Positions 1 through 64,000 of a stretch of 64,000 nt of DNA are shown in pieces. Origin of the DNA: Phycisphaerales bacterium (lineage in GTDB: Bacteria > Planctomycetota > Phycisphaerae > Tepidisphaerales > Tepidisphaeraceae); NCBI GenBank assembly GCA_020853095.1, contig JADYZN010000039.1, forward strand, positions 62,001-126,000. Reading direction: 5' to 3'. A program made the translations under genes and the position numbers. A model generated the notes under the pieces. That model worked only from the letters and a program-made list of their open reading frames with translations. It ran no database searches and was not told the DNA's origin. Each line of letters opens with the position of its first letter. The first letter of the stretch is position 1.

Positions 1-5
1 TGGAA

Positions 6-2843
6 TTGAGCGTGGAAGAGCCGCCGATCAAGCCCATACCGCCGGTGGTGGAGGAGGAGAGCGAACCACTGAAGCTGGAAGGGCCGGAACCAACCGTCGC
101 GGACGTTGAACCGGTGGAGCAAAAGGAAGATGAGCCGCTTAAGCCGGAAATTGCGCCACCTGTGCCCGAAAAGCCCCGTGCGGTTGAGCCGGTGAAGATG
201 GTGGGGATTTCGCCGCCCGCGGAACAATCGACCGAATCCATCGGGTATCTGGGCGGGATGCCGTTGCAGTTGCCGAAATTGCAGGAGCCGGTTGAGGCCG
301 CTTCCGCCCCATCGACAGAGCCGCCGCTGGAACACCCGCCGCTGCGAAGGCCGGGGATGGTGATGCCGCCGCGACCCAAGGTCAAACCATCGGCGTTCGC
401 ACGACAGCGGGTGCAAGTGCCGGCGGAAGAAACGCCGGTCTTTGAGGATGTTGAGGTTCCGCCATTCGCCGGCGGGGCGACGGCGGCGCGCGGACAGGTG
501 ACAACGGGGTTTGATGGCCTGGCGATGCCGCCGGTGCGCGAGGTGGACGTCTTTTCGCAGATGCAATCGCCGGCATCGGATGATCCGGTGTTCGGGGGCG
601 AGGGGCATGGGGTTGCCGATGCGCCGGCGGCCGAACCCTCGCACGACACGGCCGAAGATCATGCCCATGCGGCACAAATGCAGCCGCCACGCGACCCATT
701 TGGAACGGTTCCGTTGGCGGCGGCCATCCCGCCGGGAAAGACCGCCGAACGTCGCGGGGGCGGGGATGCGCCGAACATTCCGCCGACCAAGCGCAAGCGA
801 TGGAGCGTGCCGTTGCTGGTGTTTTTGATGCTGCTGTGCGCGGCGTTGGCGGGGGGCGGAGCGTGGTATCTGATGCCCCGGCAGTCGCGGGTGGAGGCGG
901 CGATCACGTTTGTAAACCTGTCCACCGAGCAGTCGCGCCGGCAGATCGACCAGCAGTTGCAGACGATGCTGGGGGAGGCGGAGATGCGCAGCAGCGCCAA
1001 GGCGATCTACCGCGTGAAGCGCGGATCGGAAGCCGAGGCGGGGTTTCTGGACGATGCGGTGGACTATACGCGGATGCTGAGCGAGGCGAAGTGGACGGGG
1101 CCGGATTCATCCACCTGGGTCATCGGTCGTCAAAGCGCGGCGGCCGGCGCCGATGAGGCGAGATTGACGGCGTTGATGTCGGCGCTCTACGCCGATCAGC
1201 GGATCGCCGATCAACGGCTGGCGTATGAGAAGGTGAAACAGCAACTGCGGGATTTGAACGGCGCGATTGAACAATCGCAGCGGATGGTCGAACAACGTTC
1301 GGCGGAGATCGCGGAAATCGAAGGCCGACTGCACGGATTGCGCACGGCCGGGGATCTGGCGGCATTGGAACGGGAAGCCGCCGCCGCCGAAAAATCATGG
1401 CACGAAGCGGCCGAACGTTCGGTGCAACTGAAAGGGGAGCTGGAACGCGCTCGCCAGTCGCCGACGACGCGGCCGGGAACGCCCTCATCGGTCGCGGCGG
1501 CGCTGGCGGACGATCAGGAGCTGCGCAACATGCGCGCCTCGCTGGACGATTTGAAGATGCGTCTGGAGCGCGTGCGCGTCAGCAGCCATTCGCAGGCGGA
1601 TGAGGCGCGCAAAAGACTGGACGATGCCGCGCAACGGCTGCAGCAGCAGATCGCGGACGTGCAACGGCAGATGCGCGACAACCCGGAATTGCAAAATTAC
1701 GTCGCGGCGGTGGCGGAGTTGCAAAATGCCGTGCAGGAACTGACGGCCGAGTTCATGCAGGGTCAGAAGGAACAGGCCGATCGCATCGCGGGGTTGAAAC
1801 GGCTGCTGGATGAAAAGATGGAGGCGCGGCGGAGCAAAATCTGGGAGAACGACAAGGAATTGAAGGACCTCAACGAACAGTTGGCGCTGACCAGCCGGCA
1901 ATACAACGCCGCGCTGAGCGGGGGCGATGAGACGGCCCAGCAGGCGGAAAAGCTCAAGGAGGACGTGAGCCGGCTGGAGGATCAGATTCGCCGCCGGCGT
2001 GAACTGCTGGGGGATGACAGCGTGTACGCCGAGGCGATCAACCAGCTCCAGCAGATCATCGACGACAGCCAGAAGCAACTGGCCGACAGCCGCCGGCGCA
2101 CCGAGGAGATGTTGCAGAAAGTACAGCGAAGCGTCCTGGCGGCCCAGCCGCCGGCGCAGCGATTGCCGGCCGAGCAGCAGGCGTTGGCGGCGGAACTGGA
2201 AAAACGTCTTGAAGAATTGAACGAAGCCCGCCGGCAATACGCGCAGGCCGTGCAAAACGGCCAGGAGAGCGAGCCGGCCCGCATGATCGCCGAGGACATC
2301 GCGACGATTCAGAATCGCATCGACGAACGAACCCGCCAGTTGACGGCCGCCCAGACCCGGCAATCCAGCGAACAGGAGGAACTGGCCCGGCTCCAGGCGG
2401 TGGAACAACTGCGCAATCAGTTGACCGAGGCGCAACAGGCGGAATCGACGGCGCGCGAGGCGTATTTCCAGAAATCCAAGCAACTGCAATCGGCCCGCGA
2501 AGACATCGACCGGCGGCTGGCGGGTTTGTCGCAGCGCGACCAGGCGGCACAGGAACTCAAAGCCCGGCGTGACCGGCTGGATGCGCTGGTGGCCCAATCC
2601 AAAGAGACGGCCTATCCGGAACCGGCCAAAGTGACGATCGCGGGCATGGGGGCGGACTTTCGGCCAACCTACGCCGCAAGCGCGGCGGGAATCGTGGTTT
2701 TGCTGTTCGCGGTTTTCATCGCGGCGGCCGCCAGGGGGGCACGTCAGGCACAAGTTCCAATGGCCGGCGCGATTGACGATGCCGATGGAAAGGGTGAATT
2801 GGCCACGCCACATCATCCAAACGAAAGCGCCATGGCGGTCTGA
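6..2843 (+). CDS. Large coiled-coil membrane protein, possibly Wzz-like (5' end uncertain)
   Basis: The frame is open from the window edge; the first usable start is a TTG at 6, so the true start may lie upstream. Residues 1-260 are acidic and proline-rich and look disordered. A hydrophobic segment at about 266-288 is followed by roughly 600 residues of almost continuous Gln/Glu/Arg/Ala-rich coiled coil, and a second hydrophobic segment lies at about 888-912 near the C-terminus. Two membrane segments flanking a long coiled coil is the layout of polysaccharide co-polymerases (Wzz/chain-length determinants), and a polysaccharide locus starts 2.2 kb downstream. I see no tyrosine-kinase domain and no clear Wzz signature, so the role is inferred from layout and context only. 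Confidence 0.6.
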   Translation: MSVEEPPIKPIPPVVEEESEPLKLEGPEPTVADVEPVEQKEDEPLKPEIAPPVPEKPRAVEPVKMVGISPPAEQSTESIGYLGGMPLQLPKLQEPVEAASAPSTEPPLEHPPLRRPGMVMPPRPKVKPSAFARQRVQVPAEETPVFEDVEVPPFAGGATAARGQVTTGFDGLAMPPVREVDVFSQMQSPASDDPVFGGEGHGVADAPAAEPSHDTAEDHAHAAQMQPPRDPFGTVPLAAAIPPGKTAERRGGGDAPNIPPTKRKRWSVPLLVFLMLLCAALAGGGAWYLMPRQSRVEAAITFVNLSTEQSRRQIDQQLQTMLGEAEMRSSAKAIYRVKRGSEAEAGFLDDAVDYTRMLSEAKWTGPDSSTWVIGRQSAAAGADEARLTALMSALYADQRIADQRLAYEKVKQQLRDLNGAIEQSQRMVEQRSAEIAEIEGRLHGLRTAGDLAALEREAAAAEKSWHEAAERSVQLKGELERARQSPTTRPGTPSSVAAALADDQELRNMRASLDDLKMRLERVRVSSHSQADEARKRLDDAAQRLQQQIADVQRQMRDNPELQNYVAAVAELQNAVQELTAEFMQGQKEQADRIAGLKRLLDEKMEARRSKIWENDKELKDLNEQLALTSRQYNAALSGGDETAQQAEKLKEDVSRLEDQIRRRRELLGDDSVYAEAINQLQQIIDDSQKQLADSRRRTEEMLQKVQRSVLAAQPPAQRLPAEQQALAAELEKRLEELNEARRQYAQAVQNGQESEPARMIAEDIATIQNRIDERTRQLTAAQTRQSSEQEELARLQAVEQLRNQLTEAQQAESTAREAYFQKSKQLQSAREDIDRRLAGLSQRDQAAQELKARRDRLDALVAQSKETAYPEPAKVTIAGMGADFRPTYAASAAGIVVLLFAVFIAAAARGARQAQVPMAGAIDDADGKGELATPHHPNESAMAV

Positions 2844-2865
2844 TCGGCGCCAAAACGGCATTCAC

Positions 2866-2888
2866 GATCGGCGATTTGGCCGATTTTT
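2866..2888 (+). terminator. Candidate intrinsic terminator after the coiled-coil gene
   Basis: A six-base-pair stem (ATCGGC/GCCGAT, extendable by one G-T pair) with a six-base loop is followed directly by four or five T residues. It lies 23 bases after the stop codon of the coiled-coil gene. The stem is short, so termination may be partial. Confidence 0.45.
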
Positions 2889-2910
2889 GCTTCCGAGCCA
2901 AAGCGGACGT

Positions 2911-2938
2911 TTGCGGCCCGACACGGGCGGTTTATACT
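2911..2938 (+). promoter_or_regulatory. Candidate sigma-70 promoter for the EF-G-like gene
   Basis: TTGCGG at 2911-2916, a 16-base spacer and TATACT at 2933-2938 sit 64 bases before the EF-G-like start. A sigma-54-like TGGC-N7-TTGC overlaps it at 2938-2952. Neither has been tested; the sigma-70-like match is the more ordinary explanation. Confidence 0.35.
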
Positions 2939-3002
2939 GGCTTGGGGCTTGCGGTGATTGGCAGGCGCAGGCCGGTCGATATCCCTTCATGGAGTGTCAT
3001 TC

Positions 3003-5072
3003 ATGCCCGGTTACAGCACGGCGGATATTCGCAACATCGCACTGGTCGGACACGGGGGATCGGGAAAGACGACGCTGGCGGATGCGTTGTTGTTCGCCGC
3101 CGGAACCGTCACCCGCAAAGGGTCGGTGTCGGATGGATCGAGTTTCAGCGATTTTGAGAAGGAAGAAAAAGAGCACGCTCATTCGATCTACGCGGCCGTG
3201 ATGCACGTTGATTACCAGGCAAAGCGCATCAACCTGATCGACACGCCCGGATCGCCGGATTTGATGGGACAGGCGCTGGCGGTGCTGCCGGCGGTGGAGA
3301 CGGTCGCGGTCGTGATCAACGCCCAGAGCGGCATCGAAGTCGTCACCCGGCGGATGATGGAAGCGGCCAGGGAGCGCGATCTTCCGCGGGCGATCATCAT
3401 CAACAAGATCGACCAGCCGGACGTGGACCTGGAGGCGCTGGTCGAGCAGATCCGCCAGACGTTCGGGCCTGAATGCCTGCCGATCAACCTGCCGGCCGGC
3501 GGGGGCAAGACCGTGGTGGATTGCCTGCTGGGCAACTCCGGCGAGAGCGATTTCGACACGGTCAAGCGCTGTCACGCGGCCATTCTCGACCAGATCGTCG
3601 AGATGGATGAGAACCTGATGGAAAAATACCTTGGGGGCGAGGAGCCGGATTACAACGCGCTGCACGCGCCGTTTGAAAAGGCGATGGATGAGGGGCACGT
3701 CGTGCCGATTTTGTTCGCGGACGCCAAAAACGAGGTGGGGTTGAAGGAACTGCTGGAGGCGATGGTCCGCCATTTCCCAGGTCCGGATGAGGGAAATCTC
3801 AGGCCATTCGTCAGCGGCGAAGGGGCCGATGAGCGGCCATACGAATACCATAACGATCCCGCGCGGCCGCTGTTGGCGCACGTGTTCAAGGTGACGACCG
3901 ATCCGTTCGTCGGCAAGCTGGCGATCTTCCGTGTCCACCAGGGCAAGGCGGCCGGCAACACGCAGGTCTACATCGGCCACTCCAAAAAATCGATCAAGCT
4001 GGGACACGTTTTTCATCTTCAGGGCAAGGAACACCGCGAGGCGGATGCCATCATCGCCGGCGACATCGGCGCGGTGGCCAAGCTGGAGGAAATTCACACC
4101 AACGACGTGTTGCACGACGACCACGCGCTGGACAGCGTTCATCTGAAACCCCAGCCCTATCCGACGCCGATGTACGGGCTGGCGATCACGCCCAAGGCGC
4201 GCGGGGATGAACAGAAAATCTCGACCCAGCTCACGAAACTGGCCGAGGAGGATCCCACCTTCAAATGGCACACCGACCGCCAGACCCACGAGGTGGTCAT
4301 CAACGGCCTGGGCGAGCTGCATCTTCGATTGGCGCTGGAGCGCATGAAAAACCGGGGCGTGCAGGTGGACACCAAGCCCCCGAAGATCGCCTATCGCGAG
4401 ACCATCCAGCTCGCGGCCGAAGGACATCACCGCCATAAAAAACAGACCGGCGGGGCGGGTCAGTTCGGCGAGGTCTTCTTGCGGGTCGAGCCGTTGGAAC
4501 CGGGCAGCCCGGCCAGCCGATCCGGCGGCGGATCGGGCATCGAGGTGCTCAACGAGGTCTTCGGCGGGGCGATTCCGGGACAGTACATCCCGGCCGTGGA
4601 AAAGGGGGTGCACGATCTGCTGGATCAGGGGGTGATCGCGGGGTATCCGTTGCAGGATGTGCGGGTCGCCATCACCGATGGCAAGCATCATCCGGTGGAC
4701 AGCAAGGAAGTCGCCTTCCGCACGGCCGGCAAGCTGGCGTTCAAGGATGCGGTGTTGAAAGCCAAACCGGTTCTGCTGGAGCCGATCGTGAACATGGAAG
4801 TGGTCGTTCCCGAAGACAAGATGGGCACGATCACGGGCGATTTGTCCGGCAAGCGCGGCCGCATCCAGGGAACGGACATCCTCCCCGGCGGCATGGCGAT
4901 GGTGAAGGCGCAGGCCCCGCTGAGCGAGGTGATGCAGTACCAGTCGCAGCTCAAGAGCGTCACCGGCGGGCAGGGTTCGTTCGTGATGGAATTCAGCCAT
5001 TACGAGCCGACGCCCCCGCAGGTGCAACAGCAGATCGCCTCGCAGTACAAACCCAAGGCGGAAGAGGAGTAA
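3003..5072 (+). CDS. Elongation factor G-like translational GTPase
   Basis: The 689-residue product has the EF-G domain order: GTPase, beta-barrel domain 2, then domains III-V. The P-loop is GHGGSGKTT at residues 16-24, the G3 motif is DTPGSPDL and the G4 motif is NKID. Canonical EF-G has GHIDAGKTT, an RGITI G2 motif and DTPGHVDF; here the G2 region reads EKEHAHSI. These changes mark the EF-G-like paralogue group (often annotated fusA-like or FusA2), whose exact role is unsettled, not the housekeeping elongation factor. The ATG at 3003 is preceded by GGAG at suitable spacing and starts the conserved N-terminus; a frame extension back to 2958 has no support. The following glycosyltransferase begins seven bases after the stop. 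Confidence 0.9.
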   Translation: MPGYSTADIRNIALVGHGGSGKTTLADALLFAAGTVTRKGSVSDGSSFSDFEKEEKEHAHSIYAAVMHVDYQAKRINLIDTPGSPDLMGQALAVLPAVETVAVVINAQSGIEVVTRRMMEAARERDLPRAIIINKIDQPDVDLEALVEQIRQTFGPECLPINLPAGGGKTVVDCLLGNSGESDFDTVKRCHAAILDQIVEMDENLMEKYLGGEEPDYNALHAPFEKAMDEGHVVPILFADAKNEVGLKELLEAMVRHFPGPDEGNLRPFVSGEGADERPYEYHNDPARPLLAHVFKVTTDPFVGKLAIFRVHQGKAAGNTQVYIGHSKKSIKLGHVFHLQGKEHREADAIIAGDIGAVAKLEEIHTNDVLHDDHALDSVHLKPQPYPTPMYGLAITPKARGDEQKISTQLTKLAEEDPTFKWHTDRQTHEVVINGLGELHLRLALERMKNRGVQVDTKPPKIAYRETIQLAAEGHHRHKKQTGGAGQFGEVFLRVEPLEPGSPASRSGGGSGIEVLNEVFGGAIPGQYIPAVEKGVHDLLDQGVIAGYPLQDVRVAITDGKHHPVDSKEVAFRTAGKLAFKDAVLKAKPVLLEPIVNMEVVVPEDKMGTITGDLSGKRGRIQGTDILPGGMAMVKAQAPLSEVMQYQSQLKSVTGGQGSFVMEFSHYEPTPPQVQQQIASQYKPKAEEE

Positions 5073-5078
5073 TCTCCC

Positions 5079-6275
5079 CTGAAACTCGGATATCTCGTCC
5101 CTGAATTCCCGATGCAGACGCACACGTTTTTCTGGCGTGAGGTGGTTGCGCTGCGCCAAATGGGGATGGAGACGGCTTTGTTGTCCAGCCGGCGGCCGGC
5201 GGAGACCTGCCGGCACGAATTCGCCGAAAAGGCCGCGCGGGAGACGCATTATCTGTATCCACCCCGGTGGGGCGTGGCGGCCGGACAGGCGTTGCGTCAT
5301 CCCCTGGGGGCGATCAAGGCGGTTGGATACATCCTGCGATTGAAAGAATCTCCGATCAAACAGCGATTGCGGTTGCTGGGGCTGATCGCCTGCTCGGCCG
5401 ATCTGCTGGCGTGGGCGAAGGAAAAGGGATTGGAACACATCCATGCGCATTCGTGCGCGGATGTGGCGCACGTGGTGGCGATGTGCCGGCGGATGGGCGG
5501 GCCTTCGTACAGCCTGACATTGCATGGGGACCTGGAGGTGTATGGGACCGACCATGCGCAGAAGATGCGTGGGGCGGCGTTCGTGGCGTGCGTGACGACG
5601 CCGTTGCAAAAGCAGGTGATGGAGAAGGCACACGTTGAGCAAAATCGGACGGCGGTGATCTGGATGGGGGTGGATACGGATCGGTTCGTGGATCGAGGCA
5701 AACGGCAACCGCGGGCCAATGCGCTGCATCTGGCGACGGTGGCCCGGTTGCACCTGTGCAAGGGGCATCGACATGCGCTGGCGGCGGTCAAACGGCTGGC
5801 CGACGAGGGGTGCGAGGTGCGATACACGATCGCGGGAACCGGGCCGCACGAGCGGGAGATTCGACAGTGCGTGCGGGAATTGGGATTGGAACCGCAGGTG
5901 CATTTCGCCGGGACGGTGGGGGAGCAGAAGGTGCTGGAGCTGCTTAACGAGGTGGATGCGTTCGTGCTGCCCAGCGTGGGGCTGGGGGAGGCGGCGCCGG
6001 TCTCGGTGATGGAGGCGATGGCGTGCGGATTGCCGGTGATCAGTTCGATCATCGGGGGGACGGCCGACATGATCGAAAACCAAAAGAACGGAATTCTGGT
6101 TCCGCAGGGTGATGAGCAGGGGCTGTATCGGGCGATGAAGGAGCTGGCGGAAGACGTGGGCCGGCGGATGGAATTGGGCAAAGAAGCGAGATTGCGGGCG
6201 GTGGAGGCGTTTGATTCGAGGCGCGGGGCCGAGAAGTTGATGAATCGAATACGAGTGAGCCACAGAGACCCATGA
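5079..6275 (+). CDS. GT4-type glycosyltransferase, probable CTG start
   Basis: This is a GT-B-fold retaining glycosyltransferase with the EX7E motif (EAAPVSVME) followed by AMACGLPVIS, and a C-terminal nucleotide-sugar domain. The first ATG is at 5112, but the frame from a CTG at 5079 adds LKLGYLVPEFP, which is the first beta strand of this family; compare MKVAYLINQYPQPSQSF in the related gene at 21,933. CTG is the only start-like codon between the in-frame stop at 5070-5072 and the ATG. A GAGGAG ribosome site sits at 5064-5069, overlapping the end of the EF-G-like gene. It is likely the first gene of the polysaccharide locus; donor and acceptor are unknown. Confidence 0.85.
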   Translation: MKLGYLVPEFPMQTHTFFWREVVALRQMGMETALLSSRRPAETCRHEFAEKAARETHYLYPPRWGVAAGQALRHPLGAIKAVGYILRLKESPIKQRLRLLGLIACSADLLAWAKEKGLEHIHAHSCADVAHVVAMCRRMGGPSYSLTLHGDLEVYGTDHAQKMRGAAFVACVTTPLQKQVMEKAHVEQNRTAVIWMGVDTDRFVDRGKRQPRANALHLATVARLHLCKGHRHALAAVKRLADEGCEVRYTIAGTGPHEREIRQCVRELGLEPQVHFAGTVGEQKVLELLNEVDAFVLPSVGLGEAAPVSVMEAMACGLPVISSIIGGTADMIENQKNGILVPQGDEQGLYRAMKELAEDVGRRMELGKEARLRAVEAFDSRRGAEKLMNRIRVSHRDP

Positions 6276-6297
6276 GTGAGAGTACAAAGGATCCCGC

Positions 6298-7572
6298 ATG
6301 AAGATTCGGGCGTTGTTGTTGGCGGATGATTGCAATCCGGATTGGCCGTCGTTGCCGGTGGTGGGATACAAGGCGTGCCGGTCGATCGCGGACCATGCGG
6401 ACGTGGTGGTGGCAACGCACGTGCGCAACCGGCCGCAGATCGAGCGGGATGGGATGGGCAGGGGGCGGGTGGTTTATTTGAACAACGAATACATCGCCGC
6501 GCCGATGCACAAGGCGGCGACGGCGCTGCGCGGCGGGGGGTCGGTGGGGTGGTCGACGAACATGGCGATGTATTATCCACCCTATTTGGCGTTTGAGTGG
6601 GAGGTGTGGAAGCGATTTGGGCGGGAATTGAAGTCGGGGAAATTTGACGTGGTGCATCGGGTGACGCCGATGTCGCCGACGATTCCGAGTCCGATGAGCC
6701 AATGGAGCCCGGTTCCGTTCGTGCTGGGACCATTGAATGGTGGATTGAAATGGCCGTCGGCGTTCGCGGCGGAACTGCGGCGTGAAAAAGAGTGGCTGGC
6801 GTACGTCCGGCGGGTCTACCGGGCGCTGCCGTATTATCGACCGACCTACGGCCACGCGGCCGCGATCCTGGCGGCGTTCGGGCATACGATGAACGATCTG
6901 CCGCGATCGTCCCGGGCGAAGGCAATCGATTTCCCGGAGGTGGGGATTGATCCGGCACTGTTCAGCTCGGCCGGACCAAGGCCGGTAACGGAGCGGTGTA
7001 CGTTTTTATTTGTCGGCCGGCTGGTTCCTTATAAATGTCCGGACGTGGCGGTGATGGCCTTTGCGCAAAGTGCTTTGTTGCGCAAACACCAACTGCTGGT
7101 GGTGGGGGAGGGGCCGGAGCGTGGCCGGCTGGAAAAGATCATCGCGGAACATCGGTTGGGCGATTGCGTAAAATTGCTGGGTGCGGTGCCGCAGGCGCGG
7201 GTGGGGCAGATCATGCGCGAGGCGGAGGTGTTTTGTTTTCCTTCGATTCGCGAACTGGGCGCGGGGGTGGTGGTGGAGGCGATGGCGTGCGGGATGTGCT
7301 GCCTGGTGGTGGACTATGGCGGGCCGGGGGGGCTGATTGATGAAAAACGTGGGGTGAAGGTGGCGTTGGGGGACAAGATGCAACTGGTGGAACGATTTGG
7401 TCGAGAAATGGAGAAGCTGGCGGCGGACCCGGCCCGTCGGCGCATCTTATCGGCCGCCGCGATGGATTATGCGGTGCGCGAATATAGCTGGGATGCCAAG
7501 GCGCGCAAGACCGTCGAGGTGTACGAGTGGGTTTTGGGAAGGCGGGATGTGAAACCGGAATTTTCATCGTGA
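6298..7572 (+). CDS. GT4-type glycosyltransferase
   Basis: The 424-residue protein has a GT-B architecture. The N-terminal acceptor domain includes a stretch reading FVLGPLNGGLKWP, and the C-terminal domain has the strand FLFVGRLVPYKCPD and the catalytic EX7E motif ELGAGVVVEAMACG. It starts 22 bases after the preceding glycosyltransferase and belongs to the same gene run. The GPLNGG segment is common in GT4 enzymes of exopolysaccharide loci. The sugar specificity cannot be read from the sequence. Confidence 0.88.
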   Translation: MKIRALLLADDCNPDWPSLPVVGYKACRSIADHADVVVATHVRNRPQIERDGMGRGRVVYLNNEYIAAPMHKAATALRGGGSVGWSTNMAMYYPPYLAFEWEVWKRFGRELKSGKFDVVHRVTPMSPTIPSPMSQWSPVPFVLGPLNGGLKWPSAFAAELRREKEWLAYVRRVYRALPYYRPTYGHAAAILAAFGHTMNDLPRSSRAKAIDFPEVGIDPALFSSAGPRPVTERCTFLFVGRLVPYKCPDVAVMAFAQSALLRKHQLLVVGEGPERGRLEKIIAEHRLGDCVKLLGAVPQARVGQIMREAEVFCFPSIRELGAGVVVEAMACGMCCLVVDYGGPGGLIDEKRGVKVALGDKMQLVERFGREMEKLAADPARRRILSAAAMDYAVREYSWDAKARKTVEVYEWVLGRRDVKPEFSS

Positions 7573-7739
7573 TGTAAGTCTTGATTCATACTGTAATTAT
7601 GCCGATCAACATCGGGTGGGTTCGATTGACATGCCGGCAAAATCTGGCCGCCGGCGGGATCATCTGGTAGGAACCGGATTGAATTGCAGGCGAGCGACCC
7701 GCCGATTTAGCCGATTGAGAAGTTGTGAGCAGTGGTCTT

Positions 7740-8648
7740 ATGAGCAATACGTTGACAGGTGCATCCCCCATTCCCACCCGTGATGCGCAGACGCCGGCCG
7801 AGCCGGTGCTGCCGGTGTTTGACCAGGAGATGGTGATTCAGCCGCAGCGCGGGTGGATCGCGGTGAATGTCGGGGAGATGTGGCGGTATCGGGAGCTGTT
7901 GTTTTTCCTGATCTGGCGGGATGTGAAGGTCCGTTACAAGCAGACGGTGCTGGGGGTGGCGTGGGCGATTTTGCAGCCGCTGTTCAACATGATCGTCTTC
8001 ACGGTGATCTTCGGAAAGGTGGCCGGGCTGGAGGATCATCTGCCGGCCCATTTGAAGGGGAAATATCCGATCTTCGTGTACGTCGGCATGCTGGTCTGGA
8101 CGTTTTTCAGCACGGGGGTGACGTCCGGCGGGCAGTCGCTGGTGAACAGCCAGCATCTGCTGACCAAGATTTATTTTCCGAGGTTGTTCGTGCCGCTGGC
8201 GACGATCGGCGGGGCGCTGGTGGACCTGGCGATTTCGTTCGGATTGTTTTTGGTGTTGATGCTGATTTACCAGGTTCCGCCGGGGTGGGGGTTGTTGGCG
8301 CTGCCGGCGCTGCTGGTGTTGACGCTGATGGCGACGGCGGGGGTGGCGTTCGTGGTGTCGGCGTTGACGGTCAGTTATCGCGATTTCCGGTTTATCGTGC
8401 CGTTCATGGTGCAGGCGTGGATGTATCTGAGCGCGACGTTTTACGACGTGGCGGACGTGGGCCGCTGGCAGTTGCCGGCGTCGATCAACCCGATGTTCGG
8501 GTTGATCGGGGCGTACCGGTCGTGCCTGCTGGGGATGGAGTGGCACTGGGCGCAGGTGGGCATCTCGACGACGGTGACGCTGGGGATGTTCTTCTTCGGG
8601 ATGTTTTATTTCAGGAAAGTCGAGAGGAAGTTCGCGGATATCGCGTAG
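7740..8648 (+). CDS. ABC-2 type polysaccharide exporter permease (Wzm-like)
   Basis: About 302 residues with six predicted membrane segments. The N-terminal amphipathic stretch WRYRELLFFLIWRDVKVRYK precedes QTVLGVAWAILQPLF, the typical start of the first membrane span in Wzm/TagG/KpsM permeases. With the ATPase encoded just downstream it should form the inner-membrane channel that exports lipid-linked polysaccharide. The start is uncertain: ATG at 7740 is used here, while GTG at 7725 is also in frame; neither has a strong ribosome site. The 167 bases before it hold no gene. Confidence 0.92.
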   Translation: MSNTLTGASPIPTRDAQTPAEPVLPVFDQEMVIQPQRGWIAVNVGEMWRYRELLFFLIWRDVKVRYKQTVLGVAWAILQPLFNMIVFTVIFGKVAGLEDHLPAHLKGKYPIFVYVGMLVWTFFSTGVTSGGQSLVNSQHLLTKIYFPRLFVPLATIGGALVDLAISFGLFLVLMLIYQVPPGWGLLALPALLVLTLMATAGVAFVVSALTVSYRDFRFIVPFMVQAWMYLSATFYDVADVGRWQLPASINPMFGLIGAYRSCLLGMEWHWAQVGISTTVTLGMFFFGMFYFRKVERKFADIA

Positions 8649-8710
8649 GCGGATGCGATTGGAGATTTCCGGCAGGGAAGTGGATCAGGATTTAAGAGCA
8701 AGTGTTACCT

Positions 8711-10015
8711 ATGTCTGATACCGTGATACATGTTGAAGGGCTGGGCAAGGAGTACCGGCTTGGGGTGCAGGGGTCGAGTTATCCGACGTTGCGCGAGGCG
8801 ATTGTGGGGGTGGCCACCGCGCCGATCCGGCGGTTGAAGGCGTTGCGGCACGGCGTGGAACAAGAGGGGGATGCCACATCCCATTTCTGGGCGTTGCGGG
8901 ACGTGAATTTCGAGGTTCCGCGCGGGCAGGTGATCGGGATCATCGGCCGCAACGGGGCGGGCAAAAGCACGCTGCTGAAGATTTTGTCGCGGATCACCGA
9001 GCCAAGCTGCGGCAAGGCGGTGTTGCGCGGTCGGGTGGCGTCGTTGCTTGAGGTGGGGACGGGGTTTCATCCGGAACTCACCGGCCGGGAGAACATTTAT
9101 CTCAATGGGTCGATCCTGGGGATGAGGCGGGTGGAGATCGATCGCAAATTCGATCAGATCGTGGCCTTTTCGGAGGTGGAAAAATTTCTGGACACGCCGG
9201 TGAAGCGTTATTCGAGCGGGATGTACGTCCGGCTGGCGTTCGCGGTGGCGGCGCACCTTGAGCCGGAGATTCTGATCGTGGACGAGGTGCTGGCGGTGGG
9301 GGATGCGGAGTTTCAGAAAAAGTGCCTGGGGAAGATGCAGGAGGTCTCGACCGGGCAGGGCCGGACGGTGCTGTTCGTCAGCCACAACATCTGGGCGGTG
9401 CGCAGTTTGTGCCAGCAGGTGCTGTATTTGAAACAGGGACAGATGGCGGCGCTGGGGCAGACCGAAGGGGTGGTGGACAAATATCTCAAGGATGCCACGC
9501 ATCAAAACGGGGTGTCGATGATGCGGACGTTTGAGCCGGGGTCGGCCGGCAACGACAACGTGCGGATGAGAAAGGTGCAACTGACGCCGCGGGCGGGAGA
9601 TGGGACGATGATCCGGGTCGACACGCCGGTGGACCTGGAGGTGGAATATGAAAACCTCAAGGGAGGCACGCCGCTGGTGTTGAACCTGGCGGTTCACACG
9701 CTGGATGGGACGCTGGTGTTCGTGTCGCAGACGACCAGCGACAAGAGCTGGCATGGACGGCCGTTTGAACAGGGCGTGTATCGCAGCACCTGCCGGATTC
9801 CGGCGAACCTGTTGAACGATGGGACGTACCGGATCCGGGTGTTGTTCCTGGATGAGGCGGTGAAGCATCTTTACAACCTCGACGATGCGTTGTTTTTCAC
9901 GGTACACGACATCGCGCACCGCGAGGGAAGCTGGTATGGAAAATGGCTGGGGGTGGTCCGGCCGCAATTGCAGTGGACGACGGAGCAGGTCTCGGCAAGC
10001 CAATCACCCGGTTGA
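8711..10015 (+). CDS. ABC exporter ATPase with carbohydrate-binding tail (Wzt-like)
   Basis: The 434-residue product has Walker A (GRNGAGKS), signature SSGM, and Walker B (ILIVDEVLAVGD), then a C-terminal extension of about 150 residues. In Wzt proteins such an extension is a beta-sandwich that recognises the modified end of the glycan before export; the fold here is inferred from length and position. The ATG at 8711 is preferred over an in-frame GTG at 8702. It pairs with the permease 62 bases upstream. Presence of the tail suggests the exported polymer carries a terminal cap. Confidence 0.92.
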   Translation: MSDTVIHVEGLGKEYRLGVQGSSYPTLREAIVGVATAPIRRLKALRHGVEQEGDATSHFWALRDVNFEVPRGQVIGIIGRNGAGKSTLLKILSRITEPSCGKAVLRGRVASLLEVGTGFHPELTGRENIYLNGSILGMRRVEIDRKFDQIVAFSEVEKFLDTPVKRYSSGMYVRLAFAVAAHLEPEILIVDEVLAVGDAEFQKKCLGKMQEVSTGQGRTVLFVSHNIWAVRSLCQQVLYLKQGQMAALGQTEGVVDKYLKDATHQNGVSMMRTFEPGSAGNDNVRMRKVQLTPRAGDGTMIRVDTPVDLEVEYENLKGGTPLVLNLAVHTLDGTLVFVSQTTSDKSWHGRPFEQGVYRSTCRIPANLLNDGTYRIRVLFLDEAVKHLYNLDDALFFTVHDIAHREGSWYGKWLGVVRPQLQWTTEQVSASQSPG

Positions 10016-10115
10016 ACAATTGCGGGGGAGGTGAGGTCATTGTGTCACTTTGAGAGTGCGCATGCGGGGCGTTTTACATCGAGGCGGGTGCGATGTGGAC
10101 AATGAGAAATGCAGG

Positions 10116-11303
10116 ATGAGATCGTTGCGGGTGGCGTTTTTGGCGCCGGAATTTGTGACGGAGATGGTTGGCGAGGGTGGGCTGGCGAGCTATTTGAATA
10201 AGATGGCCAAGGCGTTGATGGGGCAGGGGCATGAGGTGGAGGTGTTTACGCTGTCGGATCGGACGCCGGAGCGGATGCAATGGGAGGGGATGATGGTTCA
10301 CCGGGTAGGGCCGGTGGAAACCTTTCCGATGAGGGTGGGAAGAAAGATGATGGAATGGGTGCCCGGTCTGGCACTGGCCAAGTCGGTGGGGGCGTTGAGG
10401 GCGGCCAATGGATTGGCGCGAGCGTTGGAGTCGCGGGAATCGGAGCGGCCGTTTGACCTGGTACAAAGCTCGGATTACGGGGCGGCGGGGCTGATGGTGG
10501 CGCGGCGACCGTGGCGCAAACACATTGTCCGGTGCAGTTGGGCGGCGGATTTGTTCATGGAGACGGACCTGCGGGGCATGGACCGGGATCTTCGAACATT
10601 GTCGGCGTTGGAAAGATGGAGCATACGGAGGGCGCAGGGTGCGTATGCGCCAAGCCGATGCATCGCGGAACATTTCCAGAGACGATTTGGCATGAAGGTG
10701 GGAGTGGTCAGGCCGCCGTTTGTATTGGAGGCGAATGGAGAAGCGTCGCCGCCGGACAACATGCCTGACCGATTTTTGCTGCATTTTGGGCGATTGGGCC
10801 GACGCAAGGGAACGGACCTTGTGATGGCGGCGCTACTTCGGGCGTTGGAAATCGAACCGTCGATCACGATGGTATGGGCAGGCAAGCCACAAGATCCGGC
10901 CGAGATCGAGGGATTGCTCAAACAACTGGGGGAAAAGCGCTCGCAGGTGGTGGTGATGGGGCCGGTGCCAAAGCCGCGTTTGTTTGCGATGATGAAACAT
11001 GCGAGGGCGGCGGTGCTGCCATCGCGCGTGGACAACCTGCCCAACGCCTCGATTGAGTGCCTGGAACACGGGCTTGGAGTGATCACGATGCGGGGAGCGA
11101 GCATTGATGAGCTGGTGGAGGATGGCAAAAGCGGGGCGCTGGTGGATCGAGGGGATGTGATGGGATTGGCCAATGCCATGGTGAAGGCGTGGCGTGGGGA
11201 GGTGAATTGGGTGGGCGATGGGTTTGTGCGGCCGGGTATATTGAAATGGATGAAACCGGGGAAGGCGGTGGAGGAATTGTTGAGGTTCGCGGGAATGGAA
11301 TGA
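10116..11303 (+). CDS. GT4-type glycosyltransferase
   Basis: A GT-B-fold protein of about 395 residues. The conserved first strand RVAFLAPEF with the glycine-rich loop EGGLASYL follows the ATG at 10,116; the open frame extends back to 10,050 but those 22 residues look non-coding. The C-terminal domain has FLLHFGRLGRRKGTD. The usual EX7E motif appears as DNLPNASIE, so the first acidic residue is Asp. Its place directly after the exporter pair suggests it builds the same polymer. Confidence 0.85.
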   Translation: MRSLRVAFLAPEFVTEMVGEGGLASYLNKMAKALMGQGHEVEVFTLSDRTPERMQWEGMMVHRVGPVETFPMRVGRKMMEWVPGLALAKSVGALRAANGLARALESRESERPFDLVQSSDYGAAGLMVARRPWRKHIVRCSWAADLFMETDLRGMDRDLRTLSALERWSIRRAQGAYAPSRCIAEHFQRRFGMKVGVVRPPFVLEANGEASPPDNMPDRFLLHFGRLGRRKGTDLVMAALLRALEIEPSITMVWAGKPQDPAEIEGLLKQLGEKRSQVVVMGPVPKPRLFAMMKHARAAVLPSRVDNLPNASIECLEHGLGVITMRGASIDELVEDGKSGALVDRGDVMGLANAMVKAWRGEVNWVGDGFVRPGILKWMKPGKAVEELLRFAGME

Positions 11304-11337
11304 TCTGAATTTTTGTAATTCGGGATTGGAATTGATC

Positions 11338-12345
11338 GTGGAAACGGTGGATTTGAGCTTTGTGATTTGCGCCTACAACGCCGAGCGGCGGCTGCCGGGC
11401 GTTTTGGAGGCGTTGTCGCGGCAGGAGGCGGGGTCGGTGCGTTGGGAAGTGGTGGTGATCGACAACGCCAGCAAGGACCGCACCAGCGAGATTGCGAAGG
11501 GGTTTGAGGGGAAGATCGCCGCGCCGATGCGGGTGATTCGCGAGGATCGGCCGGGGCTGATCGAGGCCCGGCGGCGGGGGGCGCGCGAGGCGAGGGGGAG
11601 ATACCTTTCCTTTATCGACGATGACAATCTGGTGGCCCCGGACTGGGCGCGGCAATGCGTTGAATTTCTGGATGCCCATCCACAGGTGGGGTTTATCGGC
11701 GGGTTGATCGAGCCGTTGTTTGAAGACCCGGCGACCAAGCCCGCGGATTTTTACGAGCGGTTTGCCGATGGTCTGGCGATTCGTGAGCTGGGGCCGGTGG
11801 CGAAGAAATTGAAGCAGCCGGACAGCGATCCGCCGCCGGGGGCGGGGCTGACGGGGCGAATCGAGCTGGTTCGGCTGATCCTGCTTCAGGTCGGGTGCAT
11901 GTTGCAGGGGCACACCGGCGGAAAATTGACCAACGGGGAGGATACGGAGATGGGGCTGATCGCGCAGCGGCTGGGGTGGGAGACCTGGTACGTGCCGGCG
12001 TTGCGGATGAAACACGTGATGCCGCCGGCGCGGTTGACCGAGGGGTATTTGCGGAAATTGATCGCCGATGGCGCCCAGAGCGGGCCGTGGCTGGATTATC
12101 TGCGCGGCAGGGAGCCTGAGCGGTCGAGATGGGGATACCTGGCGCGGTGGGCGTTGTGGCGGGTGCGGGCGGGAAAGATGGCGTTGCTGGGGATGATCCG
12201 CAAGCGGGGACATGAACATTCGGAGCTGTACCCGTTCTGGCGCAACATGTATCGCAGCCGGGCCGGCGGGTATTGGGCGATGGCGGCAAACGACCCGGTG
12301 CGAAAATTGCGGCGGACGCTGCGGGATGGTGCCAACCATGGGTGA
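11338..12345 (+). CDS. GT2-family glycosyltransferase
   Basis: A GT-A-fold enzyme with the N-terminal strand LSFVICAYNAERRLPG, the nucleotide-binding segment VVIDNASKDRT and a metal-binding DDD-type motif in SFIDDDNLVAPDW. GTG at 11,338 is used as the start; a TTG at 11,326 is also in frame. The C-terminal third is basic and partly hydrophobic, consistent with association with the membrane face. The next gene overlaps its end by eight bases. Confidence 0.85.
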   Translation: METVDLSFVICAYNAERRLPGVLEALSRQEAGSVRWEVVVIDNASKDRTSEIAKGFEGKIAAPMRVIREDRPGLIEARRRGAREARGRYLSFIDDDNLVAPDWARQCVEFLDAHPQVGFIGGLIEPLFEDPATKPADFYERFADGLAIRELGPVAKKLKQPDSDPPPGAGLTGRIELVRLILLQVGCMLQGHTGGKLTNGEDTEMGLIAQRLGWETWYVPALRMKHVMPPARLTEGYLRKLIADGAQSGPWLDYLRGREPERSRWGYLARWALWRVRAGKMALLGMIRKRGHEHSELYPFWRNMYRSRAGGYWAMAANDPVRKLRRTLRDGANHG

Positions 12346-13255
12346 TTTACAAAGCGCGTTGCGGGATTTGTCGCTGGTGACGGCGAATTTCGGGGATGGG
12401 GTGGTGCTGCGCCGGGTGCTGGAGGATTGGTTTGCCTTTGTTGGAGGCCGGCCGGGCCAGGTGGTGGTGCTGGACAACGGGAGCGATGAGCGGACCCGCC
12501 GGGCGAGTTTTGAATGTTACGAGGCGGGATTGATCGACAAGCTGGTGCTGGTGCATCCGGATCATGGGGACACCGGCAAGGATCGGGCGCACATCGCCGA
12601 GCACACCGCGCCGGCGATCGCGGGTCGGCCGTATCTGCTGTTTTTCAAATTCGACTGTCTGCCGTATCGCAAGGGGCATGACCATTGGCTGGTGGAGGCG
12701 ATGGGGCATCTGGACCGGCCGGACACGTTCGCGTTCGGCGGGTCGTTCAATTTGCCGTCGAAACATCACGAGGCGTGGCCGGGGTGGTATTTCAGCCACA
12801 AATGCTCGGAAAACTTCGCGCTGATGAAACGGGAGATGTTCATCGAATCCATGCGGGAATACGCCGGGCAGTACATCAGTTCGGGGTTCAGAGGGGAAAA
12901 TCCGGGATCGCGGACGGGACAGGATCGATACCTGGTGGAACTGGCCTGGGAGCAGTACATCGAGCGGCATCAGAAATATACGCTGGTGCGCGAAGAGGAT
13001 GAGAGCTGGACGATTTTTCACACCAACGTGCATGGTCAAAAGCTGGCCGAGACAAGGGAGAAATATCTGAAGCGGGAGGATGTGGCGCGGTACATGAACG
13101 CCGCGCCGGTGAGCCGGATTCCCGGTCCGACGTATTATGGATTGAAGCCGACGCGGTGGGAGGAGATGCGATATTTGTTTGGCGCCTCGGCGGCCGGCCC
13201 GGCGTGGCGATGGATTAAAAACAAATTACATCCCGGACGAGGAATGAGTTCATGA
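12338..13255 (+). CDS. GT-A-like glycosyltransferase, divergent
   Basis: A protein of about 305 residues starting with LSLVTANFGDGVVLRRVL and containing VVVLDNGSDERT, the nucleotide-sugar loop of GT2 enzymes. The expected DXD motif is replaced by a variant around FFKFDCLPYRKG. The start at 12,338 gives an eight-base overlap (ATGGGTGA) with the previous gene and has a purine-rich ribosome site; a start at 12,326 is possible. The frame extends much further upstream, but that part overlaps the previous gene. Acceptor and donor are unknown, and assignment as a glycosyltransferase is moderately secure. Confidence 0.75.
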   Translation: MGDLQSALRDLSLVTANFGDGVVLRRVLEDWFAFVGGRPGQVVVLDNGSDERTRRASFECYEAGLIDKLVLVHPDHGDTGKDRAHIAEHTAPAIAGRPYLLFFKFDCLPYRKGHDHWLVEAMGHLDRPDTFAFGGSFNLPSKHHEAWPGWYFSHKCSENFALMKREMFIESMREYAGQYISSGFRGENPGSRTGQDRYLVELAWEQYIERHQKYTLVREEDESWTIFHTNVHGQKLAETREKYLKREDVARYMNAAPVSRIPGPTYYGLKPTRWEEMRYLFGASAAGPAWRWIKNKLHPGRGMSS

Positions 13256-14346
13256 GAATCACCTTTGTGCTGGAAGCGGCGAGCCTGGCGGGGGGGGTGC
13301 GGGTGGTGGCGATTTATGCCAGGGAGCTAATGAAGCGGGGTCATCAGGTGTGCATTGTCTCGACGCAGCGGCCGCCGCATTCGACCCGGCACAAGATCAA
13401 ATCATTGATTAAAGGGCAGGGTTGGCCGGGTTATCCGCCGTTGGGACCAACCCACCTGGATGGGCTGGAGGTGGAGCATCGGGTGCTCAAACGCCATCGT
13501 CCGGTGCGGGACAAGGATGTGCCCGATGCGGATGTGGTGGTGGCGACGTGGTGGAAGACGGCCGACTGGGTGGCGGCATTGTCTCCCCAAAAGGGCGCAA
13601 AGGCTTATCTGATCCAGCATTATGAAACGTGGGGTGGACCGCCCGGAGAGGTGGATCGGACATGGCGGCTGCCTTTGCACAAGATCGTGATCTCACGGTG
13701 GCTGGCGGATTTGGCACGGGAAAAATTCGGTGATGAGCATTTTTCATGGGTTCCCAACAGCGTGGACACCGATCAGTTTCATGCCCCCGAACGGGACAAG
13801 CGGCCGGTGCCGACGGTGGGGTTGATGTATGCGACGATCCCATTCAAGGGGGTGGACGTCAGTTTGAAGGCGCTGGAACTGGCCAAAAAAGAGGTTGGGA
13901 ACTTGAAACTGGTCGCTTTTGGCAAGGAACAGCCGACGGCCGAGCTGCCGTTGCCGGAAGGATCGACGATGGTTTATCTGCCGGCGCAGGAGACGATTGC
14001 GGATATTTATTGCCAGTGCGATGTGTGGATGTGCGGCAGCCGGGGGGAGGGTTTTCATCTGCCGCCGCTGGAGGCGATGGCGTGCCGGTGTCCGGTGGTC
14101 TCCACGCGGGTGGGGGGGCCGGTGGATGTGATCCTGGACGATTTGAACGGATACCTGGTGGACGTGGAGGATGCCCAGGGGCTGGCGGATCGGTTGGTGC
14201 GGGTGCTGACCATGGACCCGGCGCGATGGCGAACGATGTCGGATGCGGCCTATGCGACCGCGCGGGAATACACCTGGTCCGACGCGACCGACCGGCTGGA
14301 AGGGGCGTTCGCCAAGGCGATTGAACAGCAGGGGAAGCGGGGGTGA
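13252..14346 (+). CDS. GT4-type glycosyltransferase
   Basis: A 364-residue GT-B enzyme that starts RITFVLEAASLAGGVRVV, with the glycine loop that binds the acceptor or donor phosphate. The C-terminal domain has the EX7E motif EGFHLPPLEAMACRCPVVS. It overlaps the preceding gene by four bases (ATGA), so translation is probably coupled. The segment ISRWLADLAREKFG followed by WVPNSVDTDQF is the usual link between the two GT-B domains. Confidence 0.9.
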   Translation: MRITFVLEAASLAGGVRVVAIYARELMKRGHQVCIVSTQRPPHSTRHKIKSLIKGQGWPGYPPLGPTHLDGLEVEHRVLKRHRPVRDKDVPDADVVVATWWKTADWVAALSPQKGAKAYLIQHYETWGGPPGEVDRTWRLPLHKIVISRWLADLAREKFGDEHFSWVPNSVDTDQFHAPERDKRPVPTVGLMYATIPFKGVDVSLKALELAKKEVGNLKLVAFGKEQPTAELPLPEGSTMVYLPAQETIADIYCQCDVWMCGSRGEGFHLPPLEAMACRCPVVSTRVGGPVDVILDDLNGYLVDVEDAQGLADRLVRVLTMDPARWRTMSDAAYATAREYTWSDATDRLEGAFAKAIEQQGKRG

Positions 14347-14407
14347 TGGAGGTGTAAATGGACAATTCGGGTTTACATTTGGTTCAGGTTGGTAGTACAA
14401 ACTGAGT

Positions 14408-14430
14408 TGGGGTGGGCATCTTCCACCCCA
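14408..14430. other. Perfect 8-bp hairpin in a 139-base intergenic gap
   Basis: TGGGGTGG at 14,408-14,415 is the exact reverse complement of CCACCCCA at 14,423-14,430, with a seven-base loop. It lies between two glycosyltransferase genes where the otherwise tight gene packing is broken. No T-run follows on either side, so it may be an RNA-processing or attenuation hairpin and not a standard intrinsic terminator. Confidence 0.5.
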
Positions 14431-14485
14431 TCCGATGGGGGGGGAAGAAGAAAAAGCAATCAGCCGATAAGAAAAGGGGAGTTGC

Positions 14486-15535
14486 GTGGTGATGATGAAC
14501 GGACAGTCCGATAATCCGGGTGCCCGCGGGGCGTTGTTGAGCATTGTTCTGCCGGCGTACAACGAGCAGGAGGTGCTGGGGACGACATACGCGCGGTTTT
14601 CGGCGATGGGGCCGGTTTTGGAGAAATGGGGGTTGGATTATGAATTGTTGTTCGTGAACGATGGCAGCCGGGATGGGACGGCGGATTTGCTCAATGAATT
14701 GGCGCAGCGGGATGCGCACGTGAAGGCGGTTCATCTGACGCGGAATTTTGGCCATCAGGCGGCGATCACGGCCGGTTTGACGGTGGCGCGGGGCGATGCG
14801 GTGGCGATCATGGATTGCGACCTGCAGGACCCGCCGGAGGTGTTGCCGCAATTTCTGGCCAAATGGCGGGAGGGGTTTCAGGTCGTTTACGCCGTGCGCA
14901 AGAAGCGCAAGGAGTGGTTTGGCAAGCGGCTGGCGTACTGGTCGTTTTACCGGCTGCTGGCGGCGATCAGCGACTTGAAGATTCCGCTGGACAGCGGGGA
15001 TTTTTGCGTGATGGACCGTTCGGCGGTGGATTTGCTGAATGGTCTGCCGGAGCGACAGCGGTTTGTGCGGGGGTTGCGGACGTGGGTGGGATTGCGGCAG
15101 ACGGGGGTGGAATATGAGCGCGATGCCCGGGCGGCCGGCCAGCCGCAGTACACGCTGGCGAAACTGATCAAGCTGGCGATGGATGGGCTGGTGAGTTTTT
15201 CATCGGTGCCGCTGAAGCTGGTGACGAGGCTGGGAATCCTGGGGGTGATCGCGGGGATGCTGCTGGGTTTGTGGGTGGTGGGGGTGACGATTTACGAGTG
15301 GAGCAGCCACATTCAGGGGCGCACGCCGCGCGGGTGGGCGAGCGTGGCGTGCCTGGTGTTGTTCACCTCGTCGGTGCAGATGATTTCGTTGGGGGTGATC
15401 GGGGAGTATTTGTCGCGGATCTTCCTGGAGGTGAAGGGTCGGCCGACGTTTTTGATCGCCAGCATCGTGCAGCAGGCCGCTTCGGGTGATTCGGCCAGGC
15501 CGGCGGCGGCCATTTCGCGAGGCGTCGCTCCATGA
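14486..15535 (+). CDS. GT2 polyprenyl-phosphate glycosyltransferase (GtrB/ArnC/DPM1-like)
   Basis: The 349-residue protein has the GT2 segments LLFVNDGSRDGT and DCDLQDPPEV; the latter is characteristic of the DPM1/GtrB/ArnC group, which moves a sugar from a nucleotide carrier to undecaprenyl or dolichyl phosphate. Two membrane spans lie in the last 120 residues (around LGVIAGMLLGLWVVG and LVLFTSSVQMISLGVIG), as in GtrB. A polyprenyl-phosphate sugar made here could feed the ArnT-like enzyme encoded at 16,892. Starts at 14,486 (GTG), 14,492 and 14,495 (ATG) are all possible. Confidence 0.9.
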   Translation: MVMMNGQSDNPGARGALLSIVLPAYNEQEVLGTTYARFSAMGPVLEKWGLDYELLFVNDGSRDGTADLLNELAQRDAHVKAVHLTRNFGHQAAITAGLTVARGDAVAIMDCDLQDPPEVLPQFLAKWREGFQVVYAVRKKRKEWFGKRLAYWSFYRLLAAISDLKIPLDSGDFCVMDRSAVDLLNGLPERQRFVRGLRTWVGLRQTGVEYERDARAAGQPQYTLAKLIKLAMDGLVSFSSVPLKLVTRLGILGVIAGMLLGLWVVGVTIYEWSSHIQGRTPRGWASVACLVLFTSSVQMISLGVIGEYLSRIFLEVKGRPTFLIASIVQQAASGDSARPAAAISRGVAP

Positions 15536-16899
15536 GTTTTTTGTCCATTGGAGTGATTTTCCTGTTCGCGGTGGCGGCGACGCTGTCGTGGGGGGCGGGG
15601 ACCGCGCTGGCGGTGGTCTATCTGCCGGTGGTGATTCTGCTCAACATGCTGCGCGAAATGGCGTTGCCGGGGGTGCCGGACATCGGTGCGGGCAGCGCGG
15701 TGATTTACGGGATCATGCTGGCGTCGGTGCCGCGGATCGGCGAGTCGATGGGGATTCGTCTGAACCTGGTGGATATGTTGATTCTCGCGTTGACGGGGTC
15801 GGCGATGATCACGTCGATGATCACCGAGCATCTGTACACGGCCGTGAGCACGGCCGGTTCGTATTTTCTGACGTTTGTCGGGCCGTATTTTCTGGCGCGG
15901 GTGGCGTTCGTGTCGCCCCGGAACCGCGAGCGGGCGTTGTGGGGGATTTTGTTCTGCCTGCCGGTGCTGGTGTTGTTCGCGCTGATCGAAGTGCGGTTCT
16001 GGCCGCATTTTTACATGGACCTGCTGAGCCGGTTCAAGATTTATCAGGAGGCGACGGACGTGGCGATGCGGCGGTACGGGTTTTTCCGCGCCCAGGTGTC
16101 GTTCGCCCACCCGATCGACTTTGGCAACGCCTCGGTGATTTTACTGGGGATGGTCTATGCCCTGGCGGGCAGCACGAAGGTGGGGTTGAGGAACACGACC
16201 GTGCGGGCCGCGCTGCTGGGTTTGCTGGTTTGCGCGTTGACGTCGTTGAGTTTCACCAGCTACATCGCGCTGGCGGCGCTGGGATCGATCTTTTTTATGA
16301 TGCGTTGGTTTCGGCTGGCGCGCACGATGCTGGTGTCGGGGGTGATTTTGGGGATCGTGGGCGGGGTGATGGTGACGGGGTGGTTTTTGACCGTGAACCC
16401 GAATTCCAACGATGATGCGGGGGCGCTGGAAGGAAGCGTGCGGAACCGGGCGCTGATCATTCAAAGCTCGCTGGACAAGGCAAAAAGCGCCGGGCCGTTC
16501 GGATTCGGATCCAATCTGAGCCAGGAGGAGCTGGGGATCGAAAGCGTGGACAACACCTACCTGCTGCTGATCATGCGGCAGGGATGGGTGTACATCGCGA
16601 TGTGGCTGGCGATCCCGCTGGTGCTGGCCTGGCGCGGCGGCCGGGCCTTGAAGCGATGCATGAACGGCAACGAGCAGCGCCCGGTGATCGGGGCGCTGGC
16701 GACGATCTTCGCGATGATGGTGGCGATGTACACGGTCTGGTTCGGCTTCACCTATGCGCTGCTCTGGATGGTGGCTCTGGGATTGGCGGTGACGCTGGTG
16801 GATGTCTGTCTTGAACGCTCGCCGGCGCGACAGTCGATGCCGGCCAGAGGGATGTTCCGGCCGCGAAACCGGGCGATGGAGGCGTTGCGGCATGGTTGA
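15532..16899 (+). CDS. O-antigen ligase/polymerase-like membrane protein (Wzy/WaaL type)
   Basis: The 455-residue protein is highly hydrophobic, with about ten or more predicted membrane spans and a larger polar loop in the last third (around NPNSNDDAGALEGSVRNR). This is the layout of the O-antigen ligase/polymerase superfamily, where the big external loop carries the active residues. It overlaps the previous gene by four bases. Family membership is inferred from topology and neighbourhood; whether it polymerises repeat units or ligates finished chains is not readable. Its presence beside a Wzm/Wzt exporter is discussed as a finding. Confidence 0.75.
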   Translation: MSFLSIGVIFLFAVAATLSWGAGTALAVVYLPVVILLNMLREMALPGVPDIGAGSAVIYGIMLASVPRIGESMGIRLNLVDMLILALTGSAMITSMITEHLYTAVSTAGSYFLTFVGPYFLARVAFVSPRNRERALWGILFCLPVLVLFALIEVRFWPHFYMDLLSRFKIYQEATDVAMRRYGFFRAQVSFAHPIDFGNASVILLGMVYALAGSTKVGLRNTTVRAALLGLLVCALTSLSFTSYIALAALGSIFFMMRWFRLARTMLVSGVILGIVGGVMVTGWFLTVNPNSNDDAGALEGSVRNRALIIQSSLDKAKSAGPFGFGSNLSQEELGIESVDNTYLLLIMRQGWVYIAMWLAIPLVLAWRGGRALKRCMNGNEQRPVIGALATIFAMMVAMYTVWFGFTYALLWMVALGLAVTLVDVCLERSPARQSMPARGMFRPRNRAMEALRHG

Positions 16900-18250
16900 T
16901 CCAGCGCGAAAAAAGGTGATGTGGACGTTGATCGCGCTGTGCGCGCTGGGGCTGGCGCTGCGGCTGGGGGTGATCTTCAAGACCCAGAGTTACCGGTTCA
17001 ACCCCGGCGCGATGGAGCACGACTCGATCGCGCGGGGGTTGTTGCACGGTCAGGGGTTCAGTTTCGGGGATTTTGGGTATTACGGTCCATCCAGCGTGCA
17101 GTCGCCGCCGTACCCGGTGCTGCTGGCCGGTTTTTTCACGATCTTCGGCGAGGCGACGCCGGCGGCCTACGCGGCCGCGATGGTCTTCAACGCGCTGGTG
17201 GGCGGCCTGGCGGTCTGGCTGACCTATCTGATGGCGCGGACGATCGGAGCGACGGTTGGGGTGGGATTGCTGGCGGCGGCGGCGTGTGCCATCTGGCCGA
17301 CGCAGGTGTACGCCTCGAATTTCGTGCAGGCGATCGACCTGATCATCGCGGCGCAGACGGCGATGGTGGTGCTGTTCTATCGGGCCATCCGGAGCGGCTC
17401 GGCGTGGACGTGGGCCGGATTCGGCCTGGTGGCGACGGGGGCGGCGCTGACCGAGCCGGTGCTGCTGCCGATCTCGGCGTTCACGGGAATTTTGATTTTG
17501 TTCTGGGGCGGATTGGCGATGCGGCTGCGGATTCGCAACGCGGCCATTTTGCTGGCGACGGCGCTGGTCGTGATCGGGCCGTGGACGGTGCGCAACCGGA
17601 TGGTGCATGGGGCGTGGGTTCCGATCAAGAGCACGTTCTGGGTGAATGTCTGGAAGGGGGCCAACGATTACGCCACCGGCACCGACCGATTGAAGATCAC
17701 GCCCGACCAGAAGAAGGCCCTTGAGGAGCAGCTTTTGACGGCCGATGACCGGCACATGAGACAGGCCGGGGCGGATGAGGCCCGACAATATGACATGCTG
17801 ACCCGTGAGCAGCGATCCCGATTGCAGGGGCAAAACGAGATCGCGCGGGAGAAGATTTTTCAGGAATTCGCCACCGGTTGGATCTCCTCCCATCCGGCGG
17901 GTTACGCGAAGCTGTGCCTGATCCGGCTGGGCAAGACATTGTGGATCGACTGGGACAACCCCAAGTCGTACAACGCGGCGTACGTTGCCTCGCGGGCGCT
18001 GATCGTGGCGTTGTCGGCGATCGGGCTGGTGCTGGCGTTCCGTGCGCGGTGGTCGATTTTGTATCCGCTGCTGCTGATCGGGTCGTGCGTGTTGACCTAC
18101 ACCCTGACGTTGACGGCGGCGCGGTTCAGCATCCCGTTTGAACCATTTCAGTTGTGCCTGGCCGCGCTGACGGTGAAGACGCTGTTCGTTGCGATCCGCC
18201 GACCGGCGGCCTGCGCGGCGGGGGTGGTTTCGTCCGGACAGGGTGCATGA
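16892..18250 (+). CDS. ArnT/PMT-like membrane glycosyltransferase (GT39/GT83 type)
   Basis: A polytopic protein of about 452 residues. After the first membrane span comes an external loop with MEHDSIARGLLHGQGF, matching the acidic D-x-x-x-(Y/A) region that follows the first span in ArnT and protein O-mannosyltransferases, enzymes that use polyprenyl-phosphate sugars as donors. PYPVLLAGFF is also typical of this group. The ATG at 16,892 overlaps the previous gene by eight bases (ATGGTTGA); the open frame upstream of it is not credible. A soluble segment at about 250-340 precedes the last spans. Confidence 0.8.
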   Translation: MVDPARKKVMWTLIALCALGLALRLGVIFKTQSYRFNPGAMEHDSIARGLLHGQGFSFGDFGYYGPSSVQSPPYPVLLAGFFTIFGEATPAAYAAAMVFNALVGGLAVWLTYLMARTIGATVGVGLLAAAACAIWPTQVYASNFVQAIDLIIAAQTAMVVLFYRAIRSGSAWTWAGFGLVATGAALTEPVLLPISAFTGILILFWGGLAMRLRIRNAAILLATALVVIGPWTVRNRMVHGAWVPIKSTFWVNVWKGANDYATGTDRLKITPDQKKALEEQLLTADDRHMRQAGADEARQYDMLTREQRSRLQGQNEIAREKIFQEFATGWISSHPAGYAKLCLIRLGKTLWIDWDNPKSYNAAYVASRALIVALSAIGLVLAFRARWSILYPLLLIGSCVLTYTLTLTAARFSIPFEPFQLCLAALTVKTLFVAIRRPAACAAGVVSSGQGA

Positions 18251-19443
18251 GCGATTCGCGGCAACAGAATGCGGGGGTGCTGTGCATCGTTCCGACGATG
18301 AAGGTGGGGCGCGCGGCCGATGGACAGGTGTCGTTGACGCGAAAATTTCTGGAAGGGATGGCACAATACGCGCAACGCTGGAATGGGCCGGTGCGGGTGA
18401 TCGCGCGGGAGGGAGGGGATGACGGCCTGGATGTCGTGTCGGTCAGGCCGGAGGAATTGCCGTTTGATTTACGCGTGATGGATTTTGATCATCCGGCGAT
18501 GGTCGAACAGTTCCGGGATGTTGACGTGGTGCTGGGGGCGCTGCATCACGATCAATTGCCCCTGGCCGATCGTTGCATCGAGCGGGATGTTCCGGTGGTC
18601 CTGATCGCCGAACAGAGCGTGCGGACGCGCTGGCAGATCACCTGCGCGGAGACGAGCAACGCGCTGTTGAGGCTTCGTCGGGGTTGGTGGAATCGCGGAT
18701 TGGAAAAGCGGTTTCGCGCCCTGCTGCCGCGGATCGCGGGGGTGCAATGCAACGGGACGCCGACGTTCGATGATTATCAGTCGATCAATCGCCATCCGCT
18801 GCTTTTTTTTGATTCAAGGGTGACCGGTTCGATGCTGGTCGATGAATCGACGTTGAAACTTCGGACCGATGAGCTGCTGGCGGGCGGGCCGTTGCGGCTG
18901 GTCTTTTCAGGAAGGCTCGTGGCAATCAAGGGGGTGGATCATCTGCCGGCGGTGGCCGAACACCTGCGAAAGCTGGGGGTGAAGTTCACCCTCGACATCT
19001 GCGGCGGCGGAAACCTGCATGGCCCGCTGGCGGCGGAGATCCAACGGCGCGGGTTGAATGACTTTGTGAAACTGCGGGGCGTGCTTGATTTTGAAACCGA
19101 ATTGCTCCCCTGGGTGGGGCGGAATGCGGACTTGTTTGTCTGTTGTCACCGCCAGGGCGATCCATCGTGCACCTATCTGGAGACGATGTCGTGCGGGGTT
19201 CCGATTGCCGGTTATGACAACGAGGCGTTCGCCGGACTGGTTGCGCATTGCAAGGTGGGATGGCCGACGCCGATGGATGATCCGGCCGCGCTGGCACAAA
19301 AAATCGCACAACTGGATCGGGATCGGCCTCAACTGGCCGGGTCGGCGCGGGCCTCGTTGAAATTCGCCGCCGGACAGACGTTTGAATCGACGATGCGCAA
19401 GCGGGTGGAACATTTGGCGCACTGCGCCCGGGGGATGGGATGA
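18247..19443 (+). CDS. GT4-type glycosyltransferase
   Basis: A GT-B-type protein of about 398 residues. The C-terminal domain has LVFSGRLVAIKGVDHLP and FVCCHRQGDPSCTYLETMSC, a recognisable variant of the EX7E region in which the first Glu is Gly. The start at 18,247 (ATGA overlap with the preceding gene) begins a plausible N-terminus, LCIVPTMKVGRAADGQVSL. The reading frame is open further upstream but overlaps the ArnT-like gene there. Confidence 0.85.
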   Translation: MSDSRQQNAGVLCIVPTMKVGRAADGQVSLTRKFLEGMAQYAQRWNGPVRVIAREGGDDGLDVVSVRPEELPFDLRVMDFDHPAMVEQFRDVDVVLGALHHDQLPLADRCIERDVPVVLIAEQSVRTRWQITCAETSNALLRLRRGWWNRGLEKRFRALLPRIAGVQCNGTPTFDDYQSINRHPLLFFDSRVTGSMLVDESTLKLRTDELLAGGPLRLVFSGRLVAIKGVDHLPAVAEHLRKLGVKFTLDICGGGNLHGPLAAEIQRRGLNDFVKLRGVLDFETELLPWVGRNADLFVCCHRQGDPSCTYLETMSCGVPIAGYDNEAFAGLVAHCKVGWPTPMDDPAALAQKIAQLDRDRPQLAGSARASLKFAAGQTFESTMRKRVEHLAHCARGMG

Positions 19444-20408
19444 TGAGCCACCCGCAACTGGCGATCGTGATCGTCAATTACCGCACCGCCGATCTGACGA
19501 TCGATTGTCTGCGTTCGCTGGACCATCAGGCGCGCGCGCTGGGGGCGAAGGTGTTCATCACCGACAATCAGTCCGGCGATGATTCGCCAAAACGCATCGG
19601 CGATGCGATCACGGCCAACGGGTGGTCGGACTGGGCGATGATGATGCCGCTGGAACGCAACGGGGGGTTCGCCTATGGGAACAACGCCGCGGTGAAATCG
19701 CTGCTGCGGCAGGACCATCCGCCCGATTACATCCTGTTGCTGAACCCGGACACGATCGCGCGGGAGGGCGCGCTGGCGGAATTGATTCAATTCATGGAAA
19801 CGCACCCGCATGCGGGGATCGCCGGCAGCCGGCTGGAAGACCCCGATGGGACGGCCCAGCGGTCGGCATTCCGGTTTCACACCATCGCAAGCGAATTTGA
19901 GGGTGGGATTCGGTTGTCGGTGGTCAGCCGATTGTTGAACAAGAAACTGGTGGCCCCGCCGGTCTCGGAATCGGCGTGCCCGACCCAATGGCTGGCCGGG
20001 GCGAGCATGATCGTTCGACGAAAGGTGTTTGAACAGATCGGCCTGATGGATGAAGCCTATTTCATGTATTTTGAGGAGGTGGATTTTTGCCTGCGATCCG
20101 CCCGCGCTGGTTGGCAATGCTGGTACGTGCCGGCCAGCCGGGTGGTGCACCTGGTGGGTCAGGCATCGGGGGTGACCGATCCGAGGTTGCGCAAACGCCG
20201 GCCGGCCTATTGGTTTGAATCGCGCCGGCGGTATTTTGTGAAAAACCACGGTGCGATGTACGCCCTGCTGGCGGATGCGGCGTGGACGGGCGGGTTCGCC
20301 CTGTGGCGGGTGCGGCGATTTTTACAACGCCGGCAGGACACCGACCCGCCGAAATTACTGGGCGATTTTCTGCGTCACAGCGTCTTCGTGCGAGGGTTTG
20401 CACCATGA
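19440..20408 (+). CDS. GT2-family glycosyltransferase (rhamnosyltransferase-like)
   Basis: The 322-residue GT-A enzyme has LAIVIVNYRTADLTIDCL, the nucleotide-binding FITDNQSGDD, a DXD equivalent in LLNPDTIARE, and the acceptor-side motif FEEVDFCLRSARAGW. This set is typical of GT2 enzymes annotated as rhamnosyltransferases, but the real sugar is unknown. It overlaps the preceding gene by four bases; two consecutive ATG codons at 19,440 and 19,443 are both possible starts. Confidence 0.88.
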   Translation: MMSHPQLAIVIVNYRTADLTIDCLRSLDHQARALGAKVFITDNQSGDDSPKRIGDAITANGWSDWAMMMPLERNGGFAYGNNAAVKSLLRQDHPPDYILLLNPDTIAREGALAELIQFMETHPHAGIAGSRLEDPDGTAQRSAFRFHTIASEFEGGIRLSVVSRLLNKKLVAPPVSESACPTQWLAGASMIVRRKVFEQIGLMDEAYFMYFEEVDFCLRSARAGWQCWYVPASRVVHLVGQASGVTDPRLRKRRPAYWFESRRRYFVKNHGAMYALLADAAWTGGFALWRVRRFLQRRQDTDPPKLLGDFLRHSVFVRGFAP

Positions 20409-20953
20409 CCGACACCGCCGATGACAAAGCGTCCCTGGGGCTGCTTCGCCAGATTCGCGAAGATTACGTCGCCCATGGCCGGGATTGGACCCGTCCGGGA
20501 TTTCGTGCGGTGGCGGCGCACCGGTTCGGGGTGTGGCGGATGAACGTGAGGCCGAAATTTCTGCGCGCGCCATTCAGCATGGTCTACCGATGGATGTTTC
20601 GCCGCTGCCGCAACCGGTATGGGATTGAGCTGCCCTACACCGTGAAACTGGGCCGGCGGGTCATCATCGAACATCAAAGCGGCATCGTCATTCACGGCCA
20701 TTGTGAGATTGGTGATGATTCGATCATCCGGCAGGGGGTGACACTGGGAAATCGTTCGCTGGACAAACCGTTCGATGCGCCCCGGCTCGGCCGCCGGGTG
20801 AACGTGGGGGCGGGGGCCAAGGTGTTGGGGGCGGTGAACATCGGTGATGATGCGGCCATCGGCGCCAACGCGGTGGTGTTGGTGGATGTGCCGGCCAATG
20901 CGGTCGCCGTGGGAATCCCGGCGCGGATCGTTTCCGGCGGGAGCAAAGGATGA
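20405..20953 (+). CDS. Hexapeptide-repeat acetyltransferase (CysE/WbbJ-like)
   Basis: The 182-residue protein has a C-terminal left-handed beta-helix, seen as repeated [IV]-G-x-x units in VIHGHCEIGDDSIIRQG and NIGDDAAIGANAVVL, ending in the common AVGIPARIV. Members such as serine acetyltransferase and sugar O-acetyltransferases use acetyl-CoA. Lying inside a polysaccharide run with four-base overlaps on both sides, it more likely acetylates a sugar or an amino sugar than makes cysteine. The start at 20,405 is fixed by the ATGA overlap. Confidence 0.88.
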   Translation: MTDTADDKASLGLLRQIREDYVAHGRDWTRPGFRAVAAHRFGVWRMNVRPKFLRAPFSMVYRWMFRRCRNRYGIELPYTVKLGRRVIIEHQSGIVIHGHCEIGDDSIIRQGVTLGNRSLDKPFDAPRLGRRVNVGAGAKVLGAVNIGDDAAIGANAVVLVDVPANAVAVGIPARIVSGGSKG

Positions 20954-21936
20954 TCGGCGTGGTGGCGATCGGGCGAAACGAAGGCGATCGGCTGATCCGC
21001 TGCCTGGATTCGATTCCTGACCGGGCGGATGCGGTGGTCTACGTCGATTCCGGGTCCACCGATGACAGCGTCAACGCGGCCCGGCAGCGCGGGGCGGTGG
21101 TGGTGAGCCTGGATATGTCGCGGCCGTTCACGGCGGCCCGGGCGCGCAACGAGGGGTTCGCAGCGCTGATGCAAGCGAAACCCGGCCTGCAATACGTGCA
21201 GTTTGTGGATGGGGATTGTGAAATTCAACCCGGATGGTTGGACAAAGCCCATGCGACACTGGAGGCAAACACGAATTTGGCCGTGGTCTGTGGCCGACGG
21301 CGCGAACGTTATCCGGATCGTTCGATCTACAATCGCCTGTGCGACATCGAATGGAACACGCCGGTGGGAAAGGCCGATGCCTGCGGCGGGGATGCGATGA
21401 TTCGCGTGAAGGCGTTTGAACAGGTCGGCGGATACAATCCGACCGTAATCGCCGGCGAAGAACCGGAGATGTGCGTGCGATTGCGGCAGCAGGGGTGGCA
21501 GATCGATCGACTCGACGCCGAGATGACGTTGCACGATGCGGACATGATGCGATTTGGCCAATGGTGGAAACGGGCCATCCGCGCCGGCCATGCGTATGCC
21601 GAGGGGGCGGCGATGCACGGTCGCGGGCCGGCCCGGCACTGGGTGCGCGAGGTGCGCAGCAACTGGGCATGGGGACTGATGTTGCCGGTGATCTCCATTG
21701 CGGCGGCGTGGCCGACGTGGGGAGCGTCGCTGATATTGCTGGGATTGTATCCGCTGCTGGGTTGGCGCATCGCGCGATCCATGCGGCGGCGGGGGTTTGA
21801 TGTCGGCGATTCACGCTTGTTCGCCCTGTTCTGCGTGATCGGGAAATTTCCCAACGCGCTGGGACAGCTTCGATACCACTTCATGCGGCTGTTGGGCCGG
21901 CGCAGCGGGGTGATCGAATACAAGGGGGCGGCATGA
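20950..21936 (+). CDS. GT2-family glycosyltransferase
   Basis: A 328-residue GT-A enzyme with GVVAIGRNEGDRLIRCL at the start, AVVYVDSGSTDDS for nucleotide binding, and a DXD motif in FVDGDCEIQPGW. A region near AGEEPEMCVRLRQQGW matches the catalytic-base segment of GT2 enzymes. The C-terminal third has one or two hydrophobic spans, so the enzyme is probably membrane-bound. It overlaps both neighbours by four bases. Confidence 0.88.
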   Translation: MIGVVAIGRNEGDRLIRCLDSIPDRADAVVYVDSGSTDDSVNAARQRGAVVVSLDMSRPFTAARARNEGFAALMQAKPGLQYVQFVDGDCEIQPGWLDKAHATLEANTNLAVVCGRRRERYPDRSIYNRLCDIEWNTPVGKADACGGDAMIRVKAFEQVGGYNPTVIAGEEPEMCVRLRQQGWQIDRLDAEMTLHDADMMRFGQWWKRAIRAGHAYAEGAAMHGRGPARHWVREVRSNWAWGLMLPVISIAAAWPTWGASLILLGLYPLLGWRIARSMRRRGFDVGDSRLFALFCVIGKFPNALGQLRYHFMRLLGRRSGVIEYKGAA

Positions 21937-23147
21937 AGGTTGCCTATCTGATCAACCAATATCCCCAGCCCAGCCAGAGTTTCATCCGGCGGGAGATCGC
22001 CGCGCTGGAACAACTTGGGTTGACGGTTGACCGCTACACCGTGCGGCGATGGGATCGACAACTGATCGATCCGCGGGATCAGGAGGAAGCGAAAAAAACC
22101 CGCTGCATTCTGGATGTCGGGGTGATGGGGTTGATCCTCGCGTGTCTGCGGATGTTGGCGTGTCGGCCGGCGCGGTTTGTCCGCGCGGCGGCGCTGGCCT
22201 GGCGATGTGGGCGGCGGTCCGAGCGCGGCCTGCTGCTTCATGGTGTGTATCTGGCCGAGGCGTGCGTGCTGGCGCGATGGCTGGCCGAATGCGGCACCTC
22301 GCATGTGCATGCGCATTTTGGAACCAATTCCACCACGGTGGCGATGCTGGCGCACGCGCTGGGCGGGCCGGGATACAGTTTTACCTGTCACGGGCCGGAG
22401 GAATTCGACAAGCCGCAGTTTGTCGCGCTGGGGGAAAAGATCGCCCGCTGCCGATTCGCCGTGGCGATCAGTGAATTTGGCCGCAGCCAGATGTATCGGT
22501 GGTGCCAGTACGAGGATTGGGGGAAGATTCAGATCGTCCGCTGCGGCGTCGATCCGCAGTTTCTCGATGCGCCCCCGACGCCCATGCCGGCCGATCCGAA
22601 ACTGGTCTGCGTGGGACGATTGTCGGAACAAAAAGGGCAGTTGCTCCTGATCGAGGCCGCCGCCCAACTGGCCGGGCGGGGGATGCGGTTTGAGCTGGTG
22701 CTGGTCGGCGATGGGGAGATGCGGCCGCAAATCGAATCGCTGATTCAACGCCACCATCTGGCCGATCATGTACGGCTGGCCGGCTGGATGAGCGGACAAC
22801 AGGTTCGCGATGAGATTTTAAGCGGCCGGGCTTTGGTTCTGCCCAGTTTCGCCGAAGGGCTGCCGGTGGTCATCATGGAAGCCCTGGCGCTGGGCCGGCC
22901 GGTCCTGAGCACCTACGTCGCCGGCATCCCGGAACTGGTCGAAGGGGACATCAACGGCTGGCTGGTTCCGGCCGGGTCGGTGCAACGCCTCGGTGCGACG
23001 ATGGAGGAAATCTTGCGGACGTCTCCATCACGGCTGGAGGAAATGGGCAAAGCCGGCGCGGCGAAAGTGCGTGAAAAGCACAACGCCGCGACCGAGGCGG
23101 CCAGACTGGCCGAATTGTTTGAACGCATGGACAAAACGGATACTTGA
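21933..23147 (+). CDS. GT4-type glycosyltransferase (colanic-acid type)
   Basis: A 404-residue GT-B enzyme starting MKVAYLINQYPQPSQSFI with REIAALEQLG, the signature N-terminus of exopolysaccharide GT4 enzymes. It has HVHAHFGTNSTTVA, FTCHGPEEFD, and the EX7E motif EGLPVVIMEALALGRPVLS. It overlaps the previous gene by four bases. Its N-terminus supports the CTG start proposed for the gene at 5079. Confidence 0.92.
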   Translation: MKVAYLINQYPQPSQSFIRREIAALEQLGLTVDRYTVRRWDRQLIDPRDQEEAKKTRCILDVGVMGLILACLRMLACRPARFVRAAALAWRCGRRSERGLLLHGVYLAEACVLARWLAECGTSHVHAHFGTNSTTVAMLAHALGGPGYSFTCHGPEEFDKPQFVALGEKIARCRFAVAISEFGRSQMYRWCQYEDWGKIQIVRCGVDPQFLDAPPTPMPADPKLVCVGRLSEQKGQLLLIEAAAQLAGRGMRFELVLVGDGEMRPQIESLIQRHHLADHVRLAGWMSGQQVRDEILSGRALVLPSFAEGLPVVIMEALALGRPVLSTYVAGIPELVEGDINGWLVPAGSVQRLGATMEEILRTSPSRLEEMGKAGAAKVREKHNAATEAARLAELFERMDKTDT

Positions 23148-23159
23148 GATTGTTCAGGC

Positions 23160-25106
23160 ATGTGTGGAATCGCCGGCATCATCGGACGGGTGGACGACGC
23201 CAATCGCGCAGCGCTGTCGCGCATGAGCGCGGCCATGAAACATCGCGGGCCGGATGGGGAGGGGTTCTGGGTTTCGGATGCCGATGAAGCGGGCAACGGT
23301 TGCCTGCTGGCGCACCGCCGACTGTCGATCCTCGACCTGAGCACCAGCGCCAGCCAGCCGATGACCGATCCGCGCACCGGCCAGGTCATCGTCTTCAATG
23401 GCGAGATTTACAATTTTCAACAGCTTCGCGATGAATTGACGTCAGCGGGGGAGTCGTTTCAATCGACCGGCGACACGGCCGTCATGCTGCGGTTGTTGTC
23501 GTTGCAGGGCCAGCGGGCGGTCGAACGACTGCGCGGCATGTTCGCCTTCGCGCTGTGGGATTCCTCATCGCGACAGTTGATGCTGGGGCGCGACCCGCTG
23601 GGGATCAAGCCGCTGTACGTCTGCGAAAATCCCGATCCCAGCCCCGGCCGGTCCTGGTCGCTGTTGCTGGCTTCCGAAGTGCGCGCCATCCTGGCCTCCG
23701 GCCTGCTGGACAAACCCCGGCTCGATCCGGCGGCGGTGGCCTCGGTGATCTGGAACGGATTTGTCATGGGCCCGGGAACGATCGTGCGGGGAATTGAATC
23801 GTTGTGGCCCGGAGAAGTTCAGGCCCGCGATGCGCGCGGACAAACGCGAAACTCCCGGTTGTTCTGGAACGTTCCCCAAAACGCGAACAACACAGCCGAT
23901 GAGTCGGATGTGCGGCGGGCGCTGGCCGAATCGGTCAAACTGCACATGGTCAGCGACGTGCCGCTGGGCGTGTTTTTATCCGGCGGGATCGATTCCAGCG
24001 CCGTGGCCAACCTCGCCCGGCACGCAACCGATCAACCGGTCAACACCTTCACCCTGGCTTTTGAGGAACAAGCCTACAACGAAGGCCAATACGCCCGCGC
24101 CATCGCCGATGCCATCGGAACCCATCACCACGAAATCGTGCTGCGCGAAAACGATTTTGTCTCCAACCTCGACCGGGCCATCGAAAGCCTCGACCAGCCG
24201 ACGTTCGACGGGCTGAATTCGTATTTCATCTCCCGCGCCGTGCGCGAGGCCGGCCTGACGGTGGCGCTGATCGGCACCGGCGGCGATGAATTGTTCGGCG
24301 GATACAAATCGTTTCGCGAGCTGCCCAGATTGCGACAACTGGCCCGCCGAACCGGCTGGATTCCGCTGCCGGCCCGACTCCTGGCGGCGCGAACCATCAA
24401 TCGCATGGTCAACCGCGGCGCCGGTCCCGTGGGCGCCCAAACCCGCTGGGCCAAACTGCCGGACATGCTCCGCCATCACGACGACCTGCTGTCGCTGTAT
24501 CAATTGGCGTATGGATTGTTCCTTCCCGATTTTCAACGCCAGCTTTTAAGCGGCCCGGCCGGCGGGACAAACGTGTCGTTCGGACTGCCGGAATCCATGC
24601 GGCGGCATCTGCAACAGGAAACTCGCGGCATGTCGGATTTGCAGGCCATCAGCGCGATGGAATTGCGATGTTTTCTGGGCCAGCGCCTGCTGCGCGACAC
24701 CGATGCCGCCAGCATGGCCGTCTCACTGGAAGTCCGCCTGCCGCTGGTCGATCAAGTCGTCGTCGAACAACTGGCCAACGTGCCCGATGGGCTGCGCTAT
24801 TCGCCGCTGGGACGCAAAATGCTGCTTCGGCGGGTGGGTTTATCGGGCCTGGACCCGGCCTTGTTCGACCGCCCCAAAAGCGGGTTCGTCCTCCCCTTTG
24901 ACCGCTGGATCCGCACCAAACTTGGAAAAGTGATGGACCAGTTGATGCGCGACCCGGCGGCCGCGGCCGGCGTGTCATTGAACCCCGTTGCCGTCTCGCG
25001 GTTATGGGACACCTTCCAATCCGGCGGGGCGGGGATGTACTGGTCGAGGGTCTGGTCGATTTATATCCTGATGCGCTGGTGTCAACGGCACCAGGTGACG
25101 ATGTAA
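23160..25106 (+). CDS. asnB: Asparagine synthase (glutamine-hydrolysing)
   Basis: The 648-residue protein begins MCGIAGIIG, so Cys2 is the N-terminal nucleophile of the glutamine amidotransferase domain; KHRGPDG follows. The synthetase domain has the ATP pyrophosphatase loop SGGIDSS at about 274-280 and GTGGDELFGGY. Such AsnB-like enzymes are frequent in exopolysaccharide loci, where they may amidate a sugar acid or precursor in place of making free asparagine. It starts 12 bases after the previous gene. The + strand changes from G-rich to C-rich near here. Confidence 0.93.
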   Translation: MCGIAGIIGRVDDANRAALSRMSAAMKHRGPDGEGFWVSDADEAGNGCLLAHRRLSILDLSTSASQPMTDPRTGQVIVFNGEIYNFQQLRDELTSAGESFQSTGDTAVMLRLLSLQGQRAVERLRGMFAFALWDSSSRQLMLGRDPLGIKPLYVCENPDPSPGRSWSLLLASEVRAILASGLLDKPRLDPAAVASVIWNGFVMGPGTIVRGIESLWPGEVQARDARGQTRNSRLFWNVPQNANNTADESDVRRALAESVKLHMVSDVPLGVFLSGGIDSSAVANLARHATDQPVNTFTLAFEEQAYNEGQYARAIADAIGTHHHEIVLRENDFVSNLDRAIESLDQPTFDGLNSYFISRAVREAGLTVALIGTGGDELFGGYKSFRELPRLRQLARRTGWIPLPARLLAARTINRMVNRGAGPVGAQTRWAKLPDMLRHHDDLLSLYQLAYGLFLPDFQRQLLSGPAGGTNVSFGLPESMRRHLQQETRGMSDLQAISAMELRCFLGQRLLRDTDAASMAVSLEVRLPLVDQVVVEQLANVPDGLRYSPLGRKMLLRRVGLSGLDPALFDRPKSGFVLPFDRWIRTKLGKVMDQLMRDPAAAAGVSLNPVAVSRLWDTFQSGGAGMYWSRVWSIYILMRWCQRHQVTM

Positions 25107-25110
25107 ACGT

Positions 25111-26052
25111 ATGCCGACCGATTCGACCCAAACTCACCGCCGATATTGCCTGATCACGCCCTGTCGTGATGAGGCGCAATACGCCCGGCGCACGCTCGAC
25201 AGCGTGCTGGCCCAATCCATCCCGCCGGCCCTCTGGATCATCGTGGACGATGGTTCCAAAGACCAGACCCCGCAAATCCTGGAGGAATACGCCAAAAAAG
25301 CGGGCTGCATCCGCGTCGTCCGACGCGAAGACCGGGGATTCCGCAAACTCGGCGGCGGCGTGATCGACGCATTTTATTTCGGCTACGACCAGATCAACCC
25401 CGATGATTTTGATTTTGTCTGCAAATTCGACCTCGACCTGGAGCTGCCGCCGCGCTATTTCGAAATCCTCATGCAAAAAATGGAGGCCAACCCGCGCCTG
25501 GGCACCTGCAGCGGCAAGCCCTATTTCGTCGGCGGCAATGGAAAACTCATCAGCGAAAAATGCGGCGATGAAAACTCGGTCGGCATGATCAAGTTCTATC
25601 GCACCCGTTGTTTCAAACAGATCGGCGGCTTCGTGCGATTTTTGATGTGGGATGGGATCGACGGCCACCGCTGCCGGATGCTCGGCTGGCTGGCCGAAAG
25701 CTACGATGAACCCGACTTGCGCTTCATCCATCTTCGCCCCATGGGAACCAGCCACAAAAACTGGTGGACCGGCCGGGTCCGCCACGGCGTCGGCCAATAC
25801 TACATGGGAACCACGCCCCTCTACATGATCTGCAGCGCCCTCTTTCGCATGGCCCGCCCGCCCCTGGTCATCGGCGGCGTCGCCATGCTCTGGGGCTATT
25901 TCAAAAGCCTCTTTGGCGGCGGCAAACGATACGAAGACCCCCCTTTTCGCGCTTTCGTCCGGCGTTGGCAATGGGACAGCCTTCGACTGGGCAAATCCGA
26001 AGCCACCCGCCGGCTCAATCAACGCCAGGCCGCACAGTGGCAGCCTCAATAA
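25111..26052 (+). CDS. GT2-family glycosyltransferase
   Basis: A 313-residue GT-A enzyme with LWIIVDDGSKDQT and a DXD-type motif in CKFDLDLELPPRYFE. It has a hydrophobic segment near the C-terminus around PPLVIGGVAMLWGYFKSL. It lies four bases after asnB and is the last gene of the main polysaccharide run; the next gene is convergent. The acceptor is unknown. Confidence 0.87.
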   Translation: MPTDSTQTHRRYCLITPCRDEAQYARRTLDSVLAQSIPPALWIIVDDGSKDQTPQILEEYAKKAGCIRVVRREDRGFRKLGGGVIDAFYFGYDQINPDDFDFVCKFDLDLELPPRYFEILMQKMEANPRLGTCSGKPYFVGGNGKLISEKCGDENSVGMIKFYRTRCFKQIGGFVRFLMWDGIDGHRCRMLGWLAESYDEPDLRFIHLRPMGTSHKNWWTGRVRHGVGQYYMGTTPLYMICSALFRMARPPLVIGGVAMLWGYFKSLFGGGKRYEDPPFRAFVRRWQWDSLRLGKSEATRRLNQRQAAQWQPQ

Positions 26053-26059
26053 ATCCCGC

Positions 26060-26503
26060 TCATTTCCCCTTCAACCAAGCCAGGAAATCGGCCGAATCCA
26101 TCGCGCCGCTGGCCAGTTTTTGTGGCTTGCCCTCCGGCGACAGCAGCACGAAATGCGGCACCGCCTCCACGTGATAATCCATCGCCACATCCCGATGCTG
26201 GTCGATGTCGATCTTCACCGGCACGTATTGCCGCAATGCCGTCTCAACGGCCGGATCCGCCCAGGTCGTGTGCCGCAACGACTGGCACGGACCACACCAA
26301 CTGGCCGTGAAATACATCAGCAGCGGCTTGTTGCTCTGCTTTGATTCCGCCTGGGCGGCCGTCAAATCCATCCGCCAGGGGACGATTTCATCCCCGCGCA
26401 GCCAGTTGGTCACCCCCACCACCGCGATAAACCCCACCAGAATCAAAAACAGACCCCAGACTGGATTGAATTTCTTTGCCATGGCAACCCGATCTTTGGC
26501 CAT
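26060..26503 (-). CDS. Membrane-anchored thioredoxin-like protein
   Basis: About 147 residues: one N-terminal membrane anchor (LFLILVGFIAVVGV) followed by a thioredoxin fold with the redox motif WCGPC and the cis-proline segment VEAVPHFVLL. It should face the periplasm and reduce or isomerise disulfides. Such proteins often help cytochrome c maturation, and a cluster of multiheme cytochromes begins about 650 bases away on the other strand. That link is inference. ATG at 26,503 has a GGGG element before it; ATG at 26,482 is also possible. Confidence 0.85.
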   Translation of the reverse strand: MAKDRVAMAKKFNPVWGLFLILVGFIAVVGVTNWLRGDEIVPWRMDLTAAQAESKQSNKPLLMYFTASWCGPCQSLRHTTWADPAVETALRQYVPVKIDIDQHRDVAMDYHVEAVPHFVLLSPEGKPQKLASGAMDSADFLAWLKGK

Positions 26504-26591
26504 CGGACCCCAAAAAGTCAACTTTTTCGTGCAGGTTACGCCCCTTGTAATTCATTTATTTGGGGATAGGATGAAATTCGTTAAGAAAAAC

Positions 26592-26620
26592 TTGACGTCA
26601 TAGCGATATAATGAGATAAA
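26592..26620 (+). promoter_or_regulatory. Weak candidate promoter of the Rrf2 gene
   Basis: TTGACG at 26,592-26,597, a 17-base spacer and GATAAA at 26,615-26,620 lie in an AT-rich stretch. A better TATAAT at 26,607-26,612 has no good -35 partner. The region is far richer in A and T than the surrounding genome, which fits a promoter, but the exact hexamers are uncertain. Confidence 0.3.
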
Positions 26621-26659
26621 AGCATGTGAATAATAGTATGAGAAGCGTTTGGAGGTTGA

Positions 26660-27094
26660 ATGATCCCGCTGACAGGCTTGTACGCCATACGAGCCATGGC
26701 CGTTCTGGGTACTTGCCCGGCAACGGGATTTATCGCGGCGGGAAAGGTGGCGAAAATCGTCGGAGCGCCTCCAAACTATCTCGGCAAATTATTGCAGCTT
26801 TTGTCCCGGCATGGATTGCTGATTTCGCAAAAAGGGTACAGCGGCGGTTTTCGACTGGCCCGGCCCGCGGATCAGATCACGCTGGGAGAAGTGGTGGATT
26901 GCCTTCAACCCCTGGATCATTGGTGGGGTTGTTTACTGGGACCCAAACGATGTTCGGAAACCCAGTCCTGTGCCGTGCATGAACAGTGGAAGGCGATCCG
27001 ACAGCAGTACTTGGATTTGTTATGGAAAACCACGGTTGCGCAGGTGATCGTGGAACATCCGAATGCGGGTTTGGAGTGGCCGATTTTGGATTAA
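26660..27094 (+). CDS. Rrf2-family Fe-S or NO-sensing transcription regulator
   Basis: The 144-residue protein has the Rrf2 winged helix: YAIRAMAVLG, the recognition region VGAPPNYLGKLLQLL, and the wing QKGYSGGFRLARP. Cysteines at 91, 98 and 104 (spacing C-x6-C-x5-C) match the cluster-binding cysteines of IscR and NsrR. NsrR senses nitric oxide through such a cluster. The gene sits 59 bases before the nar-ACIII operon in the same direction, so it probably controls it. A strong GGAGG ribosome site sets the start at 26,660. Confidence 0.9.
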   Translation: MIPLTGLYAIRAMAVLGTCPATGFIAAGKVAKIVGAPPNYLGKLLQLLSRHGLLISQKGYSGGFRLARPADQITLGEVVDCLQPLDHWWGCLLGPKRCSETQSCAVHEQWKAIRQQYLDLLWKTTVAQVIVEHPNAGLEWPILD

Positions 27095-27098
27095 ATCA

Positions 27099-27111
27099 TG
27101 CGATTGTCGCA
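27099..27111. promoter_or_regulatory. Dyad TGCGA-TTG-TCGCA upstream of the nar operon
   Basis: A perfect 5+3+5 inverted repeat sits just after the rrf2 stop and 43 bases before the cytochrome gene. It could be an operator for the Rrf2 protein or another dimeric regulator. I did not find an FNR-type TTGAT-N4-ATCAA here. Short dyads occur by chance, so this stays tentative. Confidence 0.35.
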
Positions 27112-27153
27112 CTTTAATTCAGATAAGGACATGCGTAAATAAGGTAAACTCCT

Positions 27154-28014
27154 ATGGCTGCCACAAGGCGACTGGGAACGGGATGGACGGGTTTGGGGGT
27201 ATGGATTGCCCTGTTGGGGTTGGGCATTATCGGACCTGGAGCGGCCTGGGGGCAGGATGCCGCGACCGATTTTCGTAACAACTGCATGAGCTGCCACACG
27301 ATCGGCGGCGGCCGGCTGGTCGGGCCGGACTTGAAGGGGGTCACGAGTCGGCAGGATCGCGCCTGGCTCTTGAAATTCATCACCGATCCCAAGGCGATGA
27401 TTGATTCGGGCGATCCGGAAGCTCAAAAGCTGCTGAAGGAATCGGGCGGGGTCATCATGCCGACGCTGCCGTTGGGCAAGGCGCGGATCGAGGCGTTGAT
27501 CGACCTGTTGGAATCGGAATCGAAACTGGAACGATCGAAATTCGCCGGGCAGGTGGTCAGCAACCGTCCGCTGGGGCCGGAGGATATCGCGGCCGGCGAG
27601 CGGATTTTCACGGGTCGGCAGGCCCTGAGCGCTGGTGGGGCGGCCTGTTATTCCTGTCATACGGTGCAAGGGGTGGGCGGCCTTGGGGGCGGGGCACTGG
27701 GGCCGGACCTGACCAAGGTATTTGAACGATTGGGCGGACGAAAGGGTCTGACCGCCTGGCTGGGTTCGCCGGCGACGGCGACGATGCAGGCGGCGTTTGG
27801 CACCCATCCGCTGGAACAGGGGGAGATCGAATCCCTGGTGGCGTATTTCCAATCGCAAACCCAACTGGCCGAAACACCCCAGCCCCGGCAGCTCTTTTTG
27901 GGGTTGGGACTGGCCGGCGCGTGCTTCGCGTTGTGGGGCTTGAATTCGTTGTGGAAACGACGTCTGGGCGGGGTTCGTCGGGCAATGGTCCAAAAAGCGG
28001 CAATCAAAGGATAA
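27154..28014 (+). CDS. narC: Membrane-anchored diheme cytochrome c (NarC-like)
   Basis: The 286-residue protein has a signal peptide ([15 protein letters not shown], cleavage near AWGQDA), two c-type heme sites, CMSCH and CYSCH, and a C-terminal membrane anchor ([16 protein letters not shown]). Each heme lies in its own domain, with Met residues that could be sixth ligands. In Thermus, the nar operon starts with narC, a diheme membrane cytochrome linked to the nitrate reductase. The position just before narG suggests the same role here. The gene symbol is assigned by that analogy. Confidence 0.85.
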
Positions 28015-28018
28015 TCAT

Positions 28019-31000
28019 ATGAGCACCGACCTGAAATGGATTCGGGACACTTCCAATCCCTCCGAGCGGAAATGGGAGGAGTTTTATCGCAATCGCTGGC
28101 AGCACGACAAGGTGATTCGCAGCACCCACGGCGTCAACTGCACGGGGGGCTGTTCGTGGCAGATTTACGTCAAGGATGGGATCGTCACCTGGGAAATGCA
28201 GGCGCTGGATTATCCGATCTTGAACAACGGCGTGCCGCCCTATGAGCCGCGCGGCTGTCAGCGCGGGATTTCGTTTTCCTGGTATCTGTACAGCCCGATC
28301 CGGGTGAAATATCCGTACGTTCGCGGTGCGTTGATCGACCTGTGGAAGGATGCGCGGGCCAAGCACGATGATCCGGTGGAAGCCTGGCGCAGCCTGGTGG
28401 AGAATGAAACCGCCCGCAAGCGCTGGCAAACCGCGCGCGGCAAGGGTGGACTTCGCCGGGCGGACTGGGAAACGGTGCTGGAGATCATCGCCGCCTCGAC
28501 GATCCACACAATCAAGAAGCACGGCCCGGACCGAGTGGCTGGGTTCTCGCCGATCCCCGCGATGTCGATGATCAGTTATGCGTCCGGAGCACGGTTCCTG
28601 CAACTGTTGGGCGGGACGTCTCTGTCGTTTTACGATTGGTATTCCGACCTGCCGCCGGCATCGCCGGAGGTCTGGGGCGAACAGACGGACGTGCAGGAAT
28701 CGGCCGACTGGTATAACGCCAAGTTCCTGGCGGTGATGGGGTCGAATCTCAACATGACCCGCACGCCCGACTGCCATTTCGCGGCCGAGGCGAGACACAA
28801 CGGCACGAAAATGGTGGTTTTCGCGCCGGATTTCAACCAGGTCGCCAAGTACGCCGACGAGTGGCTGGCGGTCAACGCCGGGCAGGATGGGGCGTGGTGG
28901 ATGGCGGTCAACCACGTGCTGCTCAAGGAATTCCATCACGAACAGCAGACACCTTATTTTCTGGATTACGCCAAGAAATTCACCGACGGCCCGCTGTTGG
29001 TGGAATTGACGGAGGAAAAGGGCGTTTTCGAGGCCGGTCAACTGCTGCGGGCGGATCGCATTGACCGCTATGCACAGGTCGAAAACGGCAAATGGAAATT
29101 TCTCACGTGGGACCGCGCAAGCGGCCAAGTGAAAATGCCATTAGGGAGCGTCGGCTTCCGCTGGGGCCAGGAAAAGGGGAAATGGAACCTGCAACCCAAG
29201 GATGGCCTGGATGGCAGCGACATCGACATGGAATTGACGCTGTTGAACAGCCGGGATGATGTGGCATCGGTGCGATTGGACGATTTCGCCGAGGGCAAGA
29301 GCATCGTCCGTCAGGTGCCGGTCAAGCGCATCAAGCTGGCCGACGGAACGGTTGCCACCGTCACGACGGTGTACGACATTATGATGGCGCACTTTGGCGT
29401 CGGCCGGGGATTGGGCGGAGACTATTCGACCAGTTACGACGACGACCAGTCCTATACCCCCGCCTGGTCGGAGAAATTCACCGGCCTTGGACGCGAGGCG
29501 GTGATCCGTTTTGCCCGCGAATGGGGCCGAACGGCCGAGAAGACCAACGGCAAATGCACGGTGATCATCGGGGCGGGGGTCAACCACTGGTATCACGCGA
29601 ACCTGATGTACCGCGGCCCGATCACGGCGCTGATGCTGTGTGGATGCGTCGGGGTCAACGGCGGCGGCCTGGCGCACTACGTCGGCCAGGAAAAGCTCGC
29701 TCCGGGCGAACCCTGGTCGGCAATCGCCTTCGGTAAGGACTGGCACGGGCCATCGAGGCTGCAAAACGCGCCGAGCTGGCATTACGTCAACACCGACCAA
29801 TGGCGTTACGAGAAATCATTTACCGACTATCACACCGTGCCCACGCGGCAGACGAAGGATTCCCTGGCGCAAGGGCACACGATGGACACTCAGGTGCGCG
29901 CCGTGCGCAGCGGGTGGCTGCCGTTTTATCCTCAGTTTGACAAAAGCAGCCTTGATCTGGCCAAAGAGGCACAACAGGCGGGCGCGAAGACCGACCAGGA
30001 AGTCGGGGCATACGTCGCCGGGCAGCTCAAGAGCAGAAAGCTGAAATTCTCGGTCGAAGACCCCGATGCCGCATGCAACTGGCCGCGTGTCTGGTTCATC
30101 TGGCGCGGCAACGCCCTGATGGCCAGCGCCAAGGGGCACGAATATTTCCTCAAGCATTACCTGGGGACGCACAACAATTCGATCTCCAGCGAGGAACTGG
30201 CGAAGGATTCGGTCAAGGAAGTGGCGTGGCACGAGAAGGCGCCGCAGGGCAAGATGGACCTGGTGGTGGACCTGAACTTCCGGATGGACACCTCGGCGCT
30301 TTATTCGGACATCATCCTGCCGGCGGCGACGTGGTACGAAAAGGCGGACTTGAACAGCACGGACATGCACAGCTTCGTCCACCCGCTGTCGCCGGCGGTG
30401 CCGCCGTGCTGGCAATCCAAGACCGACTGGCAGATTTTCCGTTCCATCGCCCGCAAGGTTTCGGAATTGTCCGAACGGCATTTCCCCGAACCCGTGGCGG
30501 ACGTGGTGGCGTCGCCGCTGTCGCACGACTCGCCCGCGGAGATCGCCCAGCCGCAGATGCTGGACTGGAGCAAGGGGGAATGCGAACCGATCCCCGGCAA
30601 GACGATGCCCTCGTTCGGCGTGGTGATGCGCGACTACCGCAATTTGTACAACCAGTACAACTCGCTGGGGCCGCGGGTGCGTGAAAAGGGACTTGGGGCG
30701 CACGGGACGCATTACCAGTGCGCCGACTTCTACGACCAGATGGTGGCGACCGGCCCGATCAAAAACTGGGGCGGCAAGACCTATCCCTCGATCGCCGAGG
30801 ACAAGGAGGTCTGCAACACCATCCTGAATCTGGCCAGCGTCACCAACGGTGAACTGGCGTATCGGTCCTACAAGAACATCGAGGAGAAGGTGGGCCTGCC
30901 GCTGGCGCACCTGGCCGAAAAGATGCGTGGCGTGCGGATGACCTATGAAGGGCTGCAGACCCGCCCGCACCGGGTGCTGAACAGCCCGATGTGGTCGGGG

Positions 31001-31657
31001 CTGCTGGACGATGGCCGGCCTTATTCGCCGTTCACCTACAACGTGGAAAACCTGGTTCCCTGGCGCACGCTGACCGGACGGCAGCATTTTTATCTGGATC
31101 ATCCGATGTACATCCAGTTCGGCGAGCATGTGCCGGCCTACAAACCCAAGCCGTTGCCGACGCAGTACGCGGACCTGAAATTCAGCGTCGAGGTCGGCAA
31201 GACCAAGATGCTCAATTATCTGACGCCGCACGGCAAGTGGCACATCCACTCCACCTACGGCGACACCGAGCGGATGATGACGCTCTCACGCGGCATCGAG
31301 CCATTCTGGATCAACGACAAGGATGCCGTCGACATTGGCGTCAACGACAACGACTGGGTGGAAGTCCACAACGACAACGGCGTGGTGGTGACGAGGGCGG
31401 CCGTCAGTGCCCGCATCCCACGCGGCGTCTGCATCCAGTATCACTCGCCCGAGCGCACGCTGTCGGTGCCGCGATCCCCGTTGCGGGGCAACAAGCGAGC
31501 CGGCGGGCACAACTCGCTGACCCGCACGCGGTTGAAACCCAACCTGATGGCCGGTGGTTATGGTCAGTTTACGTTTCACTTTAACTACTGGGGTCCCATC
31601 GGGTGCAACCGCGACACGCACGTGCTGGTGCGGAAACTTCCGGAGTTGAACTGGTAG
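28019..31657 (+). CDS. narG: Respiratory nitrate reductase alpha subunit
   Basis: The 1212-residue catalytic subunit carries the FS0 cluster ligands His37, Cys41, Cys45 and Cys80 (H-x3-C-x3-C-x34-C) near the N-terminus, exactly the NarG pattern. The Mo-ligand region [12 protein letters not shown] at about 204-215 is followed by [15 protein letters not shown], closely matching E. coli NarG. There is no twin-arginine signal peptide, so the active site should face the cytoplasm. It reduces nitrate to nitrite using a molybdenum bis-MGD cofactor. It starts four bases after narC with an AAGGA ribosome site. Confidence 0.97.
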
Positions 31658-31691
31658 AACCAAATTGAACCTCTGATCCGAAGGTGTTGTT

Positions 31692-33182
31692 ATGAATGTG
31701 CGTTCGCAAATCGCGATGGTGTTCCACCTGGACAAGTGCATCGGGTGCCACACCTGTTCCATTGCCTGCAAAAACATCTGGACCGACCGCGAAGGCGCGG
31801 AGTACATGTGGTGGAACAACGTCGAAACCAAGCCCGGAACCGGTTTCCCCACCCGCTGGGAGGACCAGGACACCTACCGCGGCGGCTGGGAAATCAAGGA
31901 TGGCAAGCTGCGTCTCCGCTCGGCCAACAAAGGGTACGTCCTGGGCAAGATCTTTCACAACCCCGCCCAGCCGAGCATTGACGAGTATTACGAGCCTTGG
32001 ACCTACCGGTATCAGGACCTGTTCAACGCCCCCGAAGGGTCGGACCAGCCGATCGCCCGGCCGGTCTCGAAGATCACCGGCAAGGAGATCGCCATCGAAG
32101 CCGGCCCCAACTGGGATGATGACCTGGGCGGCTCGCCGGTCTACGCCGAAAACGACCCCAACCTCGACTCGCTCACCGAGGAGCAGCGCGAACAGCTCTT
32201 CGCGGTCGAACGGCTGGTGATGTTCTATTTCCCGCGCATCTGCAACCACTGCCTCAACCCCTCGTGCGTGGCGGCCTGTCCATCGGGCGCGATCTACAAG
32301 CGCGGCGAGGATGGGATCGTCCTGATCGACCAGACCCGCTGTCGCGGCTGGCGCGCGTGCGTATCGGCCTGCCCCTACAAAAAGGTTTTCTTCAACTGGA
32401 AGACCGGCAAAAGCGAAAAGTGCCTGCTCTGCTTCCCCCGTCTTGAAACCGGACAGGCCCCGGCCTGCTTCCATTCGTGCGTGGGTCGAATCCGCTACCT
32501 CGGCGTGCTGCTGTACGATGCCGATCGCATCGAGGAGGTCGCCCTCAGCAGCGACGAAAACCTGATCGAAGCCCATCGTTCGATGATCCTCGATCCGCAC
32601 GACCCCCAGGTCATCCGACAGGCCCAGAGCAACGGCGTTCACGATTCGGTCATCGAGGCGGCGCAGAAATCCCCGGTGTATCAGTTCGTCAAAGTCTGGA
32701 AAATGGCCCTGCCGCCGCACATCGAGTTCCGCACGCTGCCGATGCTCTTTTACGTTCCGCCGATGTCGCCGGTGATGTCGATGCGCAAGGGGGATGTGCT
32801 GACGCAATCGGACCAGGGGCTGTTCCACGAGATCGACAACGCCCGCGTGCCGATGCAATACCTCGCCAAGCTGTTCGGCGCCGGCCACGACGCCAAGGTG
32901 CGGTACGCCCTGAAAAAGCAGATGGCCATCCGCTCCTATCGCCGGGCCGTGACGGTCGGCGACATCGAGCCGCACATCGCCAACCAGATGTTGCGCGAAG
33001 CCGACTGCACGCCGGCCGAGGCCGAGGCCATCTACAAGCTGACCTCCCTGTGCACCTTCGAGGAACGCTTCGTCATCCCCCCCATGCACCGCGAAGAGGC
33101 GCTGGAAATGATGGAAGACCCCATGGACCACAAGCGGGAAACCGGCTTTGGACTGGTGGGCAAACCCCAGAGGGGATCATGA
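31692..33182 (+). CDS. narH: Respiratory nitrate reductase beta subunit
   Basis: The 496-residue electron-transfer subunit has four cysteine groups: CIGCHTCSIAC (Cys16, 19, 22, 26), CNHCLNPSCVAAC, CRGWRACVSAC and a C-terminal set in CLLCFPRLETGQAPACFHSC. The Trp in CRGWRAC replaces a cysteine and marks the [3Fe-4S] site as in known NarH. It passes electrons from NarI hemes to NarG. It overlaps narJ by four bases. Confidence 0.97.
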   Translation: MNVRSQIAMVFHLDKCIGCHTCSIACKNIWTDREGAEYMWWNNVETKPGTGFPTRWEDQDTYRGGWEIKDGKLRLRSANKGYVLGKIFHNPAQPSIDEYYEPWTYRYQDLFNAPEGSDQPIARPVSKITGKEIAIEAGPNWDDDLGGSPVYAENDPNLDSLTEEQREQLFAVERLVMFYFPRICNHCLNPSCVAACPSGAIYKRGEDGIVLIDQTRCRGWRACVSACPYKKVFFNWKTGKSEKCLLCFPRLETGQAPACFHSCVGRIRYLGVLLYDADRIEEVALSSDENLIEAHRSMILDPHDPQVIRQAQSNGVHDSVIEAAQKSPVYQFVKVWKMALPPHIEFRTLPMLFYVPPMSPVMSMRKGDVLTQSDQGLFHEIDNARVPMQYLAKLFGAGHDAKVRYALKKQMAIRSYRRAVTVGDIEPHIANQMLREADCTPAEAEAIYKLTSLCTFEERFVIPPMHREEALEMMEDPMDHKRETGFGLVGKPQRGS

Positions 33183-33718
33183 GAGCCCTGAGAATCGAAA
33201 TCCACGCCGCGATGGCGGAATTGCTGGCCTACCCTGGTGAAGATTTTCACAGGAAGGTCGGTGAGACGGCCGCGCTGATGCGCACCACAAAGCCCGAAGC
33301 GGCCGCGCATCTGGACCGGTTCGCCGAACAGATCGCCGGCCTGTCGCCGCAACAACTGGAAGAATCGTACACGCGCACCTTCGACATCAACCCCGTCTGC
33401 TGTCTCGAAGTCGGCTGGCACCTGCACGGCGACAACTACGACCGCGGCGATTTTCTGGTGCGGATGCGGCAAAACCTCCGCGAGCTGGGCCTGGAGGAGG
33501 GATTGGAACTGCCCGATCACCTCACCCACGTCCTGCCGGTCGTCGGCCGGCTGCCGGAGACCGAAGGGGATGACCTGGCGGTCAATTCGGTCGCGCCGGC
33601 GATCCATAAAATGCTCGAAGGGCTGTCCGGCAAAGACAATCCATACGAACAAGTCCTGCTGTCGGTATTACGGCTGCTGCCACAACTGCAAACGGCGTCT
33701 ACAGGGAGTGCATCATGA
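33179..33718 (+). CDS. narJ: Nitrate reductase assembly chaperone
   Basis: A 179-residue protein of the NarJ/TorD type: all-helical, starting ALRIEIHAAMAELLAYPG, with the RTFDINPVCCLEVGWHLHG segment typical of NarJ. It is not part of the final enzyme but is needed to insert the molybdenum cofactor into NarG. The ATG at 33,179 overlaps narH; a much longer open frame starting at 32,477 lies over narH and is not real. It also overlaps narI by four bases. Confidence 0.93.
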   Translation: MRALRIEIHAAMAELLAYPGEDFHRKVGETAALMRTTKPEAAAHLDRFAEQIAGLSPQQLEESYTRTFDINPVCCLEVGWHLHGDNYDRGDFLVRMRQNLRELGLEEGLELPDHLTHVLPVVGRLPETEGDDLAVNSVAPAIHKMLEGLSGKDNPYEQVLLSVLRLLPQLQTASTGSAS

Positions 33719-34407
33719 ACGGCACGATATTGGACCTCTTTTTGTTTGTCGTCCTGCCGTACGCGGCGACGGCGATCTTCTTCATCGGAACGATCCGGCG
33801 CTATCGCACGCAGCCGTTTTCCTACTCCTCGCTGTCGTCGCAGTTCCTGGAAAACAAAAAGCATTTCTGGGGACTGGTTCCGTTCCATTACGGCCTGATC
33901 GTGATCCTGACCGGCCACCTGATCGGATTTCTGGTTCCCCGATCGGTCATCTGGTGGAACCGCGTGCCGGCCCGGCTCTACATCCTTGAAATCAGCGCCT
34001 TGATCTTCGGGCTGCTGACGGTGATCGGCCTGATCCAGATCATCTACCGCCGGCTCTCCTCCGGGCGCGTCCTCGTGGTCACCTCCACAATGGACTGGGT
34101 GCTATACATCCTGCTGCTGATCCAGGTCGTGCTGGGCCTGTACACCGCCCTGGCGTACCCGTGGGGATCGACCTGGTTCGCGGCGCTGGCGGCGCCATAC
34201 CTGTGGTCGCTGTGTAAGTTCTCGCCGGATGTGTCGTTCGTCGCGCCGTTGCCCTGGATGTTCAAGGCGCACATCGTAGGCGCGTACGCCCTGGTCGCGA
34301 TCTTCCCCTTCACTAGGCTGGTTCACTTGCTGGTGTACCCGCTGCCGTACGTCTGGCGCAAGCCGCAGGTGGTGCGCTGGTATTCCCGCCCGGAGGGCAT
34401 CCGATGA
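33715..34407 (+). CDS. narI: Nitrate reductase gamma subunit, cytochrome b
   Basis: A 230-residue membrane protein with five spans. His58 (PFHYG), His68 (TGHLIG), His186 (FKAHIVG) and His204 (LVHLLVYP) match the four ligands of the two b hemes in E. coli NarI (His56, 66, 187, 205). It oxidises quinol on the outer side and passes electrons to NarH. Keeping all ligands means the enzyme can draw directly on quinol. It overlaps actA by four bases, which joins the nar and ACIII gene sets. Confidence 0.96.
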   Translation: MNGTILDLFLFVVLPYAATAIFFIGTIRRYRTQPFSYSSLSSQFLENKKHFWGLVPFHYGLIVILTGHLIGFLVPRSVIWWNRVPARLYILEISALIFGLLTVIGLIQIIYRRLSSGRVLVVTSTMDWVLYILLLIQVVLGLYTALAYPWGSTWFAALAAPYLWSLCKFSPDVSFVAPLPWMFKAHIVGAYALVAIFPFTRLVHLLVYPLPYVWRKPQVVRWYSRPEGIR

Positions 34408-35057
34408 ATCGCCCGATCATTCTGGTCGTGCTCCTGGTGGCGATGGGATTTGGTTTGTGGGCGGCCGTGGCCCCGCTGTCGGCGGTTCGCCTGCCGGGCG
34501 ACAACCAGCTCTACGAACCCCAGCAGCCCATCGCCTATTCCCACCGGCTGCACGCCGGCGAACTGGGCATCAACTGCCTTTATTGTCACGGCGCGGCCGA
34601 ACATTCGCGCCGGGCCGGCGTCCCCGCCGCCAGCACCTGCATGAACTGCCACAAGTACGTCACCTCGACGCTGGATGCCAAACGCGCCGAAGATGACCTG
34701 TCGCAAAAGGAAAATCGTTCGCCCCGGCGCATCGTCTCGAGCGAACTGGCCAAGCTCTACGACGCCATGGGGCTGGATGAACACATGAACGTGGACCCCA
34801 AGCGCAAACAGCACCCCATCGAGTGGACCCGCATCCATCATCTACCCTCGTTCGTCAGTTTTGACCACAGCCGGCACGTCAACGCGGGCGTCACCTGCCA
34901 GACCTGCCATGGTCCCATCGAAACCATGGAGCGCGTCCGCCAGATTCCCGACCTGACGATGGGTTGGTGCGTCAACTGCCATCGCGACGTCAACGCCAAC
35001 GGCGTCAACGGCAAACCGGTCCAGGCCTCCACCGATTGTATTTCGTGCCATCAATAA
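34404..35057 (+). CDS. actA: ACIII pentaheme cytochrome c subunit ActA
   Basis: The 217-residue protein has an N-terminal membrane anchor (PIILVVLLVAMGFGLWA) and five CXXCH sites: CLYCH, CMNCH, CQTCH, CVNCH and CISCH, the last almost at the C-terminus. Five hemes plus one anchor is the ActA layout of alternative complex III. Extra His residues such as HRLHAG and FDHSRHVNAG supply sixth ligands as in c7/c3-type cytochromes. It starts inside the end of narI. Confidence 0.93.
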   Translation: MNRPIILVVLLVAMGFGLWAAVAPLSAVRLPGDNQLYEPQQPIAYSHRLHAGELGINCLYCHGAAEHSRRAGVPAASTCMNCHKYVTSTLDAKRAEDDLSQKENRSPRRIVSSELAKLYDAMGLDEHMNVDPKRKQHPIEWTRIHHLPSFVSFDHSRHVNAGVTCQTCHGPIETMERVRQIPDLTMGWCVNCHRDVNANGVNGKPVQASTDCISCHQ

Positions 35058-35072
35058 GCCTTGGGAGCAACG

Positions 35073-38000
35073 ATGTCCGACGTCGACAACAAGCATTACT
35101 GGAAAGTTCCCGCCGACCGTGATGGCGGCGAGTCGTATCGCCTCAAGGTCATCAACGAATTTCCCGAGGAACTGGACCTCAAGGGTGAATCCGATGGGAT
35201 CAACCGCCGCAGTTTTCTGAAGGCGACCGGCTTCGCTTTCGCCGGCGCCGTGGTGGCCCAGATGACCGGTTGCAGCCGCCCGCCGGAACAGAAAATCATC
35301 CCGTTCCTCGAACAGCCCGAAGAAATCATCCCCGGCCGCGAATACTGGTACGCCTCCACCTGTCACGGATGCAGCGCCGGATGCGGCATCCTCACCCGCA
35401 ACCTCGACGGCCGGCCGGTCAAACTCGAAGGCAACCCCCACCATCCACTTTCCAAAGGTGGCCTGTGCGCCGTCGGCCAGGCATCCATCCTGCCGCTGTA
35501 CGACTCCCACCGCCTGCGCATCCCCATGATGGGGGGCAACGAGGCCAAATGGGAACAGGTCGATCAGGCCATCGTCTCCCGGCTGGCAGAGGTCCGTCAA
35601 AACGGCGGGGCGGTTCGATTTTTATCCTCCACCGTCAACAGCCCCACCCTGCGGCGGTCCATCCGTGAATTTCTGGCCGGCTTCCCCGGCTCGCGGCACA
35701 TCCAATACGATGCGCTCTCCTCCTCCGCCATCCAAAGCGCCCACCAGGCCACCCACGGCGCGCGCATCCTGCCCCATTACCGCTTCGACCGCGCCCGGAT
35801 GATCGTCAGCTTTGACGCGGATTTTCTGGGAACCTGGATTTCACCCGTTGAATTCACCCGCGACTACACCGACAGCCGGTCGCTCAAAAGCACACCGCCG
35901 GTCATGTCGCTGCACGTGCAGGTTGAGTCGCGCATGTCCCTGACCGGTTCATCCGCCGACCGCCGGCATGTCGTCACGCCGCGGGAATGCGATGACTGGG
36001 TCGCCCTGCTGGCCTCCAAAATCGCCAGACTGGCCGGCCAGACCCTCGCCGCGCCGGCCCTTGATCCGCAATCGGATGCCCTCATCGACGAGCTGGCCAA
36101 CCAACTATGGCATCATCGCGGCCAAAGCCTCATCGTCTGCGGCAGCAACCGGACCGCCACGCAGGTCCACATCAACCGCATCAACCACCTGCTGGGAAAT
36201 GAAGGTCAAACCGTCGATCTGGCCGCCCCCTCCCGGCAACGACAAGGGGATGACGCCGAGCTGGAGACGCTTCGTAAGGAAATCGCCGCTGGCAAGGTCT
36301 CGGCCCTGTTCATTCTCAACGCCAACCCCGCCTACGACCTGCCGGACTTCGCCGAGTTCGCCCAGCAGGTCCAACAAATTCCGCTGGTCGTCAGCTTCGC
36401 CGATCGACTCGACGAAACGGCGAGCCTCGCCCACTTTGTCTGCCCCGATCACCATTACCTCGAATCCTGGCACGACCAGGAGCCGGTCGCCGGGCTGATC
36501 TCCATCACCCAGCCCTCGATCAACCCCCTGCATCAGACCCGCGCGGTCGTCGAAAGCCTCGCCCTCTGGCGCGGCAAGCCGGCCGACGCCTACACCCTCA
36601 TGCAGCAAACCTGGAAAGAGGACCTGCTCAAACGTCAAAACACCCACAGCCAGTTCCAGACGTTCTGGGACCAGGCCCTGCAGATGGGCTTCGCGCAAGT
36701 CCAGCCTGAATCGCCCGCGGCCAAATCCTTCAACGGGCCGGCCGTCGCCGCGGCCGCCTCCACCCAACCATCCGTGCCTTCGGGGAAGCTGGCACTGGTG
36801 CTTTACCCCACCATCGGCATGCTCGATGGACGCAACGCCCACAACGCGTGGCTCCACGAACTGCCCGATCCGGTCACCAAGGTGACCTGGGACAATTACG
36901 CCTCCTTCTCCCCCGCGACCGCCGCGTCGCTGGGAATCACCGAAGGAGACGTCGTCCGCCTCGCCGACGATCAGGTCAAAATCGAACTGCCCGCCCATCT
37001 GCAGCCTGGCCAGAACGACCAGGTCGTCGCCGTCGCCCTGGGTTACGGCCGCAAGGGAACCGACCGTTTCGCCTTCGTCGGCCCGCAATGGCTTGAATCC
37101 AAACCCACCGTGGAACCGGGCCATCTCGTCGGCCGCAACGCCGCGTCGTTCCTCACCCGGCAGGACAACCAGACCCTCTACTCAAACCGGTCGGTTCAAG
37201 TCGAACGCACCGGCGCCCGCCACGCCCTGGCAAGCACCCAGTTGCATCATTCCATCGACGTCCCGGCCAATCTGGCCTCTCCGGATGAACGCCGCCGGCC
37301 CATCGTCGAGGAGACCACCCTCGCCGCCCTGGCCAAAGACCCGCACGCCGGCGCCAACCACCACGAGCTGTTCCCATCCCTCTGGGCGCCGGATCAAAAA
37401 TACCCCGGCCACAAATGGGGCATGTCCATCGACATGAACGCCTGCACGGGCTGCTCGGCCTGCGTCGTCGCCTGCCAGATCGAAAACAACGTGCCGGTCG
37501 TCGGCAAGGATGAAATCGCCCGTCAGCGCGAGATGCACTGGATCCGCATCGACCGGTATTACACCTCCGAAGGGTACGACACCGACGTCGCCCATCAGCC
37601 GATGCTCTGCCAGCATTGCGAAAACGCGACCTGCGAAACCGTCTGCCCCGTGCTGGCCACCGTTCACAGCTCCGAGGGCATCAACCAGCAGGTTTACAAC
37701 CGATGCGTCGGCACCCGATATTGCGCCAACAACTGCGCCTACAAGGTACGCCGGTTCAACTGGTTTAATTACGCCCACGAGGACCAGATGCAAAACATGG
37801 TCCTCAACCCCGAAGTCACCGTCCGCAGCCGCGGCGTCATGGAAAAATGCTCGTTCTGCATTCAGCGCATCTCCAACGCCAAGGCCCGCGCCAAGGAGGA
37901 TGGCCGGCCGCTGGCCGATGGCGACGTCAAAACCGCCTGCCAGCAGTCCTGCCCCGCCCAGGCCATCGTCTTCGGAGACCTCAACGATCCCAACAGCCAG

Positions 38001-38126
38001 GTGTCGCAAATGAGAGCCAACGGCCGCTCCTACCGCGTGCTGGAAGAATTGAAAGTCGAACCCTCGATCGGTTACCTGCGAATCGTCCGCAACCGCCCGC
38101 AACAGTTGGAGGAATCACATGTCTAG
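35073..38126 (+). CDS. actB: ACIII molybdopterin-like/ferredoxin fusion subunit ActB
   Basis: The 1017-residue protein has a Tat motif at Arg45-Arg46 (RRSFLKATG), then a lipobox ending at Cys67 (AQMTGC), so it is likely a Tat-exported lipoprotein. The first 700 residues resemble molybdoenzyme catalytic subunits. Unusually they keep Cys97, Cys100, Cys104 and Cys132 (CHGCSAGC and GLC), a possible [4Fe-4S] site. The last 230 residues form a ferredoxin domain with CTGCSACVVAC, CQHCENATCETVC, CVGTRYCANNC and CSFC/ACQQSC. ATG at 35,073 follows GGGAG. Confidence 0.94.
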   Translation: MSDVDNKHYWKVPADRDGGESYRLKVINEFPEELDLKGESDGINRRSFLKATGFAFAGAVVAQMTGCSRPPEQKIIPFLEQPEEIIPGREYWYASTCHGCSAGCGILTRNLDGRPVKLEGNPHHPLSKGGLCAVGQASILPLYDSHRLRIPMMGGNEAKWEQVDQAIVSRLAEVRQNGGAVRFLSSTVNSPTLRRSIREFLAGFPGSRHIQYDALSSSAIQSAHQATHGARILPHYRFDRARMIVSFDADFLGTWISPVEFTRDYTDSRSLKSTPPVMSLHVQVESRMSLTGSSADRRHVVTPRECDDWVALLASKIARLAGQTLAAPALDPQSDALIDELANQLWHHRGQSLIVCGSNRTATQVHINRINHLLGNEGQTVDLAAPSRQRQGDDAELETLRKEIAAGKVSALFILNANPAYDLPDFAEFAQQVQQIPLVVSFADRLDETASLAHFVCPDHHYLESWHDQEPVAGLISITQPSINPLHQTRAVVESLALWRGKPADAYTLMQQTWKEDLLKRQNTHSQFQTFWDQALQMGFAQVQPESPAAKSFNGPAVAAAASTQPSVPSGKLALVLYPTIGMLDGRNAHNAWLHELPDPVTKVTWDNYASFSPATAASLGITEGDVVRLADDQVKIELPAHLQPGQNDQVVAVALGYGRKGTDRFAFVGPQWLESKPTVEPGHLVGRNAASFLTRQDNQTLYSNRSVQVERTGARHALASTQLHHSIDVPANLASPDERRRPIVEETTLAALAKDPHAGANHHELFPSLWAPDQKYPGHKWGMSIDMNACTGCSACVVACQIENNVPVVGKDEIARQREMHWIRIDRYYTSEGYDTDVAHQPMLCQHCENATCETVCPVLATVHSSEGINQQVYNRCVGTRYCANNCAYKVRRFNWFNYAHEDQMQNMVLNPEVTVRSRGVMEKCSFCIQRISNAKARAKEDGRPLADGDVKTACQQSCPAQAIVFGDLNDPNSQVSQMRANGRSYRVLEELKVEPSIGYLRIVRNRPQQLEESHV

Positions 38127-39513
38127 CGCGTTTTCGGTCCTGCGACAACCTCTGGTTGAAGGTGATCGCACCGTCGCACAGGTGACCTCGGACATCGCCG
38201 CGCCCCTCGAACGCCGCGCGGGACTGATGTGGTGGGCCACGTTCACCGCCGCCTTCTCCATGCTGATGCTGGGAATGATCGCCATCACCTACCAGGTCGC
38301 CACCGGCATCGGCACCTGGGGCCTCAACCGCACCGTCGGCTGGGCGTTTGACATCACCAACTTCGTCTTCTGGATCGGCATCGGCCACGCCGGGACCGCC
38401 ATCTCCGCGTTCCTGTTCCTGCTCCGCCAGCGCTGGCGCACCTCCATCAGCCGGGCCGCCGAGGCCATGACCATCTTCGCGGTCATGTGCGCCGGCATCT
38501 TCCCGCTGATCCACATGGGCCGGCCCTGGTTCGCCTACTGGGTCCTTCCCTACCCCAACACCCGCGGCCCGCTGTGGGTCAATTTCCGCTCGCCGCTGCT
38601 GTGGGACGTCTTCGCCATCAGCACCTACTTCACCATCTCCGCGTGCTTCTGGTATCTGGGCCTGGTCCCCGACCTGGCCGCCCTGCGCGACCGCTTCGCG
38701 CTGTGGGCCAAAACCGGCTCCCTGGGCGTCCGCATCCGCTATCGCATCTATTCGATCCTCAGCCTCGGCTGGAACGGCTCGGCCAAAACCTGGAACGGCT
38801 ACGAATCGCTCTACCTGCTCATGGCGGGACTGGCCACCCCCCTGGTGGTCTCCGTCCACTCGATCGTCAGTTTCGACTTCGCCACCTCGATCCTGCCCGG
38901 CTGGCACACCACCATCTTCCCTCCTTATTTCGTCGCAGGCGCCTTGTTTTCAGGGTTCGGCATGGTGCTGACGCTCATGCTCATCGCCCGCAAGGTCGTC
39001 CACATGGAAAATTACATCACCCGCGGCCACATCGACGCGATGTGCAAGATCGTCATCGCCACCGGCGGCATGGTCGCCTTCGCCTACATCACCGAGATAT
39101 TCATCGCCTGGCAGTCCGGCAACCTCTACGAGCGATTCGCCTTCGCCAACCGCGCCTTCGGGCCTTTCGGCTGGGCCTATCGCATCATGGTCTTCTGCAA
39201 CGTCTTCGCGCCACAACTCTTGTGGATCCGCAAAATCCGCAACAACCTGCTGGCGGTCTTCATCCTCTCCATCTTCGTCAACATCGGCATGTGGTTTGAA
39301 CGCTTCGTGATCATCGTCACGTCCCTCCACCGCGATTTCCTCCCCTCCAGTTGGGCGCACTACACCCCCAGCCTCGTTGAAATCGCGACCCTGATCGGCA
39401 GCTTCGGCCTCTTTTTCACCGCATTCCTGCTCTTTTGCCGGGTGCTGCCGATGATCTGCATTTCCGAAGTCAAAGGCGTCCTGAATTACGGCCGCCGCAA
39501 TGGAGAACATTAA
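38119..39513 (+). CDS. actC: ACIII NrfD-like quinol-binding membrane subunit ActC
   Basis: A 464-residue polytopic protein with about ten spans of the NrfD/PsrC type. The pattern NFVFWIGIGHAGTAISAFLF and IFPLIHMGRPWFAYW is conserved in ActC and related quinone-interacting subunits. It overlaps actB by eight bases. With ActF it forms the membrane core of alternative complex III and should be the quinol oxidation site. Confidence 0.95.
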   Translation: MSSAFSVLRQPLVEGDRTVAQVTSDIAAPLERRAGLMWWATFTAAFSMLMLGMIAITYQVATGIGTWGLNRTVGWAFDITNFVFWIGIGHAGTAISAFLFLLRQRWRTSISRAAEAMTIFAVMCAGIFPLIHMGRPWFAYWVLPYPNTRGPLWVNFRSPLLWDVFAISTYFTISACFWYLGLVPDLAALRDRFALWAKTGSLGVRIRYRIYSILSLGWNGSAKTWNGYESLYLLMAGLATPLVVSVHSIVSFDFATSILPGWHTTIFPPYFVAGALFSGFGMVLTLMLIARKVVHMENYITRGHIDAMCKIVIATGGMVAFAYITEIFIAWQSGNLYERFAFANRAFGPFGWAYRIMVFCNVFAPQLLWIRKIRNNLLAVFILSIFVNIGMWFERFVIIVTSLHRDFLPSSWAHYTPSLVEIATLIGSFGLFFTAFLLFCRVLPMICISEVKGVLNYGRRNGEH

Positions 39514-40079
39514 TGAGCCGCCAACTTTTCATCGCGGCCTTCAAGCACGAGGATGACCTCCTCCACGCCGTCGCCGACCTGCGACAGGCCGGGTACGTCT
39601 TCAAGGACGCCTACACCCCCTACCCCGTCCACGGCCTGCCGGAAGCCATGGGCATTCGCCCATCCCGCCTCCCCTGGGTCTGCTTCCTGTGCGGGTTGAC
39701 CGGCGGATTGCTGGCTTTGATCGGCCAGTATTACCTTTCGGCCGTCGAATGGCCGATCAACGTCGGCGGCAAACCGTGGAATTCCAGCCCCGCCTTCATC
39801 CCCATCACCTTTGAACTCACCGTCCTGTCCGCCGGCCTCGGTTCGCTGGCGGCGTTTTTGTGGCGATACAAACTCATTCCCGGCCGGCAACCCCCCGTCC
39901 TCGAAACCGGCGCCAACGACGATCAGTTCGTCCTGGCCATCCCCGAACACAACGCCACGTTCAACCCGCAGGAATTGAAACTCATCTGCAACCGCCACCA
40001 CGCCATCCGCACCGAACAGCGCATCGAGCCGGATGGCCAGGCCCAGTCCATACCCGCCCAACAACGAGGAGCCGCCTGA
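39513..40079 (+). CDS. actD: ACIII subunit ActD
   Basis: A 188-residue protein with two membrane spans around FLCGLTGGLLALIGQYYL and LTVLSAGLGSLAAFLW. DAYTPYPVHGLPEAMG is the signature of ActD (DUF3341-type) proteins. It is a membrane subunit without cofactors. The ATG overlaps the actC stop by one base (TAATG), and the next gene overlaps by one base, so the set is tightly coupled. Confidence 0.94.
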   Translation: MSRQLFIAAFKHEDDLLHAVADLRQAGYVFKDAYTPYPVHGLPEAMGIRPSRLPWVCFLCGLTGGLLALIGQYYLSAVEWPINVGGKPWNSSPAFIPITFELTVLSAGLGSLAAFLWRYKLIPGRQPPVLETGANDDQFVLAIPEHNATFNPQELKLICNRHHAIRTEQRIEPDGQAQSIPAQQRGAA

Positions 40080-40708
40080 TGAAAACCGGAAAATGGATCG
40101 TTCCCCTGGCGGTGCTGGTGCTGATCCTGCTGATCGGCGGATGGATGCTGCGCCCCGATTATTCCCGCCGAAATTACGACTTCCTTCCCGACATGGCCTA
40201 TTCGCCGGCCTATGCCTCCCTGTCGGCCAATCCCAATTTCCCCGACGGCAAAACCGAACAACGTCCCGTCCCCGGAACCATCGCCCAGGGGTATCCACCC
40301 TTTCACTACAAAGCCACCCCCGAAGACGCCCGCCGGGCCGGGCTTGAACTGACCAACCCCTTGTCCTCCACCGACGCCAGGGCGATGGAACGCGGCGCAA
40401 CGATCTATTCCATCTACTGCCTTCCCTGTCACGGAACCACCGGCACCGGCGATGGCACGGTCGTCCAGCGCGGATTTCCCCCGCCTCCCTCATTGCTGTC
40501 CGACAACGCCCGCCAGATGCGCGATGGGCAGATGTACCACCTGATCACCCTCGGCCAGAACAACATGCCCTCTTACGCCTCCCAGGTGATGCGCGATGAC
40601 CGCTGGAAAGTCATCCTCCATATCCGCTCGCTCCAGGCCGCCGCGCCCGCCGCACCGGCCACCTCGACCGCTCCGGCAAACGCCGCCACCGAACCGTCCG
40701 CAAAATAG
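40079..40708 (+). CDS. actE: ACIII monoheme cytochrome c subunit ActE
   Basis: A 209-residue protein with an N-terminal anchor (VPLAVLVLILLIGGWML) and one heme site, CLPCH, followed by GTTGTGDG typical of class I cytochromes. DMAYSPAYASLSANPNF and FPPPPSL match ActE. A possible Met axial ligand is in NNMPSYASQ. It is the likely exit point for electrons from the complex to a soluble or membrane cytochrome acceptor. The C-terminal 25 residues are Ala/Pro-rich. Confidence 0.93.
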   Translation: MKTGKWIVPLAVLVLILLIGGWMLRPDYSRRNYDFLPDMAYSPAYASLSANPNFPDGKTEQRPVPGTIAQGYPPFHYKATPEDARRAGLELTNPLSSTDARAMERGATIYSIYCLPCHGTTGTGDGTVVQRGFPPPPSLLSDNARQMRDGQMYHLITLGQNNMPSYASQVMRDDRWKVILHIRSLQAAAPAAPATSTAPANAATEPSAK

Positions 40709-40716
40709 GAAATCCC

Positions 40717-41889
40717 ATGACCACGCTACAGCTTCCCACGTTCGCACCCCGCCCCGGACTGTTGACCCGACTGCGCCTGCTGATCGCGCTGGGCGTCATC
40801 GGCACGCTGGTCGGCCTGATCTTCGCCCCCAAGACCACCCTCGGCGGCCTGTTGCTGGGCGCGTGTTACAACCTCGGCATGGGCCTGGGCGCGATGGTCA
40901 TCATCGCCCTCAGTTACATCACCAAGGCGGGCTGGAGCACCGCCCTGCGCCGAATCCCCGAATCCATGGCCGCCACGCTTCCGCTCACCTGCCTGATCAT
41001 CCTGATCGTGCTGGCGGCGGGGTTCCATCAGCTCTATCCTTGGTTCAACAGCCACGAACATGGCCACGTGGACCCCTCATTGGCGCTGTGGCGCAAACCG
41101 GCCTTCTTTCTGGCCCGCGCCGCCGGGTGCATGATCATCTGGCTGCTGTTCACCCATGCCATCCTTCGCAATTCCCGCAAACAGGACCAGAGCGGCGACG
41201 TGCGGCTGACCCATCGCAACGTCGGCCTTTCGGGCGTCTTCCTGATGGTCCTGGCCCTGACCCTCTCCCTGGCCACCTTTGACTGGTTCATGAGCCTCCA
41301 GCCCCACTGGATCAGCACCATGCTGGGCGTCTACCATTTCGCCGGCCTGTTTCAGGCGTCCATCGCCGCGATGATCGTCATCACCATCCTCCTGCAACGC
41401 GCCGGCTTCCTGCAACAGATCGTCAAACCCGCCCACCTGCACGACCTGGGCAAATATCTCTTCTGCTTCACCACCTTCTGGGGCTACATCTGGTACAGCC
41501 AGTACATGCTGATCTGGTATTCCAACATCCCCGAGGAAACCTCGTATTTCATCCTCCGCCACAACGGACCCTGGCTGGCCGTCGCGTACGTCTCGGTCGC
41601 ATTGAACTGGGCCATCCCCTTCTTTGGCCTTCTTTCATCCACCACCAAGCGCAACGACCGGCTGCTTTTCAAACTCGCCGTGCTGGTGCTGATCGGCCAC
41701 TGGATCGACCTGTACAGCATCATCGTCCCCTCGATGGCCGGACCCTCCACCATGATCGATTTGTGGTCGGTGCTGCCCAGCCTGATCCTGCTGCCGATCT
41801 TCATCCTCGGCATGTTGCGGGCGTTGCGCGGATCACCGCTGATGCCGGCCCGCGACCCCATGCTGGTCGAGAGCCTGCATCATCATTGA
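40717..41889 (+). CDS. actF: ACIII membrane subunit ActF
   Basis: A 390-residue polytopic protein with about ten spans, the second large membrane subunit of alternative complex III and structurally related to ActC/NrfD. TFDWFMSLQPHWISTMLGVY and FTTFWGYIWYSQYMLIWY are conserved in ActF. An AGGAAA ribosome site precedes the start. No cytochrome oxidase gene follows; the next gene is convergent and unrelated. Confidence 0.94.
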   Translation: MTTLQLPTFAPRPGLLTRLRLLIALGVIGTLVGLIFAPKTTLGGLLLGACYNLGMGLGAMVIIALSYITKAGWSTALRRIPESMAATLPLTCLIILIVLAAGFHQLYPWFNSHEHGHVDPSLALWRKPAFFLARAAGCMIIWLLFTHAILRNSRKQDQSGDVRLTHRNVGLSGVFLMVLALTLSLATFDWFMSLQPHWISTMLGVYHFAGLFQASIAAMIVITILLQRAGFLQQIVKPAHLHDLGKYLFCFTTFWGYIWYSQYMLIWYSNIPEETSYFILRHNGPWLAVAYVSVALNWAIPFFGLLSSTTKRNDRLLFKLAVLVLIGHWIDLYSIIVPSMAGPSTMIDLWSVLPSLILLPIFILGMLRALRGSPLMPARDPMLVESLHHH

Positions 41890-41929
41890 ACGGTGATCGC
41901 CCCGTCGAACGTCTTTTTGGGATTTGGCT

Positions 41930-42868
41930 TCAACCAACCCGCTGCAGCTTGGTCACCCGGCCATCGGGGATCCATTCCACGCAGAAAATGTTCCCCGACC
42001 GGTCCCAGATCGCCATGTGCGGCGAATTGAATTTGCCGGCCAGCCGCTGTTCGTGAGGAACATTGGGCCATCCGGCCACCTTCTCGATCCCCGGATTTTC
42101 CCCAAGGTGGGTCACCAGCCGGTTGTCCTTGTCAAAAATCGTCAGCCGGCCATATAAATCCGGAATCAACAGGTCCGTTCCCCGGATGTCAAAATGGCAG
42201 GGGTACAGCAGGTCGTGATCCACGACCGAAAGGGGTTTGCCATCCAAAGTCAGATATTGCAACCGGACGTTTTTGCGATCCGCCACCAGCAGCAACGGCC
42301 GGCCGGACCTCGAATCAATCGTCAATCCGTGCGGACAGGCGAATTCGCCCGGCCCGGCTCCCGGCTTGCCGATCGTGCGGATGTACCGCGCGTTTTTGTC
42401 GTACTGATGGATGTAAAACAACCCATACCCGTCGGCGACGTAAAAATCGCCATTGGATGCGATGGCGATGTTGGTCGGCTTGTATTGCTCCGGTTTTTCA
42501 TAGACGCCGGACTCTTTGGGATGCTCCAGTTGAAAAAGGACTTTGCCATCCAAAGTGGTTTTGATCACCCGATGGCGGCCGGGATCGGAGAAATAGAAAA
42601 ATTCCCCGTCGGCCTCCTTGTTGTATTGCATCCCGTGGGCGCTGCCTTCAAACAAATCCCCGCCCCAGGACCGGATGAATTTCCCATCCGCATCAAACAC
42701 CGCCACCGAATCGGCCGAGGTGTTGTGAATGTGAATCCGCCCCTGCGCATCCTCCGCGACGCTGTGGGTGTATCCGAACTTCTTGCCCGCCGGCAGCTTC
42801 GCCCAGTTGTCAACCCAGCGATACGTATGGCCGCCGGTTCCCATGGTAATGGTCTTTGAATTTGTCAT
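41930..42868 (-). CDS. NHL-repeat beta-propeller protein
   Basis: About 312 residues with repeated beta-propeller blades, such as HSVAEDAQGRIHIHNTS, IAIASNGDFYVADGYG and HMAIWDRSGNIFCVEW. The G-D-F-Y-V-A-D pattern is the NHL blade signature. No signal peptide is visible from the ATG at 42,868, so it may be cytoplasmic. Proteins like this in planctomycetes are common and functionally obscure. It is convergent with actF. Confidence 0.8.
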   Translation of the reverse strand: MTNSKTITMGTGGHTYRWVDNWAKLPAGKKFGYTHSVAEDAQGRIHIHNTSADSVAVFDADGKFIRSWGGDLFEGSAHGMQYNKEADGEFFYFSDPGRHRVIKTTLDGKVLFQLEHPKESGVYEKPEQYKPTNIAIASNGDFYVADGYGLFYIHQYDKNARYIRTIGKPGAGPGEFACPHGLTIDSRSGRPLLLVADRKNVRLQYLTLDGKPLSVVDHDLLYPCHFDIRGTDLLIPDLYGRLTIFDKDNRLVTHLGENPGIEKVAGWPNVPHEQRLAGKFNSPHMAIWDRSGNIFCVEWIPDGRVTKLQRVG

Positions 42869-42912
42869 GGCGGGGTACGTTAGGTGGATCACCCACACAG
42901 GTCAACTAAAAA

Positions 42913-45900
42913 TTATTGAACCTTGGTCCCGCAACGGGTGCAGAATTTGGCGCCCGGGGCCAGCGGAGCGCCGCAATGGGTGCAGAACCGGGGCGTCTGT
43001 TGATCGGTCTTGTCGGCCGGTGGAGCCGATGGCGGCGGAGCCGTCGGCGGGGCGGGAACCGCCGGTGTTTGCGATGAAGCGGGCATCCTGGAAGCGTCAA
43101 ACACCACCGATGTGGTCGCCTGCGTGTTGATCCAGAAATCACCCTCAAACGTCGATCCGGCGTATTCCGTCGAAAAATGATATTTCCCTTCGGGCAATTT
43201 TTCGGAATCGCCGAATTTTCCGCGATAGACCTCCCTGCCTTTGCTATCGGTAACGATAAAAACGTCCGGCGTCCCCAGCACCGCCGCGCGCAATTCCTGC
43301 AACAGCGAATCGGATTTTTCCGCCACCCAGTAATGCCCCTTGCCGGCCAACGCCATGTTCCGCAATTGCACGGTCCAGTCGGGGCGGTTGATGTTGAAGC
43401 CGACGATGTGGAAATTAAGCCCTTTGATCCCCGCGATTTTCGCCGCGATCTTCACCGGGTCCTGTCGCGGCTGGCTGTCCTCGCCGCCATCGGTCAGCAG
43501 CACCAGCGTCATCGGCCGATCGACATCACCTGAACCGATGTCGCCGGCCGCCTGTTGCAGGCTGAACGCCAGCGGCGTCTTGCCGCGACAACGCAACCTT
43601 TGCAACGTCTGCAAAAACGCCTTTTTGTTCAACGTCCCCATCGGCAGGAGCAATTCCGTATCCTGGTCGGCATCCTTTTCGATCGCGCTTTTGCGGTGGC
43701 CATAGACGCGCAGCGCCACCTGCGAATCATCCGGCATTTCGTTGATCATCGCCGCCACCGCGTCGCGGGCGATGTCGAACTTGCGCTTGCCGTCGATTTC
43801 CTCCAGCATCGAACCCGAAGCATCCAGGATGATGTACAGCCGCGACGGCTTGGCGACGACCGATGTCTTGAGCATTCCGTCGCCGCCGTGAGGACGTTCG
43901 GCATTGAGCGTCGCCGTGGCGCGGGTCAGAAACAGCAGCGCGAAACTGGTCGCCAGCCGGGGATCGTTTTCATTTCCTTCGCCCACCCAGCTTCCATCGG
44001 GCTTCTGGGCATCCACCAGATAACGCGCCCCCAGCGGATACCATTCGTGGTCGCCGATGAATTCGGTTCCCAGGATCTGTCCCACCCGTTCCAGCGAATA
44101 GATGTAATAGTAGTTCCAGATACCGTTCCTGGGATTTTTTTTGACGTCGAAATTCTGCGTCAACCACGTCAACCCGCGCGTGATGGCCGGATCGTCCGCC
44201 GGTTTGGCCTCGCCCAGCTCAAAACGGTTGATCGCGATGGCGCAAATCCCCGCGCAGCTCATCGAGCCATACGAGGTTCCATCCGACCGGCCATGATACG
44301 ACCAGCCCCCTTCCTGGTTCTGGCGGTCGCGGTACGCCTCAAGGTTCTTCGCCCACGTCGCCGCCGGCAGGCGGATGCCGCTGCGCGAAGCGGAATGCAA
44401 CCCCAGCAGCGCGAACTGCGAAACCGAATTGTCTCCATCCTGTCCCTTGGCCCAATCGGTCAGGCGCGTCCATTGTTCGCCGGCCGATCCGGGGCCTTCC
44501 AACGGCGTGCCGCCGGATATCCTCAGAACGCGATCCTCATCGGGGTTCTTAAACAACTCCTTGGGCAGGTTCGTGTTGTACGTCCAGGTCCCTTCCTTGC
44601 CCTGCGCCTCCAGCAGGTATCTGGTCGCCTGTTTGAGCTTGGGATAATAGGTTGGATCGCCATAACTCTCGATCAACATGCACAGCAGGCCCCCCTCATA
44701 TCCGCCCGGCTGGGTGGCATCGACCTTGGATAAATAATTCCGCAACACCACATCAAATTCAGGGAATCTTTTCTGCGCCCCGGCATGCACCAGCGCCAAC
44801 GCGCACAGCACGTGCTCCTGTCTTGCGCCGAAATATCCCGGCTTGGTCGCCCCATCCTCCTTTTTCAGCTTTTCCCATAAAAACGCCGTGCCACGGTCGA
44901 TCGCATCGTTCACCTGTTCCGCTTTCAGTCCCACGCCGGCCAAACCCTTGGGTTGGGGTGGCGGTTGAACTGTCGGCGCCGGCGGCGGGGCGGGTTGTTC
45001 CTGAGTCGCCTGTGGAGGTTGAACGGGTGGGGCGGGATTGCTTTGTTCGGGAATGGCCGGCGGTTGGTGTTCGGGCGGGGTGGCATCGGGAATGGCCGAA
45101 TGATCTTCCGCCTTCGCCTCGGCCGAGCCGCCATCCGTTTGGATCGGTTGCAACGAAAGGATTTTTCCCGGTCCCATCGGCGAAAGATACGCCAGCCGGG
45201 GCTTGGTCTGATCCGCCCCGATCGCATAAACCACTTCAAACGCCCGCTGCTCGCCGGCCGGTATCCACAGCAATTCCATCGGCGGATGCAACCCCTGAAG
45301 CGATGCCGGATCGTATTGCGACTGCTGGCCGGATTGCGACACGAATTGAAGTTGCTGGCCGGTCTGGAACAGCTCCCCCTGTTTGGACACGTTTTTCACC
45401 AACAAGTCGAGCTTCAGAAACCGCCCCCCATCGGGCGCCTGACTGCCGGCATAATCCACCACCACCGTCTGCCCCGTCACGGCCACGTTGAACAATCCAT
45501 CATCGGCCGTTGCAATCGCCGCGGGCTTGGGCACTGGCGGCCGGGTTCCTTCGATGGCCAGCACAATGCCCTTTGGCCGAAACGTTTTGCCGTTGATGGC
45601 GGCGTTGGGAAAATCCAGTCGCAATTCCAGCGATTGAACCTTGTCCGGTACGCAAAACACCGCCATCCCGCCGGTGAACAAATCCGGCAAAAACCGCGGC
45701 TCCGCCTCCAATGTCCCCCGCGGCAACGATCCATACGCATACACCCCATCGGCGACCAATTGCAGATACTGGCGCGATTCCTTCCAGTCCGCCACCGTGC
45801 CGATCTTCATCTTCTGACCCGGCCTGGCCTTGGGATCAAACGCCGTGGCATCCGCATCGAACGTGAACAAACTGCGGGCGCGCAGATCAACCTGGAGATA

Positions 45901-46620
45901 GACCCTCCCATCGGGCGCTTTGTGGCCTTCCAGCTCCGTCAATCGTTGTACGCCGAAAATCCCCGCCTCAATCACTTCGTTTTTCATCGCCGGAGCGATC
46001 GGTTGCGCCGGCGATCCCAGGCCGCTTTCGGGAGCCATCAGCGGGATGACGATATGACCGTGGGCAAAATCGTAGAATCGCAATTCCAGACTTTTGACCC
46101 TCTTGGGCAGCACAAACAGCGCATTACCCCGCAGCACATCCCCCAACCGGCCCAATCGAAAATTTTTGATCGGCAGCAACCCCGGCACATCCTCTTTCAC
46201 CAGCCGCAACACCCGGCTTCCATCCGCGACGACGTACAGATGATCCGCCAGATTCGGCACAACGTATTCGGTCGGGATTTTGTTTTCATAGACCAGCGAC
46301 AAGGGAATCTGGTTTTGCCATTGCGTGTCCAGGACCAGAAATTGATCCCCTGGCGGTGGTGTCATCAATCCATACGAATCCCGCGACGTGATCGAATGCA
46401 CCGTCAGTCGAATTCCGCGGTTATCCGCGGAATATTCAAGTGTCTGGGTCTGGTTTGGCTCCAGTACAAGCGGTGGTTTTGCAGGGTTGACCGACTGTTC
46501 CGGCGGCTTTACCTCCCGGATCGCATCGCGTAACGGCGATGTATCCGGATTTTGTTGCGCCCAACCCCACACCCCCATGCCCATCGCCCACAACGCAACA
46601 ATGTATTTCAATTTCGACAT
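42913..46620 (-). CDS. Large exported protein: triplicated beta modules, cyclase-fold, VWA, zinc ribbon
   Basis: The 1235-residue protein starts at an ATG with AGGAG before it and has a signal peptide (YIVALWAMGMGVWGWA). Up to about residue 500 there are three related beta-rich modules, each with a core like PPGDQFLVLD, PDGRVYLQVD or PDGGRFLKLD. A proline-rich linker (500-560) leads to a squalene-cyclase/prenyltransferase-like helical domain (about 560-910, with GGWSYHGR and similar repeats). A VWA domain follows with an intact metal site, ILDASGSM. Then come a small beta domain and a C-terminal zinc ribbon, FCTHCG and FCTRCG. An open frame extending to 46,968 is not credible. Function unknown. 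Confidence 0.85.
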   Translation of the reverse strand: MSKLKYIVALWAMGMGVWGWAQQNPDTSPLRDAIREVKPPEQSVNPAKPPLVLEPNQTQTLEYSADNRGIRLTVHSITSRDSYGLMTPPPGDQFLVLDTQWQNQIPLSLVYENKIPTEYVVPNLADHLYVVADGSRVLRLVKEDVPGLLPIKNFRLGRLGDVLRGNALFVLPKRVKSLELRFYDFAHGHIVIPLMAPESGLGSPAQPIAPAMKNEVIEAGIFGVQRLTELEGHKAPDGRVYLQVDLRARSLFTFDADATAFDPKARPGQKMKIGTVADWKESRQYLQLVADGVYAYGSLPRGTLEAEPRFLPDLFTGGMAVFCVPDKVQSLELRLDFPNAAINGKTFRPKGIVLAIEGTRPPVPKPAAIATADDGLFNVAVTGQTVVVDYAGSQAPDGGRFLKLDLLVKNVSKQGELFQTGQQLQFVSQSGQQSQYDPASLQGLHPPMELLWIPAGEQRAFEVVYAIGADQTKPRLAYLSPMGPGKILSLQPIQTDGGSAEAKAEDHSAIPDATPPEHQPPAIPEQSNPAPPVQPPQATQEQPAPPPAPTVQPPPQPKGLAGVGLKAEQVNDAIDRGTAFLWEKLKKEDGATKPGYFGARQEHVLCALALVHAGAQKRFPEFDVVLRNYLSKVDATQPGGYEGGLLCMLIESYGDPTYYPKLKQATRYLLEAQGKEGTWTYNTNLPKELFKNPDEDRVLRISGGTPLEGPGSAGEQWTRLTDWAKGQDGDNSVSQFALLGLHSASRSGIRLPAATWAKNLEAYRDRQNQEGGWSYHGRSDGTSYGSMSCAGICAIAINRFELGEAKPADDPAITRGLTWLTQNFDVKKNPRNGIWNYYYIYSLERVGQILGTEFIGDHEWYPLGARYLVDAQKPDGSWVGEGNENDPRLATSFALLFLTRATATLNAERPHGGDGMLKTSVVAKPSRLYIILDASGSMLEEIDGKRKFDIARDAVAAMINEMPDDSQVALRVYGHRKSAIEKDADQDTELLLPMGTLNKKAFLQTLQRLRCRGKTPLAFSLQQAAGDIGSGDVDRPMTLVLLTDGGEDSQPRQDPVKIAAKIAGIKGLNFHIVGFNINRPDWTVQLRNMALAGKGHYWVAEKSDSLLQELRAAVLGTPDVFIVTDSKGREVYRGKFGDSEKLPEGKYHFSTEYAGSTFEGDFWINTQATTSVVFDASRMPASSQTPAVPAPPTAPPPSAPPADKTDQQTPRFCTHCGAPLAPGAKFCTRCGTKVQ

Positions 46621-46658
46621 GGCCGACTCCTTTGGGAGCAGAACACGATTCAACATCC

Positions 46659-49007
46659 TCACATCAACAAAATGCCGCCCGTGATTCCCAGGTTGATGTA
46701 AAAGACGATCCCCAGCGCCTTGGGACCCCATCCACCCACCACCCCCAGCACACCTGTCCCCATGCTGATCGTACAGGCCAGAAACTTCATCAGATTCAGG
46801 GTCTGCGCGCCGGGGTTGTTTCCCGCGCTGGCGGCATCCTTGGCCGCCGCTATGAAACACATGACCCCGCCGGCAAGTTGCTGAAGCATCTGGTTTTCCA
46901 CCAGCGCTCCGCCATGACCACCGCTGCTGCGGCCGACCACCGAACCGGTCAACGGATCGATGGACCACCAGACACCCGCCTCTTTTCCCGGCAACATCAT
47001 CAGTTGACGTGTTGGTTCGCAGTCGGCGACGAGTTTCCGATCCGCCTCCGACAAGGGCGATGATCCCGCATTGTTCCCCGCGTACGCCTCCAATTGTCCG
47101 CCGTTGATTCGAGCCGCATCCAATCCATCGATCGATGAGATGGTCTTCCCTTCCGGGCTGACGGTTCGCAGCAGCATCATCTCCACCACCGTGTCAAACA
47201 CCCCCTGGCGCATCGTCCTCTCAACCACCGCGGATTGTTCGCCGTCGTTTCGCGGCACCAGAGTCAGTGAATTGTCGAGAATGTCGATGCGCGACTGGTC
47301 GCAGGTGTGGCCGGTCGGGATGCTCATGCAAAACCGCCGTTCGGCCACCGTGATCTGCGGCCTGTCCCACAGCAGCGCCCCGGCCGGTTTGTCCTTCATT
47401 GCCCGCGCCAAGGCCGCCTGTCGCATTACCGCCATCTGCACCAGCAATGTCGGATACGGCTGGGGCGAATGGCTGACCAATCGGTCCAGAAAGCCTGTGC
47501 CGGCACTCTGATTTTTCATCGCTTCCAACACCGGGCCCATGGCATCAACCGTGTGGAGGGTCGTGCCATAAGCCGCCAGCGACGCCGAAATCACCTGGGG
47601 TTGAATCAGAACCTCCCAATTCAACAGCGGGCTGATCTGGTGGTCCCCCTTGATCTGATCGGCGTTCAACAGCGTTCGTCGCTGCAATGTGGCGGGCGAT
47701 TGCGGTCCTTGCGTGCTGACTTCCATCGTCAGCGAGACGAACCCCGGCCCCTTGGCCGCATCGTCTCCACCGCCGCCCAGGCCCCCGCCGAACAAGCCGC
47801 CCACCGCCGATCCCATCTCAGTTGCCCCCTGCACCCGTCCATCGGCCGAGACATCGTACAGGTTCCCCTCCAGGTCAAAAACCCGCGAGGCAAATTGTTT
47901 TGGTCCCGTCTGTATCACCGCCTGAAACTTTTTGATGTTCGCCAGCAGCTTGATGCGGTCGGCCTGCTTCATTTCCAGCAATTTCGACGGCGCCGGCATC
48001 GCATCGGCCGGGCGGATGCTGAACGCCACCGGCTCAAACATCGCATCGCAGTCATCCACAACCACCGCCAGAATTTCCTGTGGATCGGAGGCCTCGGCGG
48101 TCTGGTATTTCAGCTTGAACGTGACGGTGTGCCGCTCTTTGGACAAATCCTGCGGTTGCTCATCCACCTTGGCATATACCTTCCCCTCCTGCGCATCGGC
48201 AAAGCTCGCATCGAGGTCCGTCCACTGACCATCTTTTAGTTGCACCTGCACCCACGCATGGTGGCGGGCACGTGCCACAAGCTGTTTTTCCCAGGTTTGC
48301 ACATCCTGTCCCAGCTTCAGGTTGTTGCGCTGCGCCTGTTGTTGCAGATAGGCCGCCGCATCATCCGACCGTGCATCGGCCTGCTGTTGAAACAGCGCCG
48401 CCTGCTTTTGCGCATCGGCCGCGAATTGGGCGATTTTCCCCTCGTCCAATCCCGTCTTTTGCGAAAATTCGCGCAGCGCTTCCGGGCTGTCCGACTGGAT
48501 CAGGTATTCCCCCAGCGGGCCGGCCAGCGGGTTGCTCGACAAAAACTGCCGCACCAGCTTTTGTGCCGATGCTTCATCGAGCGTCGCCGTGACGATCCGG
48601 CAGGGATATCCGGATGATTCCAACAACCCCTTGAGCAGCAACGACTTGTCGATCGCATTGGCAGACCTCGACGACAACGCCCCGCGCGCCCCGCGCAACA
48701 CGCCCGCATACGGCTCATACGCCACCTGGTCGCGCACAAACGCGAACAGCTTCGCCACATCATGGCCCAACAGCGCCGATTGCGCCGGCACATCCGATGG
48801 ATCGGCCCCCGGCTTTTGCAATTCCTGCCGCGCCAATTCCAGGATCCGGCCCATCACCTCGGCCGCCTTGGCCACCGGCACCGGCTCGGCCGACGCATCG
48901 GCCGGCGGCTGTGGTTGACCTGCCGCGCCCGACCAGGAAAAACACAACACCGCCGTGAAAACCAGCCGGGAAAACCGGCAGACCGGATCGTATGAAAGCC
49001 GCATCAT
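46659..49007 (-). CDS. Exported transglutaminase-like protein with C-terminal membrane spans
   Basis: The 782-residue protein has a signal peptide (LVFTAVLCFSWSGAAG), a transglutaminase-fold region at about 80-260 and two hydrophobic spans at the very C-terminus (around MGTGVLGVVGG and ALGIVFYINLGITG). The region RGARGALSSRSANAIDKSLL aligns with the family's active-site helix, but the usual Cys is Ala118. The later His and Asp elements (HHAWVQVQL, WTDLDAS) are present. It may be a non-catalytic binding protein. It lies 38 bases before the VWA gene on the same strand. Confidence 0.75.
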   Translation of the reverse strand: MMRLSYDPVCRFSRLVFTAVLCFSWSGAAGQPQPPADASAEPVPVAKAAEVMGRILELARQELQKPGADPSDVPAQSALLGHDVAKLFAFVRDQVAYEPYAGVLRGARGALSSRSANAIDKSLLLKGLLESSGYPCRIVTATLDEASAQKLVRQFLSSNPLAGPLGEYLIQSDSPEALREFSQKTGLDEGKIAQFAADAQKQAALFQQQADARSDDAAAYLQQQAQRNNLKLGQDVQTWEKQLVARARHHAWVQVQLKDGQWTDLDASFADAQEGKVYAKVDEQPQDLSKERHTVTFKLKYQTAEASDPQEILAVVVDDCDAMFEPVAFSIRPADAMPAPSKLLEMKQADRIKLLANIKKFQAVIQTGPKQFASRVFDLEGNLYDVSADGRVQGATEMGSAVGGLFGGGLGGGGDDAAKGPGFVSLTMEVSTQGPQSPATLQRRTLLNADQIKGDHQISPLLNWEVLIQPQVISASLAAYGTTLHTVDAMGPVLEAMKNQSAGTGFLDRLVSHSPQPYPTLLVQMAVMRQAALARAMKDKPAGALLWDRPQITVAERRFCMSIPTGHTCDQSRIDILDNSLTLVPRNDGEQSAVVERTMRQGVFDTVVEMMLLRTVSPEGKTISSIDGLDAARINGGQLEAYAGNNAGSSPLSEADRKLVADCEPTRQLMMLPGKEAGVWWSIDPLTGSVVGRSSGGHGGALVENQMLQQLAGGVMCFIAAAKDAASAGNNPGAQTLNLMKFLACTISMGTGVLGVVGGWGPKALGIVFYINLGITGGILLM

Positions 49008-49041
49008 GTCACCTCAATTCGATGCCCCACCCACCATCAAA

Positions 49042-49073
49042 AGCCGCCGGCCCCATTTCTGGAACCGGCGGCT
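49042..49073 (-). terminator. Intrinsic terminator after the CsgG-like gene
   Basis: On the - strand a nine-base-pair stem (AGCCGCCGG/CCGGCGGCT) encloses a 14-base loop and is followed by a short T-run. It lies 30 bases after the stop of the CsgG-like gene, so that gene probably ends its own transcript and the transglutaminase-like gene starts another. Confidence 0.65.
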
Positions 49074-49102
49074 GATTCATACCAACACATCCAGTTGGGA
49101 TG

Positions 49103-50041
49103 TTACCCGACCTTCGCCCCGCAATGCGGGCAAAACTTCACGCCGGCCGGCACTTCCTTGCCACACTGCGGGCAAAAATGCTTCTCCGCCGCCGAGGGTT
49201 CGGCCGGAACCACCGGAGCGGCCGGGGCGACCGGCGCGGCCGGCACAACCGGTGCGGCGGGTTGCGCTTCGGCCGACTGGTTCTCCGGACTGCGCAGGAA
49301 CTTGTCGATCTGCGGCAACGACTTCTTCACCGCATCGTCCAATGCCAGCCGCAAAATCTTGCCCTTGTTGTCCTCGTTGAGCTGAATGTCCGCATCCGCC
49401 TCGGCGCTGGCCCCCAGAATGTCCAACCCGATCGCACTGGCCGAATCCGTCTTCTTAAACTCGCTGAAGTTGCTGACGACCACCTCGCCGGTGGTTGGAT
49501 TCACCAGCCGGATGTCCACGCCGCAGGAGGTGGTGATGTCGATTTCGGTTTTCTTGTAATCCGCCCCGCCGAACAATCCACCCACCTGCGCCAATCCAAA
49601 CCCGCGGCTTTTGCGCTCGGTTTTCACCGCAAGATTGGTCACCTTGCCGATTAGCAGAAAATCGACGCCGCGAACCTGTCCCGGCTTGGCCAGCTCGCCC
49701 GGCCGAACGATCCCTTCCAGGTTCTGCTCATCCAGCAGCTTCTGCAATTGCGCCCGCTCGATCACCCGAAAACGATCGCTCAGGTGCAGCAGCGACGTCA
49801 TCTGGTCGGCCGCCAGCTCGTTCACATCCCCGCCCGCCATGTTGCCCTGCGCCTGCACGCTGAATGGCGGCACGCCCACGCGCGGCTTGTTCACACCCTG
49901 CGGACCCGGCGGATATTTGCCGACGTTGTCCGTCAACGCATCACGTTGAGCCGTCTCACTGGAACTGGCGCATCCGCTCCACATCGCCACGCCGCCCAGC
50001 AAAACCATCACCAGGGAAAACCTCATACCCAGAGCCTTCAT
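49103..50041 (-). CDS. CsgG-like lipoprotein with C-terminal zinc ribbon
   Basis: A 312-residue protein starting MKALGMRFSLVM after GGAGG. Its lipobox (MWSGC) makes it a likely lipoprotein. The body resembles the CsgG/Curli-secretion family: RVGVPPFSV, ELAADQMTSLL, RFRVIERAQLQKLLDEQ and DFLLIGKVTNL. An Ala/Pro/Val linker made of imperfect AAPVVP units leads to a zinc ribbon, FCPQCG and FCPHCG. A zinc ribbon on an exported lipoprotein is unusual. It may be a membrane-associated sensor or assembly factor. Confidence 0.82.
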   Translation of the reverse strand: MKALGMRFSLVMVLLGGVAMWSGCASSSETAQRDALTDNVGKYPPGPQGVNKPRVGVPPFSVQAQGNMAGGDVNELAADQMTSLLHLSDRFRVIERAQLQKLLDEQNLEGIVRPGELAKPGQVRGVDFLLIGKVTNLAVKTERKSRGFGLAQVGGLFGGADYKKTEIDITTSCGVDIRLVNPTTGEVVVSNFSEFKKTDSASAIGLDILGASAEADADIQLNEDNKGKILRLALDDAVKKSLPQIDKFLRSPENQSAEAQPAAPVVPAAPVAPAAPVVPAEPSAAEKHFCPQCGKEVPAGVKFCPHCGAKVG

Positions 50042-50145
50042 ATGACCTCCATCGTGTAAATTCATTGACCGCCATCGACTTGACGTTTGCGCAATGACAT
50101 CAATGTCCATTAGCAAACCGAACAAATCGCCAACTGTCAAGATTA

Positions 50146-51096
50146 CTATGCCGAATTCACTACGTTTTCCGGCCGGCCGGACATAAAACCCTCAACATTC
50201 CGCACCGTGGTCTCCATCAGCCGCTGCCGTGCCGACAGCGTCGCCCAGGCGATATGCGGCGTGATGATGCAGTTCTTCGCCCCCAGCAACGGGTTGTCCG
50301 CACGCATCGGCTCGGCCGACACCACATCCACCGCCGCCCCGCCCAGCCGGTTCGCATTGAGTGCCTCGGCCAGGTCCTGTTCATGGATCAACCCTCCCCG
50401 CGCGGTGTTGATCAACAGCGCCGACGGCTTCATCACCTTCAATAATTCCCGATTCACAAACCCCGCATTGGCCGGCGTCTGCGGACAGTGCAATGAAACC
50501 ACATCAGACTCGGCAAACAATCGTTCCAACGACACCCGATCCGCCCGCACCGGCGACCCCGATGCGCTGCCCGCCAACACCTTCATCCCAAATGCCTCGG
50601 CGATCTGACCCACCCGCCTGCCGATCCGCCCAAACCCCACAATTCCCATCGTCCTGCCCGACAATTCAATCAGCGGATGCCGCCAGAAACAAAAATCCGC
50701 GCTGCGGGTCCACGCTCCCTCATGCACCAGTGCATCATGCGCCCCAACCCGATGACACAACTCCAGCAATAGCGCGAAAGTGAACTGCGCCACCGATTCA
50801 GTGCTGTAGGTCGGCACGTTGCACACCACCACCCCTTGTTGTCGTGCCGCATGAATATCCACGATGTTGTATCCCGTCGCCATGACCGCGATCAGTTTCA
50901 ACTTTGGCAATTGTGCCAACGTCGCGGCCGACAACGGGACTTTGTTGGTCAGCACCACCTGCGCATCCGCCGACCGTTCAACAATCTGGCCGGGCAATGT
51001 CCGGTCATGAATGACCACCTCCCCCAGCGCCTGCAACGATTCCCACGGATTGTCGCCGGGATTCAGCGTGTAGCCATCGAGAACAACGATCTTCAT
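50146..51096 (-). CDS. D-2-hydroxyacid dehydrogenase (glycerate/hydroxypyruvate reductase-like)
   Basis: A 316-residue NAD(P)-dependent enzyme. The Rossmann motif is MGIVGFGRIGRRVG. Substrate and catalytic elements include ATGYNIVD, LINTARGGLIHEQDLAEAL with the catalytic Arg region, and ITPHIAWAT with the His. The ATG at 51,096 begins MKIVVLDGYTLNPGD, which is well conserved among glycerate dehydrogenases (HprA-like). It lies four bases after the secreted protein gene and is probably cotranscribed with it. The exact 2-hydroxyacid is not determined. Confidence 0.9.
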   Translation of the reverse strand: MKIVVLDGYTLNPGDNPWESLQALGEVVIHDRTLPGQIVERSADAQVVLTNKVPLSAATLAQLPKLKLIAVMATGYNIVDIHAARQQGVVVCNVPTYSTESVAQFTFALLLELCHRVGAHDALVHEGAWTRSADFCFWRHPLIELSGRTMGIVGFGRIGRRVGQIAEAFGMKVLAGSASGSPVRADRVSLERLFAESDVVSLHCPQTPANAGFVNRELLKVMKPSALLINTARGGLIHEQDLAEALNANRLGGAAVDVVSAEPMRADNPLLGAKNCIITPHIAWATLSARQRLMETTVRNVEGFMSGRPENVVNSA

Positions 51097-51100
51097 TCGC

Positions 51101-52687
51101 TCATTGTAACGTATCCTCGACGCGAACATCGGTTTGTTCCGCCCCGACATAAAATCGAAGCAACTGACACTTGCTGGCCGGGTCCCAGATTTTGATCCAC
51201 CCGCCGTTGAGCGTGACCAGTTCATCCCCTTCCTGGGCGTCCACATCCCCCATCGCCATCGCCTTCACACCATGTCCGACTTCATATGGATCGGCCGTGC
51301 TGGATTGGGTCGAACGCAACGACCACCCGGCGATCCGCAATTGGCTTTTGGCCTTGCCGGCCGAGGGATTCACCGCCGTCCAGACGATCGGCTTGTCGGT
51401 GCTGATCTTCCTGCCGGTCAACGGGTCCCACGCCAATACCGTCTTGCCATCGGTGGTAACAATAACCTTGGGGGCGGTCGCTTTGGGATTGGCCACCGAA
51501 TCTTTCTGTCGGATCGACCATGTCCAGTCGCCGGCGTCCAGCGCGGCGTTGGCCTCTGTCCAATACGCCATCATCGCGTCGATCCACTGCTGTTTGTCGG
51601 TCCACGGCTTCGGCGGGGCCCAATCCGTCCAGATCCAATACCCATCGGCATAGGCGGCGCTGTTGAACGACTGGCGGACGGTGAAGCGGAATTGCGTCCC
51701 ATCCCCAGGCCCGGGTGACTGCGGATAATGCCCGCTGAGCAACACGGCCGGATAGGTGCGATGGCGCGCATCCCGCGACATTTCGGCCGCCGTCACCAGC
51801 GACCATTTCAACCCCCGCGCATCGGGCTCATCGGCGTCATAGCCTCCTTCAAAAGCATTGCTCCAGATCGTGCGGCCGTACAACGTCGCATCCAGATCGA
51901 TCACCGGAGCGCGGTCAGTGGCGACGTTGCGCATGATCGATTCCTTGAACGCGCCCCATCCATACACACCGATCTGAAACGATGGATTGATCGCATCGAT
52001 CGCCCTGCGAAGGGTGCGGGCCTGTTCGCCGACGCGCTTGGCCTGGCTTTCAACGTACAACGTCAACACCTGCAGCTTGTCCAGATACGCCCGGCGCTGG
52101 TCGGCCTGCGGCAGTGGATTGGGAACCGGCTTGCCCATTTCCTTGAAAAACGCCGTGAACGTCGCGTCGTCATAGGTTTCGCAAAACCCATCGGTGCTGT
52201 TCTCATCGTAAATCTCAAAATCCAGCAATGCCCCTTTGAAATTGGGATACGTCCGCGACAACTTCGCCTGCTCGGCGATCTGCGCCGTCACTTTCGCCCA
52301 CCCGGCCGGACTGAAAGGCAGCGTGTATCGCGTCGTCTTGCCCTGGCGGGTCACCGTGCGGTCCGTCCGTTCATCCTTGTCGGCGTCCGCCATCCCCAGG
52401 TTCCAGGACATCGCCGCCAACCCGGCTTTTGACGCCCCCATGCAATACCCCGGCACATCCTCCAGCCACATGTTCACCACCACGGTGAACCCCGCATCGG
52501 CCAACTGTCGAAAATCCTTCTCCGTCAGCTTTCCATGGCCGGGATAGGTCTTGGTCACGAACAACCGCGCGCCCGGCCCCACGCGCTCGCCAAAGTGATC
52601 GGCCGCCCGAACTCCGGTTGCCATGCCGAAGACCACCGCCATGGCAAACAACGCTCTTGTGACATAACCGCGATACGGATATCTCAT
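51101..52687 (-). CDS. Secreted protein of unknown function, possible glycoside-hydrolase-like fold
   Basis: A 528-residue protein with a signal peptide (ALFAMAVVFGMATGVRA). The segments GFTVVVNMWLEDVPGY, GALLDFEIYDENS and FQIGVYGWGAF have acidic residues at the ends of predicted beta strands, as in TIM-barrel glycosidases, but I do not recognise the family. The last 130 residues form a separate beta-rich part. ATG at 52,687 has AGGA before it. Neighbours suggest a link with sugar metabolism, which is inference. Confidence 0.7.
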   Translation of the reverse strand: MRYPYRGYVTRALFAMAVVFGMATGVRAADHFGERVGPGARLFVTKTYPGHGKLTEKDFRQLADAGFTVVVNMWLEDVPGYCMGASKAGLAAMSWNLGMADADKDERTDRTVTRQGKTTRYTLPFSPAGWAKVTAQIAEQAKLSRTYPNFKGALLDFEIYDENSTDGFCETYDDATFTAFFKEMGKPVPNPLPQADQRRAYLDKLQVLTLYVESQAKRVGEQARTLRRAIDAINPSFQIGVYGWGAFKESIMRNVATDRAPVIDLDATLYGRTIWSNAFEGGYDADEPDARGLKWSLVTAAEMSRDARHRTYPAVLLSGHYPQSPGPGDGTQFRFTVRQSFNSAAYADGYWIWTDWAPPKPWTDKQQWIDAMMAYWTEANAALDAGDWTWSIRQKDSVANPKATAPKVIVTTDGKTVLAWDPLTGRKISTDKPIVWTAVNPSAGKAKSQLRIAGWSLRSTQSSTADPYEVGHGVKAMAMGDVDAQEGDELVTLNGGWIKIWDPASKCQLLRFYVGAEQTDVRVEDTLQ

Positions 52688-52697
52688 CAATCATCCT

Positions 52698-53336
52698 TTA
52701 ATAATCAATCACCATCCACTTGTGATATTCCAGGTCGCTGAACAACCGATGTTCAACGTGACCATCGAGATAGGCGATGTTCTGGCCGCGCGCATGCGTC
52801 TCGGCCAGCATCCCGCCGGGCTGGGTCATCGGAATGCCGCAATAAATCCCCTGAATCCAGATGCAATTCCAAAAATACCACCCGTACGACTCGCTGAACG
52901 TGATGATCTGCGGCGAACGCAATCCCCCCGTATGGACCGGCGTATCGGTTCCATAGCCCGTCCAGTCGCTGTGTCCCAGGGCGGCGTTGTAGGCATAGGT
53001 GCGCAACGATTCCTGCGGCCCGACGGACGGATCGCCTTCGCTGGTCGGGCAACGATCACCTGGATATTTGTATCCACCGCGATCAAAAAATCCCTGCCAC
53101 CTCATATCCACCGGCGAACTGACGAGCGTGGTTCGCGGAAACTTCTGCTTGTGGTCATTGAGATACAATGACAGCGCCAAATTGAGCTGTCGCATGTTGG
53201 AAGCGCATTGCACGGCGACCGCCGATTTTCTCGCCTTCTGTAGTGCGGGCAGCAATATCGAGATCAGAAGCGCTATGATGCCGATGACGACCAGTAGTTC
53301 CACAAGGGTAAACGCATTGCGACGGCGAAGGGGCAT
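52698..53336 (-). CDS. Pseudopilin-like protein with H-X9-DG motif
   Basis: A 212-residue protein with a type IV prepilin N-terminus: short basic leader, then [17 protein letters not shown], where F-T-L-V-E is the prepilin peptidase site. The C-terminus has the H-X9-DG motif ([12 protein letters not shown]) that defines a family greatly expanded in planctomycetes. It should be a membrane-tethered surface or periplasmic protein. The start at 53,336 follows GGAGG; an upstream frame reaching 53,408 reads through a hairpin and is not used. Confidence 0.92.
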
Positions 53337-53364
53337 GTGAACCTCCGTCATGATCATATCCAAG

Positions 53365-53396
53365 GACTTCCCGACGCCGTTTGGCGTCGGGAAGTC
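53365..53396. terminator. Perfect 14-bp hairpin between the PEP-CTERM and pseudopilin genes
   Basis: The arm at 53,365-53,378 (GACTTCCCGACGCC) and its exact complement at 53,383-53,396 are separated by a four-base loop. It lies 15 bases after the stop of the PEP-CTERM gene. No T-run follows, so it may terminate weakly, protect the upstream mRNA 3' end, or set different levels of the two genes. Confidence 0.7.
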
Positions 53397-53411
53397 AAAT
53401 CCATCCATCGA

Positions 53412-54089
53412 TCACACCAGCCGGCGCCGCCGGTCCAGCAGCATCATTCCCGCGCCAATCAGACCCAGGCTGGCCGGTTCAGGCACCACGGTGTTCGCCG
53501 TGAGGGTGAACTCATCAATGCCGTTCACCCCTCCCGAACCTTCCTGTACGATCCACAGGTCCAATCCAACCTGTCCGGGAACGCTGTTGTCCCACGCGGC
53601 GGCGGGAACGGAACCCGTCATGGAGGTGAACCCCGAACCACCGGTCGTCACCGGCGAAAGCGTGTACCAGTTGCTGTTGACGTAATCTAGGAACCGCGCC
53701 CTCACACTGGAGCCATTCATGACCGTATTGAGCGTGATCGAGCTGACGTTGGAATCATCCACCGGCAGGATGAACCGATACTCGATGTACATGGTCGCAT
53801 CTTCCAGCAGAACGGTGTTGCCGACGCCGTCGTACTGATATCCATGATAATCATAGGTTTTCGCCGCCCAGCTTCCCAATTCATTTTCCGTATGACCACC
53901 TCCGTTTTCATCCCGCCAGGTGAACCCTTCATTGAATACGTAGGTGCCCGACGCCGGCGGATTCTGGGTCATGGTGACCACCGCGCCTGGAGTCGCATCG
54001 TACAAGACGTACGCCTGTGATGAATTGGCCGCCAGAGTACCCAAAAACGCCGTCGCGACAGCCGCGACCAATTGATTGACCTTCTTCAT
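53412..54089 (-). CDS. PEP-CTERM sorting-domain protein
   Basis: A 225-residue protein with an N-terminal signal peptide (VAAVATAFLGTLAANSSQA) and a C-terminal sorting signal: VPEPASLGLIGAGMMLL followed by DRRRR. The body is beta-rich and Ser/Gly/Asn-rich, with no catalytic motif I recognise. PEP-CTERM proteins are processed by exosortases, usually in bacteria that make exopolysaccharide; no exosortase gene is in this window. AGGAG precedes the start. Confidence 0.93.
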   Translation of the reverse strand: MKKVNQLVAAVATAFLGTLAANSSQAYVLYDATPGAVVTMTQNPPASGTYVFNEGFTWRDENGGGHTENELGSWAAKTYDYHGYQYDGVGNTVLLEDATMYIEYRFILPVDDSNVSSITLNTVMNGSSVRARFLDYVNSNWYTLSPVTTGGSGFTSMTGSVPAAAWDNSVPGQVGLDLWIVQEGSGGVNGIDEFTLTANTVVPEPASLGLIGAGMMLLDRRRRLV

Positions 54090-54141
54090 AACGCTCTCCT
54101 AAAAAGAAATGAGACACAACCCCCTGACATTACAATAATTA

Positions 54142-55245
54142 TTAGGTGGTATTGCGAATCAATAATTCCACCGGAAGCTTGCGTTCATAACGGCTCCGTT
54201 CCTCCTCCTTACCAGGCTGACAAGCCTTGTTTTCCACCCACCGTCCGATCTGACGGCCCATCTGCTCCAGATCCATCCGAATTGTGGTCAGTTGCGGGTG
54301 ATAAAACGAAGACACCTGAAAATCGCCATAACCCATGACGGCCACATCTTGCGGAACGCAAAGGCCCAGCTCCTCCAGCCGCTTGATCGCGCCATAGGCC
54401 AGCAGATCGCCACCGCAGAAAATCGCCCGCGGACGCGGGTTTTTCGCCATCAAACCATCCACGCATCGATACCCTTCATCTTCGCCATAACCAGCCGCCG
54501 TGATGTTGCCCACCAGATGCATCGAGGGGTGGTCGGCCACCGCCTGCGCGAACGCTTCCTGACGCAATCGTCCGGCCGGGCTGTGCTGCGGCGCGATTGT
54601 CGCCACGGTTTGATAGCCGCGCTCACTGAAATGTTGTGCCGCCAGCGCCCCACCCTGTTGCTCGTCAAAATAAATCTGCCCCGCCTGCAACCCTTCCAGT
54701 CGATTGCCGTACACCATCAACGGCACCCCCAGCGCCAACATGCTTAAAATAAACGGCCGGCTGTTGTCGCTGCCGTAGGAGTAGATGATCGCGGCCGGAT
54801 TGTGATTGCGGATGTCTTCCAGTTCGGTTTCCGGGTCGTGTCCCCAGTCATTGATCAGCACAACCTGCCGCAACCCCGCCTGACGCAACCGCTCCCCCAA
54901 CGCGCCGATGATCCGACCAAAATAAACGTCTTCTCTCAGAAATTGCCAGGATTGATGCCCCAATAACAAAACCGTCGAGCTGGCTTTCCCAGTCTCCACC
55001 GGCAGACTTTTGAAAAACGTTCCTTTGCCGACACGGCGATCCAAAATCCCTTCCCGCACCAACTCTTCCAACGCCCGGCGGGCCGTGGTCACGGAAATCC
55101 CCAGGTCTTTCATCAAAACCGCTTCGGTACAGACCTTATCGCCGGGCTTGGCGCCGGTTCGCAATATGTGCTGATAAATCTCCTGTTTCGCCTGCTTATA
55201 TTTGGCATGGCCCTGAATCGTCGAGATTTGCCGTAGACGGGACAT
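54142..55245 (-). CDS. GntR-type HTH/LacI-type sensor transcription regulator
   Basis: The 367-residue protein joins an N-terminal GntR winged helix (IYQHILRTGAKPGDKVCTE, ISVTTARRALEELVREGIL) to a C-terminal LacI/periplasmic-binding-like sugar sensor (VLLLGHQSWQF, VMGYGDFQV, TIRMDLEQMGRQIGRW). The arabinose repressor AraR has this layout. It is likely a sugar-responsive regulator of neighbouring genes, perhaps xylose isomerase, and may regulate itself through repeats in its promoter. Confidence 0.9.
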   Translation of the reverse strand: MSRLRQISTIQGHAKYKQAKQEIYQHILRTGAKPGDKVCTEAVLMKDLGISVTTARRALEELVREGILDRRVGKGTFFKSLPVETGKASSTVLLLGHQSWQFLREDVYFGRIIGALGERLRQAGLRQVVLINDWGHDPETELEDIRNHNPAAIIYSYGSDNSRPFILSMLALGVPLMVYGNRLEGLQAGQIYFDEQQGGALAAQHFSERGYQTVATIAPQHSPAGRLRQEAFAQAVADHPSMHLVGNITAAGYGEDEGYRCVDGLMAKNPRPRAIFCGGDLLAYGAIKRLEELGLCVPQDVAVMGYGDFQVSSFYHPQLTTIRMDLEQMGRQIGRWVENKACQPGKEEERSRYERKLPVELLIRNTT

Positions 55246-55279
55246 CGGAAACAGGTTTCCTTTGAGTTGTAGCTTTATA

Positions 55280-55310
55280 ACTATAATACTATAATTTGGA
55301 AAACTGTCAA
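55280..55310 (-). promoter_or_regulatory. Promoter of the GntR/LacI regulator with tandem repeat
   Basis: On the - strand TTGACA (55,310-55,305), a 16-base spacer and TATTAT (55,288-55,283) make a good sigma-70 promoter. Overlapping the -10 is an exact tandem 8-base repeat, ACTATAAT twice on the + strand at 55,280-55,295. The repeat may be a regulator site or simply part of an AT-rich promoter. Confidence 0.6.
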
Positions 55311-55334
55311 GAAAATTTTTTCACTACCATCGAA

Positions 55335-56801
55335 CTATTGCGTCGGTTCATGGAAAAACGCACTGGCGGGGATGGGGTGTTCCTGTTTGGTGGCCAGCGT
55401 GATCCAGGCCAGTTTGATTTTGGCCGTGCCGGTCCCATCCCAGAATTCGACGGTGATCGGGTGAAATCCTTCGGGCAGGTTGACCGTGGCCGCCTGTCCT
55501 TTGCGGGCATGGGTCAGATCGGGTGCGTCGATCAGCAGTTGATCGTTCAGCCAGAGTCGAGCACCGGTGTTGGCGATCAGCACCAGCGTATGTTTGCCTG
55601 CGGCCGCAGGATGCAGCAGGCCGGTCCAGCGGATTGAAAAATGGTCTTTGGAGACCTGCGGATCGGGGGATTGGTTGCCAAAATCAAAGTCGATCTGCGC
55701 ATCGATGCGGGTTTTTAGGCATTGGCCGAATCCTTCATCGGCAAAAATCTCGGCGATCAGCCCCGGCCGCAGGCCGCGCTGGCGAACATCCTCGGCATCC
55801 ATCTCGGCCAGCCGTTTTTCGACCAGTGAAAGGCTGAACCCCGACAGCCCCGCATGGGATTTGCGATACCACCCGGCCGCGTGAAGACGAAAGTTCCGTC
55901 GAATCAGCCACGGATCGGCCGGGGCCAGATCCCACCAGCCATGTCCCACCCGCATCTGTTCCGCCGCATCGGTTGGATTGGCAAGCTCCGCCTCGGCCGC
56001 CGACCGGCCGGCGACATCCGAACCACCGGCCAGCAACGGCAATCCACGCTGCCAGTCCCCTTTGACCGCGCATAAAAAAAGCCCCGCCTCCGAACGCCCG
56101 GCTGGATCGTCGCTCCCATGGGCCAGCCGCACCAGCAGCGGCTGGACCCGCTGATGCTGGTTTCGTAAAAAAATCAGCTCCTTTTGCCGATCCTGAATCT
56201 CCTTCACCAACGATGGATTTTTGCTTCGCTGGGCCGCCGATTCGGCCATCGACGCCAATTCCACCGCATCATCGTATTGATCCTCCATGATCGCCAGATC
56301 GACGCTGCGCAACGCTCCCCTGGCCAGCGCATCCAACCCCGCCCCCTGCGCGACGACCTGGGCCACGCGCAACATCGCCCGCCGCAACGCCAGCCGCGAG
56401 ACGTCAAATTGATCCGCCAGGGTCTCGATCGCCCGCCACGCCGTTGGAAGATCGGCCACGCCGGCCGACAAACCGGCCGATTCCCGCAGCAACACAAACC
56501 GACCCGCCGGATCATCGCGCGTCTGCAATCCCAAATTCAACAATTTGCGACCCAGCGCCTTTCGCCCCCCGGCCGACCGATCCGCATACTCGGCCGCGAA
56601 AACCTGCTGAATCAACCGAAGCGATTTGTCCTGATCCGATGAATTTGGAACCGGCAGTCGAATGGATGAATTGACCGCCACAGGCCGACTGGATGATTGA
56701 GTCGTCGTCGCCGACCGGCTGGTCGCCTTTGGCAGACCCGCCCCCACGGCCGTGCCGCCCAGGAACAGCAACACGATGGCCAGCCTCAATCGCGACGGCA
56801 C
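55335..56801 (-). CDS. Secreted PA14-domain protein
   Basis: About 488 residues. A GTG at 56,801 with GGAGG four bases before it is a better start than the TTG at 56,816. A signal peptide (LAIVLLFLGGTAVGAG) is followed by a helical region of about 300 residues rich in Ala, Arg and Leu. The last 140 residues form a PA14-like beta barrel: FSIRWTGLLHPAAAGKHTL, ARLWLNDQLLID and ITVEFWDGTGTAKIKLAW. PA14 domains often bind carbohydrate. Its neighbours are a sugar regulator and xylose isomerase. Confidence 0.82.
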   Translation of the reverse strand: MPSRLRLAIVLLFLGGTAVGAGLPKATSRSATTTQSSSRPVAVNSSIRLPVPNSSDQDKSLRLIQQVFAAEYADRSAGGRKALGRKLLNLGLQTRDDPAGRFVLLRESAGLSAGVADLPTAWRAIETLADQFDVSRLALRRAMLRVAQVVAQGAGLDALARGALRSVDLAIMEDQYDDAVELASMAESAAQRSKNPSLVKEIQDRQKELIFLRNQHQRVQPLLVRLAHGSDDPAGRSEAGLFLCAVKGDWQRGLPLLAGGSDVAGRSAAEAELANPTDAAEQMRVGHGWWDLAPADPWLIRRNFRLHAAGWYRKSHAGLSGFSLSLVEKRLAEMDAEDVRQRGLRPGLIAEIFADEGFGQCLKTRIDAQIDFDFGNQSPDPQVSKDHFSIRWTGLLHPAAAGKHTLVLIANTGARLWLNDQLLIDAPDLTHARKGQAATVNLPEGFHPITVEFWDGTGTAKIKLAWITLATKQEHPIPASAFFHEPTQ

Positions 56802-56873
56802 GGTGCCTCCGTGCAATGATCCTATTCAACAAATGGACATGCAGGCAATGAAATTGACCTGCCGCGACAGGGC

Positions 56874-58040
56874 CTACCGCACGCCCAGCAGAACCTCGTT
56901 GGTCAACTGGTCCAGCTTTTCGTAGAGCAGGGGGGCATTGGCCAGTTTGTGGCGGTTCAAGGGTTCGGCCAGCAGTTTTTTGGCGTTGGCGGCGGAGAAT
57001 TTCCGGGTCAGTTTCGACAGGCCGGCATCTTCCACGTTGATCTGCTTCAACAACGACTGGATCTGTTTGTCGGCATTCCAGCGGCGGGCTTTTTCACGCA
57101 GGATCATGTAATTGCGCATGCTGCCGGCGGCGAAGTTTTTGACGTCCGCGGTGTTGGACTGGCGATAGGCGTGCGAATCAAAATGCCGTGGGCCGTTGTA
57201 GCCGTAATCTTCCAGCAGCTTGACCAGGAAAAAGGCGGATTTGAAATTGACCGAGGCGAACCGGAAATCCTGATCATACCGGCCCATCTCCTGATCGTTC
57301 AGATCAACGTGGAACAGCTTCTTTTGTTCCAGCGCCTGGGCAACGTGATGGACGAAATTCAGTCCCGCCATCGTCTCGTGGGCGAATTCCGGGTTGACGC
57401 CGCACATGTCCGGATGGTCCAGCGTCGGGATCAGCGCCAGGTACGAACCGGTCACCGCGAAATACATGTGCCCGCGCGGCTCGTTGGGTTTGGCTTCAAA
57501 AGCGAAGCGATAGCCGTATCGCTGTTTAAGGCTGTATTCGCACAGAAAGTTGATCGCCTCGCGGAATCGTTTGATCGCCTCGATCGGATCCTTGGTGGCA
57601 TCCGACTCGGCTCCTTCGCGGCCGCCCCAGAAGACGTAGATTTTCGCCCCGCATTCTGCCCCCAGGTCCATCGCGCGCATGGTCTTTTGAATGGCATAGG
57701 CGCGGATGCGGGCATTGTTGCTGGTGAACGCGCCATCCTTGAAGACCGGTTCGGAAAAGAGATTGGTTGTCGCCATCGGGTTGACCAGGCCGTTGGCCCG
57801 CATCGCCCTTTTGAAGTCGCGCACGATCCGGTCGCGCTCGGCGGGGGTGGCGTCGATGGGAACCAGATCGTTGTCGTGAAAATTCACGCCGTACGCCCCG
57901 ACCTCTCCCAGCAGATTGCACGCCTCCACCGGCGAAATCGCCTCCCGCACCGGCCCGCCAAACGGGTCGCGGCCGATGTTCCCCACCGTCCACAGGCCAA
58001 AGGTGAATTTCATTTTCGGATCGGGTTGATAATCGGCCAT
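56874..58040 (-). CDS. xylA: Xylose isomerase (class I)
   Basis: The 388-residue length and sequence match the short (class I, actinobacterial-type) xylose isomerase that interconverts D-xylose and D-xylulose. Catalytic His55 and Asp58 lie in [11 protein letters not shown]. The metal and lysine region reads [12 protein letters not shown], and HVDLNDQ supplies further metal ligands. The start has GAGGTG before it. No xylulokinase lies next to it. Confidence 0.96.
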
Positions 58041-58188
58041 CGTGCCACCTCTTCGCTTGAAAAATGTCCATCAATGCAAACGATTGCATCTTCGCAACAA
58101 AATGTTGCGCAAGTGTGCCCGAAACAAACCGGTGAATCAAGCGTGAAGAACAGTATGACACAGGTTCCCAGGCACGGAAAAATAACCT

Positions 58189-58216
58189 TTGCCGGCCGGA
58201 ATCGGAGTGCTATATT
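58189..58216 (+). promoter_or_regulatory. Candidate promoter of rpoN
   Basis: TTGCCG at 58,189-58,194, a 16-base spacer and TATATT at 58,211-58,216 lie in the 235-base divergent gap between xylA and rpoN, 60 bases before the rpoN start. I see nothing else gene-like in that gap. Confidence 0.45.
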
Positions 58217-58275
58217 GAGGTGTGTAGCAAAGTTTGTGCCCGAAATGGGCGATGAATTGTAAGTAGGGAATTATT

Positions 58276-59793
58276 ATGCAGTTAACGCAATCAACGATGA
58301 TGCGCCAGGAGATGCGGCAGCTCCTGACGCCTCGGATGATTCAGAGCATGGAGATACTCCAGTTGCCGCTGTTGGCATTGGAGGAGCGGATCGAGCAGGA
58401 ATTGCAGAACAATCCGGTTCTGGAATTGAAAGAGGGGGACACGGACCCTGGGCCGGCCATCACGGAGGATGCCCCGCCGACGGCCGAAGATCGCTCCGAG
58501 GGGGAGCAGGCGCTGGTGGTGCGGGAGGATTCCGGCGGGGCGGAGGATTTTGAACGGCTTTCGCGGATCGCGGACTATTTGGAGAACGAGGAATTTCACA
58601 CCAACACCGGGCCGGGCTTCCGGAGCAGCTCATCCTACGATGGGGAGCGCGACAAGAAGCTGGATGCGATGAACAACACCGCCGCCCGTGGAATCACCTT
58701 GCAGGAACATCTGCTGGGCCAATGGTCGTTTGTGGAATGTTCGCCCAAGATTCGCCAGGCGGGACAGGCGATCATCGCCTCCATCGAGGATGATGGATAT
58801 CTGCGGACGAACCTGGAAACCCTTCAGCGGGAATCAAAAAACCCGCTGGCGATGGAGGATTTGCACAAGGCTTTGGCGCTGGTGCAAACGCTGGAGCCGG
58901 CCGGGGTGGGGGCGCGAACGCCCAGGGAATGTCTGTTGTTGCAACTGGACGCCATCGAGGCGGATGATGAAGCGGCGAAAGGGCATGATTTTGACCTGGA
59001 ACGCAAGCTGATCAACGATCATCTCAAAGACCTTGAGATGAATCGTTACCCATTGATCTGCAAGAAGTTAGGGCGAGACATCGAAGATATCAAAGCGGCC
59101 GTCAAACGGCTGAGCCGGCTGCATCCTCATCCGGGCAAGCAGATCGGCGGAGAGGATGCCCCGGCGATTCATCCGGATGCGGTGATTTATCTGGATGAAC
59201 AGACCGACCGGTACGAAATCGAGATGGCCAATGATTCGGTGCCGAGCCTGTTCATCAGCGGCATGTATCGCAAGATGATCAAGGATCGGTCGGTTGACAA
59301 AAAAACGCGGGAATTTCTCACCAACAACGTCCGCAACGCGCGCTGGCTGATCGAGTCGATCGAACAGCGAAAAAGCACGATTATGCGGGTGATTCGCGTG
59401 GTGGTGGACGCCCAGCGCGAGTTTTTTGACAAAGGACCGGAATTTCTCAAGCCGCTGCCGATGATCCAGGTGGCCGACCAGTTGGGGATTCACGTGGCCA
59501 CCGTGTCGCGTGCGGTGAGCGAAAAGTGGATTCAGACGCCGCGCGGGGTCTTTCCGCTGCGAAAATTCTTCTCCGGTGGGACGACCAACGACGATGGGGA
59601 AGATATGTCCTGGGATGCGGTCAAGGAGAAATTAAGGGTGGTGATCGACCAGGAGGACCGGAAAAATCCGTTGAATGACGATGAGATCGTCGCCAGGATG
59701 AAGGATCAGGGGATCGAGCTGGCCCGCCGGACCGTGGCTAAATATCGAAAAATCCTTAATATTCCAACCGCCCGTCAAAGACGGGAATATTGA
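58276..59793 (+). CDS. rpoN: RNA polymerase sigma-54 factor
   Basis: The 505-residue protein has the Gln/Leu-rich activator-contact region I (MRQLLTPRMIQSMEILQLPL), an acidic region II, the core-binding domain, the HTH segment around GIHVATVSRAVSEKWIQTP and the C-terminal RpoN box ARRTVAKYRK. Sigma-54 directs transcription from -24/-12 promoters with enhancer-binding ATPases, none of which is in the window. An AGGGA ribosome site precedes the ATG. Confidence 0.97.
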   Translation: MQLTQSTMMRQEMRQLLTPRMIQSMEILQLPLLALEERIEQELQNNPVLELKEGDTDPGPAITEDAPPTAEDRSEGEQALVVREDSGGAEDFERLSRIADYLENEEFHTNTGPGFRSSSSYDGERDKKLDAMNNTAARGITLQEHLLGQWSFVECSPKIRQAGQAIIASIEDDGYLRTNLETLQRESKNPLAMEDLHKALALVQTLEPAGVGARTPRECLLLQLDAIEADDEAAKGHDFDLERKLINDHLKDLEMNRYPLICKKLGRDIEDIKAAVKRLSRLHPHPGKQIGGEDAPAIHPDAVIYLDEQTDRYEIEMANDSVPSLFISGMYRKMIKDRSVDKKTREFLTNNVRNARWLIESIEQRKSTIMRVIRVVVDAQREFFDKGPEFLKPLPMIQVADQLGIHVATVSRAVSEKWIQTPRGVFPLRKFFSGGTTNDDGEDMSWDAVKEKLRVVIDQEDRKNPLNDDEIVARMKDQGIELARRTVAKYRKILNIPTARQRREY

Positions 59794-59881
59794 GTCTTCG
59801 GAAGATATAATGCGTTGTCCGCACCTGGTGCGGGCTTGATTGGAATTGGTTCGCACGGGTTGCGGACCCTACGGAGTTGTC

Positions 59882-60883
59882 ATGGCAGTGAATGTTGCGA
59901 TTGTCGGCGCCACCGGGGCGGTGGGGCAGGAATTTCTGACCGTTCTGGCGGAGCGGAATTTTCCCATTTCGAGCATCAAGATGCTGGCCAGCGCCCGCAG
60001 CGCGGGCAAGACGGTGCAGTTTGCCGGAAAATCGTACGGGGTCGAGGAACTGACCAAGGACAGTTTCAAGGGCGTTCAGATCGCGTTTTTTTCCGCAGGT
60101 GGTTCGATTTCCAAGGAATTCGCCCCCGCGGCGGTGGCGGCCGGCGCGGTGGTGGTGGACAACACCAGCGCGTTTCGCATGAAAGAGGGCGTGCCGCTGG
60201 TGGTGCCGGAGGTGAATCCGGAACAGATTCACAAGCACAACGGCCTGATTGCCAACCCGAACTGTTCGACGATCATCATGAACGTGCCGGTGTGGCCATT
60301 GCACAAGGCCAACCGGATCAAGCGGATTGTCGTCAGCACCTACCAGGCCGTCAGCGGGGCGGGGGCGTGGGGGTTGTACGAGCTGGATGCGCAGATCAAA
60401 TCGTACGCGGCGGGCGAGCCGATCCAGAAGGAGAAGTTCCCGCACCAGATCGTCGGCAACATCTTCAGCCACAACTCCAAGGTGGCCGAGAACGGCTACA
60501 ACGAGGAAGAGATCAAGATGGTGCAGGAGACGCGCAAGATCTTTTCCGATGCGCGGATCATGGTGACGGCGACCTGCGTGCGCGTGCCGGTGCCGCGGGC
60601 GCATTGCGAGTCGATCAACCTGGAATTTGAACGGCCGATCACGCCGCAGCAGGTTCGGGACATTCTGGCCAAAGCGCCGGGGGTGCGGATCGTGGACGAT
60701 CCGGCCGCCAACCATTTTCCGATGCCGCTGGAGGCCAGTGGGCAGGACAACGTGCTGGTGGGACGAATCCGCCAGGACATCAGCCGCGAAGATGGCCGGG
60801 GAATCGACCTGTTCGTCGCCGGCGATCAAATCCGCAAAGGCGCCGCGACCAACGCGGTGCAGATCGCCGAAAGGTTGATCTGA
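59882..60883 (+). CDS. asd: Aspartate-semialdehyde dehydrogenase
   Basis: A 333-residue enzyme of the bacterial Asd family. The N-terminal NADP-binding motif is GATGAVGQEF and the catalytic Cys128 lies in ANPNCSTIIMN. It reduces aspartyl phosphate to aspartate semialdehyde for lysine/diaminopimelate, threonine and methionine synthesis. The ATG at 59,882 begins the conserved strand VNVAIVGATG; a frame from 59,840 adds a non-conserved leader. It is 88 bases after rpoN, with a TATAAT at 59,806 that may be part of its own promoter. Confidence 0.96.
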   Translation: MAVNVAIVGATGAVGQEFLTVLAERNFPISSIKMLASARSAGKTVQFAGKSYGVEELTKDSFKGVQIAFFSAGGSISKEFAPAAVAAGAVVVDNTSAFRMKEGVPLVVPEVNPEQIHKHNGLIANPNCSTIIMNVPVWPLHKANRIKRIVVSTYQAVSGAGAWGLYELDAQIKSYAAGEPIQKEKFPHQIVGNIFSHNSKVAENGYNEEEIKMVQETRKIFSDARIMVTATCVRVPVPRAHCESINLEFERPITPQQVRDILAKAPGVRIVDDPAANHFPMPLEASGQDNVLVGRIRQDISREDGRGIDLFVAGDQIRKGAATNAVQIAERLI

Positions 60884-60925
60884 TCGAAAACCGGCGGCCG
60901 TTCGGATTTGTGATTCGGGATTGTT

Positions 60926-60947
60926 AGAGCCTATCCGGATAGGCTCT
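60926..60947. terminator. Perfect 22-base palindrome between convergent asd and fic
   Basis: AGAGCCTATCC at 60,926-60,936 is followed immediately by its reverse complement GGATAGGCTCT. It lies between the 3' ends of two convergent genes, overlaps the first base of the fic stop codon, and probably acts in both directions. It has no spacer loop and only short T tracts. Confidence 0.6.
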
Positions 60948-62020
60948 TAATCGCCATCGGATAACCGCACAAGCCGCCAGTGAGCGCCTCGGCCATGTCC
61001 CATCACTTTCACCCGCCCCCTGCTTTTCAGTTCGGCCAGCACCTTCTTCAGAAGTTGAAGACTGGCCGATGGGACTTGAGCCTTGATGTCTGCCAACGTG
61101 AACGGCCCGACTTGTCGATGGATGGCCTGGCGGGCAAGGTCGGTCTTGGCGCCGTGCGATGATGCGCGCTCGACCGTTTCGGCAAATTCTACATATGCGC
61201 GGCGTAGAATCGTCAGGAAATAATTCCACCAGGGAGCGATCTGGTTGCGTCCCTCGGCCCAATGACGCGAACACTCGCCCAGAACCCGGTAATACTCCTC
61301 CCTGTTTTCTTCCACCAGACGTTCAAGGCTGACGAAGCGGCTGACGATCATGTCCTGTTGTTGGAGCAGCAGGGTCGTCAGCAGCCGCGAGACCCGACCA
61401 TTGCCATCCCGGAATGGATGGATACATAAAAAGTCAAACACGAAGGTCGCCGCAAGCAATAACGGCGGGATGGTTCGACTCTCGACCATCTGATTGTATG
61501 TTTCGCACAAACGCCGCACGGCATCCGGGGATTGCGCGGCCGAGACAGGACGAAAACGAACGATGCGGCCGACTCCGGGTCGCAGTTCGATGATTTCGTT
61601 GTCCTTGGATTTGAATCGGCCCGCATCGCCCGACATGCCCTCCTGGGCCATCGAATGCAGATGAAGAATGGTTCGCGGGTCGATGTGGACGGGCAACTTG
61701 CGCGTGAAGATCCAATTCAACGCCCGACGATATCCCGCAACCTCCTCTTCAGGTCGGTCTTTGGGAATGGCTTTGCCCAGGACAAGCGGCCGCAGTCGCT
61801 CCGGGGCGACCGTGATGCCTTCGATCCGGTTGGAGGATTCCGCACTCTGGATCATGGCCCGTTCACGTAATGCGGTGAGTGTTTCCGGTTTGTGGTGGAT
61901 CCAAAGGCCCTGTTTACCACGATACTCCATGCATTCGGTCAACAACCACACGGTGGACAAGGGGATGACGTTGGAGAAGACGTCCGTGCGAAGCGTCAGC
62001 ACTGGGATATGCCTGGCCAT
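60947..62020 (-). CDS. Fic-family protein (AMP-transferase type) with C-terminal winged helix
   Basis: The 357-residue protein has the complete Fic motif HPFRDGNGR (His201-Arg209). An N-terminal self-inhibitory motif, S63-x3-E67-G68 (SSNRIEG), makes it a class II Fic like Shewanella SoFic. The C-terminal 70 residues look like a winged helix (FTLADIKAQVPSASLQLLKKVL). Fic enzymes usually AMPylate, and when de-repressed deAMPylate, protein hydroxyls; the target is unknown. It stands alone, without a neighbouring toxin or antitoxin gene. Direct repeats lie in its promoter. Confidence 0.94.
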   Translation of the reverse strand: MARHIPVLTLRTDVFSNVIPLSTVWLLTECMEYRGKQGLWIHHKPETLTALRERAMIQSAESSNRIEGITVAPERLRPLVLGKAIPKDRPEEEVAGYRRALNWIFTRKLPVHIDPRTILHLHSMAQEGMSGDAGRFKSKDNEIIELRPGVGRIVRFRPVSAAQSPDAVRRLCETYNQMVESRTIPPLLLAATFVFDFLCIHPFRDGNGRVSRLLTTLLLQQQDMIVSRFVSLERLVEENREEYYRVLGECSRHWAEGRNQIAPWWNYFLTILRRAYVEFAETVERASSHGAKTDLARQAIHRQVGPFTLADIKAQVPSASLQLLKKVLAELKSRGRVKVMGHGRGAHWRLVRLSDGD

Positions 62021-62030
62021 TGGTAGCTTA

Positions 62031-62064
62031 ATAATAGCCTATTAGAACGAAAGTAGCCAATTAG
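62031..62064 (-). promoter_or_regulatory. Candidate fic promoter with paired direct repeats
   Basis: TAGCCTATTAG (62,035-62,045) and TAGCCAATTAG (62,054-62,064) differ at one base and are 19 bases apart, about two helix turns. On the - strand a TATTAT at 62,036-62,031 could be the -10, with a weak TGGCTA -35 inside the second repeat. The repeats would sit where a repressor blocks RNA polymerase. Confidence 0.45.
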
Positions 62065-62085
62065 CACATCCAACGTGGGAAGGTG

Positions 62086-63069
62086 CTATTCCAACAGCAC
62101 CGTCCAGGCATCCACTGCCGTGGAGAGGGAAAAACGTTCCAGGGCGCGGTGTCGGCCGGCGTGGCCCAGTTTTTCTCGCAGTGGCACATCGTGCGCCAGC
62201 TTGGCGATCCATTCCGGCCAGTCGGCATGGGTTGGGGGGAGATAACCGGTTTGGCCTTCCTGGATGATCTCGGCGTTGGCGCCGATGGGGGAGGCGATGA
62301 CCGGCAGGCCGGCGGCCATGTACTGGATGATTTTGAATCCGCATTTTCCAAGGGTCCAGGGGTCGTGCGGGGTGGGGGCGATGCCGATGTCGCCGCGGAG
62401 CAGGTCCGTGCGTTCGGTGGCTTGAGACCAGGGAATCTGTTCGATGGGGAGCATGGAACTGGAGAGGGTGCGGTCGGCGATGATCGTCAATCCCAATCCG
62501 CGAACCATTCCGGCCGCCTTTTCCAATGCGGGCAGAGCCTCCGCCAGATAGGGCAACGTGGAGGCAGAGCCGATCCAGACCAGCCGGAGCGACGTGGATG
62601 GTTTGTGGATTTTTTGTGGATAAGTCGAAACATCCACCACGGTGGGCAAAATGGTGCATGGCAAATCCGGCCGGATTGGTCGGAACTGATCGGCCAGATA
62701 TTGGTTGCCGGCGACCAGATGATCAAGAATTTTCGCGGTCGCGGCAAAACCCCGGCGGGTACGCAGTCGCGAAATCAATCCCACGGGGCGGTTGTGGAAC
62801 ATCAGCGCATCGTCGAGGTCGAGAATGATTTTTCGGCTTGATCGACGAAGGAGGCTGGCTTCGGAGGGGTTGAGAAATTTGCGCTGGATGATGACCGCAT
62901 CGAACCGGCCGGCGGATCGCAGCAACCGGCGACGGGCAATGAGATTTCGCGGCCGGACCTGGACAATCAACTCGATGCCGCGCTGTTGCAGCGGCCCGGT
63001 CAATGCGGCGATGCGCAGGCGATATGAGGCCTGCTGAAGATTGGTCGCCAGCACGAGGATTTGTCTCAT
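62086..63069 (-). CDS. GT4-like glycosyltransferase
   Basis: A protein of about 327 residues starting MRQILVLATNLQQASYRLRI. The C-terminal domain has LRLVWIGSASTLPYL and GKCGFKIIQYMAAGLPVIAS, a recognisable GT-B family in which the first EX7E glutamate is not present. KIILDLDDALMFH is also typical of the group. The frame extends to 63,237 but the extra part lies across the divergent neighbour's start. It and the gene at 63,139 diverge from a 69-base gap. Confidence 0.85.
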   Translation of the reverse strand: MRQILVLATNLQQASYRLRIAALTGPLQQRGIELIVQVRPRNLIARRRLLRSAGRFDAVIIQRKFLNPSEASLLRRSSRKIILDLDDALMFHNRPVGLISRLRTRRGFAATAKILDHLVAGNQYLADQFRPIRPDLPCTILPTVVDVSTYPQKIHKPSTSLRLVWIGSASTLPYLAEALPALEKAAGMVRGLGLTIIADRTLSSSMLPIEQIPWSQATERTDLLRGDIGIAPTPHDPWTLGKCGFKIIQYMAAGLPVIASPIGANAEIIQEGQTGYLPPTHADWPEWIAKLAHDVPLREKLGHAGRHRALERFSLSTAVDAWTVLLE

Positions 63070-63103
63070 CGCGGGCGAATCTTCCGCCGACGGGCCATCC
63101 CAT

Positions 63104-63115
63104 GCAAGTGCTTGC
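63104..63115. promoter_or_regulatory. Short dyad in the divergent glycosyltransferase gap
   Basis: GCAAG-TG-CTTGC is a perfect 5+2+5 inverted repeat near the middle of the 69-base gap between two divergent glycosyltransferase genes. It could be a shared operator; such short dyads also occur by chance. Confidence 0.25.
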
Positions 63116-63138
63116 GACCCGGAGTGTTTCCGTACAAC

Positions 63139-64000
63139 ATGCGCAGCGTGGCGACTCGGCCGGACATTTCGATCTGCATCGTCAACTGGAACGGGCAAAC
63201 GTTGCTGGGGCCGCTGTTGCGCTCGATTCAAGCGCATTCACAGGGGGTGGCGATTCAGACCATCGTGGTGGACAACGCCTCGGCCGATGGTTCGGCAAAG
63301 TTGATTTCGCGTGAATATCCGTGGGTGGAATTGGTGAAAAATGACCACAACGCGGGTTTTTCGGCCGCGAACAACCAGGCGGCGGCCCGTGCGGCGGGTC
63401 GATATCTCCTGTTTTTGAACAACGACACGATCATTCGGCCGGGGGCATTTGCGGCGATGATGGAATTCATGGATGGTCACGGGGATTTTGCAGCGGTTGC
63501 GCCGCGATTGATCGGCGTTGATGGCAGGCCGCAACAGACCGTGCGGAACCTGCCGGCGCTGGGGGCGTTGCTGGATCAGGTTTTGATCGTCAAATGGACC
63601 CGGATGTTTCGGCGACAATACAAGGCGTATCGACTTCGGCAATTTGATCCCGATCGCAGCGCGGTCGTTGAGCAGGTGGCGGCGGCGGCGTTGATGATTC
63701 GTCGCGATGCGTATGAACAGTGCGGGCCGTGGGATGAGAAGTATGAATTTGGGGTGGAGGACGTGGATTTGTGCAGGCGATTGGGGAAATGTGGAAAAAT
63801 TCAATACCTGGCGACGGCCGATATCGACCACCTGGGGCGGATCAGTTCCCGCGCCAACCGGGGATTTGTGTATCGGGCGTACGAATGCGGCTGGGCGCGG
63901 TATCTTCGCAAGCATGAAGGCACATCGGCGGCGCTGAGGTATAAATTGCTGGTGACGGCCGACCTGCCCCTTCGGGTGGTGCTGCTGGCGGGTGCGGCGA
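63139..64000 (+). CDS. GT2-family glycosyltransferase, cut by the window end
   Basis: The frame is open from ATG 63,139 to the window edge (287 codons seen), so the 3' end is missing. Clear GT2 elements: ISICIVNWNGQTLLGPLL, TIVVDNASADGS, a DXD equivalent in FLNNDTIIRPG, and GVEDVDLCRRLGKCG in the catalytic-base region. It is similar in kind to the rhamnosyltransferase-like gene at 19,440. It may belong to a second polysaccharide gene group extending beyond this window. Confidence 0.88.
   Translation, partial: MRSVATRPDISICIVNWNGQTLLGPLLRSIQAHSQGVAIQTIVVDNASADGSAKLISREYPWVELVKNDHNAGFSAANNQAAARAAGRYLLFLNNDTIIRPGAFAAMMEFMDGHGDFAAVAPRLIGVDGRPQQTVRNLPALGALLDQVLIVKWTRMFRRQYKAYRLRQFDPDRSAVVEQVAAAALMIRRDAYEQCGPWDEKYEFGVEDVDLCRRLGKCGKIQYLATADIDHLGRISSRANRGFVYRAYECGWARYLRKHEGTSAALRYKLLVTADLPLRVVLLAGAA

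Follow-up and report, generated by a model that had tools for sequence, protein, structure and literature searches.

A CATG-centred operator predicted for a probable Rrf2-family regulator of a nar-alternative complex III operon in the Planctomycetota

Analysis of a 64,000-nucleotide stretch (hereafter the window) of contig JADYZN010000039.1 (GCA_020853095.1, positions 62,001-126,000) suggests, with moderate confidence, that the Rrf2-family gene preceding a respiratory operon encodes an NsrR-like, though not NsrR-orthologous, autoregulated repressor of the cytc-narGHJI-alternative complex III (ACIII) operon and of an nnrS region, which is probably responsive to nitric oxide (NO). Judged from sequence, the regulator very probably controls both the nar-ACIII operon and itself, whilst NO is probably the signal, an assignment that draws on gene neighbours. 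A preliminary description had proposed control of the operon by an NO- or redox-sensitive switch acting through an inverted repeat; control of the operon is supported here, albeit not through that repeat, and an NO-type switch is backed by the gene neighbours of related regulators and by an operator shared near nnrS. The features concerned, numbered by position in the window, are as follows.

26592-26612, plus strand: predicted rrf2 core promoter, TTGACG (26592-26597) and TATAAT (26607-26612), read from the sequence and conserved in the congener
26615-26634, unstranded: predicted operator O1, GATAAAAGCATGTGAATAAT, in the rrf2 promoter (matrix score 23.1 bits, best in 64 kb)
26660-27094, plus strand: rrf2, Rrf2-family regulator of 144 amino acids with C91, C98, C104 and H107 (open reading frame and profiles)
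27089-27108, unstranded: predicted weak operator O2, GATTAAATCATGCGATTGTC (9.3 bits, third best in 64 kb)
27099-27111, unstranded: inverted repeat (dyad) TGCGATTGTCGCA, overlapping O2, probably nonfunctional as such (sequence reading)
27113-27118, plus strand: possible -10 box for cytc-nar, TTTAAT, flanked by O2 and O3 (5 of 6 matches)
27122-27141, unstranded: predicted operator O3, GATAAGGACATGCGTAAATA (13.2 bits, second best in 64 kb)
27154-28014, plus strand: cytc, c-type cytochrome, first gene of the operon (PF00034, 50.9 bits)
28019-34407, plus strand: narGHJI (TIGR01580, TIGR01660, TIGR00684 and TIGR00351, all above cut-off)
28019-31657, plus strand: narG (NCBIfam)
31692-33182, plus strand: narH (NCBIfam)
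33143-33718, plus strand: narJ (NCBIfam)
33715-34407, plus strand: narI (NCBIfam)
34404-41889, plus strand: ACIII-like genes (PF14522 and PF03916 for two; homologues located in relatives), comprising multihaem c (34404-35057), Fe-S/molybdopterin-like (35061-38126), NrfD (38119-39513) and three more to 41889

Beyond the two with Pfam support, the names of the ACIII-like genes are presumed from gene order.

The product of rrf2 scored 95.1 bits against PF02082 (cut-off 30) and 92.7 against TIGR00738 (cut-off 73.3), which places it in the Rrf2 family. The Cys91-x6-Cys98-x5-Cys104 arrangement and the 59-base distance between gene and operon (gap 27095-27153, cytc start at 27154), both previously described, were confirmed; His107 is placed x2 after Cys104, and additional cysteines occur at positions 19 and 81. 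The three clustered cysteines are kept in the aligned proteins of the congener and of locus L039. The spacing is genuine but widespread; C-x6-C-x5-C-x2-H was the usual form among the Rrf2 proteins compared, including a second Rrf2 protein of the window's own genome. The protein probably carries an Fe-S cluster, for which Cys91, Cys98, Cys104 and His107 are the candidate ligands. A predicted structure (pLDDT 78, built from three sequences and of low confidence in the cluster loop) showed the winged-helix and long C-terminal dimer helix of the family. Its top fold matches in the PDB were CymR (Z 14.8), IscR (14.1), NsrR (13.2) and RsrR (13.1), and comparison of the model by fold did not separate the Rrf2 subfamilies.

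Side-by-side reading of rrf2 flanks first drew attention to a shared palindrome, and comparison across the clade of the window protein yielded a candidate operator different from the dyad, a 20-bp CATG-centred palindrome near GATAATCRCATGYGATTATC. A symmetric matrix built from five sites in three other genomes (L075, L076 and L078) was run over the entire window, where O1, O3 and O2 were the three highest-scoring 20-mers and the fourth reached only 2.3 bits. Among 200 first-order Markov windows the top score averaged 7.5 bits and was at largest 18.8, such that the score of O1 was never reached, and matches of at least 13.1 bits occurred at 0.06 per window. A pattern search allowing up to three mismatches returned 15 matches in the window (12.0 expected), with O1, O3 and O2 the only matches with 0, 1 or 2 mismatches. 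The one congener available (L038, JADLBV010000015.1, taken as G001:C18) encodes an Rrf2 protein 90% identical to that of the window, and its matching places scored 24.6 (O1), 17.3 (O3) and 7.0 bits (O2). The first arm of O2 overlaps the rrf2 stop codon, and O3 ends 12 bases upstream of the cytc start codon. The regulatory place that had been put in the gap does overlap a predicted site, but the stronger one, O1, lies before rrf2, outside the stretch then considered.

Since the motif was chosen after the window had been seen, the window, the congener and L039 are not independent tests, and the clean test was provided by the later-fetched clade loci L203-L207 with the matrix unchanged. All five had a site beside rrf2; their best scores in the rrf2 flanks were 10.3-21.0 bits, against at most -1.7 elsewhere, and the observed score was reached in 0 to 7 of 4000 shuffled flanks. 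The plan of the window recurs in L204, where a single site precedes rrf2 and a pair occupies the gap ahead of NnrS. L039 scored only 8.6 bits, and neither its hemerythrin nor its NO reductase genes are preceded by a site. The proteins of L206 and L207 (genome G582) are without C91, C104 and H107, yet strong operators precede the NnrS-like genes, hence DNA code and cluster can come apart. When all 85 rrf2 rows were scanned, 4 upstream and 10 downstream flanks reached at least 11 bits, compared with 0.34% of 1766 control segments, a count that includes the training rows and was made with a slightly different pseudocount. Most rrf2 genes outside the clade are without a CATG operator, as is the rrf2 paralogue at C8 of the window's own genome; L018, which belongs neither to the clade nor to the training rows, has a 21.4-bit site approximately 30 bases after rrf2. 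The CATG operator was likewise not found at the rrf2-cytc-nar loci L107 and L110, nor, in a looser GATA/TATC test, before cytc at L138-L140.

L107 and L110 (both G337) carry two tandem rrf2-type genes directly before cytc-narG, and hemerythrin genes and one more rrf2 lie in the vicinity. In six loci of family f41 (L124-L127, L129 and L133), a variant palindrome of approximately GATAA-N10-TTATC with a GGACTC-like centre lies 70-142 bp before cytc-narG, with a divergent rrf2 of another clade some 2 kb away in L124-L127. This variant was present before nar in 6 of 7 f41 loci and in 2 of 41 others, one of the latter being the congener.

The phylogeny of the regulator was inferred by maximum likelihood. 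In the first tree the window protein grouped with other Planctomycetota proteins in a clade of six rows (support 100/92), which grew to 11 rows (100/98) in the second tree, after five later-found proteins had been added. One duplicate fragment of L037 was removed before both trees, the long-branch rows L003, L004, L024, L036, L139 and one of L085 before the second only, and E. coli IscR and NsrR were retained throughout. The neighbours of clade rrf2 genes are mostly nitric-oxide genes. Hemerythrins are linked to NO regulons, and genes for a hemerythrin and a NorB-type NO reductase adjoin rrf2 in L039, L075 and L203. NnrS adjoins it in L204 and L206 (by Pfam) and in L207 (by a similar reading-frame start only), and L076 has a protoglobin and a radical-SAM gene. 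The remaining neighbours are nar-ACIII (window and congener), DUF7670 (L205) and a weak outer-membrane-type match (L078); the last two have no evident link to NO.

The pattern with at most one mismatch was found at 6 places in the window's own genome (G000) and 8 in that of the congener (G001), where a reversed control pattern was found at 1 and 3, respectively. By matched sequence the two genomes have in common O1, O3 and one further place (C32:10328 / C161:5550), the 20-mer of which is identical in both. On one side of this site stand a Pyridox_ox_2 gene and, after it, NnrS, and on the other a divergent radical-SAM gene (TIGR04053, above cut-off); the Pyridox_ox_2 gene is Nim-like, scoring far below the Nim cut-offs, and the site, at 13.5 bits, would not by itself stand out in a genome. 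An exact match at G000:C17:264 was set aside as coding, given that it falls inside a long open reading frame, which we take to be sugar-kinase-like. A search without a positive control found no NorZ or hemerythrin homologue in either genome, and COX1-family genes are present in that of the window.

Further sites were seen in more distant genomes. In G148, a 19.8-bit site and, 38 bases on, a weak second one (L180 2075-2132, G148:C113) stand before genes for a Rieske protein and cytochrome b, which are followed by a multihaem cytochrome gene; a Porin_O_P gene, with no evident NO link, follows a 21.9-bit site in the same genome. The Rieske-cytochrome b-multihaem operon represents a different quinol:cytochrome c complex in place of ACIII. 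In G182, a weak outer-membrane-type match follows a 25.2-bit site that belongs to the training set, and the control pattern is as frequent as the operator pattern.

The promoter layout is a reading of the sequence, as a promoter scan of the stretch upstream of rrf2 in the window listed none. TATAAT stands immediately before O1 in the window, the congener and L204, and an alternative -10 box for rrf2, GATAAA (26615-26620), begins 17 nt after TTGACG, leaving the spacing to the -10 uncertain. The -10 box of L039, L075 and L203 (TACAAT or TATAAT) coincides with the first arm of O1, and 16 nt upstream of it stands TTGACG or TTGACA. O1 accordingly overlaps or abuts a -10 box in six of the nine clade members that have it, an arrangement that would suit repression by blocking RNA polymerase; no -10-type box was evident at O1 in L205-L207. 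The possible -10 box of the gap, TTTAAT, is identical in the congener and has no good -35. A thioredoxin-like gene (PF13899, 26060-26521, minus strand) lies on the other side of the O1 promoter region and is oriented away from rrf2.

In the mechanism we propose, a dimeric winged-helix Rrf2 repressor with its cluster intact would bind CATG-centred 20-bp palindromes. Because the rrf2 promoter has O1 at its start, occupation of this site would repress rrf2 itself, whilst O2 and O3, flanking the probable promoter in the gap, would allow cytc-narGHJI-ACIII to be shut off, and the site at the Nim-like/nnrS pair and the divergent radical-SAM gene would add NO-response genes. NO arising from nitrate and nitrite reduction may then nitrosylate the cluster, whereupon binding would be lost and the operon turned on.

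The same operators and targets could instead serve a regulator that senses redox state, iron or Fe-S supply, as IscR and RsrR do. C91, C98, C104 and H107 align with the corresponding E. coli IscR positions, giving the full Cys3His set, whereas the E. coli NsrR row has a lysine at the His107 position; moreover, the PDB entries closest in sequence to the window protein include RsrR and D. shibae IscR. The aligned histidine of E. coli IscR is a cluster ligand. We nonetheless regard a signal of this kind as unlikely, given that the clade neighbours are NO genes as opposed to isc/suf or iron genes and that one site of the own genome lies near nnrS.

It is more improbable still that the regulator controls only itself through O1, with O2 and O3 incidental or weak secondary sites and nar-ACIII mainly under another regulator. 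O1 is far stronger than the other two sites, and amongst the 39 nar stretches of the phylum with at least 3.5 kb before narG, an rrf2-type gene was located in the roughly 3 kb preceding the operon in only 9, leaving 30 with none nearby. Against this, the congener's copy of O3 differs at just 1 of 20 positions and has the higher score, L204 likewise pairs a single site ahead of rrf2 with two ahead of the neighbouring gene, and a site also precedes the Rieske/cytochrome b operon in G148.

NarG was detected in 54 of 392 sampled genomes of the phylum and in 2 of 81 relatives, both of them members of the genus, showing the operon to be patchy and suggesting its transfer or repeated loss (27154-41889). 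In the 55 nar stretches fetched, a cytc homologue usually precedes narG, and ActA/ActB-like genes were present in 26 by our own count, several stretches ending early. Clusters joining nar to ACIII-like genes, with an 'iron-dependent regulator' nearby, have been published: the available part of PMC10732223 gives 13 instances of nar with a six-gene ACIII-like cluster in Planctomycetota MAGs, marks a 'FeTF, Iron-dependent transcriptional regulator' and norB among the neighbouring genes of interest, and interprets the ACIII-like genes as possibly encoding a nitrite reductase or a respiratory complex. This is the same operon type as that of the window, and the section of that paper devoted to it contains no operator, clade or regulon.

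The dyad that had been put forward between rrf2 and the operon, TGCGATTGTCGCA, is indeed present and perfect in that gap, and is the sole exact match in the window. However, a perfect 5-bp inverted repeat with a spacer of 0-10 occurred in 42% of 5000 shuffled copies of the gap (6.6% with a spacer of 3 only), and perfect 5-3-5 repeats number 93 in the window. The congener reads TGCTTTTATCGCA at this position; of five differences across the 59-base gap, three fall within the 13 bases of the dyad and two within the other 46. Set against the only congener, the gap is thus almost unchanged and the dyad is the part that varies most, which is the lack of conservation named beforehand as grounds for discarding it. 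Among 40 scanned loci no exact copy was found, except in two that are the window's own stretch. That the dyad itself is the operator is therefore highly improbable, such repeats being common and this one poorly conserved, and it was rejected as such. As an intrinsic terminator it would be weak, with a 5-bp stem, a 3-base loop and a poor T-run. Since it lies inside the weak copy O2, the first proposal came close on location while missing the sequence, a case of an eye-caught palindrome sitting right beside a likelier operator.

More tentatively, and with somewhat less than even confidence, the Planctomycetota may possess an NO-response Rrf2 regulator of their own, distinct from NsrR and with its own CATG code. 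It would couple nitrate or multihaem N-oxide reduction to the host's quinol:cytochrome c oxidoreductase and to NO defence, the oxidoreductase being ACIII in the host of the window and Rieske/cytochrome b in G148; a related branch would use the variant palindrome at f41 nar promoters, and some members would keep the code with the cluster lost. The literature found says little about how Planctomycetota control nitrate respiration. Neither operator nor regulon is reported in the literature searched, which lies mostly outside subscription journals and includes the available parts of PMC10732223, PMC1274295, PMC11014258 and PMC12343034. The predicted operator, recurring in 11 clade members of several families, provides concrete DNA probes, and the candidate regulon comprises nar-ACIII, nnrS, hemerythrin/NorB, protoglobin and the Rieske/cytochrome b operon. 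NO sensing in this phylum thereby becomes a directly testable question.

Amongst known regulators, IscR has the same fold and a C-x5/6-C-x5-C-x2-H ligand pattern. The window protein differs in scoring 53.6 and 36.3 bits against IscR equivalog cut-offs of 207.55 and 275, respectively, in the first cysteine spacing (C-x6), which is one residue longer, and in that its clade neighbours are not isc/suf genes. NsrR shares the Rrf2 fold, three clustered cysteines and palindromic operators at promoters, and its regulon includes nnrS and norB, as given in the available part of PMC1274295; NO-response genes of this type were found among the clade neighbours and at the nnrS-region site. The window protein nevertheless reached 58.6 bits against an NsrR equivalog cut-off of 182, and E. 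coli NsrR paired with L140 (100/97), apart from the window clade, albeit on long branches and with one reference. The NsrR consensus gATGyAT-N5-ATrCATc, with up to three mismatches, occurred 4 times in 64 kb (7.4 expected) and not at all within 26480-27260; the operator predicted in the window is CATG-centred, and the window protein has a histidine two residues after the third cysteine. Orthology to either NsrR or IscR was rejected on the profile cut-offs, and found no support in the first tree, in which long branches lead to the E. coli rows. ArnR of Corynebacterium, which is unrelated in sequence and according to the available part of PMC12343034 is not an Rrf2 protein, is described there as an NO-sensing [4Fe-4S] repressor of the nar operon and of an NO-defence gene, and thus offers a published precedent for a nar repressor that senses NO.
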